Source of the DNA: Antiquaquibacter oligotrophicus
GTDB taxonomy: Bacteria > Actinomycetota > Actinomycetes > Actinomycetales > Microbacteriaceae
DNA length: 64,000 nt
NCBI RefSeq assembly: GCF_020535405.1
Contig: NZ_CP085036.1
Location: 2,604,001-2,668,000 of the forward strand
Reading direction: 5' to 3'
Program-made: the position numbers and the translations under genes
Shown here: positions 1-64,000 of the stretch, piece by piece
How positions within the stretch are numbered: the first letter of the stretch is position 1
Layout: every line of letters begins with the position of its first letter
The notes under the pieces: model-generated
Seen by the model: the letters and a program-made list of their open reading frames with translations, nothing else
Told to the model about the DNA's origin: nothing
Databases searched by the model: none

Positions 1-201
1 CCTGTAGGCGTCGGGGAAGAGCCGTCTCAAGGCCGGATCGTCGGATGCCGCGTGCGATCCGTTCATGCCCAACTCATCGGGCGACGCCGGTGCAAGGGGG
101 TTGAGCATCGCGGTCATCTGATCGATGAGTTCACGCAAAACTTCGACCTCTTGCTGTGCAAAGGCGGCGACATAGCGGCCACCCTCCAGTCTGAACGGCA
201 T
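1..201 (-). CDS. DUF2017 family protein (3' part outside window)
   Basis: The first 67 codons of a reverse-strand gene that runs off the left edge. It begins MPFRLEGGRYVAAF and continues with a helical segment rich in Glu and Leu. The start codon overlaps the clpS stop by one base (TGATG), so the two genes are translationally coupled. In actinobacteria a DUF2017 gene commonly lies directly behind clpS, and the N-terminus fits that family. Its function is unknown; the pairing suggests a link to ClpS/Clp proteolysis, which is inference. The C-terminus cannot be judged. Confidence 0.8.
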   Translation of the reverse strand, partial: MPFRLEGGRYVAAFAQQEVEVLRELIDQMTAMLNPLAPASPDELGMNGSHAASDDPALRRLFPDAYR

Positions 202-485
202 CACGAGAACGCCTTCGACACTGTCGCCCACAGTCCGAAACCGTGCATCGCCTCCACGTGCCGCTCCATCTCCTCGCGCGGCCCCGTCGCGACGACGGCC
301 TTCCCCTCGTTATGAACGAGAAGCATGAGGCGCTCGGCCTCCTCGCGCGGGTAACCGAAGTAGGTCTGGAAGACCCGCGTCACGTAAGGCTGGAGGTTCA
401 CCGGGTCGTCCCACACGATCGTGACCCACGGAACGTCGAGGGATACGAGCTCGGAGAGTTCCGTCTCGCTCGACGTCGTAGGCAC
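201..485 (-). CDS. clpS: ATP-dependent Clp protease adaptor ClpS
   Basis: 94-residue N-recognin that delivers N-degron substrates to a ClpAP/ClpCP-type protease. After a short variable N-terminus (about residues 1-18) comes the ClpS core: PWVTIVWDDPVN around 19-30, whose acidic pair binds the substrate amino group, and LLVHNEG around 55-61 with the conserved His (H58) of the binding pocket, ending in a typical KAFS tail. I chose the GTG at 485 because a purine-rich GGGAGAG precedes it and the longer upstream frame runs into the tRNA-His region. It is followed with a one-base overlap by DUF2017. Length and motifs are standard for actinobacteria. Confidence 0.93.
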   Translation of the reverse strand: MPTTSSETELSELVSLDVPWVTIVWDDPVNLQPYVTRVFQTYFGYPREEAERLMLLVHNEGKAVVATGPREEMERHVEAMHGFGLWATVSKAFS

Positions 486-505
486 ACACTCTCCCGGTAA
501 AACAG

Positions 506-536
506 GAAAACGGCCCGGATGACTCGGACCGTTTTC
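506..536 (-). terminator. Hairpin terminator behind tRNA-His
   Basis: Inverted repeat GAAAACGG / CCGTTTTC (506-513 with 529-536, 15-base loop) just downstream of tRNA-His on the reverse strand, followed by CTGTTTT. It separates the tRNA from clpS. Confidence 0.65.
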
Positions 537-542
537 ACCTGG

Positions 543-616
543 GGTGGACGACGGGGCTCGAACCCGCGACATCCGGCTCCACAAGCCAGCGCTCTGCCAA
601 CTGAGCTACGCCCACC
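543..616 (-). tRNA. tRNA-His (GTG anticodon)
   Basis: Full cloverleaf on the reverse strand. The seven-pair acceptor stem is GTGGGCG with CGTCCAC; the D arm is normal; the anticodon loop reads TTGTGGA (anticodon GTG, His); the T loop reads TTCGAGC. The extra 5' G at 616, opposite discriminator C at 543, is the hallmark of tRNA-His. CCA is not encoded. The tRNA reads towards clpS. Confidence 0.96.
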
Positions 617-650
617 ATGTGGCCCCAATCGGGGCAACCGGATAAGTGTA

Positions 651-1271
651 TTACAGCCGCGAGGCGAAAGACTCCACCACGTCAGCGGAGAGTTCTTGAA
701 GGAGCTCGGTCGACGGCCCCGGCTCGCCGACGAAGACCGCGCGGCGGTAGTACTCGAGTTCGCGGATCGATTCGAGAATGTCGGCGAGGGCGCGGTGGCC
801 TCCGTCCTTAGTTGGTGCGTTGAAGTAGACACGCGGAAACCAGTGTCGCGACAGCTCTTTGATGGATGACACGTCGATGCTGCGGTAGTGCAGGTGCGAG
901 TCGACGCGAGGCATGTATTTGGCGAGGAACATGCGGTCGGTACCGATGGTGTTGCCGGCGAGCGGTGCGGTCTTGGGTGTCGGCACGTGGTTGATGATGT
1001 ACTCGTGCACGGCGAACTCGGCGTCGGCCAACGACATGCCGTGGGGGATCTCCTCCAGCAGTCCGCTCGAGGTGTGCATCTCCCTGACGAAGTCGCTCAT
1101 GTTGTCGAACGCGGACTGGTCCGGATTGATCACGACACTGAAGCCGGGGTCGACCGCGACAAGGTTGTAGTCGGTGATGACGACGGCAACTTCGACCAAC
1201 TCGTCCACACCAACATCGAGACCGGTCATCTCGCAATCGATCCAAACGAGCAAATCAGAGTTCGAGGGCAT
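651..1271 (-). CDS. orn: Oligoribonuclease (DEDDh exonuclease)
   Basis: 206 residues, the usual length for Orn, which degrades 2-5 nt RNA fragments and pGpG to mononucleotides. The DEDDh catalytic set is visible: D12 and E14 (WIDCEMTG), D112 (GTDRMF), H159 and D164 (GGHRALADI). A SRHWFPRV stretch before the last motif is typical of the family. The mRNA is probably leaderless: TAGACT ends six bases before the ATG. The gene is followed by tRNA-His on the same strand and preceded by a GDSL hydrolase gene reading the same way. Confidence 0.95.
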   Translation of the reverse strand: MPSNSDLLVWIDCEMTGLDVGVDELVEVAVVITDYNLVAVDPGFSVVINPDQSAFDNMSDFVREMHTSSGLLEEIPHGMSLADAEFAVHEYIINHVPTPKTAPLAGNTIGTDRMFLAKYMPRVDSHLHYRSIDVSSIKELSRHWFPRVYFNAPTKDGGHRALADILESIRELEYYRRAVFVGEPGPSTELLQELSADVVESFASRL

Positions 1272-1277
1272 TCCCGC

Positions 1278-1283
1278 AGTCTA
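1278..1283 (-). promoter_or_regulatory. -10 box TAGACT of orn (leaderless)
   Basis: TAGACT, then GCGGGA, then the orn ATG at 1271: a six-base gap places +1 at or next to the start codon. No clear -35. Confidence 0.5.
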
Positions 1284-2069
1284 TCGGCGGGCGGCGACGC
1301 TGATCAGTCGGGGAAGTTTGGCCGAACGCCCGTCACCCGTGGATACTCCGCGCACGCGTCGAGCCACCCACGGCAATGCATGCTGACGCGCCCACTGCGC
1401 GAAAGAGAGATCGGCCCTCGGCGGCGCGACCGGGAGGGCCGCAGCGGGCGGTGCGGCGACCTCGTAATACGCGATGCCGAGCGAGTGCGCGGCGCGCGAG
1501 GCGAGCAGACGATGGCCGGAGGATGACAGGTGCACACGATCCTCTGACCACATCGACGGCGACTGAAGTTCGCGGATGCCCCACAGATCCAGGGTGAAGG
1601 TCTTGTGTTCTCGGGCGATACTCCACAGGTTCGCGTTGTAGACGGCGGCCCGGCCGCGCAGGGGTTTGAGGAAGAACGCGAACCGCGGGTCGAAACACGT
1701 GGCAAGGAGAACATCGATACCCGCCGCGCGCAGGGCGGCGACACCCTTTTCGACTTCGGTGGCGAGCGAATCGGGATCGGCGTGTGCTCCCATGAGATCG
1801 TTGCCGCCGATGAGGATCGAGACAAGGTCCGCCCGCAGCTCGATCGCTCGGGGAACTTGCTCCTCGACCACGTGGCGAACTCGGCGGCCGCGAACGGCGA
1901 GGTTGGCGAACGCGGAGGAAGAGCCGCTGAGGCGCGCGTTGCCGTCGAGGATGATCGCCAACCGGTCCGCCCAACCGAGCCACGGTTCGCCGGCGCCGAC
2001 AATCGGGTCGCACAGACCCTCGGTGATCGAATCACCGAGAGCTACATACCGATTCCACCCCGACTCCAC
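1281..2069 (-). CDS. SGNH/GDSL-type hydrolase
   Basis: 262-residue cytoplasmic esterase/lipase-like protein with no signal peptide. SGNH blocks are present: YVALGDSITEG with nucleophile S14, a Gly in LAVRGRRV (block II), IGGNDL near residues 86-91 (block III Asn), and DRVHLSSSGH near 187-196 with the Asp and His of the triad. A GTG at 2069 is used as the start; GACACT sits six bases upstream, a weak leaderless promoter. The substrate is unknown; the family includes arylesterases, thioesterases and carbohydrate esterases. Intergenic 2070-2195 holds only promoter space. Confidence 0.85.
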   Translation of the reverse strand: MESGWNRYVALGDSITEGLCDPIVGAGEPWLGWADRLAIILDGNARLSGSSSAFANLAVRGRRVRHVVEEQVPRAIELRADLVSILIGGNDLMGAHADPDSLATEVEKGVAALRAAGIDVLLATCFDPRFAFFLKPLRGRAAVYNANLWSIAREHKTFTLDLWGIRELQSPSMWSEDRVHLSSSGHRLLASRAAHSLGIAYYEVAAPPAAALPVAPPRADLSFAQWARQHALPWVARRVRGVSTGDGRSAKLPRLISVAARR

Positions 2070-2195
2070 GGGATCAGTGTCACGCTCGCGGTGCTCCGTG
2101 ACCAGCGTTTGTGGCGCGGATCACGGAGTGTATACGCAGTGTTCGCTGGCGGTATACCTCTGCCAGTGGTCAGGCCTTTCTGGTAGACCTGAGGC

Positions 2196-2468
2196 ATGTC
2201 ACACACTCCCGAACTCTCCCACGGCGACGAGTACGTCATCTTCTACAGCGGAGGCCCGTACGACGGCCAGAGCGACACCAGAATCAGCACCGACGGGAGC
2301 TGGGACGACGAGGTCACGGTCATTGCCGCGGTCGACGGCAAGGAGACGCAGCTCGTCTACGCCAACCCTGTCGCGCGCGAGGTCGGCGAACAGGTCCAAG
2401 TGACCTACTCATGGGATGTCCCCGACAGCGAGCCCCTCGAAGCCCTCGACGAGCGCAACGACGACTAG
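2196..2468 (+). CDS. Small hypothetical protein
   Basis: 90 residues, acidic, soluble, with no signal peptide or membrane segment. It contains FYSGGPYDGQSDTR and a C-terminal acidic tail. I do not recognise a named family, though codon use and third-position GC are those of a real gene. TAGACC stands six bases before the ATG (a near-match to the leaderless promoter pattern) and TGAGGC could also act as a weak ribosome site. The next gene, a thioredoxin-like protein, starts 38 bases downstream and is probably co-transcribed. Function unknown. Confidence 0.7.
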   Translation: MSHTPELSHGDEYVIFYSGGPYDGQSDTRISTDGSWDDEVTVIAAVDGKETQLVYANPVAREVGEQVQVTYSWDVPDSEPLEALDERNDD

Positions 2469-2505
2469 AGGGAATCTCCGGCACGGGCCGAGAGTTGACG
2501 TCGGT

Positions 2506-2766
2506 ATGAAGGTGCTCTTCTTCTCATCGGCGTTCTGTGAGCCGTGTATGGTCACGCGGGGCGTTCTGCGCGAAGTCGAGCGGCTGGTGCCGTCCGCGCG
2601 AATTGTGGAGCTGGATGTCGCGGCGCACAGCGACCGCGCGGAGGAGGCGGGCATCCGTTCCACCCCCACCGTTGTGGTGCTCGACAACTCGGACTCCGAG
2701 GTGTTCCGCGCGGAGGGGGCGCCCACGGTGAACCAGGTGCTCGTGGCTCTCGCCAAGGCCGTGTGA
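2506..2766 (+). CDS. Thioredoxin-like protein
   Basis: 86 residues, shorter than a full thioredoxin (about 105). It starts directly at the first beta strand (MKVLFFSS), has the redox motif C11-E-P-C14 and the cis-proline (IRSTPTVVV, P54) that shapes the thioredoxin active site. It probably acts in the cytoplasm as a thiol-disulfide reductant or glutaredoxin-like protein; the partner is unknown. I chose the ATG at 2506 because the longer in-frame extension would overlap the previous gene by 53 bases. The gene ends 26 bases before tRNA-Arg. Confidence 0.8.
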   Translation: MKVLFFSSAFCEPCMVTRGVLREVERLVPSARIVELDVAAHSDRAEEAGIRSTPTVVVLDNSDSEVFRAEGAPTVNQVLVALAKAV

Positions 2767-2792
2767 CCTCGCTGCGGTATCGTGTCAACGCC

Positions 2793-2865
2793 GCCCCCGT
2801 AGCTCAGCGGATAGAGCAGGAGCCTTCTAATCTCTTGGTCGCAGGTTCGATTCCTGCCGGGGGCA
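2793..2865 (+). tRNA. tRNA-Arg (TCT anticodon)
   Basis: Acceptor stem GCCCCCG with CGGGGGC, D arm GCTC..GAGC, anticodon loop CTTCTAA (TCT, Arg), T arm GCAGG/CCTGC with TTCGATT, discriminator A, no encoded CCA. The last pair of the anticodon stem (position 31 with 39) is a C-T mismatch, so the stem has four good pairs. Its 3' end is duplicated 119 bases downstream. Confidence 0.93.
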
Positions 2866-2872
2866 CGCCGTT
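2847..2872 (+). repeat. 26-bp direct repeat, copy 1 (tRNA-Arg 3' end)
   Basis: Covers the T loop and 3' acceptor arm of tRNA-Arg plus seven flanking bases. It is identical to 2966-2991. A duplicated tRNA 3' end is the usual footprint of tyrosine-integrase integration at a tRNA attB. Confidence 0.9.
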
Positions 2873-2965
2873 GGCGTGGCGCCGGCAGGATGAGGTCCTG
2901 TTCGTGGGCCCACAACGCCGGTTCCGGTGCGCCGCTTGCGGCGTGCCGGCCGTGTCGTTGGGGAG

Positions 2966-2991
2966 TCGATTCCTGCCGGGGGCACGCCGTT
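2966..2991 (+). repeat. 26-bp direct repeat, copy 2 (att-like)
   Basis: Exact copy of 2847-2872 lying between tRNA-Arg and the SDR gene. Only 93 bases separate the copies and they hold no gene; a small GCGCCGC..GCGGCGTGCC hairpin is the only other structure. It is best read as a scar of a lost element or a local duplication. Confidence 0.85.
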
Positions 2992-2999
2992 TAGCGCTG

Positions 3000-3950
3000 T
3001 CACGCCTCGGGGAAGCTGACCCCGGTCATCCGCTCGGATTCCGCCCAGATGCGGCGGGCGTCATCGACGCTTTCAAGACGCGAGTACATCTTTTGCTCCG
3101 CAGGTGCGCCGCCGACGTTCCCTGGTCCGCTCGGACCGTAGAACAGTCCTGATTGCGCGTCGGGCGAGGTCGCCGCCATGAGCGCCGGGAGGCCGGCCGT
3201 TTCTGGTGTGCCCACAAGGATGCCGAGTGAGGACATCGTACGGATCACCCTCACGCTCATCGTGTCCCTCGGACGTCCCATCTCGGGTCGGGCGGAGAGG
3301 AGGCTCGTCGGAGCGATTCCGGGATGCGACAAGTTGCTACTGATTCCCCATCCTCCCGCGCGGCTTTTGCGGTGGAGTTCCATCGCGAAGAGCCCGAACG
3401 CGATTTTCGACTGGCGGTAGGCGTCCATGCCGTTGCCGTACGGGGTCTTCTCCCAGTTGAGGTCGTCCCAGTGGATCGAACCTTCATTGGCCGCGACACT
3501 CACCTGCGACGTCACGCGCGCATTTCCCGCCCGGAGGGCGGGCAGTAGTCCACCAACGAGGGCGAAATGTCCGAGGTGGTTGGTGCCGAGTTGCAGTTCG
3601 AATCCATCGGCTGTTTCTTCACGTCGCGGGGGAGTCATCAGGCCGGCGTTGTTGATCAGGATGTTGATGGGATCGCCCTCTTTCACGATCGTCTCGCTGA
3701 ACTCTTCGACGGAGTCGAGCGATGCAAGGTCGAGCGGCCTAACCGTGACCTTAGCGCTCGGAGCGGCGGCGAGGATCACGTCACGAGCTGATGCGCCCTT
3801 TGCGACGTTTCGGGCGGGCAGGATGACGTCGGCTCCCGCTGCGGCGAGGCGGGTGGCGATGCCCAAACCGATCCCGTCAGTCCCACCGGTGACGATGGCA
3901 CGGCGGCCGGTGAGGTCCGGAATGTCGATGCTGATGGTTTTGCGAGGCAT
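3000..3950 (-). CDS. SDR family NAD(P)-dependent oxidoreductase
   Basis: 316-residue classical-type short-chain dehydrogenase, close in layout to retinol/protochlorophyllide-type SDRs. It has the Rossmann motif TGGTDGIG at 21-28, NNAG at 100-103, a candidate catalytic Ser near S151 and YRQSK with Y178 and K182. The substrate is unknown. A GGAGA ribosome site precedes the ATG. The gene is divergent from an XRE/MmyB-type regulator that starts 138 bases away; this pairing is common and suggests that regulator controls it. The stop codon lies nine bases from the duplicated tRNA end. Confidence 0.88.
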   Translation of the reverse strand: MPRKTISIDIPDLTGRRAIVTGGTDGIGLGIATRLAAAGADVILPARNVAKGASARDVILAAAPSAKVTVRPLDLASLDSVEEFSETIVKEGDPINILINNAGLMTPPRREETADGFELQLGTNHLGHFALVGGLLPALRAGNARVTSQVSVAANEGSIHWDDLNWEKTPYGNGMDAYRQSKIAFGLFAMELHRKSRAGGWGISSNLSHPGIAPTSLLSARPEMGRPRDTMSVRVIRTMSSLGILVGTPETAGLPALMAATSPDAQSGLFYGPSGPGNVGGAPAEQKMYSRLESVDDARRIWAESERMTGVSFPEA

Positions 3951-4088
3951 GGCGTTCTCCTTTGTGGTTGTTCCTCCACCGTGCCGGGTGTGTCGCCGTC
4001 TATTCAGGGCCGTCTGAGCCTCGGATTGGCAATCCCAGGCTGGGATGCGCGCGGGCTAGTACAAAGGAGGGAGAAACGAGGAGGGCAC

Positions 4089-4970
4089 GTGGAGATCGAT
4101 AGAGCAGGGCTCGCGGAGTTTCTCCGCACCCGGCGCGAGGCGCTTCAGCCGGAGGACGTTGGGCTACCTCGCGGTCAGCGCCGGCGCACGAGCGGTCTGC
4201 GACGCGAAGAGGTCGCACTGCTGTGCCACATGTCGACCGACTATTACTCGCGACTCGAACGCGAGCGGGGTCCTCAGCCGTCAGAGCAGATGATCGCCTC
4301 GATCGCCCAGGGATTGCATCTTTCGCTCATCGAACGCGATCACCTTTTCCGGCTCGCCGGACATCAGCCCCCGGCGCGGTGGTCTAGCGGTGATCACATC
4401 GCACCCGGGATGCTCCGCATCTTCGACCGGCTCGGTGATACGCCGGCCGAAATCGTGACCGAGTTGGGGGAGACCCTCCGGCAGACCCCCATGGGTGTGG
4501 CGCTCACGGGCGACACCACACGATTCACCGGACCGTCTCGGAGCATCGGTTACCGCTGGTTCACCGACCCTGCCTCCCGCAACTTGTACGCGGAGGAGGA
4601 CCACGCCCTTCTCAGCAGGCTCTGGACCTCGGGGCTCCGAGAAATCTCGACCCTGCGCGGCCCGGGTTCGCGGGCGGCAGCGTACGTCGAGCTTCTCCTC
4701 GCTCAGAGCGAGGAGTTTCGCGAGCTGTGGTCTCGTCATGAGGTCGGCGTGAGGCCGCGCGAGGTCAAGCGATTTGTGAACGCCCAGGTCGGCGAGCTCG
4801 AGCTGAGCTGTCAGGTGCTCGTCGACCCGATTCAGTCGCATTCGCTCCTCGTGTACACCGCACAACCCGGTAGCGAGAGCGCCGACAAGCTCGCGCTGCT
4901 CCAGGTGATCGGCGCTGAAGACTTGGTGGCGGCCACACGCCCCGAAGACGGCGACACGGCGCTCGGATGA
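4089..4970 (+). CDS. XRE-family regulator with MmyB-like ligand-binding domain
   Basis: 293 residues. The N-terminal helix-turn-helix covers about residues 5-75 (FLRTRRE, RTSGLRREEVALL, STDYYSRLERERG), and a C-terminal MmyB-like PAS-type domain runs from about 105 to the end, with the typical NLYAEEDHALL and FRELWSRHEV blocks. Such proteins often bind a fatty acid or other small ligand and regulate an adjacent oxidoreductase. I chose the GTG at 4089 because GAGGAGGG lies four bases upstream; a longer frame from 3981 lacks a ribosome site. It overlaps the GNAT gene by four bases and is divergent from the SDR gene. Confidence 0.87.
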   Translation: MEIDRAGLAEFLRTRREALQPEDVGLPRGQRRRTSGLRREEVALLCHMSTDYYSRLERERGPQPSEQMIASIAQGLHLSLIERDHLFRLAGHQPPARWSSGDHIAPGMLRIFDRLGDTPAEIVTELGETLRQTPMGVALTGDTTRFTGPSRSIGYRWFTDPASRNLYAEEDHALLSRLWTSGLREISTLRGPGSRAAAYVELLLAQSEEFRELWSRHEVGVRPREVKRFVNAQVGELELSCQVLVDPIQSHSLLVYTAQPGSESADKLALLQVIGAEDLVAATRPEDGDTALG

Positions 4971-5425
4971 TGCGCCGGGCGAGACTCGCATCCGCCGCCG
5001 ACCTCCCCGTCGCGGCTCATTTGCTCGACGCGTTCAACCGGGAGTTCGACACCCCGACGCCAGGCCCGGCAACGATCGAATCCCGCCTTCGAGAGCTGAT
5101 CGAGCAGCCAACGACGTTTGTGATCCTGGGTGGCGATCCGGCCTGCTCGGTCGCGGTGGTCACTCTCAGAACAAATCTCTGGTCACACGGTTTCGTTGCG
5201 CTCCTCGATGAGCTCTACACCGTTCCGACCGAGCGCGGATTGGGGTGGGGAGGCGCAGTTCTCTCACTCGCTGTGCTGGAGGCGGGGCGACGTGGTGCGC
5301 ACGAGTTCGAGATCGAGGTCGATGAGCCGGATGTCGACGCTCTGAGGTTCTATGACCGTCACGGCTTTCCGTCACGAGACCCGCAGACGGGGGAACGTGC
5401 CCTCGTCATCCGACGAACTCTCTAG
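4967..5425 (+). CDS. GNAT family N-acetyltransferase
   Basis: 152 residues. The acetyl-CoA fold is recognisable from FVALLDELYTVPTERGLGWGGAVL (splitting into the strand-4 and RGxGxG-like P-loop) and the C-terminal VDEPDVDALRFYDRHGF block typical of GNAT motif B. The P-loop reads RGLGWGG. The acceptor is unknown. The start overlaps the upstream regulator stop (ATGATG), so the two are translationally coupled. Confidence 0.85.
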   Translation: MMRRARLASAADLPVAAHLLDAFNREFDTPTPGPATIESRLRELIEQPTTFVILGGDPACSVAVVTLRTNLWSHGFVALLDELYTVPTERGLGWGGAVLSLAVLEAGRRGAHEFEIEVDEPDVDALRFYDRHGFPSRDPQTGERALVIRRTL

Positions 5426-5454
5426 ACAGTCGCTCTGGGCTTCGTCGGGCGAGA

Positions 5455-6042
5455 TCAGATCTTGGCTGGCTCGAAGGGGGCCGTCTCCTGCTGAGCAGCC
5501 CACTCGCGCTGCTTGGTGAGCAGTTCGTCCTCGGTCGCGGACGAGTCGAACTTCCAGGTCGCGAGGTCCTGCGTAAACATCTTGCGGGTTCGTGCCGGCT
5601 TGTGGTGCCATGCGACGAGGCCGTCTTGAAGGTTCTTGAGATCCTGCTCGGCTTGGAAGCCGTAGTTCGCCGAATTCTTCTTCATCGAAGAGATGAGGTA
5701 CGAGGCCCAGTCCGCTGCCTCACTCGCGCCAGCGACGGGAAGAAGTCGAACGCGGACTTCCGCTTCACTCGTCTGCTGCTCGACGTAGAGCTTTTCTTGG
5801 GCTGTGAGGCTGCTCCACACCGCGGCTTTGCGAGCGGATGCCGCGAGACCGGCGATAGCCGCCACCTTGGCCTGACGGTCCTGCAGCACCACGAACCGCT
5901 TCATGGCACCACGCATGATCAGTCCCGCGATGAGGCCTGCTGCGAGGATCGCCACGAAGGGCAGCACCACGGTCACCATGATGGTCTGCCCCGCATCCGA
6001 GGCGAACCAGCGAACAATGTCGTTCCACCACTCCAGCATCAT
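5455..6042 (-). CDS. Single-pass membrane protein, hypothetical
   Basis: 195 residues starting MMLEWWNDIVRWF. One strong membrane helix at about 20-43 (VTVVLPFVAILAAGLIAGL), a basic MRGAMKRF after it, then a soluble alpha-helical domain of about 140 residues, presumably cytoplasmic, with an EKLYVEQQ segment. I do not recognise a characterised family; the gene looks conserved-type by codon use. The start at 6042 is supported by TACAGT six bases upstream (leaderless). The longer frame to 6087 adds an Arg/Trp-rich stretch that does not look real. Function unknown. Confidence 0.72.
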   Translation of the reverse strand: MMLEWWNDIVRWFASDAGQTIMVTVVLPFVAILAAGLIAGLIMRGAMKRFVVLQDRQAKVAAIAGLAASARKAAVWSSLTAQEKLYVEQQTSEAEVRVRLLPVAGASEAADWASYLISSMKKNSANYGFQAEQDLKNLQDGLVAWHHKPARTRKMFTQDLATWKFDSSATEDELLTKQREWAAQQETAPFEPAKI

Positions 6043-6048
6043 GTCGTC

Positions 6049-6054
6049 ACTGTA
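6049..6054 (-). promoter_or_regulatory. -10 box TACAGT of the 5455-6042 gene (leaderless)
   Basis: TACAGT, six bases (GACGAC), then ATG at 6042. Matches the TANNNT-N6-start pattern repeated in the window. Confidence 0.5.
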
Positions 6055-6090
6055 ACCTCTCCAGTCACAAGGCCATCGTGGCGACACGCG

Positions 6091-6333
6091 TCAGTAGCGG
6101 AAGCAGTCAAACGCGTCGTCGAGGCGCCAGAAGTCGCCGATGGCGAGGAAACGGCGCTGCCGTGCGAGCATCCTCTTGGCGGTGAAGCGGTCCCCTGATG
6201 TCGTCGCGTGCCTCTCGATGTACCCGAGTACTTCGCCGTTGGCTCGTACGATTCGCCACAGTCCGTCCCCAAGCGCAACGCTGGAAACCCCAGGTGCTGC
6301 TGCGGTCGGTGCAGTGAAATTGAGCGTCGTCAC
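6091..6333 (-). CDS. Small hypothetical protein
   Basis: 80 residues from a GTG at 6333, preceded by GGAGAGG seven bases upstream, which decides this start over a longer frame. It contains WRIVRANGEVLGYIER, a short motif seen in small actinobacterial proteins, and KRMLARQRRFLAIGDFWRLDD towards the C-terminus. It is basic, soluble and has no signal peptide. No function can be assigned. It stands alone between the membrane protein gene and the aldo/keto reductase; the 87 bases on its upstream side (6334-6420) hold nothing else I can see. Confidence 0.65.
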   Translation of the reverse strand: MTTLNFTAPTAAAPGVSSVALGDGLWRIVRANGEVLGYIERHATTSGDRFTAKRMLARQRRFLAIGDFWRLDDAFDCFRY

Positions 6334-6420
6334 GATGTGTCCTCTCCACAGAATCTTCGTGGTTCGAACATAACTTCGACCACTGACACTGTGAGCTCGT
6401 CGACACAGCAACGCGGACGG

Positions 6421-7425
6421 TTAGCGCAAGCCGGTACCGTGCACCGCGAACGGCTCGATCGCGGCGAGTTCGTCGTCCGTGAGGGCGGCACCGTCCAGTG
6501 CGGCGAGGTTGTTCTCGAGTTGGGCCACACTCGAGGCGCCGATGAGGGCAGAAGTCACTTCGGGCACACGCAGAACCCACAGCAGCGCGAGTTGAGCGAG
6601 GCTCTGGCCGCGGGCGGCGGCGATCTCGTTGAGAGCGCGGGCGCGCGACAGGTAGACCTCGTCGATCGTGTCGGAGTTCATCCATCGTCCCTCTGCCGCG
6701 CGCGAGTCCGACGGAATGCCATCGAGGTAGCGATCGGTGAGCAAACCCTGAGCAAGCGGCGAGAAGACGATGCTTCCCATGCCTAGCTCATCGAGCACGG
6801 GAAAGAGGCCGTCCTCAATGTGGCGGTCGAACATGCTGTAACGCGGCTGATGAATGAGGAGCGGAATCTTGTGCTCCGCGAGTGCGGCGGCCGCGGCGCG
6901 GGTCTGCTCGGGCGAGTAGTTGGATACGCCCACATACAGAGCGCGGCCGGAATGAACGGCCGTAGCCAGCGCCCCCATCGTCTCCTCGATCGGAGTGTCG
7001 GGGTCAGGGCGGTGGGAGTAGAAGATGTCGAAGTAGTCGAGTCCGGTGCGCGCGAGGCTCTGATCGAGGGACGCGAGAACGTACTTTCGCGAGCCCCATT
7101 CGCCGTAGGGGCCGTCCCACATGTCGTATCCGGCCTTCGACGAGATGATGAGTTCATCGCGGTACGGGGAGAGGTCTTCGCGCATAACGCGTCCGAAATT
7201 GCTCTCCGCGGCTCCGGCCGGTGGGCCGTAGTTGTTGGCGAGATCGAAGTGAGTGACGCCGAGGTCGAAGGCGCGACGGATGATCGAACGCTGTGTCTCG
7301 AGGGGGCGATCGTTACCGAAGTTGTTCCACAGGCCCAGGCTGATTTTCGGGAGCTTGAGGCCGCTGCGGCCGACCCTCACATACTCGAGTTGCTCGTACC
7401 GATCGGAGGCTGCTTCGTAAACCAT
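6421..7425 (-). CDS. Aldo/keto reductase (GPR/YghZ type)
   Basis: 334 residues, a TIM-barrel NADPH-dependent reductase of the subgroup containing L-glyceraldehyde 3-phosphate reductase. The catalytic tetrad is visible: D61, Y66 (LANNYGPP), K97 (SSKAGYD), H138 (FYSHRPD). The C-terminal LIGASSVAQLENN binds the 2'-phosphate of NADPH. The related E. coli enzyme detoxifies methylglyoxal and glyceraldehyde phosphate; the substrate here is not certain. TAGGCT ends six bases before the ATG, so the mRNA is probably leaderless. It is divergent from the SSB-like gene. Confidence 0.9.
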   Translation of the reverse strand: MVYEAASDRYEQLEYVRVGRSGLKLPKISLGLWNNFGNDRPLETQRSIIRRAFDLGVTHFDLANNYGPPAGAAESNFGRVMREDLSPYRDELIISSKAGYDMWDGPYGEWGSRKYVLASLDQSLARTGLDYFDIFYSHRPDPDTPIEETMGALATAVHSGRALYVGVSNYSPEQTRAAAAALAEHKIPLLIHQPRYSMFDRHIEDGLFPVLDELGMGSIVFSPLAQGLLTDRYLDGIPSDSRAAEGRWMNSDTIDEVYLSRARALNEIAAARGQSLAQLALLWVLRVPEVTSALIGASSVAQLENNLAALDGAALTDDELAAIEPFAVHGTGLR

Positions 7426-7431
7426 TTCCTC

Positions 7432-7437
7432 AGCCTA
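7432..7437 (-). promoter_or_regulatory. -10 box TAGGCT of the aldo/keto reductase (leaderless)
   Basis: TAGGCT followed by GAGGAA and the ATG at 7425. The GAGGAA abuts the start codon and is too close to act as a normal ribosome site. Confidence 0.45.
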
Positions 7438-7538
7438 CGGCGTGATCCTCTCCGCACGATCAGGCTGGTCCAACCTCACTCCCCAGATCAGCGAAGGCCC
7501 ACTCGGGGCGTCCACGCGGAACGGCAAGCTGTGGGCAT

Positions 7539-7586
7539 CGGATGCCGGGGCGGCTTTCCCGGCACGAGCGCCGCCCCGTGCATCCG
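7539..7586 (+). promoter_or_regulatory. Long hairpin in the leader of the SSB-like gene
   Basis: CGGATGC + CGGGGCGGC (7539-7554) pairs with GCCGCCCCG + GCATCCG (7570-7586): 16 pairs, one bulged T at 7579, 15-base loop. It ends 22 bases before the ATG and upstream of the AGGAG ribosome site. Confidence 0.6.
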
Positions 7587-7608
7587 TCCACCACAACCAG
7601 GAGCGACC

Positions 7609-8103
7609 ATGACTGACACCATCACGCTGACCGGCCTCGTTGGCACTGAACCCAAGCACATCGTGACCAGCGAGGGCCTCGCGATCACGAGCTTCCGGCT
7701 GGCCTCGACACAGCGTCGATACGACAAAAACGAGGGTAAATGGGTGGATGCCGACACGAACTGGTACTCGGTGACGTGCTTCCGTCAGCTCGCGATCAAC
7801 GCCAGCGGTTCGCTCAAGAAGGGGGAGCGGGTAATCGTGACGGGCAGGGTGAAGATCCGCTCCTGGGATACGGGGGAGCGGAGCGGGATGAATGTGGATG
7901 TTGAGGCGGAGGCGATCGGACACGACCTTCTCTGGGGTACCACGACCTTCACACGCTCGATGAGCAACTCCGCAACCCCGCGCGAAGCACCGACCTCCGA
8001 GGCTCGCACTTCGGATACTCCCGCGACCTCCGCTTCGGCGCCGCAGCAGCACTCGTTCGAACCTGATCTCGTTCAGTCGGTCGAACCCGAACCCGCGTTC
8101 TGA
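7609..8103 (+). CDS. Single-stranded DNA-binding protein-like (SSB paralogue)
   Basis: 164 residues. The N-terminal OB-fold (about 1-105) has GLVGTEPKHI, FRLASTQRR, NWYSVTCFRQLA and KKGERVIVTGRV, all matching bacterial SSB. The C-terminal 55 residues are a Ser/Thr/Ala/Pro-rich linker ending EPEPAF, which keeps the acidic character and terminal Phe but is not the canonical DDDIPF-type tip. The main replicative ssb normally sits beside rpsF, which is absent here, so this is probably a second SSB. An AGGAG six bases upstream supports the ATG at 7609. A large hairpin occupies the leader. Confidence 0.88.
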   Translation: MTDTITLTGLVGTEPKHIVTSEGLAITSFRLASTQRRYDKNEGKWVDADTNWYSVTCFRQLAINASGSLKKGERVIVTGRVKIRSWDTGERSGMNVDVEAEAIGHDLLWGTTTFTRSMSNSATPREAPTSEARTSDTPATSASAPQQHSFEPDLVQSVEPEPAF

Positions 8104-8126
8104 CATCGCTCCCAGCGTCTCCGCTT

Positions 8127-8132
8127 TACACT
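8127..8132 (+). promoter_or_regulatory. -10 box TACACT of the lipoprotein gene
   Basis: TACACT 35 bases before the chosen ATG (8167). It leaves a short leader that contains the AGGAGG ribosome site. Confidence 0.35.
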
Positions 8133-8166
8133 GTTCGAGCGGACGCGCCGCATGAGGAGGTCTCGG

Positions 8167-8649
8167 ATGCCACGACAGGCACAGCGCCTGGCTGCGATCG
8201 GAGTGGCATCGCTGGTCGCTCTCACGTTGTCTGCGTGCATCGGTGGTTCACCTGATCCGATGCCCGTGCCCACATCGTCGGGTTCCGGAACACCAACCCC
8301 CACACCGACCCCCACACGGATCCCGATCTTCCACCCCACCGGCACGGCCGCGGCGAACCACCTCTTCTTCGACTACGTCAACGAGGACTACTGGGGTCAC
8401 TACAAGATGGGCCCGGGCGCCGACATCGTCACCAATCTCGCCAACCACGGCTTCAACAAGGCCGATATGGAGGTGACGTACGACACGACGGCGCTCAACA
8501 TCCCGGCTGACTCGATCATCGTGTCGGTGCGGATGCAGGGCGAATGCCTCATCGGCCAGTTGAGCCCGACCGCCTACACGAGCGTCATCGCACCCGTTCT
8601 CGGCACCGGCAAGTGCCTTGTCGGGGTCACACGCCCGATCGACTGGTAG
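8167..8649 (+). CDS. Lipoprotein with Pro/Thr linker (DUF6993-like)
   Basis: 160 residues. N-terminal signal peptide with lipobox LSAC (lipidated C24), then a Gly/Ser/Thr/Pro linker rich in PT pairs (about 28-55), then a compact domain of about 100 residues with two cysteines (GECLIGQL and GKCLVGV) likely to form a disulfide. It is exported and anchored to the outer leaflet of the membrane. The ATG at 8167 is preferred over 8152 because AGGAGG lies six bases upstream of it. The domain resembles the uncharacterised DUF6993 group; the family call is from memory. Confidence 0.82.
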   Translation: MPRQAQRLAAIGVASLVALTLSACIGGSPDPMPVPTSSGSGTPTPTPTPTRIPIFHPTGTAAANHLFFDYVNEDYWGHYKMGPGADIVTNLANHGFNKADMEVTYDTTALNIPADSIIVSVRMQGECLIGQLSPTAYTSVIAPVLGTGKCLVGVTRPIDW

Positions 8650-8675
8650 CGACGGGTCGGCTTCGTTCCGCTCCG

Positions 8676-8702
8676 TAGAATGGAGCAATGGCCGAATACA
8701 TT
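8676..8702 (+). repeat. Upstream copy of the ettA promoter/start region
   Basis: TAGAAT, six bases, then ATGGCCGAATACATT (8688-8702), a perfect 15-base match to the ettA start at 9223-9237. The upstream -10 region is also similar. After the match the frame diverges and stops at 8744 (18 codons), so it is a 5' fragment of ettA 535 bases upstream of the real start. Confidence 0.85.
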
Positions 8703-8717
8703 CGGTCGCTCCTAGTG

Positions 8718-9146
8718 CTATTTCGCGGTCCAGTCACGCAGTGACAAGCGAAGCGCCCTCAAGAGGCCACGTCGAGCTGGGTGCCAGACGCCGCTACGTC
8801 GCGTCGACGAGTGAATCCTGCCGAGGTCGTCTGTCACCAACACACGACACATGGCTAGGGACTGATCGTTTCGCGTGCGCTCGCTGAACTCGACTGTCAG
8901 TGTTGCGGACTCTGCCCAAGCTTTCGGAATCGATCGAGCGTCAAGGTGGCGAGTGAAATCGTCGCGATACTCACTCGCCAACTGTTCAAGGCGACGCGAC
9001 GAGGGAACTACGTCCCCCGTCATGAGGTCAAAAATGTATGTTGATCGAAGCCGACTTCTGTGCGGGAATCCCAGCACGCCGATGCTCCACAGAACGTGTG
9101 CGGTTATTCCGTCGCCTACGTTGTCGAATTCCCTCCGTCGCGCCAT
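8718..9146 (-). CDS. Hypothetical protein inside a duplication-flanked insert
   Basis: 142 residues, basic, soluble, no signal peptide. It contains GVLGFPHRSRLRSTYIFD and a C-terminal HPARRGLLRALR. I do not recognise it. Codon use differs from the neighbours: it uses AGG, AGA, ATA, GTA and CGA freely and has lower third-position GC, which fits recent transfer. It is the only gene in the 535-bp segment bounded by two copies of the ettA start region, and reads against ettA. CACAAT six bases before the ATG may be a leaderless -10. It could be cargo or a remnant of a small mobile element. Confidence 0.55.
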   Translation of the reverse strand: MARRREFDNVGDGITAHVLWSIGVLGFPHRSRLRSTYIFDLMTGDVVPSSRRLEQLASEYRDDFTRHLDARSIPKAWAESATLTVEFSERTRNDQSLAMCRVLVTDDLGRIHSSTRRSGVWHPARRGLLRALRLSLRDWTAK

Positions 9147-9209
9147 GTGGCAATTGTGTCAGTGCACGACCGCAAGAGGATCGGAGTCTGGGGCTGTAGT
9201 CGGCTCTCG

Positions 9210-9215
9210 TAGACT
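9210..9215 (+). promoter_or_regulatory. -10 box TAGACT of ettA (leaderless)
   Basis: TAGACT, seven bases, then ATG at 9223. The same arrangement is repeated at 8676-8690. Confidence 0.5.
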
Positions 9216-9222
9216 TGACCCC

Positions 9223-9237
9223 ATGGCCGAATACATT
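9223..9237 (+). repeat. Downstream copy of the 15-base ettA start repeat
   Basis: ATGGCCGAATACATT at the functional ettA start; partner of 8688-8702. Confidence 0.9.
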
Positions 9238-10905
9238 TACTCGATGGTCCGCGCCCGCAAGGCGGTCGGTGACAAGCTCATCCTCGATGACGTCACGATG
9301 TCCTTCTTCCCGGGTGCGAAGATCGGGGTCGTCGGCCCCAACGGTGCAGGTAAGTCCACGATCCTGAAGATCATGGCGGGCCTCGACACGCCCTCGAACG
9401 GTGAAGCTCGGCTGACGCCCGGCTACACGGTGGGCATCCTCATGCAGGAGCCCGAACTCAACGAAGACAAGACGGTTCTCGAGAACGTTCAAGAGGGTGT
9501 TGCCGAGATCAAGGCCAAGGTGGACCGTCACGCGGCCATCGGCATGGAGATGGCCGAGCCCGACGCCGACTTCGACGCACTACTCGCCGAGATGGGCACT
9601 CTGCAGGAGGAGATTGACGCCGCAGACGCCTGGGACCTCGATTCCCAGCTCGAGCAGGCGATGGATGCTCTCCGCACACCGCCATCGGATGCGATCGTCT
9701 CGAACCTTTCCGGTGGTGAGAAGCGCCGCGTCGCTCTCACGAAGCTCCTCCTCCAGAAGCCGGATCTTCTGCTTCTGGACGAACCCACCAACCACCTCGA
9801 CGCCGAAAGTGTTCTCTGGCTCGAGCAGCACCTCGCGAAGTACCACGGCGCCGTTCTCGCCGTCACCCACGACCGGTACTTCCTCGACCATGTCGCCGAG
9901 TGGATCGCGGAGGTTGACCGCGGTCACCTCTACCCGTACGAGGGCAACTATTCGACCTACCTCGAGAAGAAGGCGGCACGCCTGGAGGTGCAGGGCAAAA
10001 AGGACGCGAAGCTTGCCAAGCGACTCGCTGGAGAACTCGAGTGGGTTCGCTCCAACGCCAAGGGACGCCAGACCAAGTCGAAGGCACGTCTTGCTCGCTA
10101 CGAGGAGATGGCGGCCGAGGCCGAGAAGACCAGAGTTCTCGACTTCGAGGAGATCGTGATCCCCGTCGGTCCGCGTCTCGGATCGCAGGTCATCGAGGCG
10201 AAGAACCTCAAGAAGGGCTTCGGCGATCGTGTCCTCATCGATGGACTGAGCTTCACGCTGCCGCGCAACGGAATCGTGGGCATCATCGGCCCCAACGGTG
10301 TCGGTAAGACGACCCTGTTCAAGACCATCGTGGGCATCGAGCCTCTCGATGGCGGTGACCTCAAGGTCGGCGAGACTGTCGACATCTCCTACGTTGACCA
10401 GACCCGCGGGGGTATCGACCCCAACAAGACGTTGTGGGAGGTCGTCTCCGAAGGGCTCGACTACATCCAGGTCGGCAAAACCGAGATCCCGTCTCGCGCC
10501 TACGTGAGCCAGTTCGGGTTCAAGGGACCGGATCAGCAAAAGAAGGCCGGTGTCCTCTCCGGTGGCGAGCGCAACCGCCTGAACCTCGCACTCACTCTCA
10601 AGCAGGGCGGCAATCTGCTTCTTCTCGACGAGCCGACCAACGACTTGGATGTCGAGACCCTCGGCAGCCTCGAGAACGCCCTCCTGGAGTTCCCGGGTTG
10701 CGCGGTCGTGATCACCCACGACCGGTGGTTCCTCGACCGCATCGCGACGCACATCCTCGCCTATGAGGGCACCGAGGAGAACCCGGCGAACTGGCACTGG
10801 TTCGAGGGCAATTTCGAGGCGTACGAGGAGAACAAGATCGAGCGTCTCGGTCCGGATGCTGCGAAGCCCAGTCGCATGACGTACCGCAAGCTCACTCGCG
10901 ATTAG
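9223..10905 (+). CDS. ettA: Energy-dependent translational throttle protein EttA
   Basis: 560-residue ABC-F ATPase, the usual EttA length. Two nucleotide-binding domains: Walker A GPNGAGKST at 38-46, signature LSGGEKRRVAL, Walker B LLLLDEPTNHLD, then a second set with GPNGVGKTT, LSGGERNRL and LLLLDEPTNDLD. An insertion after the first Walker A forms the arm domain and the charged linker around KAKGRQTKSK-like sequence contacts the P-site tRNA. It has no membrane segments; EttA binds the ribosomal E site and gates elongation by ATP/ADP ratio. The 5' region is duplicated upstream but the gene itself is intact. Two hairpins follow. Confidence 0.96.
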   Translation: MAEYIYSMVRARKAVGDKLILDDVTMSFFPGAKIGVVGPNGAGKSTILKIMAGLDTPSNGEARLTPGYTVGILMQEPELNEDKTVLENVQEGVAEIKAKVDRHAAIGMEMAEPDADFDALLAEMGTLQEEIDAADAWDLDSQLEQAMDALRTPPSDAIVSNLSGGEKRRVALTKLLLQKPDLLLLDEPTNHLDAESVLWLEQHLAKYHGAVLAVTHDRYFLDHVAEWIAEVDRGHLYPYEGNYSTYLEKKAARLEVQGKKDAKLAKRLAGELEWVRSNAKGRQTKSKARLARYEEMAAEAEKTRVLDFEEIVIPVGPRLGSQVIEAKNLKKGFGDRVLIDGLSFTLPRNGIVGIIGPNGVGKTTLFKTIVGIEPLDGGDLKVGETVDISYVDQTRGGIDPNKTLWEVVSEGLDYIQVGKTEIPSRAYVSQFGFKGPDQQKKAGVLSGGERNRLNLALTLKQGGNLLLLDEPTNDLDVETLGSLENALLEFPGCAVVITHDRWFLDRIATHILAYEGTEENPANWHWFEGNFEAYEENKIERLGPDAAKPSRMTYRKLTRD

Positions 10906-10915
10906 CTCGCTCGGG

Positions 10916-10939
10916 GCGAGGCCCATTTCTGGGCCTCGC
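10916..10939 (+). terminator. Hairpin downstream of ettA
   Basis: GCGAGGCCCA (10916-10925) and TGGGCCTCGC (10930-10939), perfect 10-bp stem with a TTTC loop, 11 bases after the ettA stop. There is no T-tract. Confidence 0.7.
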
Positions 10940-10950
10940 GCGGCTCATCG

Positions 10951-10971
10951 CCGGGCGCGTCTCGCGCCCGG
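10951..10971 (+). terminator. Second hairpin after ettA
   Basis: CCGGGCGCG / CGCGCCCGG with a three-base loop, perfect 9-bp stem, lying between the first hairpin and the -10 of the next gene. Confidence 0.55.
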
Positions 10972-10979
10972 TTACGAGT

Positions 10980-10985
10980 TACCCT
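10980..10985 (+). promoter_or_regulatory. -10 box TACCCT of the thioesterase (leaderless)
   Basis: TACCCT, six bases (TCTTCC), ATG at 10992; there is no ribosome site between. Confidence 0.5.
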
Positions 10986-10991
10986 TCTTCC

Positions 10992-11465
10992 ATGACGCGT
11001 CTCCACATCCCGGTGCTGCTTCGGTGGAGCGACTTCGACGCGTACGCCCACGTCAACAACGCGGAGATGCTGCGCATCCTCGAGGAGGCTCGCATCCAGG
11101 CTTTCTGGCGCCCGGATGACGGCGGCGAGGGCAATGCGACGGCGATTCTGGATGCTCGGCCCGGTGCCGAGACGATCAGCCTCATCGCTCGCCAGGAGAT
11201 CGAATACCTGGTGCCGATCCCGTACATGCGCGCCCCGATCGACATCGAGCTGTGGATCGGGCGTCTCGGCGGCGCAAGCCTCGAGGTGTGTTACGAGGTG
11301 TATTCGCCCGAGGGCGTCGACCCGCGGGTGCTGTACACGAAGGCAGCTACGACGATTGTCATGGTGCGCGCGGAGACCGGACGCCCGCAGAGGATTGCGG
11401 ATGAGCAGCGCGAAGCGTGGGCGCCCTACGTGGAGGAGCCAGTCTCCTTCACGAAACGCGGCTAG
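10992..11465 (+). CDS. Acyl-CoA thioesterase, hot-dog fold (4HBT type)
   Basis: 157 residues with the 4-hydroxybenzoyl-CoA thioesterase signature: LLRWSDFDAYAHVNNAEML near 9-27, where the Asp (WSDFDAYAHVNN) is the usual catalytic residue, followed by the long helix and five-stranded sheet. It hydrolyses acyl-CoA thioesters in the cytoplasm; chain specificity is unknown. Its stop codon overlaps that of the convergent TesB-type thioesterase by four bases (CTAG). Two thioesterases of different families side by side suggest a shared role in lipid turnover, which is inference. Confidence 0.87.
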   Translation: MTRLHIPVLLRWSDFDAYAHVNNAEMLRILEEARIQAFWRPDDGGEGNATAILDARPGAETISLIARQEIEYLVPIPYMRAPIDIELWIGRLGGASLEVCYEVYSPEGVDPRVLYTKAATTIVMVRAETGRPQRIADEQREAWAPYVEEPVSFTKRG

Positions 11466-12343
11466 CGCACCTCGTCGGCCGCCGGAACGCGCACCATTCC
11501 TTCTTGCGCGACGCTCGCCACGAGCACTCCGTCTCGTGTGAAGATTCGGCCGAGCGAGAGGCCGCGACCTCCGGTCGCCGAGGGTGATTCCTGGGTATAG
11601 AGCAGCCACTCGTCGACCCGGGCAAACCGGTGCCACCACATGGCGTGGTCGAGACTCGCCATCTTGAGTCCCGGTGTCGACCACGGCACACCATGCCGAC
11701 GGAGGATGGGCTCGAGTATCGAGTAGTCGCTCGCGTAGGCAAGCGCCGCCCGATGGAGGTTCGGGTCGTCGGGTAGCGGCCCGATCGCCTTGAGCCACAC
11801 CGCTTGATGTGCCACTCGTTCGCCCTCGACGGAGAAGTAGATCGGCGAGGGCACGTGCCGCATCTCGAACGGTCGCTGGGTGGCCCAGAACTGCGCGATG
11901 GGATGGTCGACGCCGGCGAGGGATGTCGCAGCGGACGGCACAGACTCCGGGTCTGGTACATCCGTCGGCATGCTCACCTGGTGCTCGAGCCCGGGGTCGT
12001 GGTCTTGGAAGGACGCGATCATCGAGAGGATCGGAACACCTTCCTGGTATGCCTGGGTGCGTCGGGTCGAGAACGAGCGTCCGTCGTGGATGCGGTCGAC
12101 CGCGAACGTGATGGGCAGTTCGACCTTGCCCGGCCGCAGGAAGTACCCGTGCATCGAATGGACGGTGCGGTCCTGTGCCGTCGTGCGCTGGGCTGCGATG
12201 AGGGACTGTGCGAGGACTTGCCCGCCGAAGACCCTACCGAGGGGCATCCATTGGCTCGGGCCCGTGAAGATGTCTTCGCTCGTTCGCGCCCCCGTGTCCT
12301 GCAGATCGAGTGCAGCGAGCAGGCCAGCCAATGGGTCGTGCAT
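11462..12343 (-). CDS. Acyl-CoA thioesterase II (TesB type, double hot-dog)
   Basis: 293 residues, the typical TesB length. The N-terminal hot-dog has the GRVFGGQVLAQSL motif and HSMHGYFLRPG, the second has LDHAMWWHRFARVDEWLLY and the TRDGVLVASVAQEG end. The Asp/Gln/Thr catalytic network is implied by LDHAMW and GGRGL. The substrates are medium to long acyl-CoAs. I chose the ATG at 12343 (MHDPLAGLL), supported by TAAACT seven bases upstream; a longer frame crosses the divergent gene. The mRNA is therefore probably leaderless. Confidence 0.9.
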   Translation of the reverse strand: MHDPLAGLLAALDLQDTGARTSEDIFTGPSQWMPLGRVFGGQVLAQSLIAAQRTTAQDRTVHSMHGYFLRPGKVELPITFAVDRIHDGRSFSTRRTQAYQEGVPILSMIASFQDHDPGLEHQVSMPTDVPDPESVPSAATSLAGVDHPIAQFWATQRPFEMRHVPSPIYFSVEGERVAHQAVWLKAIGPLPDDPNLHRAALAYASDYSILEPILRRHGVPWSTPGLKMASLDHAMWWHRFARVDEWLLYTQESPSATGGRGLSLGRIFTRDGVLVASVAQEGMVRVPAADEVR

Positions 12344-12350
12344 GCCCTGT

Positions 12351-12356
12351 AGTTTA
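12351..12356 (-). promoter_or_regulatory. -10 box TAAACT of the TesB-type gene (leaderless)
   Basis: TAAACT, seven bases, ATG at 12343. Confidence 0.45.
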
Positions 12357-12364
12357 GAAGACTG

Positions 12365-13048
12365 ATGTCCCGCACTCTCACTCTCGTCGACTCTCTTGCG
12401 CTCGGCGATCTTCACGTTTTCCTTGGCCGGGCGATGCGGGTCGAGGACGGCTCGGTCCGTCTCATCGGCGGTTCGGGTGTGCTCGCCGTGTATGTCTCCG
12501 TTCTGCATCCGGTTGGTCTCCTCGACGAAAGCCCCACCGTTCTCGGGCTCCGCACGTTCGCGCTTGCCAGCACGGACCAGTTCGACGTTGTGGTGCCTGT
12601 ACGTTCACTGCTCATGCGCGTCGAGGGTCTTCTCGAGTCCGCTGCCGCGGCAGACATGAGCGAGGGAATCGTCGTCTCGCTGCCGATGGAGGTCAACACG
12701 GTCACGTGGGCCGCGATCTCACCGCCCCGTGGCGGTTGGCACGCGCTCGAACCCATCCCGCACGAGCTCGTTGATGCGGCCGCCCGCGCGGGTATCGCCG
12801 AGGTGGCGGCCGCCATTCCGACGGGCACGGGGGAGCAGATCGTGCAGCGGGTTCGCACCGAAATCTGGGGACGGCCGATCGAGGGCTACGACCACATTCC
12901 GGCTGGCGCCGCTTTTGCCGCGCTGAGCCTCGGGTTCTTGCACGAGGGTGATGTCGTTTCTGTGCACGAATCTGGCCCGTGGACGCGACTGACGACCAAG
13001 CGCGGCCACGTGCTTGTCAAGCGACGCTCGTGGAGCATCGCGCGTTGA
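12365..13048 (+). CDS. Conserved-type hypothetical protein
   Basis: 227 residues, soluble, no signal peptide. It opens with MSRTLTLVDSLALGDLHVFLGRA and has a middle PPRGGWHALEPIPHELVDAAARAG segment and a C-terminal WTRLTTKRGHVLVKRR. It looks like an actinobacterial housekeeping-type hypothetical, but I cannot name a family. It is divergent from the TesB-type gene with 21 bases between starts and convergent with the DUF2510 gene. Function unknown. Confidence 0.75.
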   Translation: MSRTLTLVDSLALGDLHVFLGRAMRVEDGSVRLIGGSGVLAVYVSVLHPVGLLDESPTVLGLRTFALASTDQFDVVVPVRSLLMRVEGLLESAAAADMSEGIVVSLPMEVNTVTWAAISPPRGGWHALEPIPHELVDAAARAGIAEVAAAIPTGTGEQIVQRVRTEIWGRPIEGYDHIPAGAAFAALSLGFLHEGDVVSVHESGPWTRLTTKRGHVLVKRRSWSIAR

Positions 13049-13051
13049 GCA

Positions 13052-13675
13052 CTACAGCGTCGCGACTTCCACGATCTGGCTGATAAGCGCAACCGTCCAC
13101 ACGACCACGACCACGATCGAAAGAACGATCAGAGCGATGGTCACCCACATGACGGCCGAACCGTGGCCGGTGCGGCGCTTCACGATCACTGATCGTCCGA
13201 TCGCATAGACGGGCCCGATCACGAGGTTGAGAAAGACGAAGGCCCAGTGGAATGGTTGGGGCACACCCGCCTTCTTCAATTCGCTCCAGTCTTTGTATGC
13301 AAAAAAGATGATGAGGACGGTGGAGAGGAGACCCACCAGCATCAAGGAGATGTAGGCGGGCGAGAACAGTAGTTCAAACTGCGCCCGGTCCATCGCTTCG
13401 GGGTTCTGCAGATTCTCACGTGTGAACGCCGACCCGACATCGATGAGGGGGAGGAAGGGCACGGTGACGAATGGGAGCACCGTGACGAGCCAGATCCACA
13501 CGTTGTAGGACTTGGTGCCAGCAGGAGCCTTCAGTTCGCCGCCGGCAGCTGCCGCGGTGTAGGAATCCTGGAAGTGCTCAGTCCACTGAGTGCCGTCCCA
13601 CCAGCGTTGGCGTCCACTCCCCGCGGGGTCCGGATACCAGGCGGCCGGGACATTCGGCGTCGTTGGGTTGGTCAT
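13052..13675 (-). CDS. DUF2510 membrane protein
   Basis: 207 residues. An N-terminal DUF2510 motif (AAWYPDPAGSGRQRWWDGTQWTEHF, split around residue 20) is followed by a short linker and about four membrane helices (near 60-80, 108-128, 142-162, 175-198). DUF2510 is a small Trp-rich actinobacterial module of unknown function, often at the cytoplasmic end of membrane proteins. A GGAGGAGAACC ribosome site precedes the ATG. TAGGCT about 35 bases upstream may be its -10. A second DUF2510 protein occurs at 35140. Confidence 0.8.
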   Translation of the reverse strand: MTNPTTPNVPAAWYPDPAGSGRQRWWDGTQWTEHFQDSYTAAAAGGELKAPAGTKSYNVWIWLVTVLPFVTVPFLPLIDVGSAFTRENLQNPEAMDRAQFELLFSPAYISLMLVGLLSTVLIIFFAYKDWSELKKAGVPQPFHWAFVFLNLVIGPVYAIGRSVIVKRRTGHGSAVMWVTIALIVLSIVVVVVWTVALISQIVEVATL

Positions 13676-13714
13676 GGTTCTCCTCCATCGCGTCGAGTAC
13701 TCCCAGCCTAGGTG

Positions 13715-15379
13715 TCAAACGGCGGATGCCGCGGCCCGCCCCGCGGTGCGTCCGCTGAAGAGGCATCCCCCGAGGAAGGTTCCCTCGAGTGACCGGTAGC
13801 CGTGCATCCCGCCACCACCGAATCCGCTTGCCTCTCCCGCGGCATAGAGGCCGGGCACGGGCGCGCCGCTGGCGTTCAGAGCTCGCGCATCGAGATCGGT
13901 TTCGATTCCGCCGAGGCTCTTGCGGGTGAGAATGTGGAGTTTCACGGCAATGAGGGGACCCGCTGACGGGTCCAGGATGCGGTGGGGTGAAGCAACACGG
14001 ATGAGCTTGTCGCCGCGATAGTGCCGGGCCTGGCGTAGTGCGTTGATCTGGGCATCCTTACCGAAGTCGTTGTCCAGCTGCCGGTCGCGAGCTTCGATCT
14101 GTTCACGAACGAGGTCCGCGTCGATCGGAACGTCGGGGGTGAGCGCTTGCATTCCTGCCATCAGCTCACCGATCGTGTCGGCGACAACGAAGTCGACCCC
14201 CAGGCGTTTGAAGGCCTCCACGGGCTCGGTGGCGCCCTTGCCCAGGCGTTGGCGAAGCAACTCTCGCACGCTCTTTCCCGTGAGGTCGGGGTTCTGCTCG
14301 CTTCCCGAGAGCGCGAACTCCTTCTCGATGATCGATTGGGTCAGCACGAACCAGGAGTAGTCGTAGCCCGTGCTGACGATGTGCTCGAGCGTGCCGAGGG
14401 TGTCGAAACCGGGAAAGAGCGGAACCGGCAGGCGCTTGCCGGTGGCGTCCAGCCAGATGCTCGAGGGCCCGGGGAGTATCCGGATGCCGTGCTGAGGCCA
14501 CACGGGTGCGTAGTTGGTGATGCCCTCGGTGTAGTGCCACATGCGGTCACCGTTGACGAGGCGGGCACCGGCGGACTCGGAGATCGCGAGCATCCGACCG
14601 TCCACGTGGGCCGGGACTCCGCTGAGCATCGACGCCGGGGGAGTGTCCATGCGCTTCGGCCACCGTTCGCGCACGAGGTCGTGGTTGCCGCCGATTCCGC
14701 CGCTCGTCACGATCGTGGCAGCGGCGCGTTCGTCGAAGTCTCCGACAACGTCGCGGTTGCTCGGCGCTCCGCGCTCCGCGTCATCGGGGGCGAGCACGGC
14801 GCCACGAGCGCCGACAACGGCACCGCCCTCGATGATGAGTTCGTCGACGCGGTGTCGAAAGCGAAGCGTCACGAGTCCGCGGTCGACGCCCTCTCGCACA
14901 GCGGCGACGAAGGGGGCCAGGATGCCCGGGCCGGTGCCCCACGTGATGTGGAACCGCGGCACCGAGTTGCCGTGACCGCTTGCCGTGTATCCGCCGCGCT
15001 CGGCCCAGCCGACCACAGGGAAGAACGAGACCCCGCGCTCGCGCAGCCAGGCACGCTTCTCGCCGGCCGCAAACTGAAGGTAGGCCTTAGCCCACCGCCG
15101 CGGCCAAGCGTCCTCGTCGCGATCGAAGCCGGCGCTGCCGAACCAGTCCTGCCGAGCGAGATCGATGCTGTCGCGGATGCCCATACGCCGTTGTTCCGGC
15201 GAATCCACGAGGAACAACCCGCCGAAGGACCACCACGCCTGACCGCCGAAGCTCGCCTCGGGCTCTTGTTCGAGGATCGTGACCGATTTGCCAGCCGCAA
15301 CAACCTCGGCCGCTGCGACCAGACCGGCAAGCCCAGCTCCGATCACGATGACGTCCGTAGAAGCTGGGGTGGCGTTCAT
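13715..15379 (-). CDS. FAD-binding dehydrogenase (3-ketosteroid dehydrogenase-like)
   Basis: 554 residues. N-terminal dinucleotide motif VIVIGAGLAGLVAAAE near 10-25 with the ILEQE acidic end of strand 2, FAD-contacting GGQAWWSFGG, and a C-terminal GLYAAGEASGFGGGGMHGYRSLEG block. These place it in the FAD-dependent flavoprotein group of fumarate reductase and KstD-type dehydrogenases; it matches the COG3573 type of predicted oxidoreductase. The substrate is unknown and no steroid genes are nearby. GGGAG precedes the ATG. Confidence 0.87.
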   Translation of the reverse strand: MNATPASTDVIVIGAGLAGLVAAAEVVAAGKSVTILEQEPEASFGGQAWWSFGGLFLVDSPEQRRMGIRDSIDLARQDWFGSAGFDRDEDAWPRRWAKAYLQFAAGEKRAWLRERGVSFFPVVGWAERGGYTASGHGNSVPRFHITWGTGPGILAPFVAAVREGVDRGLVTLRFRHRVDELIIEGGAVVGARGAVLAPDDAERGAPSNRDVVGDFDERAAATIVTSGGIGGNHDLVRERWPKRMDTPPASMLSGVPAHVDGRMLAISESAGARLVNGDRMWHYTEGITNYAPVWPQHGIRILPGPSSIWLDATGKRLPVPLFPGFDTLGTLEHIVSTGYDYSWFVLTQSIIEKEFALSGSEQNPDLTGKSVRELLRQRLGKGATEPVEAFKRLGVDFVVADTIGELMAGMQALTPDVPIDADLVREQIEARDRQLDNDFGKDAQINALRQARHYRGDKLIRVASPHRILDPSAGPLIAVKLHILTRKSLGGIETDLDARALNASGAPVPGLYAAGEASGFGGGGMHGYRSLEGTFLGGCLFSGRTAGRAAASAV

Positions 15380-15413
15380 GACACAGACTCCCTTGTCGGC
15401 GTGCAGGATGCTC

Positions 15414-15419
15414 TAGCTT
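15414..15419 (+). promoter_or_regulatory. -10 box TAGCTT (leaderless) of the 15426 gene
   Basis: TAGCTT, six bases (AGGCAC), GTG at 15426. The AGG is too close to act as a ribosome site. Confidence 0.45.
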
Positions 15420-15425
15420 AGGCAC

Positions 15426-16430
15426 GTGGACGCTGCTACTCGCACACCTCGATGGCGCAGGATCACCGGAATCGCGATGATCGCGATCGGTGCCGTTGTA
15501 GCGCCGGTCGCTCTCGTCTCGGCGTGGGCTGTAGCGGAGTTGACCGACACGGAGACCTTCGTCGACACGTTCGCACCCCTCGGCGCCAGCGACGAGGTCC
15601 AGCAATTCCTCTCCGGACGAGTGACGGCTGCGATCGAGGAGCAGATCGACTTCGAAGCGGTGTCGGAATCGATCGTCGGCACCATCGTGCCCACTGACGG
15701 TGTCGTGGGCTCTCTCGCTACGACAACGCTGAACGGGGTCGTGGAACAGTCCGTCCGCCAACTCGTCGCCGGAGGAGTGTCCAGGGTCGTCGAATCGGAA
15801 GCGTTCTCGACGCTGTGGGAGGAGAGTCTTCGGCTCAGCCATACCGCGATCGTCAGTGCCCTCTCCGGCACGGATGATTCGGCCCTGACTCTCGACGGTG
15901 ACGGGCGCCTCGGCATCCAGCTCGCGCCCATCATCGAGCGCGTGAAGGGAGCACTCGTCGAGGGAGGCCTCGGCTTCGCGGCCCAGATTCCGGCGAGCGA
16001 TCGCACCGTCGTGATCGTTCAGTCCGACGCGCTCGCGAACCTGCAGACCGCCTACCGCATCGCCACCGTTGTAGCGTCCTGGTTGCCGTGGTTGGCTCTG
16101 GCACTCGTGGCTGGCGGTCTGTTTGTCGCCGGTGCGAGCATCCGTTCGCTCATCCTGTCCGCTGGCGGGGTGGCTGTGGCCATGATCGTCCTGCTTCTGG
16201 GCCTCGGAGTCGGTCGAGGCGTCGTGGTTCAGGAGTTCACCGCGGCCGGTGTCCCCGATACGGTGGCGTCGATCCTCTTCGATCAGGTGGTCGGCGGCAT
16301 TTACGCCGCCTCCGTCACGGTCATCATCGTCGTGTTGCTCATCGCGGGTGCCGCGTGGCTGTTCGGTCCGTTCGACGTGACGGCGCGACTGCGTCGTCGG
16401 AGCATCTCCGCCGACGCCACCGAGGGATGA
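15426..16430 (+). CDS. Membrane protein with large external domain
   Basis: 334 residues from a GTG. One membrane helix at about 13-35, a soluble, likely extracytoplasmic domain to about 200 (rich in Glu, Thr and Val, with DTETFVDTFAPL), then three to four helices (about 217-235, 240-262, 290-312). No catalytic motif is visible. It overlaps the DUF2252 gene by four bases (ATGA), so the two are a coupled pair. No characterised family recognised; the layout resembles uncharacterised actinobacterial integral membrane proteins. Confidence 0.78.
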   Translation: MDAATRTPRWRRITGIAMIAIGAVVAPVALVSAWAVAELTDTETFVDTFAPLGASDEVQQFLSGRVTAAIEEQIDFEAVSESIVGTIVPTDGVVGSLATTTLNGVVEQSVRQLVAGGVSRVVESEAFSTLWEESLRLSHTAIVSALSGTDDSALTLDGDGRLGIQLAPIIERVKGALVEGGLGFAAQIPASDRTVVIVQSDALANLQTAYRIATVVASWLPWLALALVAGGLFVAGASIRSLILSAGGVAVAMIVLLLGLGVGRGVVVQEFTAAGVPDTVASILFDQVVGGIYAASVTVIIVVLLIAGAAWLFGPFDVTARLRRRSISADATEG

Positions 16431-17740
16431 CCGAGTCCATGGATCACGCAGACCAGATCGCGCGCGGGAGGGGGTTGCGTGCCCGTGTCCCGCGCAGCTC
16501 ACTCAGTACGCATCGGCCCGCCGAGCGAGATCCACGGGCGATCATTGACGCTCAGAACACAACGCGAGTGCAGGAACTCGTGCCGTTGCGGCTCGCGCGC
16601 ATGACCGCCAGCCCGTTCGCTTTCTACCGCGGGACGGCGGCCATCATGGCCAACGACCTCGCGGATGCACCCAGCACGGGCATTCACATCGTCAGCTGCG
16701 GGGATGCGCATATCTCCAACTTCGGATTTTTCGCATCACCACAGCGCACGCTCGTGTTCGATCTGAACGACTTCGACGAAGCAGGGGTCGGGCCATGGGA
16801 GTGGGATCTGAAGAGACTTGTCACGAGCGTGATCATCGGTGCGAGGGATATCGGCATCGACGAGGCGGTGGCACGCCGGACGGCGTTGGCCACGGCGGCC
16901 GCCTATCGTTCGACCCTCCGTGAACTCGTCTCGACGCCGGTTCTCGATCGCTACTTCCGCGTAGCCGACTTGGAACGTATCTCAGCCCGAGTGCGTGGTT
17001 CCGCGCGCTCAGTCGTCGAGAAGGCGGCGAGGCAAGCGCGCAAGCGCACATCAGAGCATGCCGTCGCGCGCATGACATCGGTCGACGCCGCGGGACATCG
17101 ACGGTTTGTGAACGACCCACCCGTCCTCGCCCGTCTTTCCGATGAGGAACGTCGCGAGTTGTCTTACCTCGTCGAACAGTACGCGCGGACGCTGCGTGTG
17201 GACGTTGCCATGGCGTTCTCCCAGTACAGGCTGGTGGATGTCGCGGTGCGCGTTGTCGGTGTGGGCAGTGTCGGGACGCGGTGTTTTGTCGCACTCTTCA
17301 GCGGACCGTCCGAAGAGCCACTCGTTCTCCAAATCAAGGAAGCTCTGCCGTCTGTTGTGGAGGCATGGGGCGGCATTGGTGCGGGTGGGGCGCAGCACGA
17401 GGGTCAGCGGGTCGTGTCCCATCAACGTGTACTGCAGGCCGTGTCCGACCCGTTCCTCGGGTGGATTACCGGGCGAGAGAACCGTCACTACTACGTTCGG
17501 CAGTTCCGGGACATGAAGGGTTCCATTGACCTGGATGCTCTGACCCCTGGTCAATTCGGAACCTACGCGTCGGGGTGCGCCATCGTGTTGGCGCGCGCGC
17601 ATTCGCAGAGCCCGCACGCTCCGTCAATCGCCGGGTACCTCGGATCGTCAGACAGGTTCGATCGGTCGGTGGTGGAGTGGTCATTGGCCTACGCTGACCA
17701 GTCGCTGGCCGACTTCCGCGCAGTAGCCGCGTCGTTGTGA
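16427..17740 (+). CDS. DUF2252 domain protein
   Basis: 437 residues covering a full DUF2252 domain. Visible family blocks: MTASPFAFYRGTAAIMA near 59-75, CGDAHISNFGFFASP near 88-102, VFDLNDFDEAGVGPWEWDLKRL near 107-128, and HYYVRQFRDMKGS late in the protein. The GDAH..N and NDFDE motifs resemble the catalytic and metal-binding loops of aminoglycoside phosphotransferase-like kinases, so a phosphotransferase role is possible but unproven. Start ATG at 16427 overlaps the upstream membrane protein stop. Confidence 0.85.
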   Translation: MTESMDHADQIARGRGLRARVPRSSLSTHRPAERDPRAIIDAQNTTRVQELVPLRLARMTASPFAFYRGTAAIMANDLADAPSTGIHIVSCGDAHISNFGFFASPQRTLVFDLNDFDEAGVGPWEWDLKRLVTSVIIGARDIGIDEAVARRTALATAAAYRSTLRELVSTPVLDRYFRVADLERISARVRGSARSVVEKAARQARKRTSEHAVARMTSVDAAGHRRFVNDPPVLARLSDEERRELSYLVEQYARTLRVDVAMAFSQYRLVDVAVRVVGVGSVGTRCFVALFSGPSEEPLVLQIKEALPSVVEAWGGIGAGGAQHEGQRVVSHQRVLQAVSDPFLGWITGRENRHYYVRQFRDMKGSIDLDALTPGQFGTYASGCAIVLARAHSQSPHAPSIAGYLGSSDRFDRSVVEWSLAYADQSLADFRAVAASL

Positions 17741-17753
17741 CTAGCCCCGCGGC

Positions 17754-18191
17754 CTACTCGTCGAAGGTGTTCACCATCGCGTGCGCTGCGCGGTCCAGGT
17801 AGCCCCACAGCGTGGCGTCCTGCAGCGGCGGAAGCTCGAGGCTGTCGACCGCGGCGCGCATGTGCTTCAACCAGCGGTCCCGGGCATCCGGGTTCACCTT
17901 GAACGGCAGGTGGCGCATGCGCAGTCGTGGATGACCGCGCTCCTGGCTATAGGTTGTGGGGCCACCCCAGTACTGCTCGAGGAATCCGGTGAGGCGCTGA
18001 ATTGCGCCTTCCAAATCGTCTTCCGGATACATGGGCCACAGCACGTCGTCGTCGCGCACCCCAACGTAAAACGCTCGAACGAGCTTCTCGAAGGTGGGCC
18101 GACCGCCGATCTGTTCCCAGAAGTTGCCGTCGACGGCGTCACCTCCGGCGCCCATGCGGAGAGTGACGGGATTGGGCTCGCGATTACTCAC
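17754..18191 (-). CDS. glbO: Truncated hemoglobin, group II (trHbO)
   Basis: 145 residues. 2-on-2 globin fold with FWEQIGGRPTFEKLVRAFYVGV at the A-B helices, LWPMYPEDDLEGA in the CD/E region, QYWGGPTTYSQERGHPRLRMRH containing the proximal His in HPRLRMRHLPF, and a C-terminal WGYLDRAAHAMVNT. WGGP and SxxRGHPxLRxRH are hallmarks of trHbO. It binds heme and is linked to O2/NO chemistry. Its start overlaps the mscS stop (ATGA), so both genes form an operon. Confidence 0.93.
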   Translation of the reverse strand: MSNREPNPVTLRMGAGGDAVDGNFWEQIGGRPTFEKLVRAFYVGVRDDDVLWPMYPEDDLEGAIQRLTGFLEQYWGGPTTYSQERGHPRLRMRHLPFKVNPDARDRWLKHMRAAVDSLELPPLQDATLWGYLDRAAHAMVNTFDE

Positions 18192-19180
18192 GCTTCTCCT
18201 TTGGGTGCTCGGTTCTTTTTGGCGACCTCGTCGAGGCTCGGCCGCGGCTTCTGCCGTGCCGCCTTGGAGCTGCGGAGGCCCGAGGCCCCCTCGAAACCGG
18301 TGAGGATGATCGAGTTCAGGGCGGGAAGTCGGATGCCCATCTCATCGAGTGCCTTCTTGAGTCGCCAGCGCAGCTCACGAGCCACATCGTCCTTCGCGGT
18401 TGAGCGCGTTTTGACGACGAGCCGTACCACGATCGCTTCCGCCGAGATCGACTCGATGCCCCACAGTGCCGGCTTCTCGAGGATGCGGTGCTTCCACTTT
18501 GGGTCGTCGGCCAGTTCTGTTGCGACGTCGAGGATGCGCGCCTCGATCGCCTCGACATCGGAGTCGTACGGCACGGCGAGGTCGATGATGGCTCTCGCCC
18601 AGCCGTAGGACATGTTCCCGAGCCGCAGAATCTCACCGTTGCGAACGAACCAGAGTGTTCCGTTCACGTCGCGCACCTGGGTGATCCGGATGCCGACATC
18701 CTCCACGACGCCGGTCGCCAACCCCAGATCGACCACGTCTCCGATTCCGAGTTGATCTTCCGCGACGATGAAGATGCCGTTGAGCACGTCGCGCACGATG
18801 TTCTGCGCACCGAAGCCGAGACCGGCACCGACCGCGGCGGTGATGAGGGCGAACGCGGCCGTAGCGTCAGGAACCGCAATCGTGAAGATCAGCAGGATCG
18901 CAACGCCGACGATGAGCGCGGTCGCGCCGTTGGAGAGCACGCTGCCGAGCGACCGTGTTCGTTGTACTAGTCGTACGGCGGCGAGCGGCGAGGCCTCGAG
19001 CTCGCGCGTGTCATCGACTTTGTGCCGCTTCTTCACCCCGGAGACCACACGATTCACCACACGCCGAATGACGAACACCAGGATGATGCGCGCGAGGATC
19101 GCAATGACGATCACGGCGGCGATCTGGATCAGTCGCGTGACCGGATCGGGGAGCGATTCAAGAAAGGCAAAAACATCCAT
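18188..19180 (-). CDS. MscS family mechanosensitive channel
   Basis: 330 residues. Membrane helices near 15-40, 80-100 and 105-125, the last being the pore helix (ATAAFALITAAVGAGLGFG type Gly/Ala pattern), followed by the beta domain with GDVVDLG and the C-terminal alpha/beta domain. A charged tail rich in Lys and Arg ends the protein. It opens in hypo-osmotic stress. I chose the ATG at 19180; TAGGGT lies seven bases upstream (leaderless). It overlaps glbO by four bases. Confidence 0.9.
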   Translation of the reverse strand: MDVFAFLESLPDPVTRLIQIAAVIVIAILARIILVFVIRRVVNRVVSGVKKRHKVDDTRELEASPLAAVRLVQRTRSLGSVLSNGATALIVGVAILLIFTIAVPDATAAFALITAAVGAGLGFGAQNIVRDVLNGIFIVAEDQLGIGDVVDLGLATGVVEDVGIRITQVRDVNGTLWFVRNGEILRLGNMSYGWARAIIDLAVPYDSDVEAIEARILDVATELADDPKWKHRILEKPALWGIESISAEAIVVRLVVKTRSTAKDDVARELRWRLKKALDEMGIRLPALNSIILTGFEGASGLRSSKAARQKPRPSLDEVAKKNRAPKGEA

Positions 19181-19187
19181 CGCCTCA

Positions 19188-19193
19188 ACCCTA
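19188..19193 (-). promoter_or_regulatory. -10 box TAGGGT of the mscS-type gene (leaderless)
   Basis: TAGGGT, seven bases, ATG at 19180; back-to-back with the TAAGCT of the divergent gene. Confidence 0.45.
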
Positions 19194-19221
19194 ACGACGC
19201 GAGCTTGTGCGATCGTCAAGC

Positions 19222-19227
19222 TAAGCT
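19222..19227 (+). promoter_or_regulatory. -10 box TAAGCT of the 19234 gene (leaderless)
   Basis: TAAGCT, six bases (CCGTGC), GTG at 19234. Confidence 0.5.
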
Positions 19228-19233
19228 CCGTGC

Positions 19234-19989
19234 GTGACGCGAGACGAAGTAGCGCTGCGCGAGCACCTTGAGGCAGCCGCGACCCCGGAAGAGCGAGCTC
19301 GCATCCTGGGCATCGATCTCGCGGCACTGACTCGGGCGGCTCGGGGTCTCAATGCCCTCTCGATCGCTGTCATTATTGCGGTGCCGATCGCCGTCATCAC
19401 CCTTGGATTCATGTACATCGGTGATGCGGACCGCGTGACCCTCTATCTCGCAACGGGTCTCCTCTTCGGAGTCGGTGGCGTGATACTCGCGTGGCTGTGC
19501 TCGGTTTTCACGGCATCGCGCAGTCTCGTGGTCGCGGTGCTCGGCTCGGTTCTCGCAAATACCGCCCAGCTTCTGATGTTTGCAGCGGGGGCATGGCTTG
19601 GCGACAGCACAAGGCCGACACTTGTCGGGTTGCTGGTGGCAGGCGCCTACGCGGCGGCACTCCAGCTGCGGGTACCGGGAGCGATTCGAAGAGTCCTCAA
19701 CGCCCAGAACCCAAAGCCGGAGACCTTGCTCGCCATCGACTCGTCGTCGGCAAAGTCGATATCCGGCGTCGTCGGCCCAACGCTCCTGGCGGCCTGTTTC
19801 ACACTCCTCGCGCTTGGCGCCGAAGCCGTGCTCGTCGTGTTCGCGCCAAATCTAATCCTCGTGGCCGTTGCGCTCTCGGCCGTCTTCGCGGTGCTCACTG
19901 CCCTCTGGCGCGAGCGACGAGTGAGGACGTACGCGTTGTGGGCCGCCTACGTGGCCATCATTCTTGTCGCCATCTGGCTGGCCACATAG
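19234..19989 (+). CDS. Polytopic membrane protein, hypothetical
   Basis: 251 residues from a GTG. A soluble N-terminal helix (about 1-35) is followed by about six membrane helices up to the C-terminus. The two halves are separated by a charged loop around 155-175. No transporter signature or conserved charged residues in the helices stand out. I do not recognise a family. It is divergent from mscS-glbO and convergent with pepN (three bases between the stops). Confidence 0.72.
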   Translation: MTRDEVALREHLEAAATPEERARILGIDLAALTRAARGLNALSIAVIIAVPIAVITLGFMYIGDADRVTLYLATGLLFGVGGVILAWLCSVFTASRSLVVAVLGSVLANTAQLLMFAAGAWLGDSTRPTLVGLLVAGAYAAALQLRVPGAIRRVLNAQNPKPETLLAIDSSSAKSISGVVGPTLLAACFTLLALGAEAVLVVFAPNLILVAVALSAVFAVLTALWRERRVRTYALWAAYVAIILVAIWLAT

Positions 19990-19992
19990 CCC

Positions 19993-22542
19993 CTAGACCT
20001 CGGCGGCGTCTCGGGCCTGGGCGCGCAGCGCGCGTTCCACCCCGGCGAGGTTCTCGATCACCATACGGCGAAGGGCTGGGGTGTCGGGATGCTCGTCGAG
20101 CCAGGTCTTCGTGGCATCCACGAGTTCCTGCGACGCGAGCGGGGCCGGGTACAGGCCCTCCACGAAGTGCTCAGCGATCTTGTAGCTGCGGGTTGCCCAG
20201 ATCTCGTCGAGCGACGCGAAATATGGCTGCACAATCGACTCGACGGCTGACGGATCGTTGACGTGCTGGAAGCCCATCGTGACCGCACGCACGATCGCGT
20301 TGCTCAGGGTGTCACTGTCGGCGAGCGACGCGAAGGCTGCGTTTTTCGCGCTGGCGGTCGGCACGGTGGCCCTAACCCGCGCGGCGGCCTGCTGACCGTT
20401 CGAGGTGTTGTCCGCCTGCAGCGCTGCCTCGATCTCGGCATCCGGGAGTGCGTTGTTGAGGGCGAGGCCCTCGAGCAGCTCCCAGCGCAGATCGGTGTCC
20501 ACGTCGAGCCCGTCGAGGGTAATGCTGCCATCGAGGAGCCCGCGCAGAGCCGCGACGTGATCCTCTGTCGACGCGATGTTCGCGAAGAACTTCACAAACT
20601 GGAACTGCGCATCGGATGCCGCTGCCGCACCCTTCGCGAGAGACCACAGGCCGTCTCCGACCCGGCCAATCGTGGTGCTCCTCACCGCGGGGTCGACGTA
20701 GTACCGCGCCACGGTGGTCAGCTGGGTGAGGGTCGTGCGGATCGTGGTCGACTCTGTCTCTGCGGCGATGTTGTTCAGCACGAGTTGCACGTAGTCGCTC
20801 GGCCGGGTCTCGGCGTCGCGCGTGGCATCCCATGCCGCACCCCACACGATGGCACGCGCCAGCGGGTCGTCGATGTCCTCGAGGTGCTGCATCGCCACAG
20901 CGAGTGATTCGGCGTCGAGCCGAATCTTGGCGTAGGCGAGGTCCTCGTCGTTGACGAGCACAAGGTCAGGCCGATTCTGGCCGACGAGCTCCGGCACTTC
21001 GGTTCGTTCGCCGTCGACGTCGATCTCGACGCGGTGATCTCGCCGCAGCTTGCCGTCCCCGAGGTTGTAGAAACCGATGGCGAGACGGTGCGGTCGGATG
21101 GTCGGGTAGTCGGGCTCCGCGGTCTGGAGCACGGCGAACGACGTGATGGTTCCCGCGTCATCCGTCTGGATGGCGGGCCGCAGTGTGTTGACACCAGCGG
21201 TCTCGAGCCACAGTTTGCTCCAGCTCGTGAGCTCGCGACCGGAGGTCTTTTCGAGCTCGACGAGCAGGTCGCTGAGCTCGGTGTTCGCGAATTCGTGCTT
21301 GCGGAAGTACGCGCCGACACCCGCCATGAACGCGTCGAGGCCGACCCAGGCCACGAGCTGCTTGAGCACCGACCCGCCCTTGGCGTAGGTGATGCCGTCA
21401 AAGTTGACCTGGACGTCCTCGAGATCGTTGATAGTCGCGACAACCGGATGGGTCGACGGGAGCTGGTCCTGCTTGTACGCCCAGCTCTTCTCCATCGCCT
21501 GGAACGTCGTCCACGCTTCGTTCCACTCCGTGGCCTCAGCTGTGGCGAGGGTTGATGCCCACTCCGCGAACGACTCGTTGAGCCAGAGGTCATTCCACCA
21601 CTTCATGGTCACGAGATCGCCGAACCACATGTGCGCGAGCTCGTGGAGGATCGTCACGACGCGGCGCTCCTTGATGGCATCCGTCACCTTCGATCGGAAC
21701 ACGTACGTCTCGGTGAAGGTGATCGCGCCCGCGTTCTCCATCGCACCCGCGTTGAACTCGGGCACAAAGAGCTGGTCGTACTTCGCAAACGGGTAGGGGT
21801 AGGCGAACTTCTCCTCGTAGAACGCGAAGCCCTCGCGGGTCTTCTCGAAGATGTAGTCGGCGTCGAGGTACTGGAACAGCGACTTGCGTGCGAAAATCCC
21901 GAGCGGGATGACACGGCCGTCGCTCGAGGTCAACTCCGAGCGCACCGACTCGTACGGTCCCGCGATGAGGGCGGTGACGTAGCTCGAGAGCACGGGGGTT
22001 GGGTCGAACACCCACGTTGCGGTGCCGTCTCCCGCGGGAGCCGGGGCCGGTGTGGGGGAGTTGCTCACCACCGCCCAGTCGGCCGGTGCGGTGATGGTGA
22101 ACTGGAAGGTCGCCTTCAGATCGGGCTGCTCAAATACCGCGAAAACGCGGCGGGAGTCCGGGACCTCGAACTGGGTGTACAGGTACACCTCGTCGTCCAC
22201 CGGATCCACGAACCGGTGCAGTCCCTCACCCGTGCGTGAGTAGGCCATGTCGGCCACGACCTCGAGCACGTTCTCCGCTGCAAGCGTCGGGAGTTGGATG
22301 CGCGCGCCGTCCGATACCGCCGCGACGTCGAGAGCAGATCCGTTCAAGGTGACGGAGTGCACGGTGTGAGTGATCGCGTCAATAAACGTCGACGCGCCAT
22401 CCTGGGCGGTGAATCGCACGACCGTCGTGCTTCCGAAGACCTCGGCACCCTTCGTCAGGTCGAGCGACACCTCGTACGACTGAACATCGACCAGGGCTTT
22501 GCGCTCCTGCGCTTCGATTCGGGTGAGGTTCTCTCCAGGCAC
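19993..22542 (-). CDS. pepN: Aminopeptidase N (M1 family)
   Basis: 849 residues, typical actinobacterial PepN. Zinc site H300-E-L-A-H304 with the third ligand E323 in WLNESFAEW, and the substrate-recognition motif GAMEN at 266-270. The N-terminal beta domain (1-200), thermolysin-like catalytic domain and the C-terminal helical ERAP1-like domain are all present. It removes N-terminal residues from peptides in the cytoplasm. The start is a GTG with AGGGAG upstream. It works downstream of Clp-type proteolysis, and several Clp genes are in the same window. Confidence 0.95.
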   Translation of the reverse strand: MPGENLTRIEAQERKALVDVQSYEVSLDLTKGAEVFGSTTVVRFTAQDGASTFIDAITHTVHSVTLNGSALDVAAVSDGARIQLPTLAAENVLEVVADMAYSRTGEGLHRFVDPVDDEVYLYTQFEVPDSRRVFAVFEQPDLKATFQFTITAPADWAVVSNSPTPAPAPAGDGTATWVFDPTPVLSSYVTALIAGPYESVRSELTSSDGRVIPLGIFARKSLFQYLDADYIFEKTREGFAFYEEKFAYPYPFAKYDQLFVPEFNAGAMENAGAITFTETYVFRSKVTDAIKERRVVTILHELAHMWFGDLVTMKWWNDLWLNESFAEWASTLATAEATEWNEAWTTFQAMEKSWAYKQDQLPSTHPVVATINDLEDVQVNFDGITYAKGGSVLKQLVAWVGLDAFMAGVGAYFRKHEFANTELSDLLVELEKTSGRELTSWSKLWLETAGVNTLRPAIQTDDAGTITSFAVLQTAEPDYPTIRPHRLAIGFYNLGDGKLRRDHRVEIDVDGERTEVPELVGQNRPDLVLVNDEDLAYAKIRLDAESLAVAMQHLEDIDDPLARAIVWGAAWDATRDAETRPSDYVQLVLNNIAAETESTTIRTTLTQLTTVARYYVDPAVRSTTIGRVGDGLWSLAKGAAAASDAQFQFVKFFANIASTEDHVAALRGLLDGSITLDGLDVDTDLRWELLEGLALNNALPDAEIEAALQADNTSNGQQAAARVRATVPTASAKNAAFASLADSDTLSNAIVRAVTMGFQHVNDPSAVESIVQPYFASLDEIWATRSYKIAEHFVEGLYPAPLASQELVDATKTWLDEHPDTPALRRMVIENLAGVERALRAQARDAAEV

Positions 22543-22575
22543 GTGGGTCTCCCTGTCTCGTCGTGGGAGACCAGC

Positions 22576-23223
22576 CTAACCGTCGACGAGCACCCGATCC
22601 GGGGCCTTGGTGCTCGACCGCATGGCTCGTTCGGCGGCCACGATCGAGCGCTCGAGTGCGGCGCGGAGGTGGGCATCCGGACTAGTGACGCACGCCAACG
22701 CGATCCCCACCGTCGAGGTGTGCACGATGGCCTCGGCTGAGCGCTGCCAGCCCCGCAGCGACGGTTGCACCCGATCCAGATACGAGTGTGCCCAGCGCTC
22801 GACGTCGGGTACTTGGAGGATGGCCTCGATCGCGAGTTCGTGAATGGTGGCATCGCCGGTTCGGCTGGCAAGAGACAACAGGCCGGCTCCGAGCGCACGC
22901 TGGCGGTCCATGCTGACGATCGGGAGAGCCTCGGATGCCACGATGAGCGCGATCTCCGCAGAGAAGATCTCACTCCTGGGGTAGAGGCCCACAACGCGCG
23001 GCACAAGGAAGAGGAGATCGCCGCGCCGAGCATCCGAGGTGAGGTCGTTGACGTCACGCGCGAGGGATGCCAGCAGGGGATGTGTGCACGCCGGCTTGTC
23101 GGACCAGGGCTCGCCGGCCAGATATGACGCGTACTCCATGAAGCACGCGCCCCTCGCCGGATTGCGGTGTCGCCCGGGCGACAGAATCGGCATGAGCTGT
23201 GGTGATTCCGACGACAGTTTCAC
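22576..23223 (-). CDS. Conserved-type hypothetical protein
   Basis: 215 residues starting from a GTG at 23223 with GGGGGC upstream; the likely conserved core starts near residue 12 (ILSPGRHRNPARGACFMEYASYLAGEPWSD in two parts). The Cys and the ACTHPLL motif may be functional, but I do not know the family. It is mostly helical and soluble. Between it and pepN lie 33 bases. Function unknown. The 157 bases upstream hold the promoter region of the I36 operon. Confidence 0.75.
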   Translation of the reverse strand: MKLSSESPQLMPILSPGRHRNPARGACFMEYASYLAGEPWSDKPACTHPLLASLARDVNDLTSDARRGDLLFLVPRVVGLYPRSEIFSAEIALIVASEALPIVSMDRQRALGAGLLSLASRTGDATIHELAIEAILQVPDVERWAHSYLDRVQPSLRGWQRSAEAIVHTSTVGIALACVTSPDAHLRAALERSIVAAERAMRSSTKAPDRVLVDG

Positions 23224-23389
23224 GTTGCCCCCAGTGTTGTGGACCCTCTCTCACCAGTGTCCTCCGCGTAAGGCAGATTGTGAAGTAGCACCACACCAGT
23301 GGAGTAGACAACTCTGTCTTTAATGCCTAGGGTATAAAACCACCAACGGGCCGCACCGTTACCACTCACAACACGGAAAGGTGCGGACC

Positions 23390-23812
23390 TTGAAAGCACG
23401 CACGGCGGTCATCGCTGCCATCGCCATCACAAGCCTCGTGGGAATCCTCGGCGCAACCCCAGCCAATGCGGCTGCAGGAGATTGCCCGTCGGGAGATGCC
23501 TGCATCTGGCGCGAAGCTGGTTACGTCACGGGCACGAACGGGCGGGATTACATCCGTTTCGCTCAGTCCATCTACAACTACATCCCACAGACCTACCGTG
23601 ACGGTGGCAGCGGCAACGACACCGCGGACTCCGTCTACAACAACGGGCGCTACGAGTCCGTTCGGTTCTACGAGCACTGGTTCCAGACCGGCCAGTACTT
23701 CACTCTGGCCAAGGGAACCGGCGACAACAACCTCAACAACACGACCGGCGCCGTCACCAAGAACTGGCATGACCGCATCTCGTCCGGTTACTTCGCGAGC
23801 TTCTGGCCGTGA
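23390..23812 (+). CDS. Secreted I36-family (beta-gamma-crystallin-like) protein
   Basis: 140 residues. A Sec signal peptide (basic MKAR, hydrophobic core, ATPANA cleavage near 27) is followed by a mature domain of about 113 residues with C32 and C38 close together (DCPSGDACIW) and the repeated pattern ending NWHDRISS that is typical of peptidase inhibitor I36 (SMI, beta-gamma-crystallin fold). It is secreted and small and Asn/Tyr/Gly-rich. I chose the TTG at 23390 because GGAAAGG sits seven bases upstream; the GTG at 23381 is too close to that site. Its stop overlaps the start of the next gene (GTGA). It heads the four-gene operon. Confidence 0.75.
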   Translation: MKARTAVIAAIAITSLVGILGATPANAAAGDCPSGDACIWREAGYVTGTNGRDYIRFAQSIYNYIPQTYRDGGSGNDTADSVYNNGRYESVRFYEHWFQTGQYFTLAKGTGDNNLNNTTGAVTKNWHDRISSGYFASFWP

Positions 23813-24675
23813 TCCGAGGTCGTCACGAGGCCGCGGCGCTTGTCGCCGCGGCCTCCCTCGTCGCGATCCTGAGTGCCTGCGGTTCCGCGGCAGACGCACC
23901 GATCGAGCTGCCGGATCAGAATCGAGCCCTTTGGGTGCAGCCGCTCGATCAGTACATTCCGGCCCACGTTGTCGCGGCTGACTATGCGGAGAATCTGCTC
24001 ATGCGGCCCTGCATGGAATCCAAGGGATTCGAGTGGAACGTGCCGTGGCGCGACGTTTCGGCGGGGCCGAGTGAAACGGCCAATGAGGCCGGAAGCAGGC
24101 TGTTCACTGTCGAGATTGCGCGCCGGTTCGGGTACCACAATGGTCCGAGTCGGGATAGCGGGATGGATGCGTGGCTGCTCTTCATGCAGCAGGAGATCTC
24201 TCCGGCGAAGGACCAGGCGATCGACGAGTGCACGGATGTCGCGCGTGAGGAACTGCCCCGTCTGAGCGGTGACACCGAATTGGCGGTCGATCTCGCGGGT
24301 GCGGCGTTCAATGGAGCGTTAGAGGACGGAGAGGTCGTTGCCGCGGCGAAGCGCTGGCGCGAGTGTGTGCGCGACTCTGGGGTGCCCGACCTTCCAGATG
24401 AGCCCATCGGTATGCCGACCGACTACATCGTGTCCACCTTCAACCTGGACCAGCCGGGGGCTCCAACACCGGGTGAGATCGAGGTCGCCACACTCGATGC
24501 AACGTGTCGTGAATCGTCTGGTTACGCCGAGTCGCTCTATCAGGAGGAGTGGGAGCGGCAGGTCACGCTCCTGAAAGACAACGCGGACGCGCTCGACCGG
24601 ATGCTCGCAACGATCACCGCAAATCGGCGTGACGTGTACGACGCGATTGCCTCGAACGCACCTCATGCTCCGTGA
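23809..24675 (+). CDS. Lipoprotein of the I36-MacB operon
   Basis: 288 residues from a GTG that overlaps the I36 stop. Signal peptide with lipobox LSAC (C24). The mature part is mostly helical with cysteines in MRPCMESKGFEW, IDECTDVA, WRECVRDSG and LDATCRESSGY, suggesting two disulfides in an exported domain. No enzyme motif is visible. It is anchored outside the membrane, next to the adaptor encoded by the following gene (11-base overlap). I do not know the family; its fixed place between the secreted protein and the transporter suggests a binding or immunity role, which is inference. Confidence 0.75.
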   Translation: MIRGRHEAAALVAAASLVAILSACGSAADAPIELPDQNRALWVQPLDQYIPAHVVAADYAENLLMRPCMESKGFEWNVPWRDVSAGPSETANEAGSRLFTVEIARRFGYHNGPSRDSGMDAWLLFMQQEISPAKDQAIDECTDVAREELPRLSGDTELAVDLAGAAFNGALEDGEVVAAAKRWRECVRDSGVPDLPDEPIGMPTDYIVSTFNLDQPGAPTPGEIEVATLDATCRESSGYAESLYQEEWERQVTLLKDNADALDRMLATITANRRDVYDAIASNAPHAP

Positions 24676-25840
24676 TGCGCCTCAGACGCGGCCCGTGGCA
24701 GCGCCTGTGACCGCGCGCCGCAGGGCAATCCAGTTCGCCGGTGCCGGCGCTGTGGTCGTCGCTGCGATCGCTTTCGGCTGGGTTCTCGCGGCGCAGTTCA
24801 CGTCGACCGCCCAAAGGGAATCGGCGGCACAGCCTCCTCCTCCCACCCCGATCACCGTCGAAGTCACCCGCGGCGATCTCACCGACAGCGTCAGTGTCAG
24901 CGCGGAGATTGTGAGAGAACACGAGGACATCGTCACAGTCGGTGGTTCTGATGGTCGAACGGTGGTGACCGCGCAGCCGGTGAGCAACGGGGGAACGGCG
25001 GGTGCTGGTGCCGTTGTACTGGAGGTCGGCGGGCGGCCGGTGTTTCTTCTGCCCGGAGCGTTTCCCTTCTACCGTGACCTCGTTGCAGGCGCCAGCGGAC
25101 CGGATGTGTCGCAGCTTCAGAACGGACTCGTCGCTGCCGGGCATCCGCTGACCGTCGACGGCAAACTCGGCCCCGAAACCGTTGCAGCGGTCTCCGCGTT
25201 GTACCGCGATGCGGGATACTCTCCGCCCACCGGCGACGTGCCGACGCCAGGCGCGACACCGAGTCAGGGCGCGTCCGCGGCCGCTACGACGCAGTTGTCG
25301 GTTCCACCCGAGGAGTTCGCCGTCGCCCGGTCAGTGCCCGCCATCGTCATCTCCACCACGGATGTGGGAGTTGCTCCGGCGGAGGGTGCCCAGATCGAGC
25401 TCTCCTCGGGGGCGCTCATCGCGTCGGCCACGGTGCCGCAGGCTGTGGCGGCGAGACTGACCGCGGGTACCGCTGGCGAAGCTGTGCTCGCCGACGGTGT
25501 GGCAGGGATGACCGTCTCCGCCCTCGGCGAACCTGACGAGGAGACTGGCGAGAGCACCGTGACCTTCACACCGACGGGATCGATCGACGATTCGCTCGTC
25601 GGCACCTCGACGACGATTCGCCTCGATCTCGAGATCGCTGGCAGGGACTCGCTGATCGTGCCAACCCGTTCCGTGATAGCGCAAGGGGAGCGGGATCCCG
25701 CCGTCTCCAGGCTCTCTCCCGAGGGGACATTCGAACTCGTACCAGTACGGGAGATCGCAGCTCTCTCGGGGCTGAGTGCCGTCGAGCCCGTCGAACCCGG
25801 CGCGCTCGACGCCGGCGACAAGGTGCGGGTGGACCCGTGA
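24665..25840 (+). CDS. MacA-like adaptor with peptidoglycan-binding domain
   Basis: 391 residues. Membrane anchor at about 22-44, a first HlyD/MacA-like beta-barrel segment (ITVEVTRGDLTDSVSVSAEIV, about 63-84), a PG_binding_1 domain around 138-185 (GASGPDVSQLQ, VDGKLGPETVAAV), a Pro/Ser-rich linker, then a second beta-rich half with ADGVAGMTVSALG and IVPTRSVI typical of adaptor proteins. The peptidoglycan-binding domain sits where Gram-negative MacA has its coiled-coil hairpin. It starts at an ATG overlapping the lipoprotein by 11 bases, and its stop overlaps the ABC gene (GTGA). It likely couples the transporter to the cell wall. Confidence 0.8.
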   Translation: MLRDAPQTRPVAAPVTARRRAIQFAGAGAVVVAAIAFGWVLAAQFTSTAQRESAAQPPPPTPITVEVTRGDLTDSVSVSAEIVREHEDIVTVGGSDGRTVVTAQPVSNGGTAGAGAVVLEVGGRPVFLLPGAFPFYRDLVAGASGPDVSQLQNGLVAAGHPLTVDGKLGPETVAAVSALYRDAGYSPPTGDVPTPGATPSQGASAAATTQLSVPPEEFAVARSVPAIVISTTDVGVAPAEGAQIELSSGALIASATVPQAVAARLTAGTAGEAVLADGVAGMTVSALGEPDEETGESTVTFTPTGSIDDSLVGTSTTIRLDLEIAGRDSLIVPTRSVIAQGERDPAVSRLSPEGTFELVPVREIAALSGLSAVEPVEPGALDAGDKVRVDP

Positions 25841-27696
25841 CGACGCTTTTCCTCCGTGGCATCGAGCGTGTGTTCGCGGGGCCGCCTGCATCAGTGGCGG
25901 TGAAGTCGGTCGACCTGGAGCTAGCGCAGGGGGAGTTCCTCGCCATCGAGGGGCCGTCCGGCGGAGGCAAATCGACACTGCTCAACGTCATTGGACTGCT
26001 CGATCAGCCCACCGCGGGGGAGTACGACATCGACGGTGTGCCGGTGGACATCCGATCTCCTCGGCGTGCTGCTGAGCTTCGGTCCGGCGTATTCGCGTTC
26101 GTTTTCCAGGGATTCCACCTCATGGAGAACCGCCCGGTGCTCCACAGCGTCGAATTGGGATTGCTGTATCGCGGTATCTCCCCGGCGGATCGTCGGGACC
26201 GGGCCATTCGAGCGCTGGAGTCAGTTCGACTCGCGCACACCGCTCATCAACGTGCCGCGACACTATCCGGAGGCGAAAAGCAGCGAGTCGCCATCGCGCG
26301 GGCCATGGCTGCACAAGCGCCGGTCATCCTCGCCGACGAACCCACCGGAAATCTGGACTCCGTCAACAGTGCCGGCATCGTCGAGAGCCTCCGCGCCGTG
26401 AATGCAGCCGGAGCCACGATCGTGCTCATCACACATTCGGCGGAGGTCGCCTCCGCAGCGCCCCGACGTGCCCAGATGCGGGACGGAGTGCTCAGGGAAG
26501 CCGCGACGCGGTCGCCGTCGGGAAAGGCAACCGCGCCCGTCCCACCGGGACGACCATCGAAAGTCCGCGCGCTCGATGTGATGCGTGACGCGGCATGGTC
26601 CCTGCTCGCTCGGCGGGGACGATCCGCGGGACTCGCCCTCATGGTGGCGCTCGCCGTTGCGTTGGCGGTCGGGTCGCTCGGAATCGCGGCATCCGCTCGA
26701 TCACAGGTCAGCGACACCTTTGATGCGCACGCCAACCGGGAGGTCGCGGCGGAGTGGAGCCCGTCCGCGTCAGATGGTTCAACCGTGGGGGCGATCGTCG
26801 ATCGTTTTGTGGACCAGGCGGGGGTGGACTCGGTCGCCGTCATCCAAGACTTCGGCCAGCGCGACGTTCGCGCGACCGTCACTCGGGCGCCGGTGTACGT
26901 GAGCGTCCTGGGTGTCGCCGGGGATATCGAGTCTGCTGGTCGGCTCAGGATTCAGCGGGTGGGCGGCGACTTCGCCGAGGGAGCGCTGATCGGAGAGTCT
27001 CTCGCCCAGCAACTCGACATCACGCTCTTCGAGGAAGGGCCAGCGATCATCGTTGGAGGTCGAACCGTTCCCGTGGTCGGCGTGATTACGGAGTCTCCCC
27101 GCTTGCCCGAACTCATGGGCGGGGTGATCGTGGGTAAGGCCGTGCGCGACGACTGGACCGTCAGTCGGGAACAGGCTCTCGTTGTCACGGCAAGCGGTGC
27201 CGCTCGTCAAGTCGCGTCACTCACCCCCGTGATGGTCGACCCCGTCGATCCGGAACGGGTCAGTGTTTTTGCTCCCGTTGACCCGACGACCCTCCGGATC
27301 GAGATTGAACAGGACGTGCTCGGTATTCTTCTCGCGTTCACGGCAGTCTCCATCGTGGCCGCGGGAGCAGCGGTGGCCAACTCGATGGTCGTTTCTGTCT
27401 TAGAGCGCCGTCGTGAAATCGGACTGCGCAAGGCGGTGGGCGCGCGAGGAGTTCACATCGTGTCCCTTGTGCTGACCGAGGCCGCGATCATCGGTGCGGC
27501 CGGCGGACTCGCGGGACTCCTCGTGGGGATGCTGGCGATCCTCACGGTCACGATCGCGCGCGGCTGGGCTCCGGTGTTCGACCTTGCCTATGCACCCGCC
27601 GCGATTGTCGGTGGTGTTGTTGTCGGAATGCTCGGCGGAGGTGTCGCCGCCCATCGAGCATCCCGCATCGCACCCAGCGAGGCGCTACAGAACTGA
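25837..27696 (+). CDS. MacB-type ABC transporter (ATPase-permease fusion)
   Basis: 619 residues. ATPase domain 1-215: Walker A GPSGGGKST at 39-47, signature LSGGEKQRV from 143, Walker B VILADE at 163-168, H-loop H200. Then a helix near 264-286, a large extracytoplasmic domain to about 490, and three C-terminal helices with the FtsX/MacB-type ERRREIGLRKAVGA and ASRIAPSEALQN motifs. This is the MacB topology: it transmits mechanical force across the membrane rather than moving substrate through a channel. GTG start overlaps the adaptor stop. Substrate unknown; the secreted I36 protein at the operon head is the obvious candidate partner. Confidence 0.9.
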   Translation: MTTLFLRGIERVFAGPPASVAVKSVDLELAQGEFLAIEGPSGGGKSTLLNVIGLLDQPTAGEYDIDGVPVDIRSPRRAAELRSGVFAFVFQGFHLMENRPVLHSVELGLLYRGISPADRRDRAIRALESVRLAHTAHQRAATLSGGEKQRVAIARAMAAQAPVILADEPTGNLDSVNSAGIVESLRAVNAAGATIVLITHSAEVASAAPRRAQMRDGVLREAATRSPSGKATAPVPPGRPSKVRALDVMRDAAWSLLARRGRSAGLALMVALAVALAVGSLGIAASARSQVSDTFDAHANREVAAEWSPSASDGSTVGAIVDRFVDQAGVDSVAVIQDFGQRDVRATVTRAPVYVSVLGVAGDIESAGRLRIQRVGGDFAEGALIGESLAQQLDITLFEEGPAIIVGGRTVPVVGVITESPRLPELMGGVIVGKAVRDDWTVSREQALVVTASGAARQVASLTPVMVDPVDPERVSVFAPVDPTTLRIEIEQDVLGILLAFTAVSIVAAGAAVANSMVVSVLERRREIGLRKAVGARGVHIVSLVLTEAAIIGAAGGLAGLLVGMLAILTVTIARGWAPVFDLAYAPAAIVGGVVVGMLGGGVAAHRASRIAPSEALQN

Positions 27697-27735
27697 TGAC
27701 GGCGCGGGACAAAAATCGCCCTCGCACCCGAACCC

Positions 27736-27741
27736 TAAACT
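27736..27741 (+). promoter_or_regulatory. -10 box TAAACT of rpiB (leaderless)
   Basis: TAAACT, seven bases, ATG at 27749. Confidence 0.45.
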
Positions 27742-27748
27742 GGTGGTC

Positions 27749-28237
27749 ATGCTCATCCACATCGCAACCGATCACGCCGGCCTCGAGCTCAGTGCAGACC
27801 TCCAGGCCCACCTTCGCGCAGCAGGGCACGAGGTGGTCGATCACGGACCGACGTCGTACGACCCGCTCGATGACTACCCGTCGTTCTGCATCAACGCGGC
27901 CCTTGCCGTTGCGCGCGACCAGGCGGCCGGTGTCGAGTGCCTGGGCATCGTTTTCGGCGGTTCGGGCAACGGCGAGCAGATCGCTGCGAACAAGGTGGAG
28001 GGCATCCGTGCGGCCCTCGTCTGGAACGAGTCGACCGCGCTTCTGGCCCGACAGCACAACGACGCGAATGTGATTTCGATCGGGGCCCGCCAGCACACGG
28101 TTGATGAGGCGAAGAACTTCATCGATCTGTTCATCGCGGAGCCGTTCTCGGGTGAGGAACGCCACGCGCGTCGCATCAAGCAACTCGCCGAGTACGAGCG
28201 CACCGGTCAGATCGCGGGCCATCCGATCGGTGTCTGA
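27749..28237 (+). CDS. rpiB: Ribose-5-phosphate isomerase B
   Basis: 162 residues. Interconverts ribulose 5-phosphate and ribose 5-phosphate in the pentose phosphate pathway. TDHAG near 7-11 binds the phosphate or ring oxygen, and GGSGNGEQIAANK around 70-82 carries the catalytic base. This enzyme is of the actinobacterial type, where Glu (E76 here) replaces the catalytic Cys found in E. coli RpiB. A leaderless-type promoter precedes it. The Nei-type glycosylase gene begins two bases after its stop, so they form an operon. Confidence 0.94.
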   Translation: MLIHIATDHAGLELSADLQAHLRAAGHEVVDHGPTSYDPLDDYPSFCINAALAVARDQAAGVECLGIVFGGSGNGEQIAANKVEGIRAALVWNESTALLARQHNDANVISIGARQHTVDEAKNFIDLFIAEPFSGEERHARRIKQLAEYERTGQIAGHPIGV

Positions 28238-28239
28238 CG

Positions 28240-29211
28240 ATGCCTGAGGGCCATTCCGTTCACCGCATCGCGCGACAGTTCGGCCTGCATTTCGTCGGGA
28301 GGCGCGTGTCGGCGAGTTCGCCGCAGGGGCGTTTTGCCGCGGGTGCTGCCAGGCTCGACGGTCACGAGATGGTCGATGCCAAAGCCGTCGGCAAGCAGAT
28401 GTTCCTTGAGTTCGACCACCATCTCTGGCTGCGTGTGCACCTTGGCATGTATGGCGCGTGGGACTTCGCTGGCGACATCACGGCCGACGCGACGATCGCC
28501 TCCGCTGGCGGTCGTATGGGGCAGACGAACCAACACGGCACCGTTGTGGGAGCCCACGAGGATTCGTTGTCGAGCATCGGTGCCCCCCGGAGGGCGCGGC
28601 TCCGGATGGCCGAGCAGGAGAAGCTCGGAGCATCCGTCGAGTCCTTCCCGCCCGAGCCCGTTGGGGCGGTTCGTGTGCGCTTGCTGACGGATGTCACGTG
28701 CGCAGACCTGCGCGGACCGACCGCGTGCGATGTGCTCACGCCAGACGAGGTGCTAGCGGTCATCGCCAAACTGGGGCCGGACCCGCTCGTGGACAAGGGC
28801 AAAAAGGCCGAGGACCGCTTCACGGCGACGGTGGTGAAGAAGCCGACCCCGATCGGACTGCTCCTGATGGACCAGTCGGTGGTGAGCGGCATCGGCAACG
28901 TCTATCGCGCCGAGATGCTCTTCCGCGCACGATTGAATCCCCACACTCCCGGTCGCAACGTTCCGGAAGAGGTCGTTCGCGGGCTGTGGCGGGACTGGGT
29001 CAAGCTGCTGCGTATCGGCGTGAAGACTGGTCAGATGCTCACCATGGACGGCTTACGCGGCGCCCGGTACGAGGCTGCGCTCGCCAGCAGGGATGACCGT
29101 CACTGGGTTTACCATCGCACGGGTAAGCCGTGCCGAGTGTGCGGAACCCCGATCGTCATGGAGGAGTTCGGGGGGCGCAAGCTCTACTGGTGCCCCGTCG
29201 ACCAGGCCTGA
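28240..29211 (+). CDS. Fpg/Nei family DNA glycosylase (Nei2-type)
   Basis: 323 residues. Removes oxidised bases and cleaves the AP site by beta/delta elimination. The N-terminus MPEGHSVHR has P2 and E3 (catalytic), a conserved Lys lies in AVGKQMFLEF, and the helix-two-turns-helix is followed by YRAEMLF. The C-terminal zinc-finger site shows C298-x2-C301 and C318, but the fourth position is Asp (CPVDQ) where Cys is usual. It is co-transcribed with rpiB. Confidence 0.9.
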   Translation: MPEGHSVHRIARQFGLHFVGRRVSASSPQGRFAAGAARLDGHEMVDAKAVGKQMFLEFDHHLWLRVHLGMYGAWDFAGDITADATIASAGGRMGQTNQHGTVVGAHEDSLSSIGAPRRARLRMAEQEKLGASVESFPPEPVGAVRVRLLTDVTCADLRGPTACDVLTPDEVLAVIAKLGPDPLVDKGKKAEDRFTATVVKKPTPIGLLLMDQSVVSGIGNVYRAEMLFRARLNPHTPGRNVPEEVVRGLWRDWVKLLRIGVKTGQMLTMDGLRGARYEAALASRDDRHWVYHRTGKPCRVCGTPIVMEEFGGRKLYWCPVDQA

Positions 29212-29246
29212 CTTGCCATGGGCGTGACCCGTGGGATGCTGGCAGC

Positions 29247-29870
29247 ATGCGACACACTCCGGGTTACATCACCACCGACCCCGATGAGGTCAAGCGGCTC
29301 ATTCGCGAGAACCCGTGGGCCACGATCGTTTCCGCGACAAGCGCCGGGCTCGTCGCGAGCCACTACCCGGTTCTGCTCGAGGAGCACGAGTCGGACATCG
29401 TTATCGTCAGTCATGTCGGGCGCCCCGACGAGAAACTCCACGAGCTCGGCGAGCGCGAGCTGCTCGTCATCATCCAGGGTCCCCACGGTTACATTTCGCC
29501 CGGCTGGTACGAGGAGGGTGACATCGTCCCGACGTGGAATCACGTCACCGCTCACCTCTACGGTGTGCCCGAGATCCTCTCGGAAGAGGAGAACTTCCGA
29601 GTGCTGGGGGAGCTCGTCGACCACTTCGAGGAGCCGATGCCCGAGCCTCGCAGCCTGCAGCTCGACGAGGCATCCTCTCGACGGATCGCCAAGGGCACCG
29701 TGGGTATCCGCCTTCGTGTGACCCGATTCGATGCACGACTCAAACTCAGCCAGAACAAACCGCCGCTCGTTCGTGAGCGCATCATCGCGGAGTTGCAGGC
29801 GGGGGAGACGTACGCCAATCCTGCTCTCGCCCACGAGATGAGCCGAGTGAGCGCCGATGCTCCTCGGTAA
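29247..29870 (+). CDS. FMN-binding negative transcriptional regulator (PaiB-like)
   Basis: 207 residues. The N-terminus YITTDPDEVKRLIRENPWATIVS and PTWNHVTAHLYGVPE match the PaiB/FMN-binding split-barrel family. Length is typical of PaiB. Bacillus PaiB represses sporulation and protease genes; the role here is unknown and the protein may bind flavin rather than DNA. I used the ATG at 29247; the longer frame overlaps nei. It overlaps the amidohydrolase gene by 14 bases. Confidence 0.87.
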   Translation: MRHTPGYITTDPDEVKRLIRENPWATIVSATSAGLVASHYPVLLEEHESDIVIVSHVGRPDEKLHELGERELLVIIQGPHGYISPGWYEEGDIVPTWNHVTAHLYGVPEILSEEENFRVLGELVDHFEEPMPEPRSLQLDEASSRRIAKGTVGIRLRVTRFDARLKLSQNKPPLVRERIIAELQAGETYANPALAHEMSRVSADAPR

Positions 29871-31254
29871 CGCGCGCCTCGGCGACCGGGACGTCGACGT
29901 CAGAATCGAGGCGGGTCGTATCGTCGAGATCGGCCCCATCGGCCGCGGCGACATCGACCTCGACGGGAGGTGGCTGCTTCCTGGGCTGTGGGACGAGCAT
30001 GTGCACTTCACCCAATGGGCGCTCACGGCGAACCGGCTCGATCTCTCGGGAGCCACGTCCGCGCGAGAGGCTGCCGAGATCGTGCGCGGCGCCGTGGGTC
30101 GCGACATGCTCGTCGGCGCCGGCTTCCGGGACGGACTGTGGCCGGATGCCCCCACCGCAGCTCTCCTCGACGCCGCTGCGGGGCCCGTGCCTGTGGTGTT
30201 GGTCAGTGCTGACTTGCACGCGGTGTGGCTCAACTCTGCCGCGCTCCGCCAGTTCGGTCTCGCCGATCACGCCACCGGGCTGCTCCGGGAAGATGCGGCG
30301 TTCGACGTAACCCGCCGCATCGCCGAGGTCGACGACGCGACCCTCGATTCGTGGGCCCGTGCTGCCGCGCAGGGGGCGGCGGCGCGCGGTGTGGTGGGGA
30401 TCGCTGATCTGGAGATGTCGTGGAGCCGGGACACGTGGGAGAGGCGCATCGGCGCCGGTCACGACACGCTGCGGGTTCAGTTCGCCGTCTACCCGCAGCA
30501 CCTCGATCGGGCCATCGATGAGGGACTCAGCACGGGGCTTGTTTTGGACGAGTTGCTCACCGTCGGCGGGTGCAAGGTGCTGACCGACGGTTCGCTCGGC
30601 ACACGAACGGCGTACACCTATGGCGCCTATCCGGACGGCGGTACCGGCATGCTCACCGTCGAACCGAGCGACCTTCGCGAGATCATGTCCCGCGCGAAAG
30701 GCGCGGGCATCGATTCGTGGATCCATGCGATCGGTGACCGCGCCAACACCGTCGCACTCGACGCCTTCGAGTCCACCGGAGCGAGCGGTCGTATCGAGCA
30801 CGCGCAGCTCCTCCGTTCCGTCGACGTGCCGAGATTCGCACAGTTGGGTGTTGCCGCGAGTGTGCAACCCGAGCACGCCATGGACGACCGCGACCTCGCC
30901 GATACCGTGTGGGAGGGGCGCACCGCGGGTCTTTACGCGTTCCGGAGTCTTCTCGATTCCGGGGCACGCCTGAGGTTCGGATCGGATGCCCCGGTTGCCC
31001 CGCTCGACCCGTGGCTCGGGATCTCGGCTGCGGTGACCCGCACACGCTGGGGGCGCGAACCGTGGCATCCGGAGCAGAGCGTCACACCGCAGGAGGCATT
31101 GGATGCTTCCACACGAACCTCGGTGGCTGTAGGGGAGCCCGCCGACCTCGTCGCGGTCGAAGCGGACCCGTTCGACGCGCAGGGCGCCCACCTGGTCGAC
31201 ATGCCTGTCGCCCTCACGATGCTGGGCGGCCGCATCACCCACGACGCTCTCTAG
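29857..31254 (+). CDS. Amidohydrolase family protein (YtcJ/AmdH3-like)
   Basis: 465 residues. TIM-barrel metallo-dependent hydrolase: DEHVHF (first HxH metal site), SWIHAIGDRAN and FGSDAPV (last-strand Asp), with flanking beta-sandwich ends (ITHDAL). It hydrolyses an unknown amide or formyl substrate. It overlaps the PaiB-like gene by 14 bases and its stop overlaps that of the convergent CrtC-like gene at CTAG. Confidence 0.87.
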   Translation: MLLGNARLGDRDVDVRIEAGRIVEIGPIGRGDIDLDGRWLLPGLWDEHVHFTQWALTANRLDLSGATSAREAAEIVRGAVGRDMLVGAGFRDGLWPDAPTAALLDAAAGPVPVVLVSADLHAVWLNSAALRQFGLADHATGLLREDAAFDVTRRIAEVDDATLDSWARAAAQGAAARGVVGIADLEMSWSRDTWERRIGAGHDTLRVQFAVYPQHLDRAIDEGLSTGLVLDELLTVGGCKVLTDGSLGTRTAYTYGAYPDGGTGMLTVEPSDLREIMSRAKGAGIDSWIHAIGDRANTVALDAFESTGASGRIEHAQLLRSVDVPRFAQLGVAASVQPEHAMDDRDLADTVWEGRTAGLYAFRSLLDSGARLRFGSDAPVAPLDPWLGISAAVTRTRWGREPWHPEQSVTPQEALDASTRTSVAVGEPADLVAVEADPFDAQGAHLVDMPVALTMLGGRITHDAL

Positions 31255-32342
31255 CGGAACATCATCTTCTCGTAGAGGGTGCGCCCGACCACGTGATCCG
31301 TCAGGTCATCCAGACGGATGTCCAACTCGAGGTCGGCGTTGAAGTCGTAGTACATGGGGTGCTCGCCGGCGTGCACAAGTTTCGAAATGCCGTGACGGGG
31401 TACCGCCATGTCGAGGGACTCGATGAGCTTCGGGTTCGTTGCCGTCATGGTGATCGAACCGCGATCGGTGTGCCAACTCCACTCCATGCGAGTCGGGTAG
31501 GTCTGGTGGCCGGGGCCCGGCACGTCGCCGCTCGTGACGAGGCGGAGCGGGAGTAGGTCATCCGTGACGAGCGTCTGCCCCTTCGCGAGATAGAAGGTCG
31601 GGATGTTGATCTCCCCGAACCCCATGAAGCCCTTCGTCGTCATACGCACGTACACGATCGTGTAGTCGCCGACATGGGCCCTGCCCCAGTACCAGTGGTC
31701 GAGGAAGGACCCCATGAGGTGGTTGCCCCAGTTGTGGTCGTGGTAGGCGCTGCCTGTCAACTGGGTTGTTGCTCCAGCCTCCGTGATGGCCGCCGTGACC
31801 GTGCCGTACGGAACGGGGACGACCCAGGCCAGATAGTGGCTCCTCGCCGAGTCGAAGAAGTTGATGCCGGCACCGGGTCGCCATGACGGCGCGGCGCGGG
31901 TGATCGTGACATCCGCGACGAGATCCTCGACCTCGAGATGGAGGTCGTAGGTGGTGAGGTCGCCACGGACCGTGTTCGGCCCGATGCGCACATCGCAGGT
32001 GTCCGTCGAAGCGGTGAAGTCACCGGGAGCGAACGTCGGCTCGAGGTGTCGGCGCGTGCCGTCGGGCAGCTGACGGATGACGAGCACCGTCGGCACGAGT
32101 GGGCCCGACGGGTCGGTGTGTGGCTTGTTCGAAAACGTGACCACGAGCGTCGAGCCGTCGTCGAACTGACAGTCGAAATACCACCACTCGAAGGTGGAGT
32201 CCTCAGCGGCAGCAGCGCGGTAGCCGTCCTCCCACGGTTCGACGACGGACGAGGAAAGCCCCAGTGCCGTCATCCCCTCGGCCTGACTCTTCTCCATGGT
32301 CGCCCGGATCTCTGGAGTGTCCGGAATGTCATGTGCCGCCAT
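31251..32342 (-). CDS. CrtC/AttH-like lipocalin-domain protein
   Basis: 363 residues, cytoplasmic or without a clear signal peptide. Contains STFEWWYFDCQFDDGSTLVV near 46-65 and a SAYHDHNWGNH motif, typical of the CrtC/AttH (hydroxyneurosporene hydratase-like) double lipocalin fold. Members include carotenoid hydratases and uncharacterised hydrolases; there are no carotenoid genes here, so the substrate is unknown. Start ATG at 32342 has GGGGG nearby; a longer frame from 32390 would run through the terminator stem. Confidence 0.8.
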   Translation of the reverse strand: MAAHDIPDTPEIRATMEKSQAEGMTALGLSSSVVEPWEDGYRAAAAEDSTFEWWYFDCQFDDGSTLVVTFSNKPHTDPSGPLVPTVLVIRQLPDGTRRHLEPTFAPGDFTASTDTCDVRIGPNTVRGDLTTYDLHLEVEDLVADVTITRAAPSWRPGAGINFFDSARSHYLAWVVPVPYGTVTAAITEAGATTQLTGSAYHDHNWGNHLMGSFLDHWYWGRAHVGDYTIVYVRMTTKGFMGFGEINIPTFYLAKGQTLVTDDLLPLRLVTSGDVPGPGHQTYPTRMEWSWHTDRGSITMTATNPKLIESLDMAVPRHGISKLVHAGEHPMYYDFNADLELDIRLDDLTDHVVGRTLYEKMMFR

Positions 32343-32389
32343 TGGTGCCCCCTTGCTCAACGGTTCAGCCACAGTATGGCGAGACGACA

Positions 32390-32429
32390 AAGCCCCGCGT
32401 CATCCCCCAATCGGGGCGACGCGGGGCTT
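32390..32429 (-). terminator. Terminator behind dps
   Basis: Perfect 12-bp stem AAGCCCCGCGTC / GACGCGGGGCTT (32390-32401, 32418-32429), with an inner CCCC/GGGG pair, 11 bases beyond the dps stop. Confidence 0.85.
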
Positions 32430-32440
32430 CGTGTGAGGTC

Positions 32441-32926
32441 TTAGCCGGCGAGGTGCGCGAAAAGGAACCAGCGGTCCTTCTCGAGACCGCGCGCGATTTC
32501 GATCACCACGTCCTGGCTGACGGGGTCGAGTTCGCCGAGTTCCGTGACGGCGGTGCGGACGGTCACGAGGGTCGCGTCGATCGCAGCGATCACCTCGGTG
32601 ATCACGGCGTCTGACTGCTGGAAGCCGGCCGTCATCGTTGGGGTTGTCGCCTTGGCGCCTACGGTCTGGGTGCGGGCGTCGATCGGGAGGCCGAGAGCGA
32701 CGACACGTTCAGCAGCCGTGTCCGCGTACTCGCGAGCGTGGTCAACCACAACATCGAGAAGCTCGTGGACCGCCTGGAAGTTCGCGCCGCGCACGTGCCA
32801 GTGCGCCTGCTTGCCGTCGATGGAGAGCGCCGTGAGGTCGGTCACTACCGGCCCGAGGAACTGCGCGACTCCGCTCGCGACATCCGGGTCGCTCGTGGAC
32901 TGGGGAACTGTCTTGGTTTCGGCCAT
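32441..32926 (-). CDS. dps: Dps-type DNA-protecting ferritin
   Basis: 161 residues, 12-mer mini-ferritin that stores iron and protects DNA from oxidation. The ferroxidase ligands are in KQAHWHVRGANF (His, His) and VDHAREYADTAAERVVALG (Asp, Glu). It has a basic/acidic variable N-terminus. A GGGAG ribosome site precedes the ATG. The promoter shows TTGCGG-16-TAGCGT. The terminator behind it is strong. Confidence 0.95.
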   Translation of the reverse strand: MAETKTVPQSTSDPDVASGVAQFLGPVVTDLTALSIDGKQAHWHVRGANFQAVHELLDVVVDHAREYADTAAERVVALGLPIDARTQTVGAKATTPTMTAGFQQSDAVITEVIAAIDATLVTVRTAVTELGELDPVSQDVVIEIARGLEKDRWFLFAHLAG

Positions 32927-32961
32927 GGTGTGACTCCCTTACGCGTTCTGTACGTACTACA

Positions 32962-32989
32962 ACGCTACGCACGGTGGCGCATTCCGCAA
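32962..32989 (-). promoter_or_regulatory. dps promoter
   Basis: -35 TTGCGG (32989-32984), 16-base spacer, -10 TAGCGT (32967-32962). Downstream is a short palindrome GTACGTAC. Confidence 0.45.
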
Positions 32990-33123
32990 GCAAGCTGAGG
33001 CAACGCTAACCCTGTGGTATTGGGGTAGGAACGGCGGGGGATAACCCCACGGCGAAATCGTGTGGCAGCCGCATTACCGGGGACTCGGCACCCGACGAGG
33101 CTGGGAGAATCGAAAGGATCACC

Positions 33124-34470
33124 ATGACCTCCACCCCTTCCGCCGTCGCCACCGCGACCGCTCCCACGCCGGTGCGGCCCAGCTACGGCGAGCGCTGGCG
33201 CTCCGTGCCGCGCGAAGTCGCCTATCTTCTTGTCGCCTTCCCGCTCGCGCTCGTGGGCTTCGGCGTGACCATCGGCCTGTTCTCGGCCGGAGCCGGCATG
33301 CTCGCGATCCTCATCGGGATCCTGTTTATCGTCGGCGCTCTGTACGTGGCGCGGGGATTCGGCACGGCGAGCCTCGCCCTCCTCCGATTCGCCGGGCGTC
33401 CGGCAATCGAGAAACCCGAATGGCAGGATGCCCGGGCAGCGTCGGGCTTCGTCGGCTGGGTCCGTGCGACCCTTGGCAACGGGCACTACTGGCTTTACCT
33501 GCTCCACGTCATGGTCGTCGAGTTCTTTATCGCCACCATCACGTGGTCGATCACCGTCACCTGGCTTGCCGTAGGACTCGGCGGCATCAGCTACTGGTTC
33601 TGGGATGGGTTCATCCCCGACAGCGATCGGGACTTCTTCCTCGTTCAGTGGATAGTCGAGCGTTTCGGCGGTGAGGTCGCCAACCCGGCGATCGCCGACT
33701 CGATTCTCCAGTTCATCTTTGGAGTCATCTTCCTGGCGACGTTGCCCTTCGTCACACGCGGGCTCACGACACTGCACTGGGTTGTGGCACGCGGGATGCT
33801 CGGTGCCTTCCGTAGTGACGCGCTCCAGCGTGAAGTGGTGACTCTCAGCCAGGAGCGTGGTGCCGCCGTCTCTGCGGAGGGCCAGTCGCTGCGCAGGCTC
33901 GAGCGCGACATCCATGACGGACCCCAGCAGCGCCTGGTGCGGTTGCAGATGGACATCGCCGCCGCCGAGCGCCAGCTCGACACCGACCCGGAGAAAACCA
34001 AGAGTCTCCTCGCCGACGCCATGCGTCAGTCGAAGGACGCACTGGAGGAGCTTCGCGCGCTCTCGCGAGGATTCGCTCCGCCGATCCTCCTCGACCGTGG
34101 CCTCGTCGCAGCGATCGAATCCGTAGCAATACGAGGTCCGATTGCGGCTCAGGTCACGAACGAACTCCCGGATGACCTCGTGATTCCGCAGGAGATCGAG
34201 CGCACCGCCTACTTCGTTGCCGCGGAAGCTCTCACCAACGCAGCCAAACACGCCGGGGCATCCGAGGCGCGAGTCCGTGTCGGAGTGGACGGGGCCTGGC
34301 TGACGGTCGACATCTCCGACGATGGATCCGGCGGCGCGACCCTCGTCGACGACCACGGGCTGGCCGGACTCCATGAGCGACTGCGCGGCATCGGGGGAGT
34401 GCTGAGCGTTGATAGTCCCGTTGGCGGGCCGACCACCGTCTCCGCCCGCCTCCCGCTCACCTACCCTTGA
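33124..34470 (+). CDS. Sensor histidine kinase (NarL-class HisKA_3)
   Basis: 448 residues. Four membrane helices (about 33-53, 55-78, 125-157 as a longer span, 193-212) form a sensor domain; then DHp with the phospho-acceptor H264 (RDIHDGPQQRLVRLQMD) and HATPase with the N box (EALTNAAKHAG) and GHGLAG-type G box (DDHGLAGLHERL). It pairs with the LuxR response regulator three bases downstream. The signal is unknown. GAAAGG precedes the ATG. Confidence 0.92.
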   Translation: MTSTPSAVATATAPTPVRPSYGERWRSVPREVAYLLVAFPLALVGFGVTIGLFSAGAGMLAILIGILFIVGALYVARGFGTASLALLRFAGRPAIEKPEWQDARAASGFVGWVRATLGNGHYWLYLLHVMVVEFFIATITWSITVTWLAVGLGGISYWFWDGFIPDSDRDFFLVQWIVERFGGEVANPAIADSILQFIFGVIFLATLPFVTRGLTTLHWVVARGMLGAFRSDALQREVVTLSQERGAAVSAEGQSLRRLERDIHDGPQQRLVRLQMDIAAAERQLDTDPEKTKSLLADAMRQSKDALEELRALSRGFAPPILLDRGLVAAIESVAIRGPIAAQVTNELPDDLVIPQEIERTAYFVAAEALTNAAKHAGASEARVRVGVDGAWLTVDISDDGSGGATLVDDHGLAGLHERLRGIGGVLSVDSPVGGPTTVSARLPLTYP

Positions 34471-34473
34471 CGC

Positions 34474-35124
34474 ATGAGCACCCGAGTTGTTGTCGCTGAT
34501 GATTCAGTGCTGCTTCGCGAGGGGCTCGTCCGTGTGCTCGACGAGGCAGGGTTCGACGTTGTCGCTTCCTACGGAAACGCTGACGATCTCCTCGCGGAGC
34601 TTGGAGCAACCACGCCCGATCTCGTTGTTCTCGACGTTCGGATGCCGCCAACCTTCCGCGACGAAGGGGTGCGGGCCGCGATCCGAGCGCGGGCAGAGAT
34701 GCCGCGGGTGGGCATCCTGCTGCTCTCGCAATACGTGGAAGTCGCATACGCGCAAGAGTTGCTCTCCGCGGGCGAAGGGGGAGTGGGCTACCTGCTCAAA
34801 GACCGCGTCGCCTCACTGAGCGAACTCAAGGATGCCGTGCAGCGCATCGCAGCCGGCGGCACCGTGCTCGACCCCGAAGTTGTTGCCCAGCTCCTGGGCA
34901 GACGCCACAACCCGCTCAGCACACTCACACCTCGCGAACGCGAAGTCATGGCGCTCATGGCGGAGGGTCGCACCAACTCCGCGATCGCCTCGGCGCTCGT
35001 CATCGGCACAGGCGCCGTGGAGAAGAACGTGACATCCATCTTCCAGAAGCTGGGGCTGGATGACTCGGGCACAGACCACCGCCGTGTGCTCGCCGTGCTC
35101 GCCTGGCTTCAACGCCAGGAGTAG
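34474..35124 (+). CDS. LuxR/NarL-family response regulator
   Basis: 216 residues. REC domain with D9/D10, phospho-acceptor D54 (LVVLDVRMPP) and conserved Lys in LLKDRV, linked to a LuxR helix-turn-helix (LTPREREVMALMAEG, GAVEKNVTSIFQKLG). It follows the kinase after three bases and is its partner. It binds DNA as a dimer; three GGGTAA direct repeats at 35317-35353 are a possible local site. Confidence 0.94.
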   Translation: MSTRVVVADDSVLLREGLVRVLDEAGFDVVASYGNADDLLAELGATTPDLVVLDVRMPPTFRDEGVRAAIRARAEMPRVGILLLSQYVEVAYAQELLSAGEGGVGYLLKDRVASLSELKDAVQRIAAGGTVLDPEVVAQLLGRRHNPLSTLTPREREVMALMAEGRTNSAIASALVIGTGAVEKNVTSIFQKLGLDDSGTDHRRVLAVLAWLQRQE

Positions 35125-35139
35125 CACGGCGAGACAGGG

Positions 35140-35304
35140 CTAGGAAGCGAGCCTGCTAGTCGAGTAGCCGAACGCGGTCTGAACCTCGGGGCGCGGGCGC
35201 TCGACGCGCTCCGTCCACACGGTTCCGTTCCACCACCGCAGAAGGCCGGAACCGGCGGGGTCCGGGTACCAGCCGAAGGGGGCAAGCGACTCGTTTTCGG
35301 GCAT
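35140..35304 (-). CDS. Small DUF2510 protein
   Basis: 54 residues: APFGWYPDPAGSGLLRWWNGTVWTERV followed by an unrelated tail. Almost the whole protein is the DUF2510 module, with no membrane helix. GAGGA seven bases upstream supports the ATG at 35304. It is convergent with the response regulator (15 bases apart). Function unknown. Confidence 0.72.
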   Translation of the reverse strand: MPENESLAPFGWYPDPAGSGLLRWWNGTVWTERVERPRPEVQTAFGYSTSRLAS

Positions 35305-35316
35305 GATCGAATCCTC

Positions 35317-35382
35317 GGGTAAACAGCAGGGTAAGCAATCGGCTTCGGGTAAGCCGTCGGGTGTCCTCATAGTAGAGGACAC
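35317..35382 (-). promoter_or_regulatory. GGGTAA repeats and an 8-bp palindrome upstream of the DUF2510 gene
   Basis: GGGTAA at 35317, 35329 and 35347 (direct repeats) and the inverted repeat GTGTCCTC / GAGGACAC at 35361-35382. Possible regulator binding region. Confidence 0.4.
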
Positions 35383-35441
35383 GATGGGGTACAGACCAAG
35401 ACCCCCAATGGGGTGACGACGGGGCGCGGCATCCGCTCGGG

Positions 35442-35447
35442 TACAGT
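35442..35447 (+). promoter_or_regulatory. -10 box TACAGT of the 57-aa gene (leaderless)
   Basis: TACAGT, six bases (GAGCGT), ATG at 35454. Confidence 0.5.
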
Positions 35448-35453
35448 GAGCGT

Positions 35454-35627
35454 ATGAAGATGATCGCGTTCCTCGTCTCCCTGGCACTCTTCATCGGTGG
35501 CCTCTACCTCATGGGCATGGCATTCACCGTGGAGGGTCTCGAGTCGGTCCTCTTCATCGCCGGGATTCTCATCACGTCGCTTGGCATCGTGATCCCCGTG
35601 CACGTGCTCAAGCGCGTCGACGGCTAA
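35454..35627 (+). CDS. 57-residue membrane protein
   Basis: Short gene below usual cut-offs. Two hydrophobic helices (about 4-22 and 32-52) joined by VEGLES and a basic KRVDG end. A leaderless-type promoter directly precedes it, and third-position GC is high, so it is a real gene. Function unknown; its layout resembles small accessory membrane proteins. Confidence 0.7.
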   Translation: MKMIAFLVSLALFIGGLYLMGMAFTVEGLESVLFIAGILITSLGIVIPVHVLKRVDG

Positions 35628-35666
35628 CCCGACCAGGTCGTTTTCCGAACGCACAGAACCGTGCGA

Positions 35667-35672
35667 TACCCT
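35667..35672 (+). promoter_or_regulatory. -10 box TACCCT of the 35679 gene (leaderless)
   Basis: TACCCT, six bases, ATG at 35679. Confidence 0.45.
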
Positions 35673-35678
35673 CGCCGT

Positions 35679-36077
35679 ATGACAAGGGTGTTGCTCGGAA
35701 TCGCTTCAGTTCTCCTCCTCGCTGGCTGCACTGCCGGAGGCATGGGAGGCGGTACCACGCCACCCCCGATCGAAGTGCCGCCGGCGCTCCAGACGCCCGC
35801 GCCCGTCACCGACGAATGCCGCGACGCGATGGCGGCGTTCGGTGCCGTCCCGGCCGAAGACACGGTGGCCCTCAACGACGCCGGCCTCGCGATCACTGAT
35901 TCCTGCGCTGGCTGGACCGAGTTCATGGCCGTCGTGAGTGAGAACCCCACCGCCGTTGGCTACGCCACCGCCGAAGAGGTCGACGAGAAGGCTCTCGCCA
36001 AGCGCGTGTGCGCCGAGGCGCGTATGGACACGCCGTTCTGCATGTCCGTCGAGCGCGTCGGGTTGCTGTCGGAGTAA
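35679..36077 (+). CDS. Small lipoprotein, hypothetical
   Basis: 132 residues, exported, lipobox LAGC (C17), then a Pro/Thr linker and a domain with three cysteines (DECRDAM, DSCAGW, VCAEARMDTPFC region, possibly four). No catalytic motif. Membrane-anchored outside the cell. A leaderless-type promoter precedes it. Family unknown. Confidence 0.75.
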   Translation: MTRVLLGIASVLLLAGCTAGGMGGGTTPPPIEVPPALQTPAPVTDECRDAMAAFGAVPAEDTVALNDAGLAITDSCAGWTEFMAVVSENPTAVGYATAEEVDEKALAKRVCAEARMDTPFCMSVERVGLLSE

Positions 36078-36148
36078 CTGCGCCATAACGCCAAGTCCCG
36101 GGCGTGCGTCAAGCGGGCGATCCGCGCGTGGGCAGTCGTATGTCCGGT

Positions 36149-36154
36149 TAGCGT
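36149..36154 (+). promoter_or_regulatory. -10 box TAGCGT of the 36161 gene (leaderless)
   Basis: TAGCGT, six bases (TGGCCT), ATG at 36161. Confidence 0.45.
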
Positions 36155-36160
36155 TGGCCT

Positions 36161-36706
36161 ATGAGTAATGCGCGCCAGATCACTGACGTGCGTCGCACGC
36201 GAACGAGGCGTGTGCTGACTGCAGCCTCGATTCTTGTCATGCCCATGCTTCTTTCTGCGTGCCTGGCATTGCACAGGGTGACGTTCGAGAGTGCGGTCGG
36301 AACGTGGGTCTATGAAGAATCGGACGAGTTCTCGACGCTAATCATCCGCCCCGATGGAACGTTCGAAGCCTGGAATTTTCCTGCTGAGTTCATTACCGAA
36401 GGTTGGAGCTTCGACACCGATTGGGATGGACGGATTGATTGGGACGACTCTGTAACGGCGCGAGGCACGGTGACGTGGTTCGGACGCGACGACGAGTTCG
36501 CGTTTCACTTCGATGAGCCCTCTGATTTTCAAGGCGAGACCCTCTGGGGTTGGATCCGGGTAGCTCGGGGGGAGATTTTCTTCAATGCCGGATACTTTGA
36601 TTTTCCACATCAATTCTCCTACGTCCGACGGGCGGCCGACGCCGGTGCCCCGCGGATGGCGGATCAGATGTCTCAAACCGGTGCTGTGACGGGAATCCCC
36701 TACTGA
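36161..36706 (+). CDS. Lipoprotein, hypothetical, lower GC
   Basis: 181 residues. A basic N-terminus (RRTRTRR), hydrophobic core and lipobox LSAC (C34) are followed by a beta-rich domain full of Trp, Asp and Phe (WDGRIDWDDS, FHFDEPSDF). Third-position AT is higher than in neighbours, suggesting transfer. Family unknown. A strong hairpin follows. Confidence 0.72.
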   Translation: MSNARQITDVRRTRTRRVLTAASILVMPMLLSACLALHRVTFESAVGTWVYEESDEFSTLIIRPDGTFEAWNFPAEFITEGWSFDTDWDGRIDWDDSVTARGTVTWFGRDDEFAFHFDEPSDFQGETLWGWIRVARGEIFFNAGYFDFPHQFSYVRRAADAGAPRMADQMSQTGAVTGIPY

Positions 36707-36776
36707 GCCGCCTCCACGCCGCTTCGCGGCGCGGCGGACTGCTCAGCGGGGGCCCATTCGATTCGCAGTGCTATTG

Positions 36777-36823
36777 CAGAATGAGGAATGCCCCCGCCTG
36801 CGGCAGGGGCATTCCTCATTCTG
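36777..36823. terminator. Strong bidirectional hairpin terminator
   Basis: Perfect 18-bp stem (36777-36794 with 36806-36823) with an 11-base loop, lying between the lipoprotein and the reverse-strand tRNA-Gly. It can terminate both; the right arm touches the tRNA CCA end. Confidence 0.85.
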
Positions 36824-36895
36824 GAGGGGATGACGGGAATCGAACCCGCGTAATCAGTTTGGAAGACTGAGGCTCTACCATTGAGCTACATCCCC
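36822..36895 (-). tRNA. tRNA-Gly (TCC anticodon)
   Basis: Acceptor stem GGGGATG with CATCCCC, anticodon loop CTTCCAA (TCC, Gly), T arm GCGGG/CCCGT with TTCGATT, discriminator T, encoded CCA at 36822-36824. Reads toward the lipoprotein gene and ends against the 18-bp hairpin. Confidence 0.96.
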
Positions 36896-37031
36896 GCGTC
36901 GGCTAAACCGCGCGGGTAGCACTCTACCGGAAGAATGCCGGGCCCCTGGCATCCGACGACTCGGCAGAGGGATGCGCTAGCGCGTTACACTGTCCGAGGC
37001 CTAAAACCGATCGACGATCGGCGCGCAACTG

Positions 37032-37105
37032 CGGGGCGTAGCTCAGCTTGGTAGAGCGCCCGCTTTGGGAGCGGGAGGTCGCAGGTTCAAATCCTGTCGC
37101 CCCGA
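37032..37105 (+). tRNA. tRNA-Pro (TGG anticodon)
   Basis: Acceptor stem CGGGGCG with CGCCCCG, D arm with TTGG, anticodon loop TTTGGGA (TGG, Pro), T arm GCAGG/CCTGT, discriminator A, no encoded CCA. TACACT at 36986 is its likely -10. It lies 34 bases before tig. Confidence 0.96.
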
Positions 37106-37139
37106 CACATCGTCACACCAACCACAGGAGAACCACGAC

Positions 37140-38552
37140 GTGAAGACCACCGTTGAGACGCTCAGCCCCACGCGCGTCAAGCTCACCCTCGACGTCACCC
37201 CCGAGGACCTCAAGCCGAGCATCGACCACGCCTACGAGCACATCGCGCAGTCGGTGAACATCCCCGGCTTCCGCCGGGGCAAGGTGCCGCCGCAGCTCAT
37301 CGACCAGCGTGTCGGCCGCGAAGAAGTACTGCAGCACGCCGTCAACGACGGTCTCGACCGTTTCTACCGCGACGCTGCAGCCGAGCAGAAGATCAAGGCC
37401 ATCGGGCGCCCGCAGGCCGACATCGTCACGTGGCCCGAGATCAAGGACTTCTCTGGCGACCTCGTTGTCACCATCGAGGTGGATGTGCGCCCCGAGGTCG
37501 AGCTTCCCGCCTACGACAAGCTGACCCTCACGGTCGACCCGATCGAGGTTTCCGCTGACGACGTCAAGGACGAACTCGACAATCTGCGCAGCCGCTTCGG
37601 CACACTCGTCACCGTCGACCGTCCGGCCAAGAGCGGTGACTTCGCGCAGCTCGACCTCACGGCATCCATCGGCGACAACGAGGTGGACTCGGCCACGAGC
37701 ATCTCCTACGAGGTCGGCTCCGGTGAGCTCATCGAAGGCATCGACGAGGCGCTCGACGGTCTGAGTGCCGGCGAGACCACCACGTTCGAGTCGACCCTCC
37801 TCGGCGGAGACCACGAGGGCGAGACGGCCCTCATCACCGTCAACCTCCTCGCCGTCAAGGAGCGCGAGCTGCCGGAGGCCGACGACGATTTCGCCCAGAT
37901 CGCCAGCCAGTTCGACACCATCAAAGAGCTGAAGGCCGACATCAAGGAGCAGGTGGAGAAGTCGAAGTCCTTCGGTCAGGGTGCCCAGGCGCGTGACCAG
38001 ATCGTCGACCTCCTGCTGGAGCAGCTCGACATCCCGGTTCCGCCGAAGCTGGTCGAGGACGAGGTGCACCGTCACCTCGAGAACGAGAACCGCCTCGAGG
38101 ACGACGTTCACCGCGCCGAGGTGCAGGAGTCCAGCGAGAAGACGTTCCGCACCCAGATCTTGCTCGACGCGATCGTCGAGGCCGAGGGTATCAAGGTGGG
38201 CCAGAACGAGCTCACCACCTACCTCGTGCAGTCGGCAGCCCAGTACGGCATGGAGCCGGGTGAGTTCATCCAGGTGCTCGACAAGAACGGCCAGATCCCC
38301 AGCATGGTCGCCGAGGTTGCGCGGTCGAAGGCGCTGGCCACGGTTCTGTCGAAGGCCAAGGTCGTCGACACGAAGGGCAAGAAGGTGGATGTTTCGGCCT
38401 TCACCGCACCACTCATCAGCAACGATGACGACACCTTCATCGAGACCTCGGACTTCGCCGGTGACCCCGGACACCAGCACGACAACGGCAACATGAAGGA
38501 CTCGCACGGCCGTAAGCCCGGCCACGAGCACTACGGTCACGACCACAGCTAA
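37140..38552 (+). CDS. tig: Trigger factor
   Basis: 470 residues. Ribosome-associated peptidyl-prolyl isomerase and chaperone. The ribosome-binding loop GFRRGK is at 43-48; the FKBP-type PPIase lies at about 160-240; the C-terminal arms follow. The last 30 residues are unusually rich in His, Gly and Asp (about eight His), like the metal-binding tails of SlyD. GTG at 37140 is preceded by AGGAG nine bases upstream. It lies with clpP1P2 and clpX in the usual order, here interrupted by a PLP enzyme gene and a copper-type cluster. Confidence 0.96.
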
Positions 38553-38572
38553 CGTGGCGTAACGTCACCGCT

Positions 38573-38606
38573 CATGCCCCCGCGCTTCGCTTAGCGTGGG
38601 GGCATG
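38573..38606 (+). terminator. Hairpin behind tig spanning the next start
   Basis: 14-bp stem with one G-T pair (38573-38586 with 38593-38606). The right arm contains the TAGCGT -10 and the ATG of the PLP enzyme gene. It may terminate tig and hold that start in a hairpin. Confidence 0.55.
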
Positions 38607-39809
38607 ACTGTTTCACGCCCCGACAAACACGACCCCGTCACCCTTGGCGAACTCAGCAGGGCGGTGCACGCCGGGAACACCGTGGACGAAGGTTCGGGGG
38701 CTATCCGCACGCCGATTGTGCTCGCGAACTCCTACGCACTGCCCGACGACCCCTCGACCATCAGTTGGTCGGGCACCGACGTGCCCCTCTACACACGCAA
38801 CAGCGGCACAAACCAGCTCGCATTGCAGTCGAAACTCGCCCTCCTCGAGGGAGCCGAGGATGCCGTCGCGCTCGCGAGCGGCGTCGCCGCCCTGCACGCC
38901 GTCTTCTTCACCTTCCTCAAGGCGGGTGATCACGTGGTCGTCACCGATCAGGGCTACGAGGCGATCTACAAGCTCTTCACAGACCTCCTGCCCGTGAAGT
39001 TCGGCATCGAGGCGACGTTCGTCGACACGTCGGACCTGGATGCAGTGCGCGCGGCACTGCGTCCGACAACGGTGCTCGTGCACACGGAGAGCATCGCCAA
39101 TCCCACAACGAGGGTTGCCGACATCCGCGCCCTAGCCGACCTCGCCCACGGGGTTGGGGCGCTCCTCACGGTTGACGGCACCTTCGCACCGCCGCCGCTA
39201 CTGCGCCCACTCGACCACGGCGCCGACCTCGTGGTCCACTCCCTGACCAAGTACATCAACGGTCACGGGGATGCCATGGGCGGATCGGTCGCGGGCAGCC
39301 GTGAGTTGATCCAGCGCATCAAGAACGAAGCCATGGTCGATGCCGGCGGCGTGATCAGTCCCTTCAACGCCTGGTTGATCAACCGTGGCTCCGTCACGTT
39401 GCCGCTGCGCATTCGTCAGCATGTCGCGACGGCGCAGGTCCTCGCGGAGTTCCTGGATGCCGACTCGAGGGTCGCGTTCGTGGCCTACCCGGGTCTGCCC
39501 TCGCATCCGCAGCACGACTTGGCGGGCACCCTTCTGCCGCTGGGGGCTGGCGGCATGATGGCCTTCGCCGTCGAGGGTGACGCAGACACGCAGAACCGGT
39601 TCGTTTCGAACCTCAAGCTGATCACCTCAGCCGTGTCCCTCGGTCACGACGAATCGCTCATCGTGCATGTCGGCACGAGCGGGCCGCGAGTTGCGCGATA
39701 TCCCGAAGTTTTTCGCACCTACGGGCACTTGCGGTTCTCGGTCGGTCTCGAGGATGCCGACGACCTCATCGCCGACCTCAGCGCGGCGCTCGACGCGACG
39801 TTCGGCTAG
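38604..39809 (+). CDS. Cys/Met metabolism PLP-dependent enzyme (cystathionine gamma-synthase/lyase-like)
   Basis: 401 residues, cytoplasmic. The PLP lysine is K216 in HSLTKYINGHGD, the cofactor-stacking Tyr is Y63 in PLYTRNSGTNQ, and D191 (VDGTFAPP) contacts the pyridine N. The fold is the gamma-family. Which reaction (synthase, beta-lyase or gamma-lyase) cannot be told from sequence alone. A leaderless-type promoter (TAGCGT-N6-ATG) lies inside the hairpin behind tig. Its stop overlaps the small gene at 39806 (CTAG). Confidence 0.9.
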   Translation: MTVSRPDKHDPVTLGELSRAVHAGNTVDEGSGAIRTPIVLANSYALPDDPSTISWSGTDVPLYTRNSGTNQLALQSKLALLEGAEDAVALASGVAALHAVFFTFLKAGDHVVVTDQGYEAIYKLFTDLLPVKFGIEATFVDTSDLDAVRAALRPTTVLVHTESIANPTTRVADIRALADLAHGVGALLTVDGTFAPPPLLRPLDHGADLVVHSLTKYINGHGDAMGGSVAGSRELIQRIKNEAMVDAGGVISPFNAWLINRGSVTLPLRIRQHVATAQVLAEFLDADSRVAFVAYPGLPSHPQHDLAGTLLPLGAGGMMAFAVEGDADTQNRFVSNLKLITSAVSLGHDESLIVHVGTSGPRVARYPEVFRTYGHLRFSVGLEDADDLIADLSAALDATFG

Positions 39810-39964
39810 GAGGCCTTGGCCGCCTCAGCTGCCGCCGTAGCGCAGTCGTGTGCCTGCTCCCACGCGAAAGCGAGGAAGGCGCTCGTCTCGATCGGACCCG
39901 ACTCGCCGCAATCGGCGCAGTAGGGCTCGTATGCCCGGAGTTCGCGGATGTCGATGTCTGCCAT
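39806..39964 (-). CDS. Small protein with a CxxC, hypothetical
   Basis: 52 residues: MADIDIRELRAYEPYCADCGESG followed by an Ala-rich end (split at residue 20). C16-x2-C19 and a further Cys could bind zinc, or the pair may be redox-active. Convergent with the PLP enzyme gene, sharing CTAG. The start is weakly supported by GAAGA upstream. Function unknown. Confidence 0.6.
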   Translation of the reverse strand: MADIDIRELRAYEPYCADCGESGPIETSAFLAFAWEQAHDCATAAAEAAKAS

Positions 39965-40017
39965 ACGAGAATCTTCGCCGCATCCACCGACATTCGCCTC
40001 TATCCCACGCCCGACTT

Positions 40018-40079
40018 CGTGAGGTGCCCAGTTCGGTGGGTGTGGTCGGCTTCCAACCCACCGAACTGGGCACCTCACG
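40018..40079. repeat. 24-bp perfect inverted repeat
   Basis: Arms 40018-40041 and 40056-40079 are perfect reverse complements with a 14-base spacer. There is no T-tract. It lies in the 223-bp gap before clpP1, where nothing else is visible apart from a ribosome site. Confidence 0.85.
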
Positions 40080-40187
40080 GGGGAGGACGCCGGGCACGCG
40101 GCGCTCTGCCCACGGCGAACAGCCCAGAATGCTCGCCCGCGCTTCGATAGATTCATTGCCAGGTAATAACTGAATGGAGCGCATCAC

Positions 40188-40775
40188 ATGGCCGAACCGG
40201 CACTGGTCTCATCCGTCTTCGACAGACTGTTGAAGGACCGCATCATCTGGCTCGGATCGGAAGTCCGTGACGAGAACGCCAACGAGATCGCAGCGAAGCT
40301 TCTGCTCCTCGCGGCTGAGGACCCGAAGCGCGACATCTCCCTCTACATCAACTCGCCCGGTGGTTCGATCACCGCGGGTATGGCGATCTACGACACGATG
40401 CAGTTCGTGCCGAACGACATCGTCACCGTCGGTATCGGTATGGCAGCCTCCATGGGGCAGCTTCTGCTGACCGCTGGCACCAAGGGCAAGCGTTTCATCA
40501 CGCCCAACGCGCGTGTGCTCCTGCACCAGCCGCACGGCGGTTTCGGTGGAACCGCGAGCGACATCCAGACCCAGGCCCAGCTCATCCTCGACATGAAGCG
40601 TCGCCTCGCCGAGATCACCGCCAACGCGACCGGCAAGTCGGTCGAGCAGGTCATCGACGACGGTGACCGCGACCGCTGGTTCACCGCTCAGGAGGCCCTC
40701 GAGTACGGCTTCGTTGACCACATCCGTGAGACCGCACTCGACGTGGCCGAGGTCACTGCGGGCGAGAGCAAGTAA
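40188..40775 (+). CDS. clpP1: ATP-dependent Clp protease proteolytic subunit 1
   Basis: 195 residues. Catalytic triad S88 (GMAASMGQ), H113 (LLHQPHGG) and D162 (GDRDRWF). No long propeptide. It forms mixed rings with ClpP2 in actinobacteria and works with ClpX, ClpC and ClpS. GGAG eight bases before the ATG. It is followed 11 bases later by clpP2, in one operon. Confidence 0.96.
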
Positions 40776-40786
40776 GGAAGATCATC

Positions 40787-41446
40787 ATGGAGACCCCCAC
40801 GTTCGCAGCGGCAGGCAACCTGCCGAACTCGCGCTACATCCTGCCCTCGTTCGAAGAGCGCACGGCCTACGGCTACAAGCGCCAGGACCCGTACGCGAAG
40901 CTCTTCGAGGACCGCATCATCTTCCTCGGTGTGCAGGTCGACGACGCGTCGGCCGACGACGTCATGGCCCAGTTGCTCGTGCTCGAGTCGCAGGATCCGG
41001 ACCGCGACATCGTCATGTACATCAACTCGCCCGGTGGCTCGTTCACCGCGATGACGGCCATCTACGACACCATGCAGTACATCCGTCCGCAGATCCAGAC
41101 GGTGGTGCTCGGTCAGGCCGCGTCCGCTGCGGCGGTCATCACCGCCGGTGGCACACAGGGTAAGCGTCTCGCACTCCCGAATGCGCGAATCCTCATTCAC
41201 CAGCCCGCCATCCAGGGTCAGGGTGGTGGACAGGCATCCGACATCGAGATCCAGGCCAACGAGGTGCTGCGTATGCGCACGTGGCTCGAGGAGACGCTCG
41301 CGAAGCACTCGAACCGCACCATCGAGCAGGTGAACAAGGACATCGAGCGTGACAAGATCCTGGGCGCCGACGAGGCCGTCGAGTACGGACTCATCGACCA
41401 GGTGCTCACGTCGCGTAAGAACGCGCCGGCGGCACTGACCGCCTAA
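40787..41446 (+). CDS. clpP2: ATP-dependent Clp protease proteolytic subunit 2
   Basis: 219 residues. Longer N-terminus than ClpP1 (METPTFAAAG, likely processed). Triad S113 (GQAASAAAV), H138 (LIHQPA) and probably D189 (ERDK). The substrate pocket differs from ClpP1, as expected for heteromeric ClpP1P2. Terminated by a clear hairpin. Confidence 0.96.
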   Translation: METPTFAAAGNLPNSRYILPSFEERTAYGYKRQDPYAKLFEDRIIFLGVQVDDASADDVMAQLLVLESQDPDRDIVMYINSPGGSFTAMTAIYDTMQYIRPQIQTVVLGQAASAAAVITAGGTQGKRLALPNARILIHQPAIQGQGGGQASDIEIQANEVLRMRTWLEETLAKHSNRTIEQVNKDIERDKILGADEAVEYGLIDQVLTSRKNAPAALTA

Positions 41447-41459
41447 GCATCGTCAATAG

Positions 41460-41495
41460 CAGAACGGGCCGCTCCTTCGGGGGCGGCCCGTTCTG
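41460..41495 (+). terminator. Terminator of clpP1-clpP2
   Basis: 13-bp stem CAGAACGGGCCGC / GCGGCCCGTTCTG with a 10-base loop, then TATCT. It also lies 3' of the reverse-strand 47-residue gene. Confidence 0.8.
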
Positions 41496-41498
41496 TAT

Positions 41499-41642
41499 CT
41501 ATGAGCTGGGCGGTGCGTTCCAGTTGTCGTCATCATCGTTTTTGCCGATTCGCCGGTAGGCGCGGACGGCCAGCAGGATGACCGCGACAGCCGACGCGAG
41601 CGCGAGCACGGCGAGCGCGATGAACATCGGTTGGGACATCAT
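41499..41642 (-). CDS. 47-residue membrane protein of the copper cluster
   Basis: Too short for usual gene calls. One hydrophobic helix (about 6-28) then RRIGKNDDDDNWNAPPSS. It starts at 41642, five bases after the CopC-like stop, so it is the last gene of that operon. Function unknown; possibly an accessory membrane subunit. Confidence 0.6.
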   Translation of the reverse strand: MMSQPMFIALAVLALASAVAVILLAVRAYRRIGKNDDDDNWNAPPSS

Positions 41643-41647
41643 GCTCG

Positions 41648-42376
41648 TTATTCTTCCCCCTCGGTTCGCTCCGGCGCGATGGACTCACCCGCGGTGTCCG
41701 AGTCTCCGGATGCCGCGGCCGCCCGTCGCCGGGACCGCGCTACAACCGCGATCACGATGACCGCCACGACCGCTAGGGCCGCGATGCCGACACCCACAAA
41801 CACGGGTGTGGAATCGGATGCCGCTTCCGGTGCGGCGATGGCCGTCACCTCGGGTTCTGGTTCCTCCGTCGCGTCATCCGGTTCCGCCGGCGTTGTCGGC
41901 TCTGCCGTCGGCGTCGGCTCCACACCGGTCTCACCGCAGACGGGGGGTGCCGCGAGGCCCGGGGTGGTCACGGCGCCGTCGGCGGGCGCCCACTCGAAGG
42001 GAATTTCGCCGGCGACGACGTGCCCGTCGGCGGAGATCACCTGCCAGAACATGCGGTATTCGCCTGGCTCTCCGAGGGTTGCACCCATCGACATCGTTGA
42101 ACCGGAGACGGACACACATCCGTCGCCGTAGTACCGCGTTGCGGCGTCGACGACCTGGATCGCGAACCCGTTCGCGTCGCCGGCGAGGTCGAGGAGCAAC
42201 TCGTTGGCCGTCACCGAGAACTGCTCCGGCACTTCGGCAATAGTCGACCCTTCCGCGGGGGAGGAGGCAACGATGTAGCTGTGCGCCTGCGCGGGGCCCG
42301 CAACTCCGAGGGCGAGAGCGCCGATTGCTCCCACGGCGAGCGCTGCCGCGGTCTTTTTGTTCGCGATCCAGGTCAT
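41648..42376 (-). CDS. CopC-like copper-binding protein
   Basis: 242 residues. Signal peptide cleaved after AQA (31), leaving His32 at the mature N-terminus. CopC domain to about 150 (SSPAEGSTI, ISADGHVVAGEIPF), where the Asp and His of SADGHV complete the Cu(II) site. A Thr/Pro/Glu linker, a C-terminal membrane helix (about 195-217) and a basic tail follow. There is no CopD nearby. It probably binds Cu(II) outside the membrane. Confidence 0.88.
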   Translation of the reverse strand: MTWIANKKTAAALAVGAIGALALGVAGPAQAHSYIVASSPAEGSTIAEVPEQFSVTANELLLDLAGDANGFAIQVVDAATRYYGDGCVSVSGSTMSMGATLGEPGEYRMFWQVISADGHVVAGEIPFEWAPADGAVTTPGLAAPPVCGETGVEPTPTAEPTTPAEPDDATEEPEPEVTAIAAPEAASDSTPVFVGVGIAALAVVAVIVIAVVARSRRRAAAASGDSDTAGESIAPERTEGEE

Positions 42377-42379
42377 GGG

Positions 42380-43069
42380 CTACTTCGCTGCCTTCCTGCG
42401 AGCCGTGATGCCGAAGGCGAGGCCCGCCGCCCCCACGATAAGCCCGGCGCCTGCGAGGACCCGGGCAAGCACGTCTCCGCTGGCCTCCGTCGAACTGGCG
42501 GGAACGGCATCCGCGGCCGCGGTCTCGGCTTCGGCTTCGGATTCTTCGGCGTGACCACCGCCGTGCCCGTGGCCGTCTCCCTCGGCTGCCGTGAGGGTGA
42601 TCGAGGGAACGTCCTCGCCGACCCAGAGTTCCTGGCCTTCCTCGCAGGTCTGCGTGACGGGGAACTCGACAACGTCTCCCGCCTCACCCATGGGGAGCTT
42701 GACGGAGAGCTCGAAGCTGTCTCGGGCATCACTCGGGAGCGGAGTGATCGCGGTGTAGATCACCTGGCTCGTGCGTTCGGACGCATCGTCGGTGGGCGGG
42801 TCGAGCGGCACCATGGTGCGGTCGAACGTCCAGAAGGTGTTGCGTGTCGGTGTCACCGAGAGGATGTCCTCGGGGATGTCGATCGTGATGGCGGTTGTCG
42901 GCGACGCTTCACACCCGTGCGGAACGCTGAAGGTGATGACGCTGTAGGAGCCAGCTGCCGTGGAGGTGGCACTGGCGGTGATGTGGGCGCTCGCGCTGAG
43001 CGGAGCGGAGAGGGCGAGAGCTGTCGCGCCGACGATGACCGCGGCAGCGCTGATGGTGTTCTTGTTCAT
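42380..43069 (-). CDS. YcnI family (DUF1775) copper-related protein
   Basis: 229 residues. Signal peptide cleaved after SASA (28) leaves His29 first in the mature chain. DUF1775 domain with SVITFSVPHGCEASPT and TCEEGQELWVGED; then a His/Gly/Glu linker (GDGHGHGGGHAEE) and a C-terminal helix. B. subtilis YcnI binds Cu(II) with its N-terminal His. It lies four bases upstream of the CopC-like gene. A paralogue is at 43781. Confidence 0.88.
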   Translation of the reverse strand: MNKNTISAAAVIVGATALALSAPLSASAHITASATSTAAGSYSVITFSVPHGCEASPTTAITIDIPEDILSVTPTRNTFWTFDRTMVPLDPPTDDASERTSQVIYTAITPLPSDARDSFELSVKLPMGEAGDVVEFPVTQTCEEGQELWVGEDVPSITLTAAEGDGHGHGGGHAEESEAEAETAAADAVPASSTEASGDVLARVLAGAGLIVGAAGLAFGITARRKAAK

Positions 43070-43162
43070 GGGTGTGTGATCTTTCTGGTCGTTGATGGCG
43101 CGCGGGAGTGCGCGCTGATGAACCCGACATCGTGGTCGGGTCTGGAGGGGAAACAGTCGCTG

Positions 43163-43777
43163 CTAGGCAGCGAAGCGGGCCGCGGGAGGGCCCCTGTACC
43201 TCATCGACGAGAAGAGAACGAGAAGGGCGCGACGGATGCCGCGTTCCGCAGCGACGGGCATACGCGCGGGGAATCGCGGCGAGACGTCGACCCACACGCC
43301 GAGCAGCCGCGCGACGAAGAGACGCACAACGCGGGCGATCGTCCACACGGCGTGATCGGCGTGGAGGAGAACGATGAGAGTGATGAGGCCCGCGATCACG
43401 TGGGCGAGCCACATTCCGCCGGAGTGTCCGTGCGTGTGGAGTACCTCGGGAAGAGCCGCGGCGTGATCGTGTGACGTGATGCCCGCGGGAACGGGCGTGC
43501 TTGGGTCGCCCATTCCGCTGAAGATCGCGTGGTACATGACCTGCGTGACGGCGACGGCTGCCGCGAGGCGCAGTGGCGACTGTCGACGCGAGGCGAGGAG
43601 ACTGCTCGCAGCACCCGCCAAGACGAGCGAGGCGACGATGCCGAACGCCCCGGGGAAGGTGCCGCCGGCGAGTCCGTGTGAGATTCCGGCGGTCACGGTG
43701 GCGAACGCCGCGACGATCCACCCGCGAGCGGCACGATCGGCTCGGGTCACGTGGGCGGAGCGGGCATCCGGGCGCAT
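43163..43777 (-). CDS. His-rich polytopic membrane protein
   Basis: 204 residues, about five membrane helices (near 20-40, 44-62, 70-90, 122-140 and a weak end). An external loop around 95-125 holds a cluster of His (TSHDHAAALPEVLHTHGHSGG), likely metal-binding. No known family recognised. It sits between two YcnI genes and three bases before the next, so it is part of the operon. Confidence 0.72.
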   Translation of the reverse strand: MRPDARSAHVTRADRAARGWIVAAFATVTAGISHGLAGGTFPGAFGIVASLVLAGAASSLLASRRQSPLRLAAAVAVTQVMYHAIFSGMGDPSTPVPAGITSHDHAAALPEVLHTHGHSGGMWLAHVIAGLITLIVLLHADHAVWTIARVVRLFVARLLGVWVDVSPRFPARMPVAAERGIRRALLVLFSSMRYRGPPAARFAA

Positions 43778-43780
43778 CGT

Positions 43781-44482
43781 CTAGTCCGAGACCTCGTCGG
43801 TCGCGACATCCTCGCGCCGCTGGCGACCGGCGATGGCGATCGCAACGGCGACGACGCCGAGTAGGAGTGCCCCAGCTGCGAGCAGCCGAGAGAGCGGGTC
43901 CGCTGCCGTAGCCTCGGCTTCGGTGTGCTGAGCGTCGTGTGTGCCAGCCTGATGGGGAATGACGGCGCCACCGTGGTCATGACCGCCTCCCGCGAGAGCT
44001 TCGGTGAGGGTCACACGAGGGGCGTCTTCGCCCACCCATTCCTGCACCGCCCCGTCTTCGCATTCCTGGATCGCATCGAACTCAACGACGTCTCCAACCT
44101 GGCCGTCGGGGAGACCGAGCCACAGTTCGAACGAAGCGCGCTGATCTGAGGGGAGAGGGGTGTCTGCCGTGTAGGTGATCGAACTGGTCCGCTCAGTGAT
44201 GCTCGTCCCTTCCACCTCGGCAGGTTCCACGTCGGAGGAGATGACCCAGTTCCAGTGGGCGGTCGGAGTGACCGCGAGCACGCCATCCGGCATCTCGATC
44301 GTCACCGCGGTTGTGCCAGCGCTCTCGCATCCGTGGAGCACGCTGAAGGTGACAACGGAGTACGAGCCGGCGGGTGCCGTTGCGGTCTCCGTGATGACGT
44401 GCGCGTTCGCCGGGGCGGCCACCACGAGTGACGAGGCGATGAGCGCGCCAGCAATCAGGGAGAACGTCACTGTTCTTCTCAT
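43781..44482 (-). CDS. Second YcnI family (DUF1775) protein
   Basis: 233 residues. Signal peptide cleaved after PANA (27) leaves His28 first. Same DUF1775 blocks as the downstream paralogue (SVVTFSVLHGCESAG, QECEDGAVQEWVGED), a His-rich linker (GGGHDHGG and HQAGTHDAQH) and a C-terminal helix. GAGGAGG six bases before the ATG. First gene of the copper operon, divergent from clpX. Confidence 0.88.
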   Translation of the reverse strand: MRRTVTFSLIAGALIASSLVVAAPANAHVITETATAPAGSYSVVTFSVLHGCESAGTTAVTIEMPDGVLAVTPTAHWNWVISSDVEPAEVEGTSITERTSSITYTADTPLPSDQRASFELWLGLPDGQVGDVVEFDAIQECEDGAVQEWVGEDAPRVTLTEALAGGGHDHGGAVIPHQAGTHDAQHTEAEATAADPLSRLLAAGALLLGVVAVAIAIAGRQRREDVATDEVSD

Positions 44483-44586
44483 GGCCACCTCCTCGAGCCG
44501 TCGCGGCGGGGTCAATAGTGCCACACACGCGGCGCGCCGTACTCCACGAAGTCCGCGAGGTTCCCGAAACAGTCACAGTTCGGGGT

Positions 44587-44592
44587 TAGGCT
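44587..44592 (+). promoter_or_regulatory. -10 box TAGGCT of clpX
   Basis: TAGGCT gives a leader of about 30 bases with GGGGAGAGG before the ATG at 44629. Confidence 0.4.
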
Positions 44593-44628
44593 CGGTAGGA
44601 CGGCATCCGCAGGGGAGAGGAATTCCAG

Positions 44629-45906
44629 ATGGCCCGGATCGGGGAAAGCGCTGATCTCCTCAAGTGTTCCTTCTGCGGAAAGAGCCAGAAGCAGGTTCAG
44701 CAACTGATCGCTGGACCGGGCGTCTACATCTGCGACGAGTGCGTCGAGCTGTGCAACGAGATCATCGAGGAGCGGCTCGCCGAGGCGGGCGAAGAGGTCG
44801 TCAGCGAGTTCGACCTTCCCAAGCCGCGCGAGATTTACGCGTTCCTCGAGGAGTACGTGATCGGGCAGGAGCACGCCAAGCGCTCGCTTTCGGTCGCCGT
44901 GTACAACCACTACAAGCGTGTACGTGCTCGTTCGACGATCACCGCCGCAGAGACCCTCGCTGACGACGTCGAGATCGCGAAGTCGAACATCCTCCTCATC
45001 GGGCCGACGGGCTGCGGTAAAACGTATCTGGCGCAGACCCTCGCGCGTCGGCTGAACGTTCCGTTCGCGGTTGCGGATGCCACGGCCCTCACCGAAGCCG
45101 GTTATGTCGGTGAAGACGTGGAGAACATTCTCCTCAAGCTCATTCAGGCGGCGGACTACGACGTCAAGCGTGCCGAGACCGGCATCATCTACATCGACGA
45201 GATAGACAAGATCGCCCGCAAGGCCGAGAACCCGTCGATCACGAGGGATGTCTCGGGTGAGGGCGTTCAGCAGGCGCTCCTCAAGATCCTCGAAGGCACG
45301 GTGGCATCCGTTCCGCCGCAGGGGGGGCGTAAGCATCCGCACCAGGAGTTCATCCAGGTGGACACGACAAACGTTCTGTTCATCGTTGCTGGAGCCTTCG
45401 CAGGCCTCGAGGAAATCATTTCCAGCCGCGCTGGCAAAAAGGGCATCGGTTTCGGTGCGCCCCTGCACAGCAAGGGCGACGACATCAACCTCTTCAGTGA
45501 GGTTCTCCCGGAGGATCTGCACAAGTTCGGCCTGATTCCCGAGTTCATCGGTCGACTGCCGGTCGTCACCACGGTCACGCCACTCGACCAGGTCGCTCTT
45601 ATGGAGATCCTGACGAAGCCACGAAACGCGCTCGTGCGTCAGTACCAGCGCATGTTCGAACTCGATGGCGTTGAACTGGAGTTCGAGAAAGACGCACTCG
45701 AGGCCATCGCAGACCTTGCAGTGCTCCGCCAGACGGGCGCGCGTGGTCTCCGCGCGATCCTCGAAGAGGTGCTCGGGCCGATCATGTTCGATGTGCCCTC
45801 CGACGAGGAGGTCGGTCGTGTTGTCGTGACACGCGCGGCCGTGATGGAGAATGCCGCTCCGACGATTGTGCCGCGGGCAGCGCGCCGGGCGGAGAAATCC
45901 GCGTAA
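44629..45906 (+). CDS. clpX: ATP-dependent Clp protease ATP-binding subunit ClpX
   Basis: 425 residues. Zinc finger C13, C16, C35, C38; Walker A GPTGCGKT at 125-132; pore loop GYVG at 158-161; Walker B IIYIDE at 186-191; RKH loop (GGRKHPH). It unfolds substrates for ClpP1P2. It is separated from clpP1P2 by the copper operon, unlike the common clpP2-clpX arrangement. Confidence 0.97.
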
Positions 45907-45941
45907 CTGTGTCGCGGTTTTGTTGCATGACGCAACGAGCC

Positions 45942-45947
45942 TAAGCT
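45942..45947 (+). promoter_or_regulatory. -10 box TAAGCT of the BenE-type gene (leaderless)
   Basis: TTGTTG (45920), 16 bases, TAAGCT, six bases, ATG at 45954: the best complete leaderless promoter together with that of 61758. Confidence 0.5.
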
Positions 45948-45953
45948 GACCGA

Positions 45954-47195
45954 ATGTTCCAATCGATCTCCGCCGGGTTCGTCGCTGCACTCGCCGGCTT
46001 CGCATCATCCTTCGCCCTCGTTATCGCCGCATTCATCGCGGTCGGCGCTACACCTGATCAGGCATCCTCCGGCCTCCTCGCGATCTGTCTCGCGACGGCC
46101 GTAGTGAGCACCGTTGGTGCACTCGTGCTGCGTATCCCGCTCGCCATCGCGTGGTCGACGCCGGGTGCAGCGGTGCTCCTTGCCGCAGCCGGCGAGGGCA
46201 TCACGTTCTCCAACGCGGTCGGCGCGTTCCTCGTGAGTGCCATCCTCATCGTGCTGTGTGGCCTGTGGCCCTGGCTCGGGCGCGCGATCACGAGCATCCC
46301 GAAGCCTCTGGCGAGCGCCATGCTCGCCGGTGTCCTGCTGCCGATCTGCCTCGCGCCATTCCAGGCCGTGGCAGAACTGCCGTTCCTCGCGGGGCCTATC
46401 GTGCTGACCTGGCTCGTGCTGTACCGGCTCGCACCGCGCTGGGCGGTTCCCGCGGCCATGGTTGTGGCGGTGGTGTGCGTGTTCATTTCGGCGGGCAGTG
46501 ACTGGTTCACCGGAGCATCCATCGCACCGCAGCTGACCTTTGTCGCGCCGACATTCGACCTCTTCACGATCCTGAGTCTCGGTTTGCCCCTGTTCATCGT
46601 CACCATGGCTGGTCAGAACATCCCCGGTTTCACCGTCATGAAGGCCAACGACTACACGGTGCCGCCGCGCTTTGCGCTCGTGGGTACCGGCCTCGGGTCG
46701 GCTGGTGCGGCCTTCTTCGGCGGCCACGCCATCAACCTGGGTGCTATCACCGCGGCCATCATGGCGGGGGATGAATCGCACCCCGATCGCTCCAAGCGCT
46801 GGATCGCGACCCTCACCAATGGCTTGCTCTACATCCCTCTCGGCCTGGGCGCCGGTGCGGCGGTCGCTCTGGTTAATGCGGCACCCTCGATCCTCATTAC
46901 GGCAGTTGCCGGTCTCGCCGTGCTCGGTGCGCTCATCTCGAGTGTGGTCGGTGCCCTTGAGGACCCGGAGCACCGCATCACCGCGATTATCACCTTCCTC
47001 GTTGTTGCCTCAGGCATCGTCATCGCCGGTATCGGCTCGGCGTTCTGGGGCCTCCTGGCTGGCGGCATCGTGATGTTGTGGCTGGGATGGCGCCGCCGCA
47101 AGCCGGAGCCCATCAGCGATGTGGACGGGGACATCGATCCCGACGGCGTTGTGGTCGACCCGACGGAGGACGTCGAGGAGCCGAGCGCCAAATAG
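45954..47195 (+). CDS. BenE family benzoate/proton symporter-like permease
   Basis: 413 residues, about 12 membrane helices, with the NAT/BenE fold signature around 220-260 (MAGQNIPGFTVMKAN, GGHAINLGAITAAI). The C-terminal tail is acidic (DVDGDIDPDGVVVDP). It probably imports an aromatic acid or related compound. No benzoate degradation genes are nearby. Leaderless-type promoter. Confidence 0.85.
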   Translation: MFQSISAGFVAALAGFASSFALVIAAFIAVGATPDQASSGLLAICLATAVVSTVGALVLRIPLAIAWSTPGAAVLLAAAGEGITFSNAVGAFLVSAILIVLCGLWPWLGRAITSIPKPLASAMLAGVLLPICLAPFQAVAELPFLAGPIVLTWLVLYRLAPRWAVPAAMVVAVVCVFISAGSDWFTGASIAPQLTFVAPTFDLFTILSLGLPLFIVTMAGQNIPGFTVMKANDYTVPPRFALVGTGLGSAGAAFFGGHAINLGAITAAIMAGDESHPDRSKRWIATLTNGLLYIPLGLGAGAAVALVNAAPSILITAVAGLAVLGALISSVVGALEDPEHRITAIITFLVVASGIVIAGIGSAFWGLLAGGIVMLWLGWRRRKPEPISDVDGDIDPDGVVVDPTEDVEEPSAK

Positions 47196-47231
47196 CGGAA
47201 TGGTCGTCGCGGGGCACGGGTTGACCCTCGT

Positions 47232-48230
47232 ATGACCGTTCCCCTTTCTGTTCTCGACCTCGCCTCGGTTTACGAGGGGATGTCGCACACCCAAGCGCTC
47301 AGGGACACGATCGCGACTGCTCAGGAGGCGGAGCGGCTCGGGTTCCGTCGCATCTGGGTGGCTGAGCATCACGGGATGCCCGCCGTCGCGTCATCCGCAC
47401 CGGCCGTGCTCATCGGAGCGATTGCCGACGCGACCTCGACGATTCGTGTCGGGTCGGGGGGCGTCATGCTGCCCAACCATTCCTCACTCGTGATTGCGGA
47501 GCAGTTCGGCACCCTCGTGGCGTTGCACGGCGATCGCATCGATCTCGGGCTCGGTCGCGCTCCGGGAACCGATGGGCTGACCGCTGCAGTCTTGCGCCGG
47601 GCCGCGCAGGAGTCCGTCGACGACTTCCCGAACCAGGTGATTGAACTTCTCGCGTGGTTCGGCACCATCCCTCCGCTCGACAACGGCATCGGCTCACGCA
47701 TCGTCGCGGTACCGGGATTGGGCGATTCTCCCGAGCTCTGGCTTCTCGGCTCGAGCGACTTCAGCGCTCGCCTTGCGGGGCTGATGGGGCTTCCCTTCGC
47801 CTTCGCTCACCACTTCGCGGGCGGCGCCCACACCCGTGTGGCGTTCGAGATCTACCGCGAGAACTTCACTCCGTCCGTCGTACTACGCGAGCCGCACTCG
47901 ATGGTCGCTGTTGCTGGGCTCGTCGCCGAGACTGGCGATGAGGCGGAACGGTTGGCGCTACCGAACGGCTTGCTGTTTGTTCGTATGCGCAAGGGGGAGC
48001 GACCCGGTCGTATCCCCACACTCGCGGAGGCTGAGTCCTACCCGTGGACGGACGAGGAGCGTACGTGGGTGCGGGAGCGCAACTCCCACCAGGCCATTGG
48101 CGACATCGACCACGTGAAGGGTCGCATTGCGTCCCTCGTGACGGAGACGGGAGCCGACGAGGTCATCATCGCGCCACAAGGGCCGGATCTGCAGACCAAG
48201 CTCGCCACGTTGCGGGCGGTCGTAGGCTGA
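47232..48230 (+). CDS. LLM class flavin-dependent oxidoreductase (MsnO8-like)
   Basis: 332 residues. Bacterial luciferase-like TIM barrel with [21 protein letters not shown] at the N-terminus (split) and the VAEHHGMP and [20 protein letters not shown] blocks typical of group 1 LLM. Uses FMNH2 (or F420); substrate unknown. Its stop at 48230 is five bases before the start of the next gene. Confidence 0.88.
48223..48228 (+). promoter_or_regulatory. -10 box TAGGCT of the 48235 gene (leaderless)
   Basis: TAGGCT inside the end of the LLM gene, six bases before ATG 48235. The gene may be read from both this and the upstream gene's promoter. Confidence 0.4.
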
Positions 48231-48234
48231 CACC

Positions 48235-48981
48235 ATGACGAATCAGAATCCGGTTCCTCGCTCGGGCACCCTCACGGGTGTGCGGCGGGCGGCAGTCGTC
48301 TTTGTGATCGTCTCGCTGTCGATCGCTGCGCTCCTCGGCATCGTGACGTTGTTCACGGGGGAGTTCGGCGAGATTCAGGCCAAGGTTCTTCTCACGACTC
48401 TCCTCACGGCGGGTTTCGCCATCACGTCACTGTGCCACCTTGCTGTCGTCGGCAGGGCGCTGCGGCTCGTCGGCTTCGTCGGCATCGCGGCGTCGTTCGG
48501 GGCACTGATCCTCGGCCTCGTGCTGATCTGGGCATCGTGGGATAACTGGAGCGACGGCTGGGACACCACCCTGAAGGCCTTCCTCGTGCTCTCCATCGTC
48601 GCGGCGAGCCTTGCCCAGGCCAACCTGCTCCTGCTGCTTGCCTCTCGGCAACAGACGGTGATCCGTGTCGGCCTCATCATCACCCTCGTTGCCGTCGCCC
48701 TCGTGGCGCTCCTCGTGACTCTCACGATCGTCTCCGACGGCGAGATTCCGGGCAGGGATGGAGATCTCTACTGGCGTGTGGTCGGGGTTGTCGCCATCCT
48801 CGACGTGCTGGGAACGATCGTGCTTCCCGTGCTCGGTCGGGTGCTTCGCGACGGTTCGAGTGCGCTCACGCTCAGGTTCGACGGAGAATTGGCGGCCCGG
48901 TTGCGAGCGCGGGCGGACGCGGAGCACATCACCCCCGCAGAGGTCGTCGAACGGCTTCTCGCGAACGAGCGGACGGACTGA
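48235..48981 (+). CDS. Polytopic membrane protein, hypothetical
   Basis: 248 residues with about six helices (near 18-40, 50-70, 78-98, 110-130, 140-163, 178-198) and a soluble C-terminal helical segment (RARADAEHITPAEVVERLL). Family unknown. It is convergent with the M3 peptidase gene with one base between stops. Confidence 0.72.
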   Translation: MTNQNPVPRSGTLTGVRRAAVVFVIVSLSIAALLGIVTLFTGEFGEIQAKVLLTTLLTAGFAITSLCHLAVVGRALRLVGFVGIAASFGALILGLVLIWASWDNWSDGWDTTLKAFLVLSIVAASLAQANLLLLLASRQQTVIRVGLIITLVAVALVALLVTLTIVSDGEIPGRDGDLYWRVVGVVAILDVLGTIVLPVLGRVLRDGSSALTLRFDGELAARLRARADAEHITPAEVVERLLANERTD

Positions 48982-48982
48982 G

Positions 48983-51007
48983 TCAGTCCAGTGCTCGGCG
49001 TCGCAGGAGGGGCGCGATGTCGGCGTCGCGCCCTCGGAAGTCCCTGAACGCCTCGAGCGGATCGCGCGAGCCGCCCACGGCCAGCAGTCGCTCGCGGAAA
49101 CGTTTGCCGTTCTCGAGGGTGAGTCCACCGTTATCCCGGAACCATTCCACGGTGTCGGCGTCGAGCACCTCGCTCCAGATGTAGGAGTAGTAGCCCGCGT
49201 CGTATCCGCCGGAGAAGACGTGCGCGAAGTAGGTGCTGCCGTACCGCGTCGGCACGGCGGGGTTGTCGAGTCCGGCATCCGCCAGTGCCGCGCTCTCGAA
49301 CGCTGCGACATCTGTGACGTCCGCGATCTCGGCGGGGGAGAGACGATGCCAGGCCTGGTCGAGGATTGCCGCGGCGAGGTACTCGCTCGTCGAGAAGCCC
49401 TGGTTGAACTCCGCGGAAGCTTGGAGTTTGTGCAGAGCCTCGAGTGGCATTCGCTCGCCGGTCTCGTGGTGAATCGCGTAGTTCTCCAGGACTTCCGGCC
49501 AGAGCATCCACATTTCGTTGACTTGGCTGGGGAACTCGACGAAGTCGCGATAGGTGTTGGTGCCGGCGAACTTCGGGTATTCCACGCGGGCGAAGAGCCC
49601 GTGCAGCGCATGACCGAACTCGTGGAAGAGCGTTTCGACTTCGTCGAGAGTCAACAGCGTCGGCTCGCCCGCGGCGGGCTTCGGAACGTTGAGGGTGTTT
49701 GTGACGACCGCCGGATGCCCGAGCAGCCGTGACGCGGAGCTCAGGGAGTTCATCCACGCGCCACCCCGCTTGCTGTCGCGCGTATACAGGTCGAGCAGGA
49801 ACAGGCCGACCGCCGTGCCGTCGTTCTCGCGCACCTCGAATGCGCGCACGTCAGGGTGGTACAGGGGGAGGTCCGTTCGTTCGGTGAACGTGATGCCGTA
49901 CAGCTCCGTCGCGGCAAAAAACACACCGTCGCGAAGTACTCGCTCGGCTTCGAAGTAGGGGCTGAGGGCCGCCTCGTCGACCTCGAAGCGTGCGGAGCGC
50001 ACCTTCTCGCTGAGGTAAGCCCAGTCGTGGGCCTCCACGGGATACCCGGCGAGGGCTTCGAGGTCTCGCTGTTCTTCCCGTGCGTTTCGTGCCGCGGGTT
50101 CCGCGAGTCTGCTGAGCAGGTCCCACACGGTCTCGGGTGTTTTTGCCGTTTCGTCGGCGATGACCCACGCCGCGTGCGAGTCGAACCCGAGCAGCCGCGC
50201 ACGTTCGGCCCTGACGCGTGCAATATCGAGCACGAGTTCGCGGTTGTCCCAACCTCCGCCGCGCGAGCCGCGTGATCGCGACGCTGTCATGATGCGTTCG
50301 CGCACGCCGCGACGTGTGAGACGGGAGAGGTAGGGGTGCCCGGTCGGCAACACGAGAGTCACGAGGTGGCCGTCGAGTCCACGCTCGCGTGCTGCCTCGG
50401 CTGCGGCCGAGATCTCTCCTGCGCCAAGCCCGTCAAGTTCTGCGATGTCGGTCACGTGGACGGCAAGGTCGTTGGTGTCCGCGAGGAGGTTCTTCTCGAA
50501 TCGGGTGCTGAGGGTAGAGAGCCGTTGGTTGTACTCGCGCAGGGCAGTTTTGTCCGCTTCGTCGAGCCCCGCTCCGGCAACGGTGAACTCGATGTAATAC
50601 CGCTCCACGAGGTACCTCGACTCGGCGTCGAGTGCCAGGTCGTCGAGACGCGAGTGCAGGCTCTCGATGCGCGCGAACAGTCGTGGATCGAGTCGGATCG
50701 CATCGGCGTGGTCCGCAAGGCGCGGGGCGAGTTCCTCCTCGAGTTCGTTGATGAAGTCGGTCGAGTCGGCCGACGCGAGCGCGAAAAACACGGTGGCTAC
50801 CCGTTCTAGCAGCTGACCACTGCGCTCGAGCGGGATCATCGTGTTCTCGAAGGAGGCGGGTTCTGGCTGAGAAACAATGGCCTCGAGCTCATCGAGTTGC
50901 TCGGCCATCCCGCGCTCGAATGCCTCGAGGTAGTGCTCGTCGCGGATGTCCGCAAAGGGTGGGAGTTCGAAGGGCAGCTCGCTCGCGCTGAAGAAAGGGT
51001 TGGTCAC
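48983..51007 (-). CDS. M3 family metallopeptidase (peptidyl-dipeptidase Dcp type)
   Basis: 674 residues, typical Dcp/oligopeptidase A size. Zinc motif H462-E-F-G-H466 with downstream Glu in the NEMWMLW region. It cleaves peptides in the cytoplasm, in line with nearby pepN and Clp functions. I chose the GTG at 51007 (VTNPFFSASELPF), because TACGCT stands six bases upstream; the longer frame to 51106 runs over the divergent gene and its promoter. Confidence 0.93.
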   Translation of the reverse strand: MTNPFFSASELPFELPPFADIRDEHYLEAFERGMAEQLDELEAIVSQPEPASFENTMIPLERSGQLLERVATVFFALASADSTDFINELEEELAPRLADHADAIRLDPRLFARIESLHSRLDDLALDAESRYLVERYYIEFTVAGAGLDEADKTALREYNQRLSTLSTRFEKNLLADTNDLAVHVTDIAELDGLGAGEISAAAEAARERGLDGHLVTLVLPTGHPYLSRLTRRGVRERIMTASRSRGSRGGGWDNRELVLDIARVRAERARLLGFDSHAAWVIADETAKTPETVWDLLSRLAEPAARNAREEQRDLEALAGYPVEAHDWAYLSEKVRSARFEVDEAALSPYFEAERVLRDGVFFAATELYGITFTERTDLPLYHPDVRAFEVRENDGTAVGLFLLDLYTRDSKRGGAWMNSLSSASRLLGHPAVVTNTLNVPKPAAGEPTLLTLDEVETLFHEFGHALHGLFARVEYPKFAGTNTYRDFVEFPSQVNEMWMLWPEVLENYAIHHETGERMPLEALHKLQASAEFNQGFSTSEYLAAAILDQAWHRLSPAEIADVTDVAAFESAALADAGLDNPAVPTRYGSTYFAHVFSGGYDAGYYSYIWSEVLDADTVEWFRDNGGLTLENGKRFRERLLAVGGSRDPLEAFRDFRGRDADIAPLLRRRALD

Positions 51008-51013
51008 CGACCC

Positions 51014-51019
51014 AGCGTA
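51014..51019 (-). promoter_or_regulatory. -10 box TACGCT of the M3 peptidase (leaderless)
   Basis: TACGCT, six bases (GGGTCG), GTG at 51007. Confidence 0.45.
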
Positions 51020-51039
51020 TGCGTCAGAACGGACGGCTC

Positions 51040-51045
51040 TATTCT
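51040..51045 (+). promoter_or_regulatory. -10 box TATTCT of the methyltransferase (leaderless)
   Basis: TATTCT, seven bases, ATG at 51053. Confidence 0.45.
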
Positions 51046-51052
51046 GAGTCTG

Positions 51053-51847
51053 ATGAACGACGAACGGTACACGCACGGCCACCACGAGAGTGTGTTGAGG
51101 TCGCACACCTGGCGCACGATCGACAACTCCGCCTCGTACCTTTCTCCGCTGCTCGAGCAGGGCCAGTCCCTCCTCGATCTAGGCTGTGGGCCGGGTACGA
51201 TCACGGTCGAATTCGCCGATCGCCTCGCCCCCGGAAGGGTCGTCGGCCTGGACGCCGCCGCCGAAGTAATCGAACGAGCGGTAGGGGAGTTCTCTCGCGA
51301 CAACCTGGAATTTGTGGTGGGCAGCGCCTACGAACTCCCCTTCGCGGATGACACGTTCGACGTCGTCCACGCGCATCAAGTGCTCCAGCATGTCGCGGAT
51401 CCCGTAGCGGTGCTGCGGGAGATGCGCCGGGTCACCAAGCCGGGCGGTGTCGTGGCCGCGCGCGAGGTCGACTACGCGGGAACGTTCTGGTTTCCGCTTC
51501 TCCCCGGCCTCGATGCATGGCTCGCCCTCTACGACCGTGTACACCGCTCCAACGGTGGCGAACCCGACGCGGGCCGTCGTCTCCTGTCCTGGGCGCGCGC
51601 TGCGGGTTTCGACACCATCTCGACGGGCGCGAGCATCTGGAACTTCGCGACCCCCGGGGACCGGGAGTGGTGGGGAGGCATGTGGGAGGCGCGTGTGCTC
51701 GAGTCGGCGTTCGCGGCGGATGCCCTCGCCAAGGGTTTCGCGACGCCGGACGATCTCGAACTCATCAGTCGCGCGTGGCGCGAGTGGGCCGACGACGCGG
51801 ACGGGTGGCTCGCGATGCCGCACGGAGAGCTGATCGCGCGCGTGTGA
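51053..51847 (+). CDS. Class I SAM-dependent methyltransferase (UbiE-like)
   Basis: 264 residues. SAM motif I LLDLGCGPGTIT around 40-51, motif II (VVGLDAA), motif with ELPFADDTFDVVHAHQVLQHV and REMRRVTKPGGVV. A C-terminal cap domain (Trp-rich, FATPGDREWWGGMW). Substrate unknown. Divergent from the M3 peptidase gene. Confidence 0.88.
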   Translation: MNDERYTHGHHESVLRSHTWRTIDNSASYLSPLLEQGQSLLDLGCGPGTITVEFADRLAPGRVVGLDAAAEVIERAVGEFSRDNLEFVVGSAYELPFADDTFDVVHAHQVLQHVADPVAVLREMRRVTKPGGVVAAREVDYAGTFWFPLLPGLDAWLALYDRVHRSNGGEPDAGRRLLSWARAAGFDTISTGASIWNFATPGDREWWGGMWEARVLESAFAADALAKGFATPDDLELISRAWREWADDADGWLAMPHGELIARV

Positions 51848-51854
51848 ACCGCGT

Positions 51855-52085
51855 CTAGTCGAGCGGCTCCTCGATCGTCACACCACCGTCGCTGTCGATC
51901 CGGATGCTCGTGCCGTCGTCGAGCTCGACAACGGGTCGCCCCTCCAACCACGTGAGGGTCCACCTCCACGTGGAGGTGTCGATGCTGGCAAGGCCCGCCT
52001 CGACCTCCCGAATCGCCTCGACCACCGTGTCAGGCAATCGCGCTGGCGGTGGATCGCCCACGGTCCAGCGTGTTCCGAGTTGCAT
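51855..52085 (-). CDS. Small hypothetical protein
   Basis: 76 residues, acidic, with WRWTLTWLEGRPVVELDDGTSIRI near 40-62. No known family. It is convergent with the methyltransferase gene (seven bases) and lies 18 bases downstream of the GNAT gene on the same strand, in one possible operon with valS. GAAGGAG precedes the ATG. Confidence 0.65.
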   Translation of the reverse strand: MQLGTRWTVGDPPPARLPDTVVEAIREVEAGLASIDTSTWRWTLTWLEGRPVVELDDGTSIRIDSDGGVTIEEPLD

Positions 52086-52103
52086 GATGCGCTCCTTCGC
52101 AGG

Positions 52104-52541
52104 TCAGGGTCGGATCTCGTACGTCACCCAGGTCGTTTTCGTCGCGACGCGGTCGTACACGCGCTGGGCTCGTTTGTTGTCGGCAGCGGTGATCCAACGG
52201 AGGGTGCCGGGGGTGCCAGCGCCGCGTGCGAGCTCGGCGATGTGCTCGATGAGCGCCGTCGCGTGGCCAGCGCCACGGGCATCCGGACTCACGTACAGGT
52301 CGTCGAGGAACCAGTCGCGTCCGCCCGTGAACGTGTCCGGGTGGGAGCGGTAGTGGGCGAGACCGACAACGGTGCCGTCCTGCTCGGCGACGATGGCGTC
52401 GATTCCCGTGCCAGCGGTGAGGAGGAGGGCCCAGACGGAATCGAGCACGTCGTCATCGAATTGCGTCTCGTAGAACTCGCCGTAGGCGCGGAAGAGCGAA
52501 CGCCAGGCGCTCCGGTCGTCCGGGCTCACGGCCCTGATCAT
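52104..52541 (-). CDS. GNAT family N-acetyltransferase
   Basis: 145 residues. FLDDLYVSPDARGAGHATALI carries the P-loop (RGAGHAT), followed by a C-terminal NKRAQRVYDRVATKT block. Overlaps the valS stop by four bases (ATGA), so it is translated with valS. Acceptor unknown. Confidence 0.87.
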   Translation of the reverse strand: MIRAVSPDDRSAWRSLFRAYGEFYETQFDDDVLDSVWALLLTAGTGIDAIVAEQDGTVVGLAHYRSHPDTFTGGRDWFLDDLYVSPDARGAGHATALIEHIAELARGAGTPGTLRWITAADNKRAQRVYDRVATKTTWVTYEIRP

Positions 52542-55114
52542 GCTGGCTCCTCGGCGAGGACGATGTCGGTCACGGAGATCTCGGTGCCCTCGACAAAAGT
52601 GACGTTCGAGATCCGTCCAACGGCACGGAGGTCGCTCATCGCGTCCTCGAGCCTGCCCGGCCCGGTGAGCGTCGCCGACAGCACCTCGGTCTTTTGGGAG
52701 GCTTTCGCGTCGGTTTTCGCGCGACGGATGCCGATGAGCGCTTCACTCACGAGCGACAGAAGCCCGTCGGGCTCTCCCGGTGAACCGAGGTCCGCCACGG
52801 TGGGCCATGCCGCGGTGTGCACGGAATCCTCGTGGGTCCAGCTCCAGACCTCCTCGGTCGCGAACGGGAGGTACGGCGCAAACAGTCGCAGGAAGACGTC
52901 GATGGCCGTTCGCAGAGCGGCGACCGCCGACTCCTGGCCCGAGCCGGTGCTGTAGGCGCGCTCCTTCACGAGTTCGAGGTAGTCGTCGCAGAAGGTCCAG
53001 AAGAACTGCTCGGTCGTCTCCAGCGCGCGTGCGTGGTCGAAGTTCTCGAGTGACTCGGTGGCGACCCGCACGACCGACGCGAGTTCGGCGAGCATGTCAC
53101 GGTCGAGTGGCTCGGTCACGGCATCCAGCGACACGTCGCCGGTGGCAGGGAAGCCATACACGAACTTCGCGGCATTGAGCACCTTAATGGCCAGGCGGCG
53201 ACCGATCTTGATCTGCTTCGGGTTCTGCGGGTCGAAGGCGGCATCGGTACCGAGGCGTGAGGATGCCGCCCAGTAGCGCACGGCGTCGGAGCCGTGGTCG
53301 TCGAGCATCCCCTTGGGGGTGACAACGTTGCCCTTGGACTTGGACATCTTCTTACGGTCGGGGTCGACGATGAAGCCGGAGATGCCCGCGTTACGCCACG
53401 GGATGGTGCCGTGTTCGAGTTCGGCGCGCAGCACCGTCGAGAACAGCCATGTGCGGATGATGTCCTGGCCTTGGCTTCGCAGAGCGTAGGGGAAGACGAG
53501 GTCGAACAGCTCGGGGTCGGTGACCCAACCGCCGGCGATCTGCGGGGTGAGGGACGATGTAGCCCACGTGTCCATGATGTCGACCTCGCCGACGAAGGTT
53601 TTTCCGCGGTCGGCCTCGGTATACCCGGGGGGAACGTCACTCGAGGGGTCGACGGGGAGCGAGTCTTCCGAGGGCACGATGACCGCGCCCTTCCCGCCGT
53701 CGGCGTCGAGCTCGTACCAGACGGGGATCGGCACACCGAAGAAGCGCTGGCGCGAGATGAGCCAGTCGCCCGTCAGGCCGCCGACCCAGTTCTCGTAGCG
53801 CACGCGCATGTGATCGGGCGTAAAGGAGATCTCCCTGCCAGCGGCCACGAGCTTCTCGCGCAGCGACTCGTCGCGTGCACCGTTGGTGATGTACCACTGG
53901 CGCGTCGAGATGATCTCGAGCGGCTTGTCGCCCTTCTCGAAGAACTTGACGGCGTGGGTGATGGGTTTCGGGTCACCGATGAGCTCGCCGGACTCTCGCA
54001 GGAGTTCGACGGTGCGTGCCTTCGCGGAGAAGACCGTTTTGCCTGCGAGTTCGGCGTACACGGCCTTCGCGGCATCCGTCTCGATGGCTGCGGGCGGGTC
54101 GGCGACAATTCGTCCGTCGGCTCCGATGATCGTGCGGTTCGGGAGGTCGAGCTCACGCCACCAGATGACGTCGGTGACGTCGCCGAACGTGCAGATCATG
54201 GCAATGCCCGAGCCCTTGTCCTGCTGGGCCAGGTGGTGCGCGACGACGGGCACCTCGACACCGAAGAGCGGTGTGGTCACGGTGGTACCGAAGAACGGCT
54301 TGTAGCGCTCGTCATCGGGATGGGCGACGAGGGCAACACACGCGGCGAGGAGTTCGGGGCGTGTCGTCTCGATTTCGATGTCGCCCTGGCCGTCGGTGCG
54401 GTGGAAGGCGACGCGGTGGTATGCCGCCGGCTGATCCTTGTCTTCGAGCTCGGCCTGGGCGACAGCGGTGCGGAAGGTGATATCCCAGAGTGTCGGTGCG
54501 TCGGCCTGGTAGGCCTCACCGCGCTCGAGGTTGCGCAGAAATGCACGCTGGGCCGCCGCCTGGGCGTGGTCGCCGATGGTGCGGTAGGTGAGCGACCAGT
54601 CCACAGAGAGGCCCAGCTGGCGCCACAGGTCCTCGAACTGCTTCTCGTCCTCGATGGTGAGCTCCTCGCAGAGCTCGATGAAGTTGCGGCGAGAGATCGG
54701 CACCTGGTCGGCGGCTTTACCGCTCGAGCCTTCGCCACCCTGCAGCGGCGGAGTGAAGTCGGGGTCGTAAGGCAACGAGGGATCGCAGCGCACACCGTAG
54801 TAGTTCTGCACCCTCCGCTCGGTGGGCAGACCGTTGTCGTCCCACCCCATCGGGTAGAAGATCGCCTTGCCGCGCATCCTCTGGAATCGCGTGACGAGGT
54901 CCATGTGCGTGTAGCTGAACACGTGGCCGATGTGCAGGCTGCCCGAGGCCGTCGGCGGGGGAGTGTCGACGGCGAACACGGAGTCCTTGCCGCGAGCGAG
55001 GGCGTCGGCCCGATCGAACCGGTAGGTGCCCTGGCTTTCCCAGGCGGCCCCCCATTTCTCTTCGAGTCCTTCGAGTGCCGGCTTGTCGGGGATCGCGGAC
55101 GAGGGCTCGGTCAT
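52538..55114 (-). CDS. valS: Valyl-tRNA synthetase
   Basis: 858 residues. Class I synthetase: HIGH at 61-64 (SLHIGHVF) and KMSKS (KKMSKSKGN) with the editing domain between. The C-terminus ends in an anticodon-binding domain without the long coiled-coil arm seen in E. coli ValS (951 residues); the short form occurs in actinobacteria. Start ATG at 55114 has GGAG seven bases upstream; the longer frame includes non-conserved Arg/Pro-rich sequence. Its leader has a hairpin but no T-box. Confidence 0.95.
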   Translation of the reverse strand: MTEPSSAIPDKPALEGLEEKWGAAWESQGTYRFDRADALARGKDSVFAVDTPPPTASGSLHIGHVFSYTHMDLVTRFQRMRGKAIFYPMGWDDNGLPTERRVQNYYGVRCDPSLPYDPDFTPPLQGGEGSSGKAADQVPISRRNFIELCEELTIEDEKQFEDLWRQLGLSVDWSLTYRTIGDHAQAAAQRAFLRNLERGEAYQADAPTLWDITFRTAVAQAELEDKDQPAAYHRVAFHRTDGQGDIEIETTRPELLAACVALVAHPDDERYKPFFGTTVTTPLFGVEVPVVAHHLAQQDKGSGIAMICTFGDVTDVIWWRELDLPNRTIIGADGRIVADPPAAIETDAAKAVYAELAGKTVFSAKARTVELLRESGELIGDPKPITHAVKFFEKGDKPLEIISTRQWYITNGARDESLREKLVAAGREISFTPDHMRVRYENWVGGLTGDWLISRQRFFGVPIPVWYELDADGGKGAVIVPSEDSLPVDPSSDVPPGYTEADRGKTFVGEVDIMDTWATSSLTPQIAGGWVTDPELFDLVFPYALRSQGQDIIRTWLFSTVLRAELEHGTIPWRNAGISGFIVDPDRKKMSKSKGNVVTPKGMLDDHGSDAVRYWAASSRLGTDAAFDPQNPKQIKIGRRLAIKVLNAAKFVYGFPATGDVSLDAVTEPLDRDMLAELASVVRVATESLENFDHARALETTEQFFWTFCDDYLELVKERAYSTGSGQESAVAALRTAIDVFLRLFAPYLPFATEEVWSWTHEDSVHTAAWPTVADLGSPGEPDGLLSLVSEALIGIRRAKTDAKASQKTEVLSATLTGPGRLEDAMSDLRAVGRISNVTFVEGTEISVTDIVLAEEPA

Positions 55115-55182
55115 GGGGGTGCTCCGGTTCGATATGTGCGGCACCGAGTCTGTGCGCGAACGCGAAGGTGCCTGAGTGTGAC

Positions 55183-55224
55183 GGATGCCCACGCTCGGGC
55201 ATCCCTTGACGCCCTTCGATTCTA
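55183..55224 (-). promoter_or_regulatory. valS promoter and leader hairpin
   Basis: TAGAAT at 55224-55219 is the likely -10, leaving a leader of about 100 bases that holds an 8-bp stem GGATGCCC / GGGCATCC (55183-55204). No T-box motif is present. Confidence 0.4.
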
Positions 55225-55227
55225 CGG

Positions 55228-55254
55228 CTCGTGGGCGGGGGCTCCACCCACGAG
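55228..55254 (-). terminator. Hairpin behind the 55258 gene
   Basis: CTCGTGGG / CCCACGAG (55228-55235, 55247-55254), three bases beyond the stop of the reverse gene at 55258. Confidence 0.6.
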
Positions 55255-55257
55255 TGA

Positions 55258-55944
55258 TCAGCCGGTGTAGCCCGTGTTGGTGACGGTCACCGACTGGGTG
55301 ACCTTCTCGCCGCCCCCGACGACCGTGAGTGTGTAGACGTGGCTTGCGGCCGGACACGTGTACACAAACGGGTCGTAGCCAGCGGGGAAGTCGGAGGTGT
55401 CACCGCTCGGCGGGAGGTTGCTGAAGAACGGTTGGGCCGAAGCATCCGTTGTGTCGATACCGAAGTAGACGGTGTCGACTCGAGAGGTCGACCACGTGAT
55501 CGTCAGTTGCGGGTCCTGTGTGCCGGGTTCGGCGCACTGGACGGTCGCGGAGCCCACGCTGAAGTTGTTGATGACGGGGCCGGACGGTGGCGGCGGGTCG
55601 ACCGTTTGTGTGGGGCTGGGGGTCGGTGTCGGAGTGGGGGTCGGCGTTGGCGTCGGCGTGGGAGTCGGGGTTGCTGTCGCGGTTCGGGTCGGCGTGGTGG
55701 TGGGCACCGGGCCCGGCTCACCGCCGCGCGTGAGGAGAACGATGAGGATGATGATGAGCGCGAGCAGCAGTGCGCCACCGACCGAGGCAAGGATGATGAT
55801 GAGTCGCTTCGACTTCGTCTTTTCGGGGTCCTCGGCCAGTCGATGGGCCGCGTGCTCGTGCATCGGTGGCTGCGAGCTCATGATTTCGGTGCGGGCGTCG
55901 TCGCCCGCGGCGTCGAATCTCTGGGTGGGTGTGTCGTCGCTCAC
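55258..55944 (-). CDS. Membrane-anchored protein with PT-repeat linker
   Basis: 228 residues from a GTG. A cytoplasmic N-terminal 45 residues, a membrane helix at about 48-70, a Thr/Pro linker of about 35 residues, then an external beta-rich domain of about 110 residues with two cysteines (QCAEPG and YTCPAASH) that probably form a disulfide. GAGGGG precedes the GTG. No family recognised; the layout is that of a cell-wall-spanning sensor or binding protein. Confidence 0.72.
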   Translation of the reverse strand: MSDDTPTQRFDAAGDDARTEIMSSQPPMHEHAAHRLAEDPEKTKSKRLIIILASVGGALLLALIIILIVLLTRGGEPGPVPTTTPTRTATATPTPTPTPTPTPTPTPTPSPTQTVDPPPPSGPVINNFSVGSATVQCAEPGTQDPQLTITWSTSRVDTVYFGIDTTDASAQPFFSNLPPSGDTSDFPAGYDPFVYTCPAASHVYTLTVVGGGEKVTQSVTVTNTGYTG

Positions 55945-56026
55945 GGGGTCCCCTCGATGGTGGCGATACCGGCACTACCGGATGCCCCGATCCTAGGGGT
56001 GACGCTCCTTCAGAACAATGAGGCGC

Positions 56027-56626
56027 TCAGACCGAACCGAACCCGGCCACAACGGGCTCGAGAGTGGTCTCCAGGTAGCGGCGGAGGTTGCCCCGCGTTG
56101 GACCAGCCGCCGCCCACTCCTGTGTGGCAGCGACGGCGGCCCCGATCGCAGCGATTGCGGCCACTTTCGCCAAGACAGGCGGTGTGGTGGGGGCAAGACG
56201 GTCACCGATGAATCCCGCGACGAGGCGGGTGTGTTCGCTCAGCCGTGATACGGCAGCGGACTGGAGTTCTTCCGTGCTGCCGATCGCGGAGTACTGAGTG
56301 AGCGCCCACGGCATACGAAGAGGCCCGAGCTCGTCAGACACCGCGAGCAGGGCATCGCGCACCGCTTCGACGGGACGTGGTGCGCTGCTGCGCTCTCGGA
56401 GCTCCGAGCGAAGGTGTTCGAGGGTGGCATCGAGGTCGATCCAGAACACGTCGCTTTTGCTCGTGAAGTAGTTGAAGAAGGTGTTACGGCTGACCCCGGC
56501 GCGCCGTGTGATCTGCTCGACGGTCGTTCCCGCGTAACCGTTTTCGAGGAACAACTCGAAGGCCGCCTCCTGGAGTGTTTCGCGGGAGGACGCCTGCGGT
56601 CGACCACGGGTCGTTGTGTCGGTCAC
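56027..56626 (-). CDS. TetR/AcrR family regulator
   Basis: 199 residues. N-terminal HTH (GTTVEQITRRAGVSRNTFFNYF around 33-54) and a C-terminal ligand domain. Start is a GTG with AAAGGA upstream. It is divergent from the oligopeptide ABC operon, with 96 bases between starts, so it probably controls that operon. Confidence 0.87.
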   Translation of the reverse strand: MTDTTTRGRPQASSRETLQEAAFELFLENGYAGTTVEQITRRAGVSRNTFFNYFTSKSDVFWIDLDATLEHLRSELRERSSAPRPVEAVRDALLAVSDELGPLRMPWALTQYSAIGSTEELQSAAVSRLSEHTRLVAGFIGDRLAPTTPPVLAKVAAIAAIGAAVAATQEWAAAGPTRGNLRRYLETTLEPVVAGFGSV

Positions 56627-56722
56627 GGCATCCTTTCGACCGGGAATACTGCGGATTACGGATTTATTGTACTGAATCTATATATTTGGACAGAACCCTC
56701 CCACGAAGAGAGAAGTACAGCC

Positions 56723-58348
56723 ATGCCCATCAGGTCCCGTCTCGCCCTCGGTGCTGTCATCACCACAGCAGCTCTGGCACTGCTCACGGGGTGCGCAGCC
56801 CCGGCAGCCAGTGAGAATCAGACACTCACCTTCGCCATCGAAGGCGCCAACCTCAGTGCCGGCCACATGGATCCGCACTCGAGCCAGCTCGACGTCAGCG
56901 CTCTCGTGCAGCGCAACGTACTCGACTCGCTCGTCGCCCAGGACGCGGACGGAACCTTTGTGCCGTGGCTTGCGACCGACTGGGAGATTTCGGATGACCA
57001 GCTCGAGTACACCTTCACCCTCCGCGACGACGTGACCTTCCACGACGGCACGCCGTTCAACGCCGACGCCGTCGTCGCGAACTTCAACCACATCACCGAC
57101 CCGGCAACCGCGTCCGCTCAGGCCGCGAGCATGATCGGATACGCCGAGGACGGCGGTTCCTACGTCGGCACGGAAGCAATCGACGAGTTCACCGTGCGTG
57201 TGACGTTTTCGCGCCCCTACGCGCCCTTCCTCTCTGCGGTCAGCACCGCACTCCTCGGCTTCTGGTCGCCTGCCGTGCTTGAGGAGCGGGCCGATGAGCT
57301 CAAGACGGGCGGGCCGGACATCTCGGTGGGAACGGGCCCCTTCATCCTGAGCGAGTACGTCCCAGACCAGGAGATCGTCTACACCGCCAACCCCGACTAC
57401 AACTGGGGGCCTGCAAACGCGGAGCACACGGGCGCGAGCGACATCGACACCCTCACGGTGCGCATCCTCCCCGAGACCTCCGTGCGCACCGGAGCCCTCA
57501 CGAGCGGCGAAGTCCAGGTCGCGGGCAATGTGACCCCGAGCACCGTGAGCGAGATCGGCGACGGGTTCACCGTCCGCTCGGTCGAGCTGCCGGGCATCCC
57601 GTACTCGCTCTACCTCAACGAGACCTACGGTGTCTTCGCCGATGAGCGTGTTCGCGAGGCCTTCTCGATCGGCTTCGACGCGGACGCCGCGGTCGAAAGC
57701 ATCTTCTTTGGCCAGTACCCGCGAGCCTGGAGCATCCTCGGCCCCACCACGCCGAACTCGTACGACGCCTCTCTCGAAGGATCCTGGCCGTACGACCCCG
57801 AGAAGGCTGGCGAACTGCTCGACGCCGCCGGGTGGACCGAGCGCGACTCCGAGGGCTACCGCACCAAGGACGGCGAGCGTCTGAGCGTGCGCTGGATCGC
57901 GTGGACACCGATTCCGGACGATCGTGCGGCCCTCGCCGATCTCATCCAGTCCGACCTGCGCGACATCGGATTCGAGGTCGTTCGCGAAGCGCTCGAGCCC
58001 GCCGCCTACAACGAGCAGTACGGGCCGAAGACATTCGACCTCACCGACTGGGGTTTCTCGGGTGTCGACGCTGACGCGCTTCGCAGTCACCTGCACACCG
58101 ATGGGTTCCAGAACGCCTCTCAGGTGAGCGACCCCGAGGTGGATGCCCTGCTCGAGTCGGCCGTCGCGACGAGTGACCCGGCCGAGCGCACAACGCTCTA
58201 CACCGACGTGCAGCAGTGGAACGCCGAGCACACCGCGATTGTGCCCCTGTACGTGCCGTCGCTCATCACCGCGTACAGCGACAGCGTCGAGGGCCTTCAG
58301 TTCGACCTCTACGGAAGGCCGCTCTTCTACGGCGCTAGCGTGAGGTAG
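56723..58348 (+). CDS. ABC transporter substrate-binding lipoprotein (family 5)
   Basis: 541 residues. Signal peptide with lipobox LTGC (C24), then the large SBP_bac_5 domain: PLLATDWEIS-like APW region, YTFTLRDDVTFHDGTPFNADAV near 95-116 (split) and PYSLYLNETYGVF. Binds oligopeptides or similar ligands outside the membrane. AGAGAAG precedes the ATG. First gene of the operon; the next gene starts on its last base. Confidence 0.9.
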   Translation: MPIRSRLALGAVITTAALALLTGCAAPAASENQTLTFAIEGANLSAGHMDPHSSQLDVSALVQRNVLDSLVAQDADGTFVPWLATDWEISDDQLEYTFTLRDDVTFHDGTPFNADAVVANFNHITDPATASAQAASMIGYAEDGGSYVGTEAIDEFTVRVTFSRPYAPFLSAVSTALLGFWSPAVLEERADELKTGGPDISVGTGPFILSEYVPDQEIVYTANPDYNWGPANAEHTGASDIDTLTVRILPETSVRTGALTSGEVQVAGNVTPSTVSEIGDGFTVRSVELPGIPYSLYLNETYGVFADERVREAFSIGFDADAAVESIFFGQYPRAWSILGPTTPNSYDASLEGSWPYDPEKAGELLDAAGWTERDSEGYRTKDGERLSVRWIAWTPIPDDRAALADLIQSDLRDIGFEVVREALEPAAYNEQYGPKTFDLTDWGFSGVDADALRSHLHTDGFQNASQVSDPEVDALLESAVATSDPAERTTLYTDVQQWNAEHTAIVPLYVPSLITAYSDSVEGLQFDLYGRPLFYGASVR

Positions 58349-59319
58349 TGACCGCAGTCAGCCACCCCCAGCGCGGCGCGGCCGCACGTGTCGCGCTGGG
58401 GGTGCTTCGCGCCGTCGGCGGTGTCCTCATCGTGGTGTGGGGTGCCGCGACGGCGGGGTTCATCGCGATCAAGGCGATCCCGGGTGACCCGGTCGACGTC
58501 ATGCTGGGTGTGCAAGCCCAAGTGAGCGAGTCGGTGCGAGATCAGATCCGCGCCGACTGGGGGCTGAATGACCCGCCCTTCGACCAGTACCTGCAGTATC
58601 TGGGCCGCCTCGTCTCGGGCAACCTCGGTGAGTCGTACCAGCTGCGTCAACCCGTCGTCGAGGTTCTCTACTCGGGGCTCGGTCCCACGCTTGCGCTCGC
58701 CGGTGCGGCGATCCTGCTCGCGGTGCTCGCCGCGTTTGTCGGTGCCCTGATCGTCCGCGGGCGCGCGGCGAAGGCCGTGGCATCCATCGCCGAACTCATT
58801 GTGGTGTCGTCTCCCACTTTCTGGATCGGGCTCGTGCTCATCGCGGTTTTTGCGTTCCAGCTCGGCTGGTTCCCGGTCACCGCCACCCAGGGTCTGCCGG
58901 GCCTCGTGCTCCCCGCGGTGACCCTCGCACTGCCTCTCGCGGGCATCATCAGCCAGGTTCTCCGTCAGGGAACGGATGCCGCACTCGCGCAACCCTTCGC
59001 CCTGACCGCACGATCCCGCGGCATCGGCCACACCCGCCTCGTGCTGCGCCACACCCTGCGGCACGCGGCGGCGGACACGATCACCCTCACCGGCTACCTG
59101 CTCGGCTCGGTGCTCGGTGGTGTGGTTCTCGTGGAGACCGTCTTCGGTCGCAACGGCCTCGGGCGGGTGACGTTACGCGCCATCACCGATCGTGACCTCC
59201 CGGTGGTGCTCGGCATCATCGTCTTCACCGCCGCGGTTTTTGCCATCATCAATGCACTCGTCGACCTCTCCTACCGCGCGATCGACCCGCGCCTGAGCGG
59301 GCGGGGGACTGCGTCGTGA
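58348..59319 (+). CDS. ABC transporter permease, DppB/OppB type
   Basis: 323 residues, six helices, with the EAA-like loop (ALAQPFALTARSRGIGHTRLVLRHTLRHA, split). It starts at a GTG overlapping the upstream TAG by one base. Partner of the next permease. Confidence 0.92.
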   Translation: MTAVSHPQRGAAARVALGVLRAVGGVLIVVWGAATAGFIAIKAIPGDPVDVMLGVQAQVSESVRDQIRADWGLNDPPFDQYLQYLGRLVSGNLGESYQLRQPVVEVLYSGLGPTLALAGAAILLAVLAAFVGALIVRGRAAKAVASIAELIVVSSPTFWIGLVLIAVFAFQLGWFPVTATQGLPGLVLPAVTLALPLAGIISQVLRQGTDAALAQPFALTARSRGIGHTRLVLRHTLRHAAADTITLTGYLLGSVLGGVVLVETVFGRNGLGRVTLRAITDRDLPVVLGIIVFTAAVFAIINALVDLSYRAIDPRLSGRGTAS

Positions 59320-60158
59320 GCCTCGCGCTGAGTCGTCGTGTTCTCGCCCGTCGTTCGCCCGTCACCGCGACGGTTGTTGTCGCGAGCGCACTGCTGGCCA
59401 TCCTCGTCGCGGCCGCCCTCGCCCCGTCGCTCTTCACCCCGCTGGACCCGCTGCGCGCGGACGCCGGTGCGTCGCTCCTGCCGCCGAGTCCCGAGCATCC
59501 GTTTGGCACCGACCAGTCCGGTCGTGACGTTTTCGCGCGTGTTGTCTACGGTGCGCAGTACTCCCTGGGTGTTGGCCTTGGTGCCAGTGCGCTCGCGCTG
59601 ATGGCTGGTTTGCTCGTCGGGGTCAGCGCGGGGCTCGCGCCGAAGGTCGTCGATTCGATCCTCGCGCGGGTCATCGCGATTGCCATGTCGTTCCCCGAGT
59701 TCCTTCTCGCGCTTATCGTCATCGCGATCATCGGGCCGGGGCAGGGGAGTCTGGTTGCCGCGATCGCGATCGCGACGGCGCCCGTGTATGCGCGGGTAGC
59801 CCGATCGCAGACCCTCGTAGTTCGCAACTCGGGATACGTGCGAGCCGCCACGACATTGGGGGTTGCGCCGCCGGTCACGGTGCTTCGGCATGTCGTACCG
59901 AACACGCTCGGTCCACTGCTCGTCATGGCGACCATCGGGGTCGGTTCGGCGATCGTGTCCGCGGCGGGCCTCAGCTATTTGGGCTTAGGACCGGCAGCGC
60001 CAGCGCCCGAATGGGGCGTGATCCTCGCCGACGGCCGCAACTTCCTCGGCAGCGCGTGGTGGATCACCGTGTTCCCGGGCGTCGTCATCACTCTCACCGT
60101 CATCAGCGTGAGTGTCCTCGGTCGGTTTGTTCACAGCAGGACGGGAGGTGCGCGATGA
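59316..60158 (+). CDS. ABC transporter permease, DppC/OppC type
   Basis: 280 residues, six helices, with HPFGTDQSGRDVFARVVYG near 50-68, the DppC-specific motif, and an EAA-loop VRAATTLGV. GTG start overlaps the DppB-type stop (GTGA). Confidence 0.92.
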   Translation: MSLALSRRVLARRSPVTATVVVASALLAILVAAALAPSLFTPLDPLRADAGASLLPPSPEHPFGTDQSGRDVFARVVYGAQYSLGVGLGASALALMAGLLVGVSAGLAPKVVDSILARVIAIAMSFPEFLLALIVIAIIGPGQGSLVAAIAIATAPVYARVARSQTLVVRNSGYVRAATTLGVAPPVTVLRHVVPNTLGPLLVMATIGVGSAIVSAAGLSYLGLGPAAPAPEWGVILADGRNFLGSAWWITVFPGVVITLTVISVSVLGRFVHSRTGGAR

Positions 60159-61702
60159 GTGTTCATGTGCGCGGCCTCACCATCACCCTTGACGGCCGGG
60201 TGATCGTCGACGGTGTCGATCTGGACGTCGCGCCGGGAGAGTGCCTGGCCATCGTCGGAGAGTCCGGTTCCGGAAAAACGATGACGGCCAACGCTCTTCT
60301 GGGACTGACACCGGCCGGTGCGCGGGTCGACGCGGAGACCCTCGAGCTCGCGGGAACGGATGCCCGGCACCTCTCCGACCGGCAATGGCGAGCGCTACGG
60401 GGCGGGGCGATCGGTTTGGTGAGCCAGGATGCGCTCGTGTCGCTGGACCCATTGCGTACCGTCGGCCGCGAGGTTGCCGAACCCATCGAAGTGCACAACA
60501 CGGTGCCTCGAGCGGAGATCGGCGAACGAGTCATCGAACTCCTCGCGCAGGTGGGGGTGCCGGATGCTCCGGTTCGCTCGCGGCAGTATCCGCACGAACT
60601 CTCGGGGGGCCTGCGGCAGCGTGCCCTCATCGCTTCGGCGCTCGCCGCAGGACCCAGGGTGCTCATCGCGGACGAACCGACAACCGCGCTGGACGCGACA
60701 GTTCAGCGCACGATCCTCGACCTCCTCGCGAAACTCCGAGACGACGGCATCGCGCTCGTGCTCATCAGCCATGACCTCCGCGCCGTCGAGAGGCTCGCAG
60801 ATCGGGTTGCGGTTATGCGTGATGGTCGCGTGGTGGAGGCGGGTGTCACGGCCGACGTGATGGGGTCGCCGCAGCATCCGTACACACGACATCTCCTAGA
60901 TTCCGTGCCGACTCCGCGTGAGACGAGCTCCCCGCCGGAGGGCGCGATCGTGCTCGAGGCGCGCGATCTCGTCCGGGACTACGGGATCCAGGGTGGGGGA
61001 GCCGTCCGGGCGCTCGACGGGGTGAGCCTCACGGTGAGGGCGGGTTCGACGGTGGGTGTTGTCGGCGAATCGGGGTCGGGCAAGAGCACCCTCGCGCGAA
61101 TGCTCCTCGCTGCTGAGCAACCGGATGCCGGTGTCGTCCTGCTCGACGGAGCCCCCTGGTCGAGCGATCCCGAACGCCGACGGCGCTCTCGCCGCTCGCG
61201 CATCCAACTCATCGATCAGGATCCTTTCGGCTCGTTCGACCCGCGTTTCACTGTCGCCGAGATCATCGGCGAGGCCGTGGTGCTCGCGGGTGATCCCCGC
61301 CGAGTGCGGGGCCAGCGGGTGCGGGACCTGCTTGGCCGCGTGGGTCTCGAGCCCGAACTCGCGCGACGCCGGCCGCGCGAGCTTTCTGGCGGGCAGCGGC
61401 AACGTGTCGCGATTGCTCGCGCCATTGCCAGGCGCCCGGCCATCCTCGTGTGCGACGAGCCCGTCTCGGCCCTCGATGCACCTATTCAGGCTCGTGTGCT
61501 CGAACTTCTCGAGTCGTTGCAGCGCGACCTCGGGCTGGCGATGGTCTTCATTTCGCACGACCTCGGTGTCATCGCCGAGGTGAGCGACGAGATCGTGGTG
61601 ATGAAGAGCGGGCGTGTGGTGGAGAGCGGACCGGCAACCACTGTGCTCGGTTCTCCCGAACATCCATTCACTCGCGAGCTGATCGCGGCGAGTGGTCTGT
61701 GA
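60155..61702 (+). CDS. ABC transporter ATPase, fused double NBD (DppD-DppF)
   Basis: 515 residues: two ATPase domains in one chain. First: Walker A GESGSGKT at 35-42, signature LSGGLRQRA, Walker B VLIADEP. Second: GESGSGKS, LSGGQRQRVAIARA, ILVCDEP. Fusion of the two normally separate peptide-importer ATPases. ATG overlaps the permease stop. Each half ends with the peptide-transporter HPYTRHLL/HPFTRELI motif. Confidence 0.92.
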   Translation: MSVHVRGLTITLDGRVIVDGVDLDVAPGECLAIVGESGSGKTMTANALLGLTPAGARVDAETLELAGTDARHLSDRQWRALRGGAIGLVSQDALVSLDPLRTVGREVAEPIEVHNTVPRAEIGERVIELLAQVGVPDAPVRSRQYPHELSGGLRQRALIASALAAGPRVLIADEPTTALDATVQRTILDLLAKLRDDGIALVLISHDLRAVERLADRVAVMRDGRVVEAGVTADVMGSPQHPYTRHLLDSVPTPRETSSPPEGAIVLEARDLVRDYGIQGGGAVRALDGVSLTVRAGSTVGVVGESGSGKSTLARMLLAAEQPDAGVVLLDGAPWSSDPERRRRSRRSRIQLIDQDPFGSFDPRFTVAEIIGEAVVLAGDPRRVRGQRVRDLLGRVGLEPELARRRPRELSGGQRQRVAIARAIARRPAILVCDEPVSALDAPIQARVLELLESLQRDLGLAMVFISHDLGVIAEVSDEIVVMKSGRVVESGPATTVLGSPEHPFTRELIAASGL

Positions 61703-61722
61703 CAGGTTGAGTTCTAATCGAG

Positions 61723-61751
61723 TTGTTCTAGTGCTAATAGAAGAATAGACT
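61723..61751 (+). promoter_or_regulatory. gntR promoter with inverted-repeat operator
   Basis: -35 TTGTTC, 17 bases, -10 TAGACT, six bases, GTG at 61758 (leaderless). TTCTA (61726-61730) and TAGAA (61738-61742) form an inverted repeat inside the spacer, a plausible autorepressor site. Confidence 0.5.
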
Positions 61752-61757
61752 GACGTC

Positions 61758-62108
61758 GTGCTCATCTCGATCGATCCGGGCTCGTCCCAGCCGCTCTTCG
61801 AGCAACTTGCGGCGAGCATCCGTGCCGCGATCGTGTCGGGTGCAATCACCGCAGGCTTCCGCCTACCCGCGGCGCGTGAACTCGCTGATTCGCTCGACAT
61901 CAACATCCACACGGTGCTCCGCTCGTACCAGGCGCTGCGAGACGAGGGGTTCATCGAACTCCGACGGGGGCGCGGCGCGGTCGTGAGCGACCAAACGGTC
62001 GACTATCGCGAACTGAGCGAGCACATCGACTCTCTCGTCCACGAAGCACAACGGCTCGGTCTCACGCCGGGAGCACTCTCCGACCTCATCAGAAAGGCCT
62101 GGACATGA
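61758..62108 (+). CDS. GntR family regulator (YtrA type, short)
   Basis: 116 residues. One winged HTH (LFEQLAASIRAAIVSGAI, LPAARELADSLDINIHTVLRSYQAL split) and a short C-terminal dimerisation helix, as in YtrA-type regulators. It overlaps the DUF1648 gene by four bases and probably represses the pair from an operator in its own promoter. Confidence 0.9.
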   Translation: MLISIDPGSSQPLFEQLAASIRAAIVSGAITAGFRLPAARELADSLDINIHTVLRSYQALRDEGFIELRRGRGAVVSDQTVDYRELSEHIDSLVHEAQRLGLTPGALSDLIRKAWT

Positions 62109-63103
62109 CCACCGCCCAGTACCTCCGCACGCTCCTCGTCGGAGTGGCACTACCCGCGCTCGTCGGAGTGATCTCCGGCGCGCTTATCGTGACCCAGCTG
62201 CCGCATCTTCCCGACCGGGTCGCTGTGCACTGGGGCGTCGATGGGCAGCCAGACGGTTTCGGCACACCCTGGATTCTTGTTGTTCTCCCCGCACTCGCGA
62301 TCCTCTACTCCGGCTTCGCCCTCGTCGTCACGCGCAGTGCCCGGGCACAGGGCATCACCTGGGCGCAACGCAGCATTCTCGCCATCGGCGTGTTCCTTGC
62401 TGTCGTCCTGGGTGCAGCAGGCGCCGGCTCGGCCTACCTGCAGGTCGGGCTCACGGATGCCGCGGCCGCCCCCACCGTTCTGCCCCTCCTCGCGGTGGCT
62501 CTCCTGGCCGGCGCGGTCGCCGCCATCGCCGCATGGTTCGCGCTTCCGCGGCATGTCCGACCCGCTGCGATCACGCCGGAGTCAGCACCGCCGCTCGCTC
62601 TCGCGTCCACCGAGCGGGTGCTGTGGCTGCAGCGCATCGAGCCCAGTCGCGGCGTCGTAGCGCTCATCGTCGGGGGTCTGGCCCTCGGGCTAACGGCGGG
62701 CGGAATCGTGGTGTGGGCGAGCGGCCCGCTACCCAACCTGTTCGTGTGGCTCGGCATCCTCGTGCTCGTCGGGGTCTCGGTGGCCTCGACCATGTTCTGG
62801 ACCGTTCGTGTCGATGCCAACGGTCTCTCGGTGCGATCGGCACTCGGCGCGCCGCACTTCCGTTACCCTCTCGACGAGCTTGTCTCGGCAGGGGTGACCG
62901 ATGTTGTGCCCGGCAGGGATTTCGCAGGCTGGGGCATCCGGACCGTCCCGGGTAAACGCACGGGAATCGTGGTTCGGGCTGGCGAGGCGATTGAGGTTCA
63001 GCGCACGGGTGGGCGGGTGCTCGTGATCACCGTCGACGACGCTCGACAGGGTGCGTCGCTCTTGAGCGCCCTCATCGCCCGATCGAACGAGCGAATCCAG
63101 TAG
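62105..63103 (+). CDS. DUF1648 membrane protein
   Basis: 332 residues. An N-terminal DUF1648 domain (LPDRVAVHWGVDGQPDGFG around 33-51) plus about six helices and a soluble C-terminal beta-rich domain (PGRDFAGWGIRTVPGKR). Members accompany GntR regulators and are thought to be part of envelope stress responses; the mechanism is unknown. Start ATG overlaps the GntR stop (ATGA). Confidence 0.85.
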   Translation: MTTAQYLRTLLVGVALPALVGVISGALIVTQLPHLPDRVAVHWGVDGQPDGFGTPWILVVLPALAILYSGFALVVTRSARAQGITWAQRSILAIGVFLAVVLGAAGAGSAYLQVGLTDAAAAPTVLPLLAVALLAGAVAAIAAWFALPRHVRPAAITPESAPPLALASTERVLWLQRIEPSRGVVALIVGGLALGLTAGGIVVWASGPLPNLFVWLGILVLVGVSVASTMFWTVRVDANGLSVRSALGAPHFRYPLDELVSAGVTDVVPGRDFAGWGIRTVPGKRTGIVVRAGEAIEVQRTGGRVLVITVDDARQGASLLSALIARSNERIQ

Positions 63104-63106
63104 AAT
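63101..63106 (+). promoter_or_regulatory. -10 box TAGAAT of the ileS T-box transcript
   Basis: TAGAAT with the transcript expected to begin near 63112-63113, just before the T-box RNA. Confidence 0.45.
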
Positions 63107-63112
63107 CTCAGG

Positions 63113-63294
63113 ACAGACATCGATCCGGCCATCACCGGGGAGTCTTCGGAAGAACGCCGCTCCGCGGTCAGTAGAACCGAACGGGTAGGCCCGTAATAGC
63201 CGTCAGAGCGGTCGCGAGAAGGTGTCGCGGCAAACGGGGTGGTACCGCGGCCGTGAGGTCGTCCTCGTGTGACAGACAGCGCACAGGAGAGACC
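63113..63294 (+). promoter_or_regulatory. T-box riboswitch of ileS
   Basis: Actinobacterial ileS-type T-box with a short stem I. A CCGG..CCGG hairpin near 63125-63138 presents ATC (Ile specifier). The T-box motif is GGGTGGTACCGCGG at 63237-63250; its TGGT can pair with the ACCA end of uncharged tRNA-Ile. TCCTC (63262-63266) can pair either with GAGG (63255-63258) or with the AGGAGA ribosome site (63285-63290), so regulation is probably translational. Confidence 0.88.
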
Positions 63295-64000
63295 ATGGGT
63301 TACCCCCTCAACAGTTCGGACGACGGAGTCGTCCCTTCGCCGCGGTTCCCGGAGATCGAGCGGCGGATCCTCGAGTTCTGGAAGAACGACGGTACGTTCC
63401 AGGCATCCATCGACCAGCGCGATGGCGCTCCCGAGTGGGTGTTCTACGACGGACCGCCCTTCGCCAATGGCCTTCCCCACTACGGGCACCTCCTGACCGG
63501 CTACGCGAAAGACCTCTTCCCGCGTTACCAGACGATGCGCGGCAAGCAGGTTCATCGGCGATTCGGTTGGGACACCCACGGCCTTCCCGCCGAGCTCGAA
63601 GCCATGAAGCAGCTCGGCATCAATGAGAAAGCTCAAATCGAGGAGATGGGTGTCGCCGCGTTCAACGCAGCGGCACGCGAATCGGTGCTTCGGTACACGA
63701 AGGAGTGGGAGGCCTACGTCACGCGTCAGGCCCGATGGGTCGACTTCGAGAACGACTACAAGACACTCGATCTGTCGTTCATGGAGAGTGTCATCTGGGC
63801 GTTCAAGCGGCTGTACGACAAGGGCCTGGCGTACGAGGGCTTCCGAGTCCTGCCGTATTGCTGGCATGACGAGACCCCGCTCTCCAACCACGAACTGCGT
63901 ATGGACGACGACGTCTACAAGATGCGCCAGGACCAGGCGGTCACGGTCACGTTCCCGCTCGATGGGCCGAAGGCCGAATCGCTCGGTCTCACCGGTGTCA
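63295..64000 (+). CDS. ileS: Isoleucyl-tRNA synthetase (3' part outside window)
   Basis: First 235 codons; runs off the right edge. Class I signature HYGH at 62-65 in [16 protein letters not shown] (the HIGH variant of the eukaryote-like IleS type), with [10 protein letters not shown] before it. AGGAGA five bases upstream of ATG 63295. It charges tRNA-Ile; expression is set by the T-box directly upstream. Confidence 0.95.

Follow-up and report, generated by a model that had tools for sequence, protein, structure and literature searches.

The window analysed here, a stretch of 64,000 nucleotides from Antiquaquibacter oligotrophicus (Microbacteriaceae), carries four tightly coupled genes on the forward strand at 23390-27696, a cassette that many relatives of this organism also carry. 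In order, they encode a secreted protein with an I36/betagamma-crystallin-type domain (I36; 23390-23812), a lipoprotein (LIP; 23809-24675), a membrane-fusion-type adaptor (ADP; 24665-25840) and a MacB-type ABC protein (MACB; 25837-27696). The original prediction described four overlapping genes of these kinds, and all four open reading frames are present on the forward strand. The I36/LIP and ADP/MACB junctions are GTGA overlaps as described, but the 11-base overlap between LIP and ADP holds only if ATG 24665 is the adaptor start; it disappears with a start at GTG 24695, which fits the length of P0020 (381 aa, 100% identical to ADP). The single parts of the cassette belong to known kinds, and we found no such four-part system described in the open-access papers searched.

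The I36 gene probably starts at TTG 23390, behind GGAAAGG, and encodes 140 aa; this start fits because a close homologue, P0018 (89% identical), begins at the equivalent place. The product comprises a signal peptide and one I36 domain, with about 110 mature residues, and it is this domain that likens it to peptidase inhibitor family I36 and the betagamma-crystallins. Its Pfam match to PF03995 lies above the gathering score (E 4.9e-7, 30 bits versus 21.1) and is the only one in Pfam, while NCBIfam returned no match. In Streptomyces and in yeasts, betagamma-crystallin-like proteins can act as antifungal toxins, and the Streptomyces metalloproteinase inhibitor is an I36 precedent for the inhibition of secreted proteases. 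With PF03995 matched by all 30 aligned members, I36 might likewise inhibit secreted proteases and so shield LIP or the transporter from them at the cell surface. We regard this as very improbable: the family name is given to a wide range of small secreted proteins with such a domain, the strongest class-level members are mostly unlinked to LIP, and none of the four cassette genes encodes a protease according to Pfam, although a peptidase-like gene (pepN) flanks the site.

LIP has a lipobox (LSAC, with Cys24) and four further conserved cysteines (68, 141, 186 and 233). No Pfam family matched it, its structural model is all-alpha (pLDDT 92), and a Foldseek search of this model against the PDB gave no match at E 1e-3. 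The LIP search gave matches in 55 of 299 family genomes and, across the class, in 93 of the 394 genomes sampled. LIP differs more than I36 does in both of the same-locus pairs that were compared.

Pfam placed a PG_binding_1 domain at residues 144-190 of ADP (E 6.2e-6, above the cut-off). The ADP model (pLDDT 88, pTM 0.67) has a long N-terminal helix (18-44), the helices of the PG domain (146-182) and a mostly beta remainder. It contains no long helical hairpin of the kind used for TolC docking and has the PG domain in its stead, just as had been predicted for the replacement of the MacA hairpin. The best Foldseek match in the PDB was BesA (E down to 3.7e-13), which we take to be an adaptor without a hairpin, followed by MexA, CusB, AcrA and MacA; with TM-scores to PDB adaptors of about 0.3-0.5, ADP shows the adaptor (membrane fusion) fold. 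The adaptor structure of pneumococcal Spr0693 (PDB 5xu0, known by its title) was also among the matches. MACB combines an ABC ATPase domain (ABC_tran, 23-170) with a C-terminal FtsX-type permease domain (500-613) by Pfam, has the fused NBD-FtsX build of MacB and aligns with solved MacB. Its matches included the ABC protein of PDB 5xu1, likewise known by its title and presumably the ATPase of a Gram-positive. The two proteins thus resemble MacAB-TolC in the fused NBD-FtsX protein and the MacA/MexA-like adaptor, but differ from it in the PG domain and the hairpin-less model. Moreover, MACB does not qualify as the NCBIfam MacB equivalog (219.2 bits versus 966 required). The organism had been predicted to lack TolC, and indeed the TolC-family profile PF02321 had no match in its genome, while the same profile matched in 7 of 14 control genomes.

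The cassette lies between an ORF at 22576-23223 and rpiB (27749 on), a gene named by eye, as was pepN. Of the 27 genomes of the genus searched for rpiB, the window's own included, 26 matched and 20 loci were returned, one being the window's. Within 1500 bases on each side of rpiB (shorter in two loci), none of the four cassette proteins was matched in the other 19 loci. There, rpiB adjoins pepN or its neighbouring ORF in all 19, with 0.66-1.14 kb of other sequence between them in five (L135, L137, L138, L140 and L142). DNA alignment to five loci delimited the extra segment to about 23203-27721 in the tightest case, L130, the closest relative compared, and relative to that locus the segment is just the four genes. 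In the family sample, I36 was found in none of five other genomes of the genus and LIP, weakly, in one. The four genes are a discrete accessory cassette. The neighbouring ORF at 22576-23223, on the reverse strand beside pepN, shows 50-62% identity to its counterparts in those genus loci that gave a match, and has no Pfam or NCBIfam match.

The original prediction looked to other actinobacterial genomes for the same gene order, and this order recurs: all four genes stand in order at 21 loci, the window included, reached from LIP and independently from I36. Since the order is kept in other genomes, the arrangement is not due to chance, and these comparisons support the four genes as one conserved unit. 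Among the named genomes, Microbacterium maritypicum MF109 and M. oxydans BEL4b and NBRC 15586 have the full set. Two full-set loci (L125 and L128) are near copies of each other, and in another (L211) NBD and permease are separate genes.

Neighbours were counted with profiles built from the loci and a limit of 700 bases. On the LIP side, 40 regions of the family were fetched, beginning with the strongest matches and adding a hand-picked set of weaker ones; among 46 LIP genes, the window's included, ADP lies downstream of 21, I36 upstream of 12 and both of 9. Eight named loci have I36 in front in five cases, ADP behind in six and both in three. On the I36 side, PF03995 was matched at 46 places in 32 of 299 family genomes, and all were inspected: LIP follows at 21 of them and the full set at 15, which form 14 clusters (two share L032), while 25 have no LIP downstream. 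In the class outside the family, an I36-like gene stands directly upstream of 24 of 28 LIP genes (27 loci; gap 14-169 bases), and ADP downstream of only two. Judged from these sequences, the core of the system is the I36-LIP pair, which in the class mostly occurs without the adaptor.

These counts bear on whether I36 is simply the cargo of a dedicated secretion route, in which LIP would chaperone it after Sec export and a wall-docked Mac pump would push it through the wall, whatever its function. E. coli MacAB moves a Sec-exported toxin, and both the order cargo-lipoprotein-adaptor-pump and the MacA/MexA-type fold of ADP suit such a route. We nevertheless consider it unlikely, since most I36-LIP pairs of the class lack an adaptor immediately downstream and I36 genes that stand alone need none. 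Of 296 class genomes, 92 have a PF03995 match; among the best 30 class-level loci, LIP was found downstream in one (L239) and as a weak upstream match in another (L233). Most of these loci are without LIP, so the pair draws on a subset of I36 proteins, one that differs in gene context from the stand-alone members. Tandem I36 copies without LIP were seen in other families of the class (L226, L237, L238 and L240).

Several loci vary the arrangement. L031 has tandem I36-LIP pairs with one transporter, and L105 has I36-LIP pairs with no transporter in the stretch compared. L199 reads I36-LIP-I36. In L203, LIP is preceded by three I36 genes in tandem, and adaptor-NBD-FtsX runs the opposite way. In L198 the order is I36-LIP-ABC-permease-histidine kinase-regulator.

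LIP and the adaptor module also occur apart from I36. LIP genes without I36 within 700 bases fell into 15 that follow kinase and regulator genes, 16 followed by ADP and 12 without any such partner. The 15 kinase-regulator-LIP loci (L038-L039 and L042-L054) have a single origin in the LIP tree, with no I36 or ADP adjoining LIP; their kinase carries HisKA_3 and their regulator a LuxR-type domain, as called by Pfam on the kinase of one locus and the regulators of two. The adaptor profile matched 80 of 150 genomes of the family, and 20 further adaptor loci were compared, namely the second copy in the organism's own genome and 19 chosen by hand from the profile matches. A lipobox ORF ended within -11 to +51 bases of the adaptor match in 14 of these 20; none of the 20 had a match to the lactococcin profile, and I36 gave only weak matches upstream of the adaptor (L318 and L327). 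The organism's second lipoprotein-adaptor-NBD-FtsX module lies outside the window at about 1594519-1598148 of G000:C1 (L312:6520-10149), adjoins a divergent ORF that by eye resembles a response regulator, and has no I36 or lactococcin 972 match. Because lipobox ORFs accompany 14 of the 20 adaptors, mostly without I36 or lactococcin, lipoprotein-adaptor-FtsX ABC looks like a general module, of which the window holds the version preceded by a secreted protein. Further small secreted proteins, each about 110 aa long, were seen upstream of adaptor modules at L318:7343-7666 (reverse strand) and as a small ORF in L323.

A role for LIP in sensing or stress is the main rival to the reading favoured below, because each part also occurs independently, as lone I36 genes, LIP without I36 and adaptor modules lacking a recognised secreted partner. 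LIP might, as a lipoprotein sensor or adaptor, signal damage to the envelope or relieve it; I36 would then be a protein that binds the wall and is set free under stress, and the adaptor and MacB would transmit force or eject the damaging compound. The 15 loci with a kinase and a regulator beside LIP agree with this, as does the frequency of lipoprotein-adaptor-ABC loci without a recognised secreted partner. On balance it seems rather unlikely, given the accessory and patchy distribution, the regularity with which I36 and LIP are paired in the class, for the most part with no adaptor, and the use of the module behind bacteriocin-family genes. The original prediction staked its case on the I36 and lipoprotein genes not being missing beside the adaptor-ABC pair in relatives. 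As a rule they are not, yet many adaptor-ABC loci have no I36, and the same-genus loci that we examined lack the entire cassette.

The parallel drawn there with lactococcin 972 proved closer than the prediction could know, because genes of the lactococcin-972 family precede a related adaptor within the same bacterial family. PF09683 was matched at 20 places, spread over 15 of 150 family genomes; all 20 were fetched, and the organism's own genome had no match. At 12 of the 20, ADP stands behind the lactococcin-972 gene with a lipoprotein-type ORF between, as in the window, and the ABC genes were matched in 11 of these 12. Five of the remaining places have a large membrane protein (505-679 aa) plus an NBD, as in classic loci, and three have neither. 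The intervening lipoprotein-type ORFs number 13, two of them in L305; all 13 have the lipobox Cys and four invariant Cys, and LIP is nearly alike. The LIP profile matched them weakly in three loci (E 8e-6 to 9e-4). With the signal region removed, hhalign of LIP against the linked lipoprotein gave a probability of 14% and E 0.002 (best E of 20 shuffles, 0.043); its global mode gave 2-4% (best of 30 shuffles, 0.5%). Homology of the two, as judged from such alignments, is unproven.

Lactococcin 972-type loci (TIGR01653/TIGR01654/TIGR03608) share with the window a small exported protein followed by an FtsX/MacB-like ABC, but the window's small protein is an I36 protein and matches neither PF09683 nor TIGR01653, and its ATPase falls below the TIGR03608 cut-off (174.6 versus 254.85 bits). 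TIGR01654 matched neither LIP nor ADP, and the 25 best of 197 families for MACB do not include it. A family locus of the large-membrane-protein kind (L303) also stayed below all three cut-offs (TIGR01653, 26.6 versus 32.1 bits; TIGR01654, 129.6 versus 189.35; TIGR03608, 232.5 versus 254.85), and the small protein of an adaptor-kind locus (L304) exceeded that of TIGR01653 (43.9 bits).

We favour, tentatively and at just short of an even chance, a bacteriocin-immunity reading in which the four genes form a unit akin to a protein bacteriocin together with the kit that protects its producer. It draws on observed gene order, signals, conservation, cassette behaviour, domain make-up and the related module behind bacteriocin-family genes. 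I36 would be exported by Sec and fold outside as a betagamma-crystallin-like domain, and we infer that its site of action is the wall or membrane surface of competing cells. LIP, tethered to the membrane's outer face, would bind and sequester I36 remaining on the producer, much like NisI; the adaptor, docked to the wall through predicted peptidoglycan contact, and MacB would then take bound I36 from the membrane-wall space and push it outward. Such expulsion would be NisFEG-like in effect and MacAB-like in build, NisFEG having, to our knowledge, no adaptor. The precedent is nisin immunity, in which, according to PMC8538875, the lipoprotein NisI binds the bacteriocin and the ABC exporter NisFEG removes it. 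The window shares this logic in having a lipobox protein and an ABC protein beside a secreted-protein gene, but LIP has no Pfam match and is likened to NisI by logic, not by direct comparison; I36, moreover, is a protein of about 110 mature residues and not a lantibiotic.

For bacteriocin immunity speak the 21 ordered loci, the 24 of 28 class-level pairings, the absence from all 19 same-genus loci and the 12 of 20 lactococcin-972 places. In addition, the tandem I36-LIP pairs of L031 and the pairs of L105 multiply as toxin-immunity pairs do, and the order in L198 is a bacteriocin-locus layout. Against it stand the many stand-alone I36 genes, including the 25 of 46 family places without LIP, the kinase-linked and other LIP genes without I36, the common adaptor modules lacking a recognised secreted partner and the unproven lipoprotein homology; that LIP varies more than I36 is not something immunity specifically predicts.

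A bolder version, which we hold possible though doubtful, is an undescribed actinomycete bacteriocin class. In it, I36 and lactococcin-972 proteins would be interchangeable front genes of one protection kit, consisting of a four-Cys lipoprotein that has a new fold and confers immunity and of a Mac-type pump docked to peptidoglycan, and the kinase-regulator-LIP loci would be resistance modules of non-producers. A large lipoprotein family without a Pfam model is now tied to I36 proteins usually labelled 'peptidase inhibitor', and many lactococcin-972 genes in this bacterial family also come with the adaptor module. According to a 2024 paper (PMC11796350), what the two partner genes do has been verified in no lactococcin 972 locus; this question becomes testable here, with a lipoprotein predicted to bind directly and a two-gene form of the system that has no adaptor beside it. 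Finally, at L106:8084-11756 and L109:4814-8313, I36 stands directly before an NBD and an FtsX-type permease of 811-864 aa, without LIP or adaptor, a three-gene layout that resembles classic lactococcin-972 loci.
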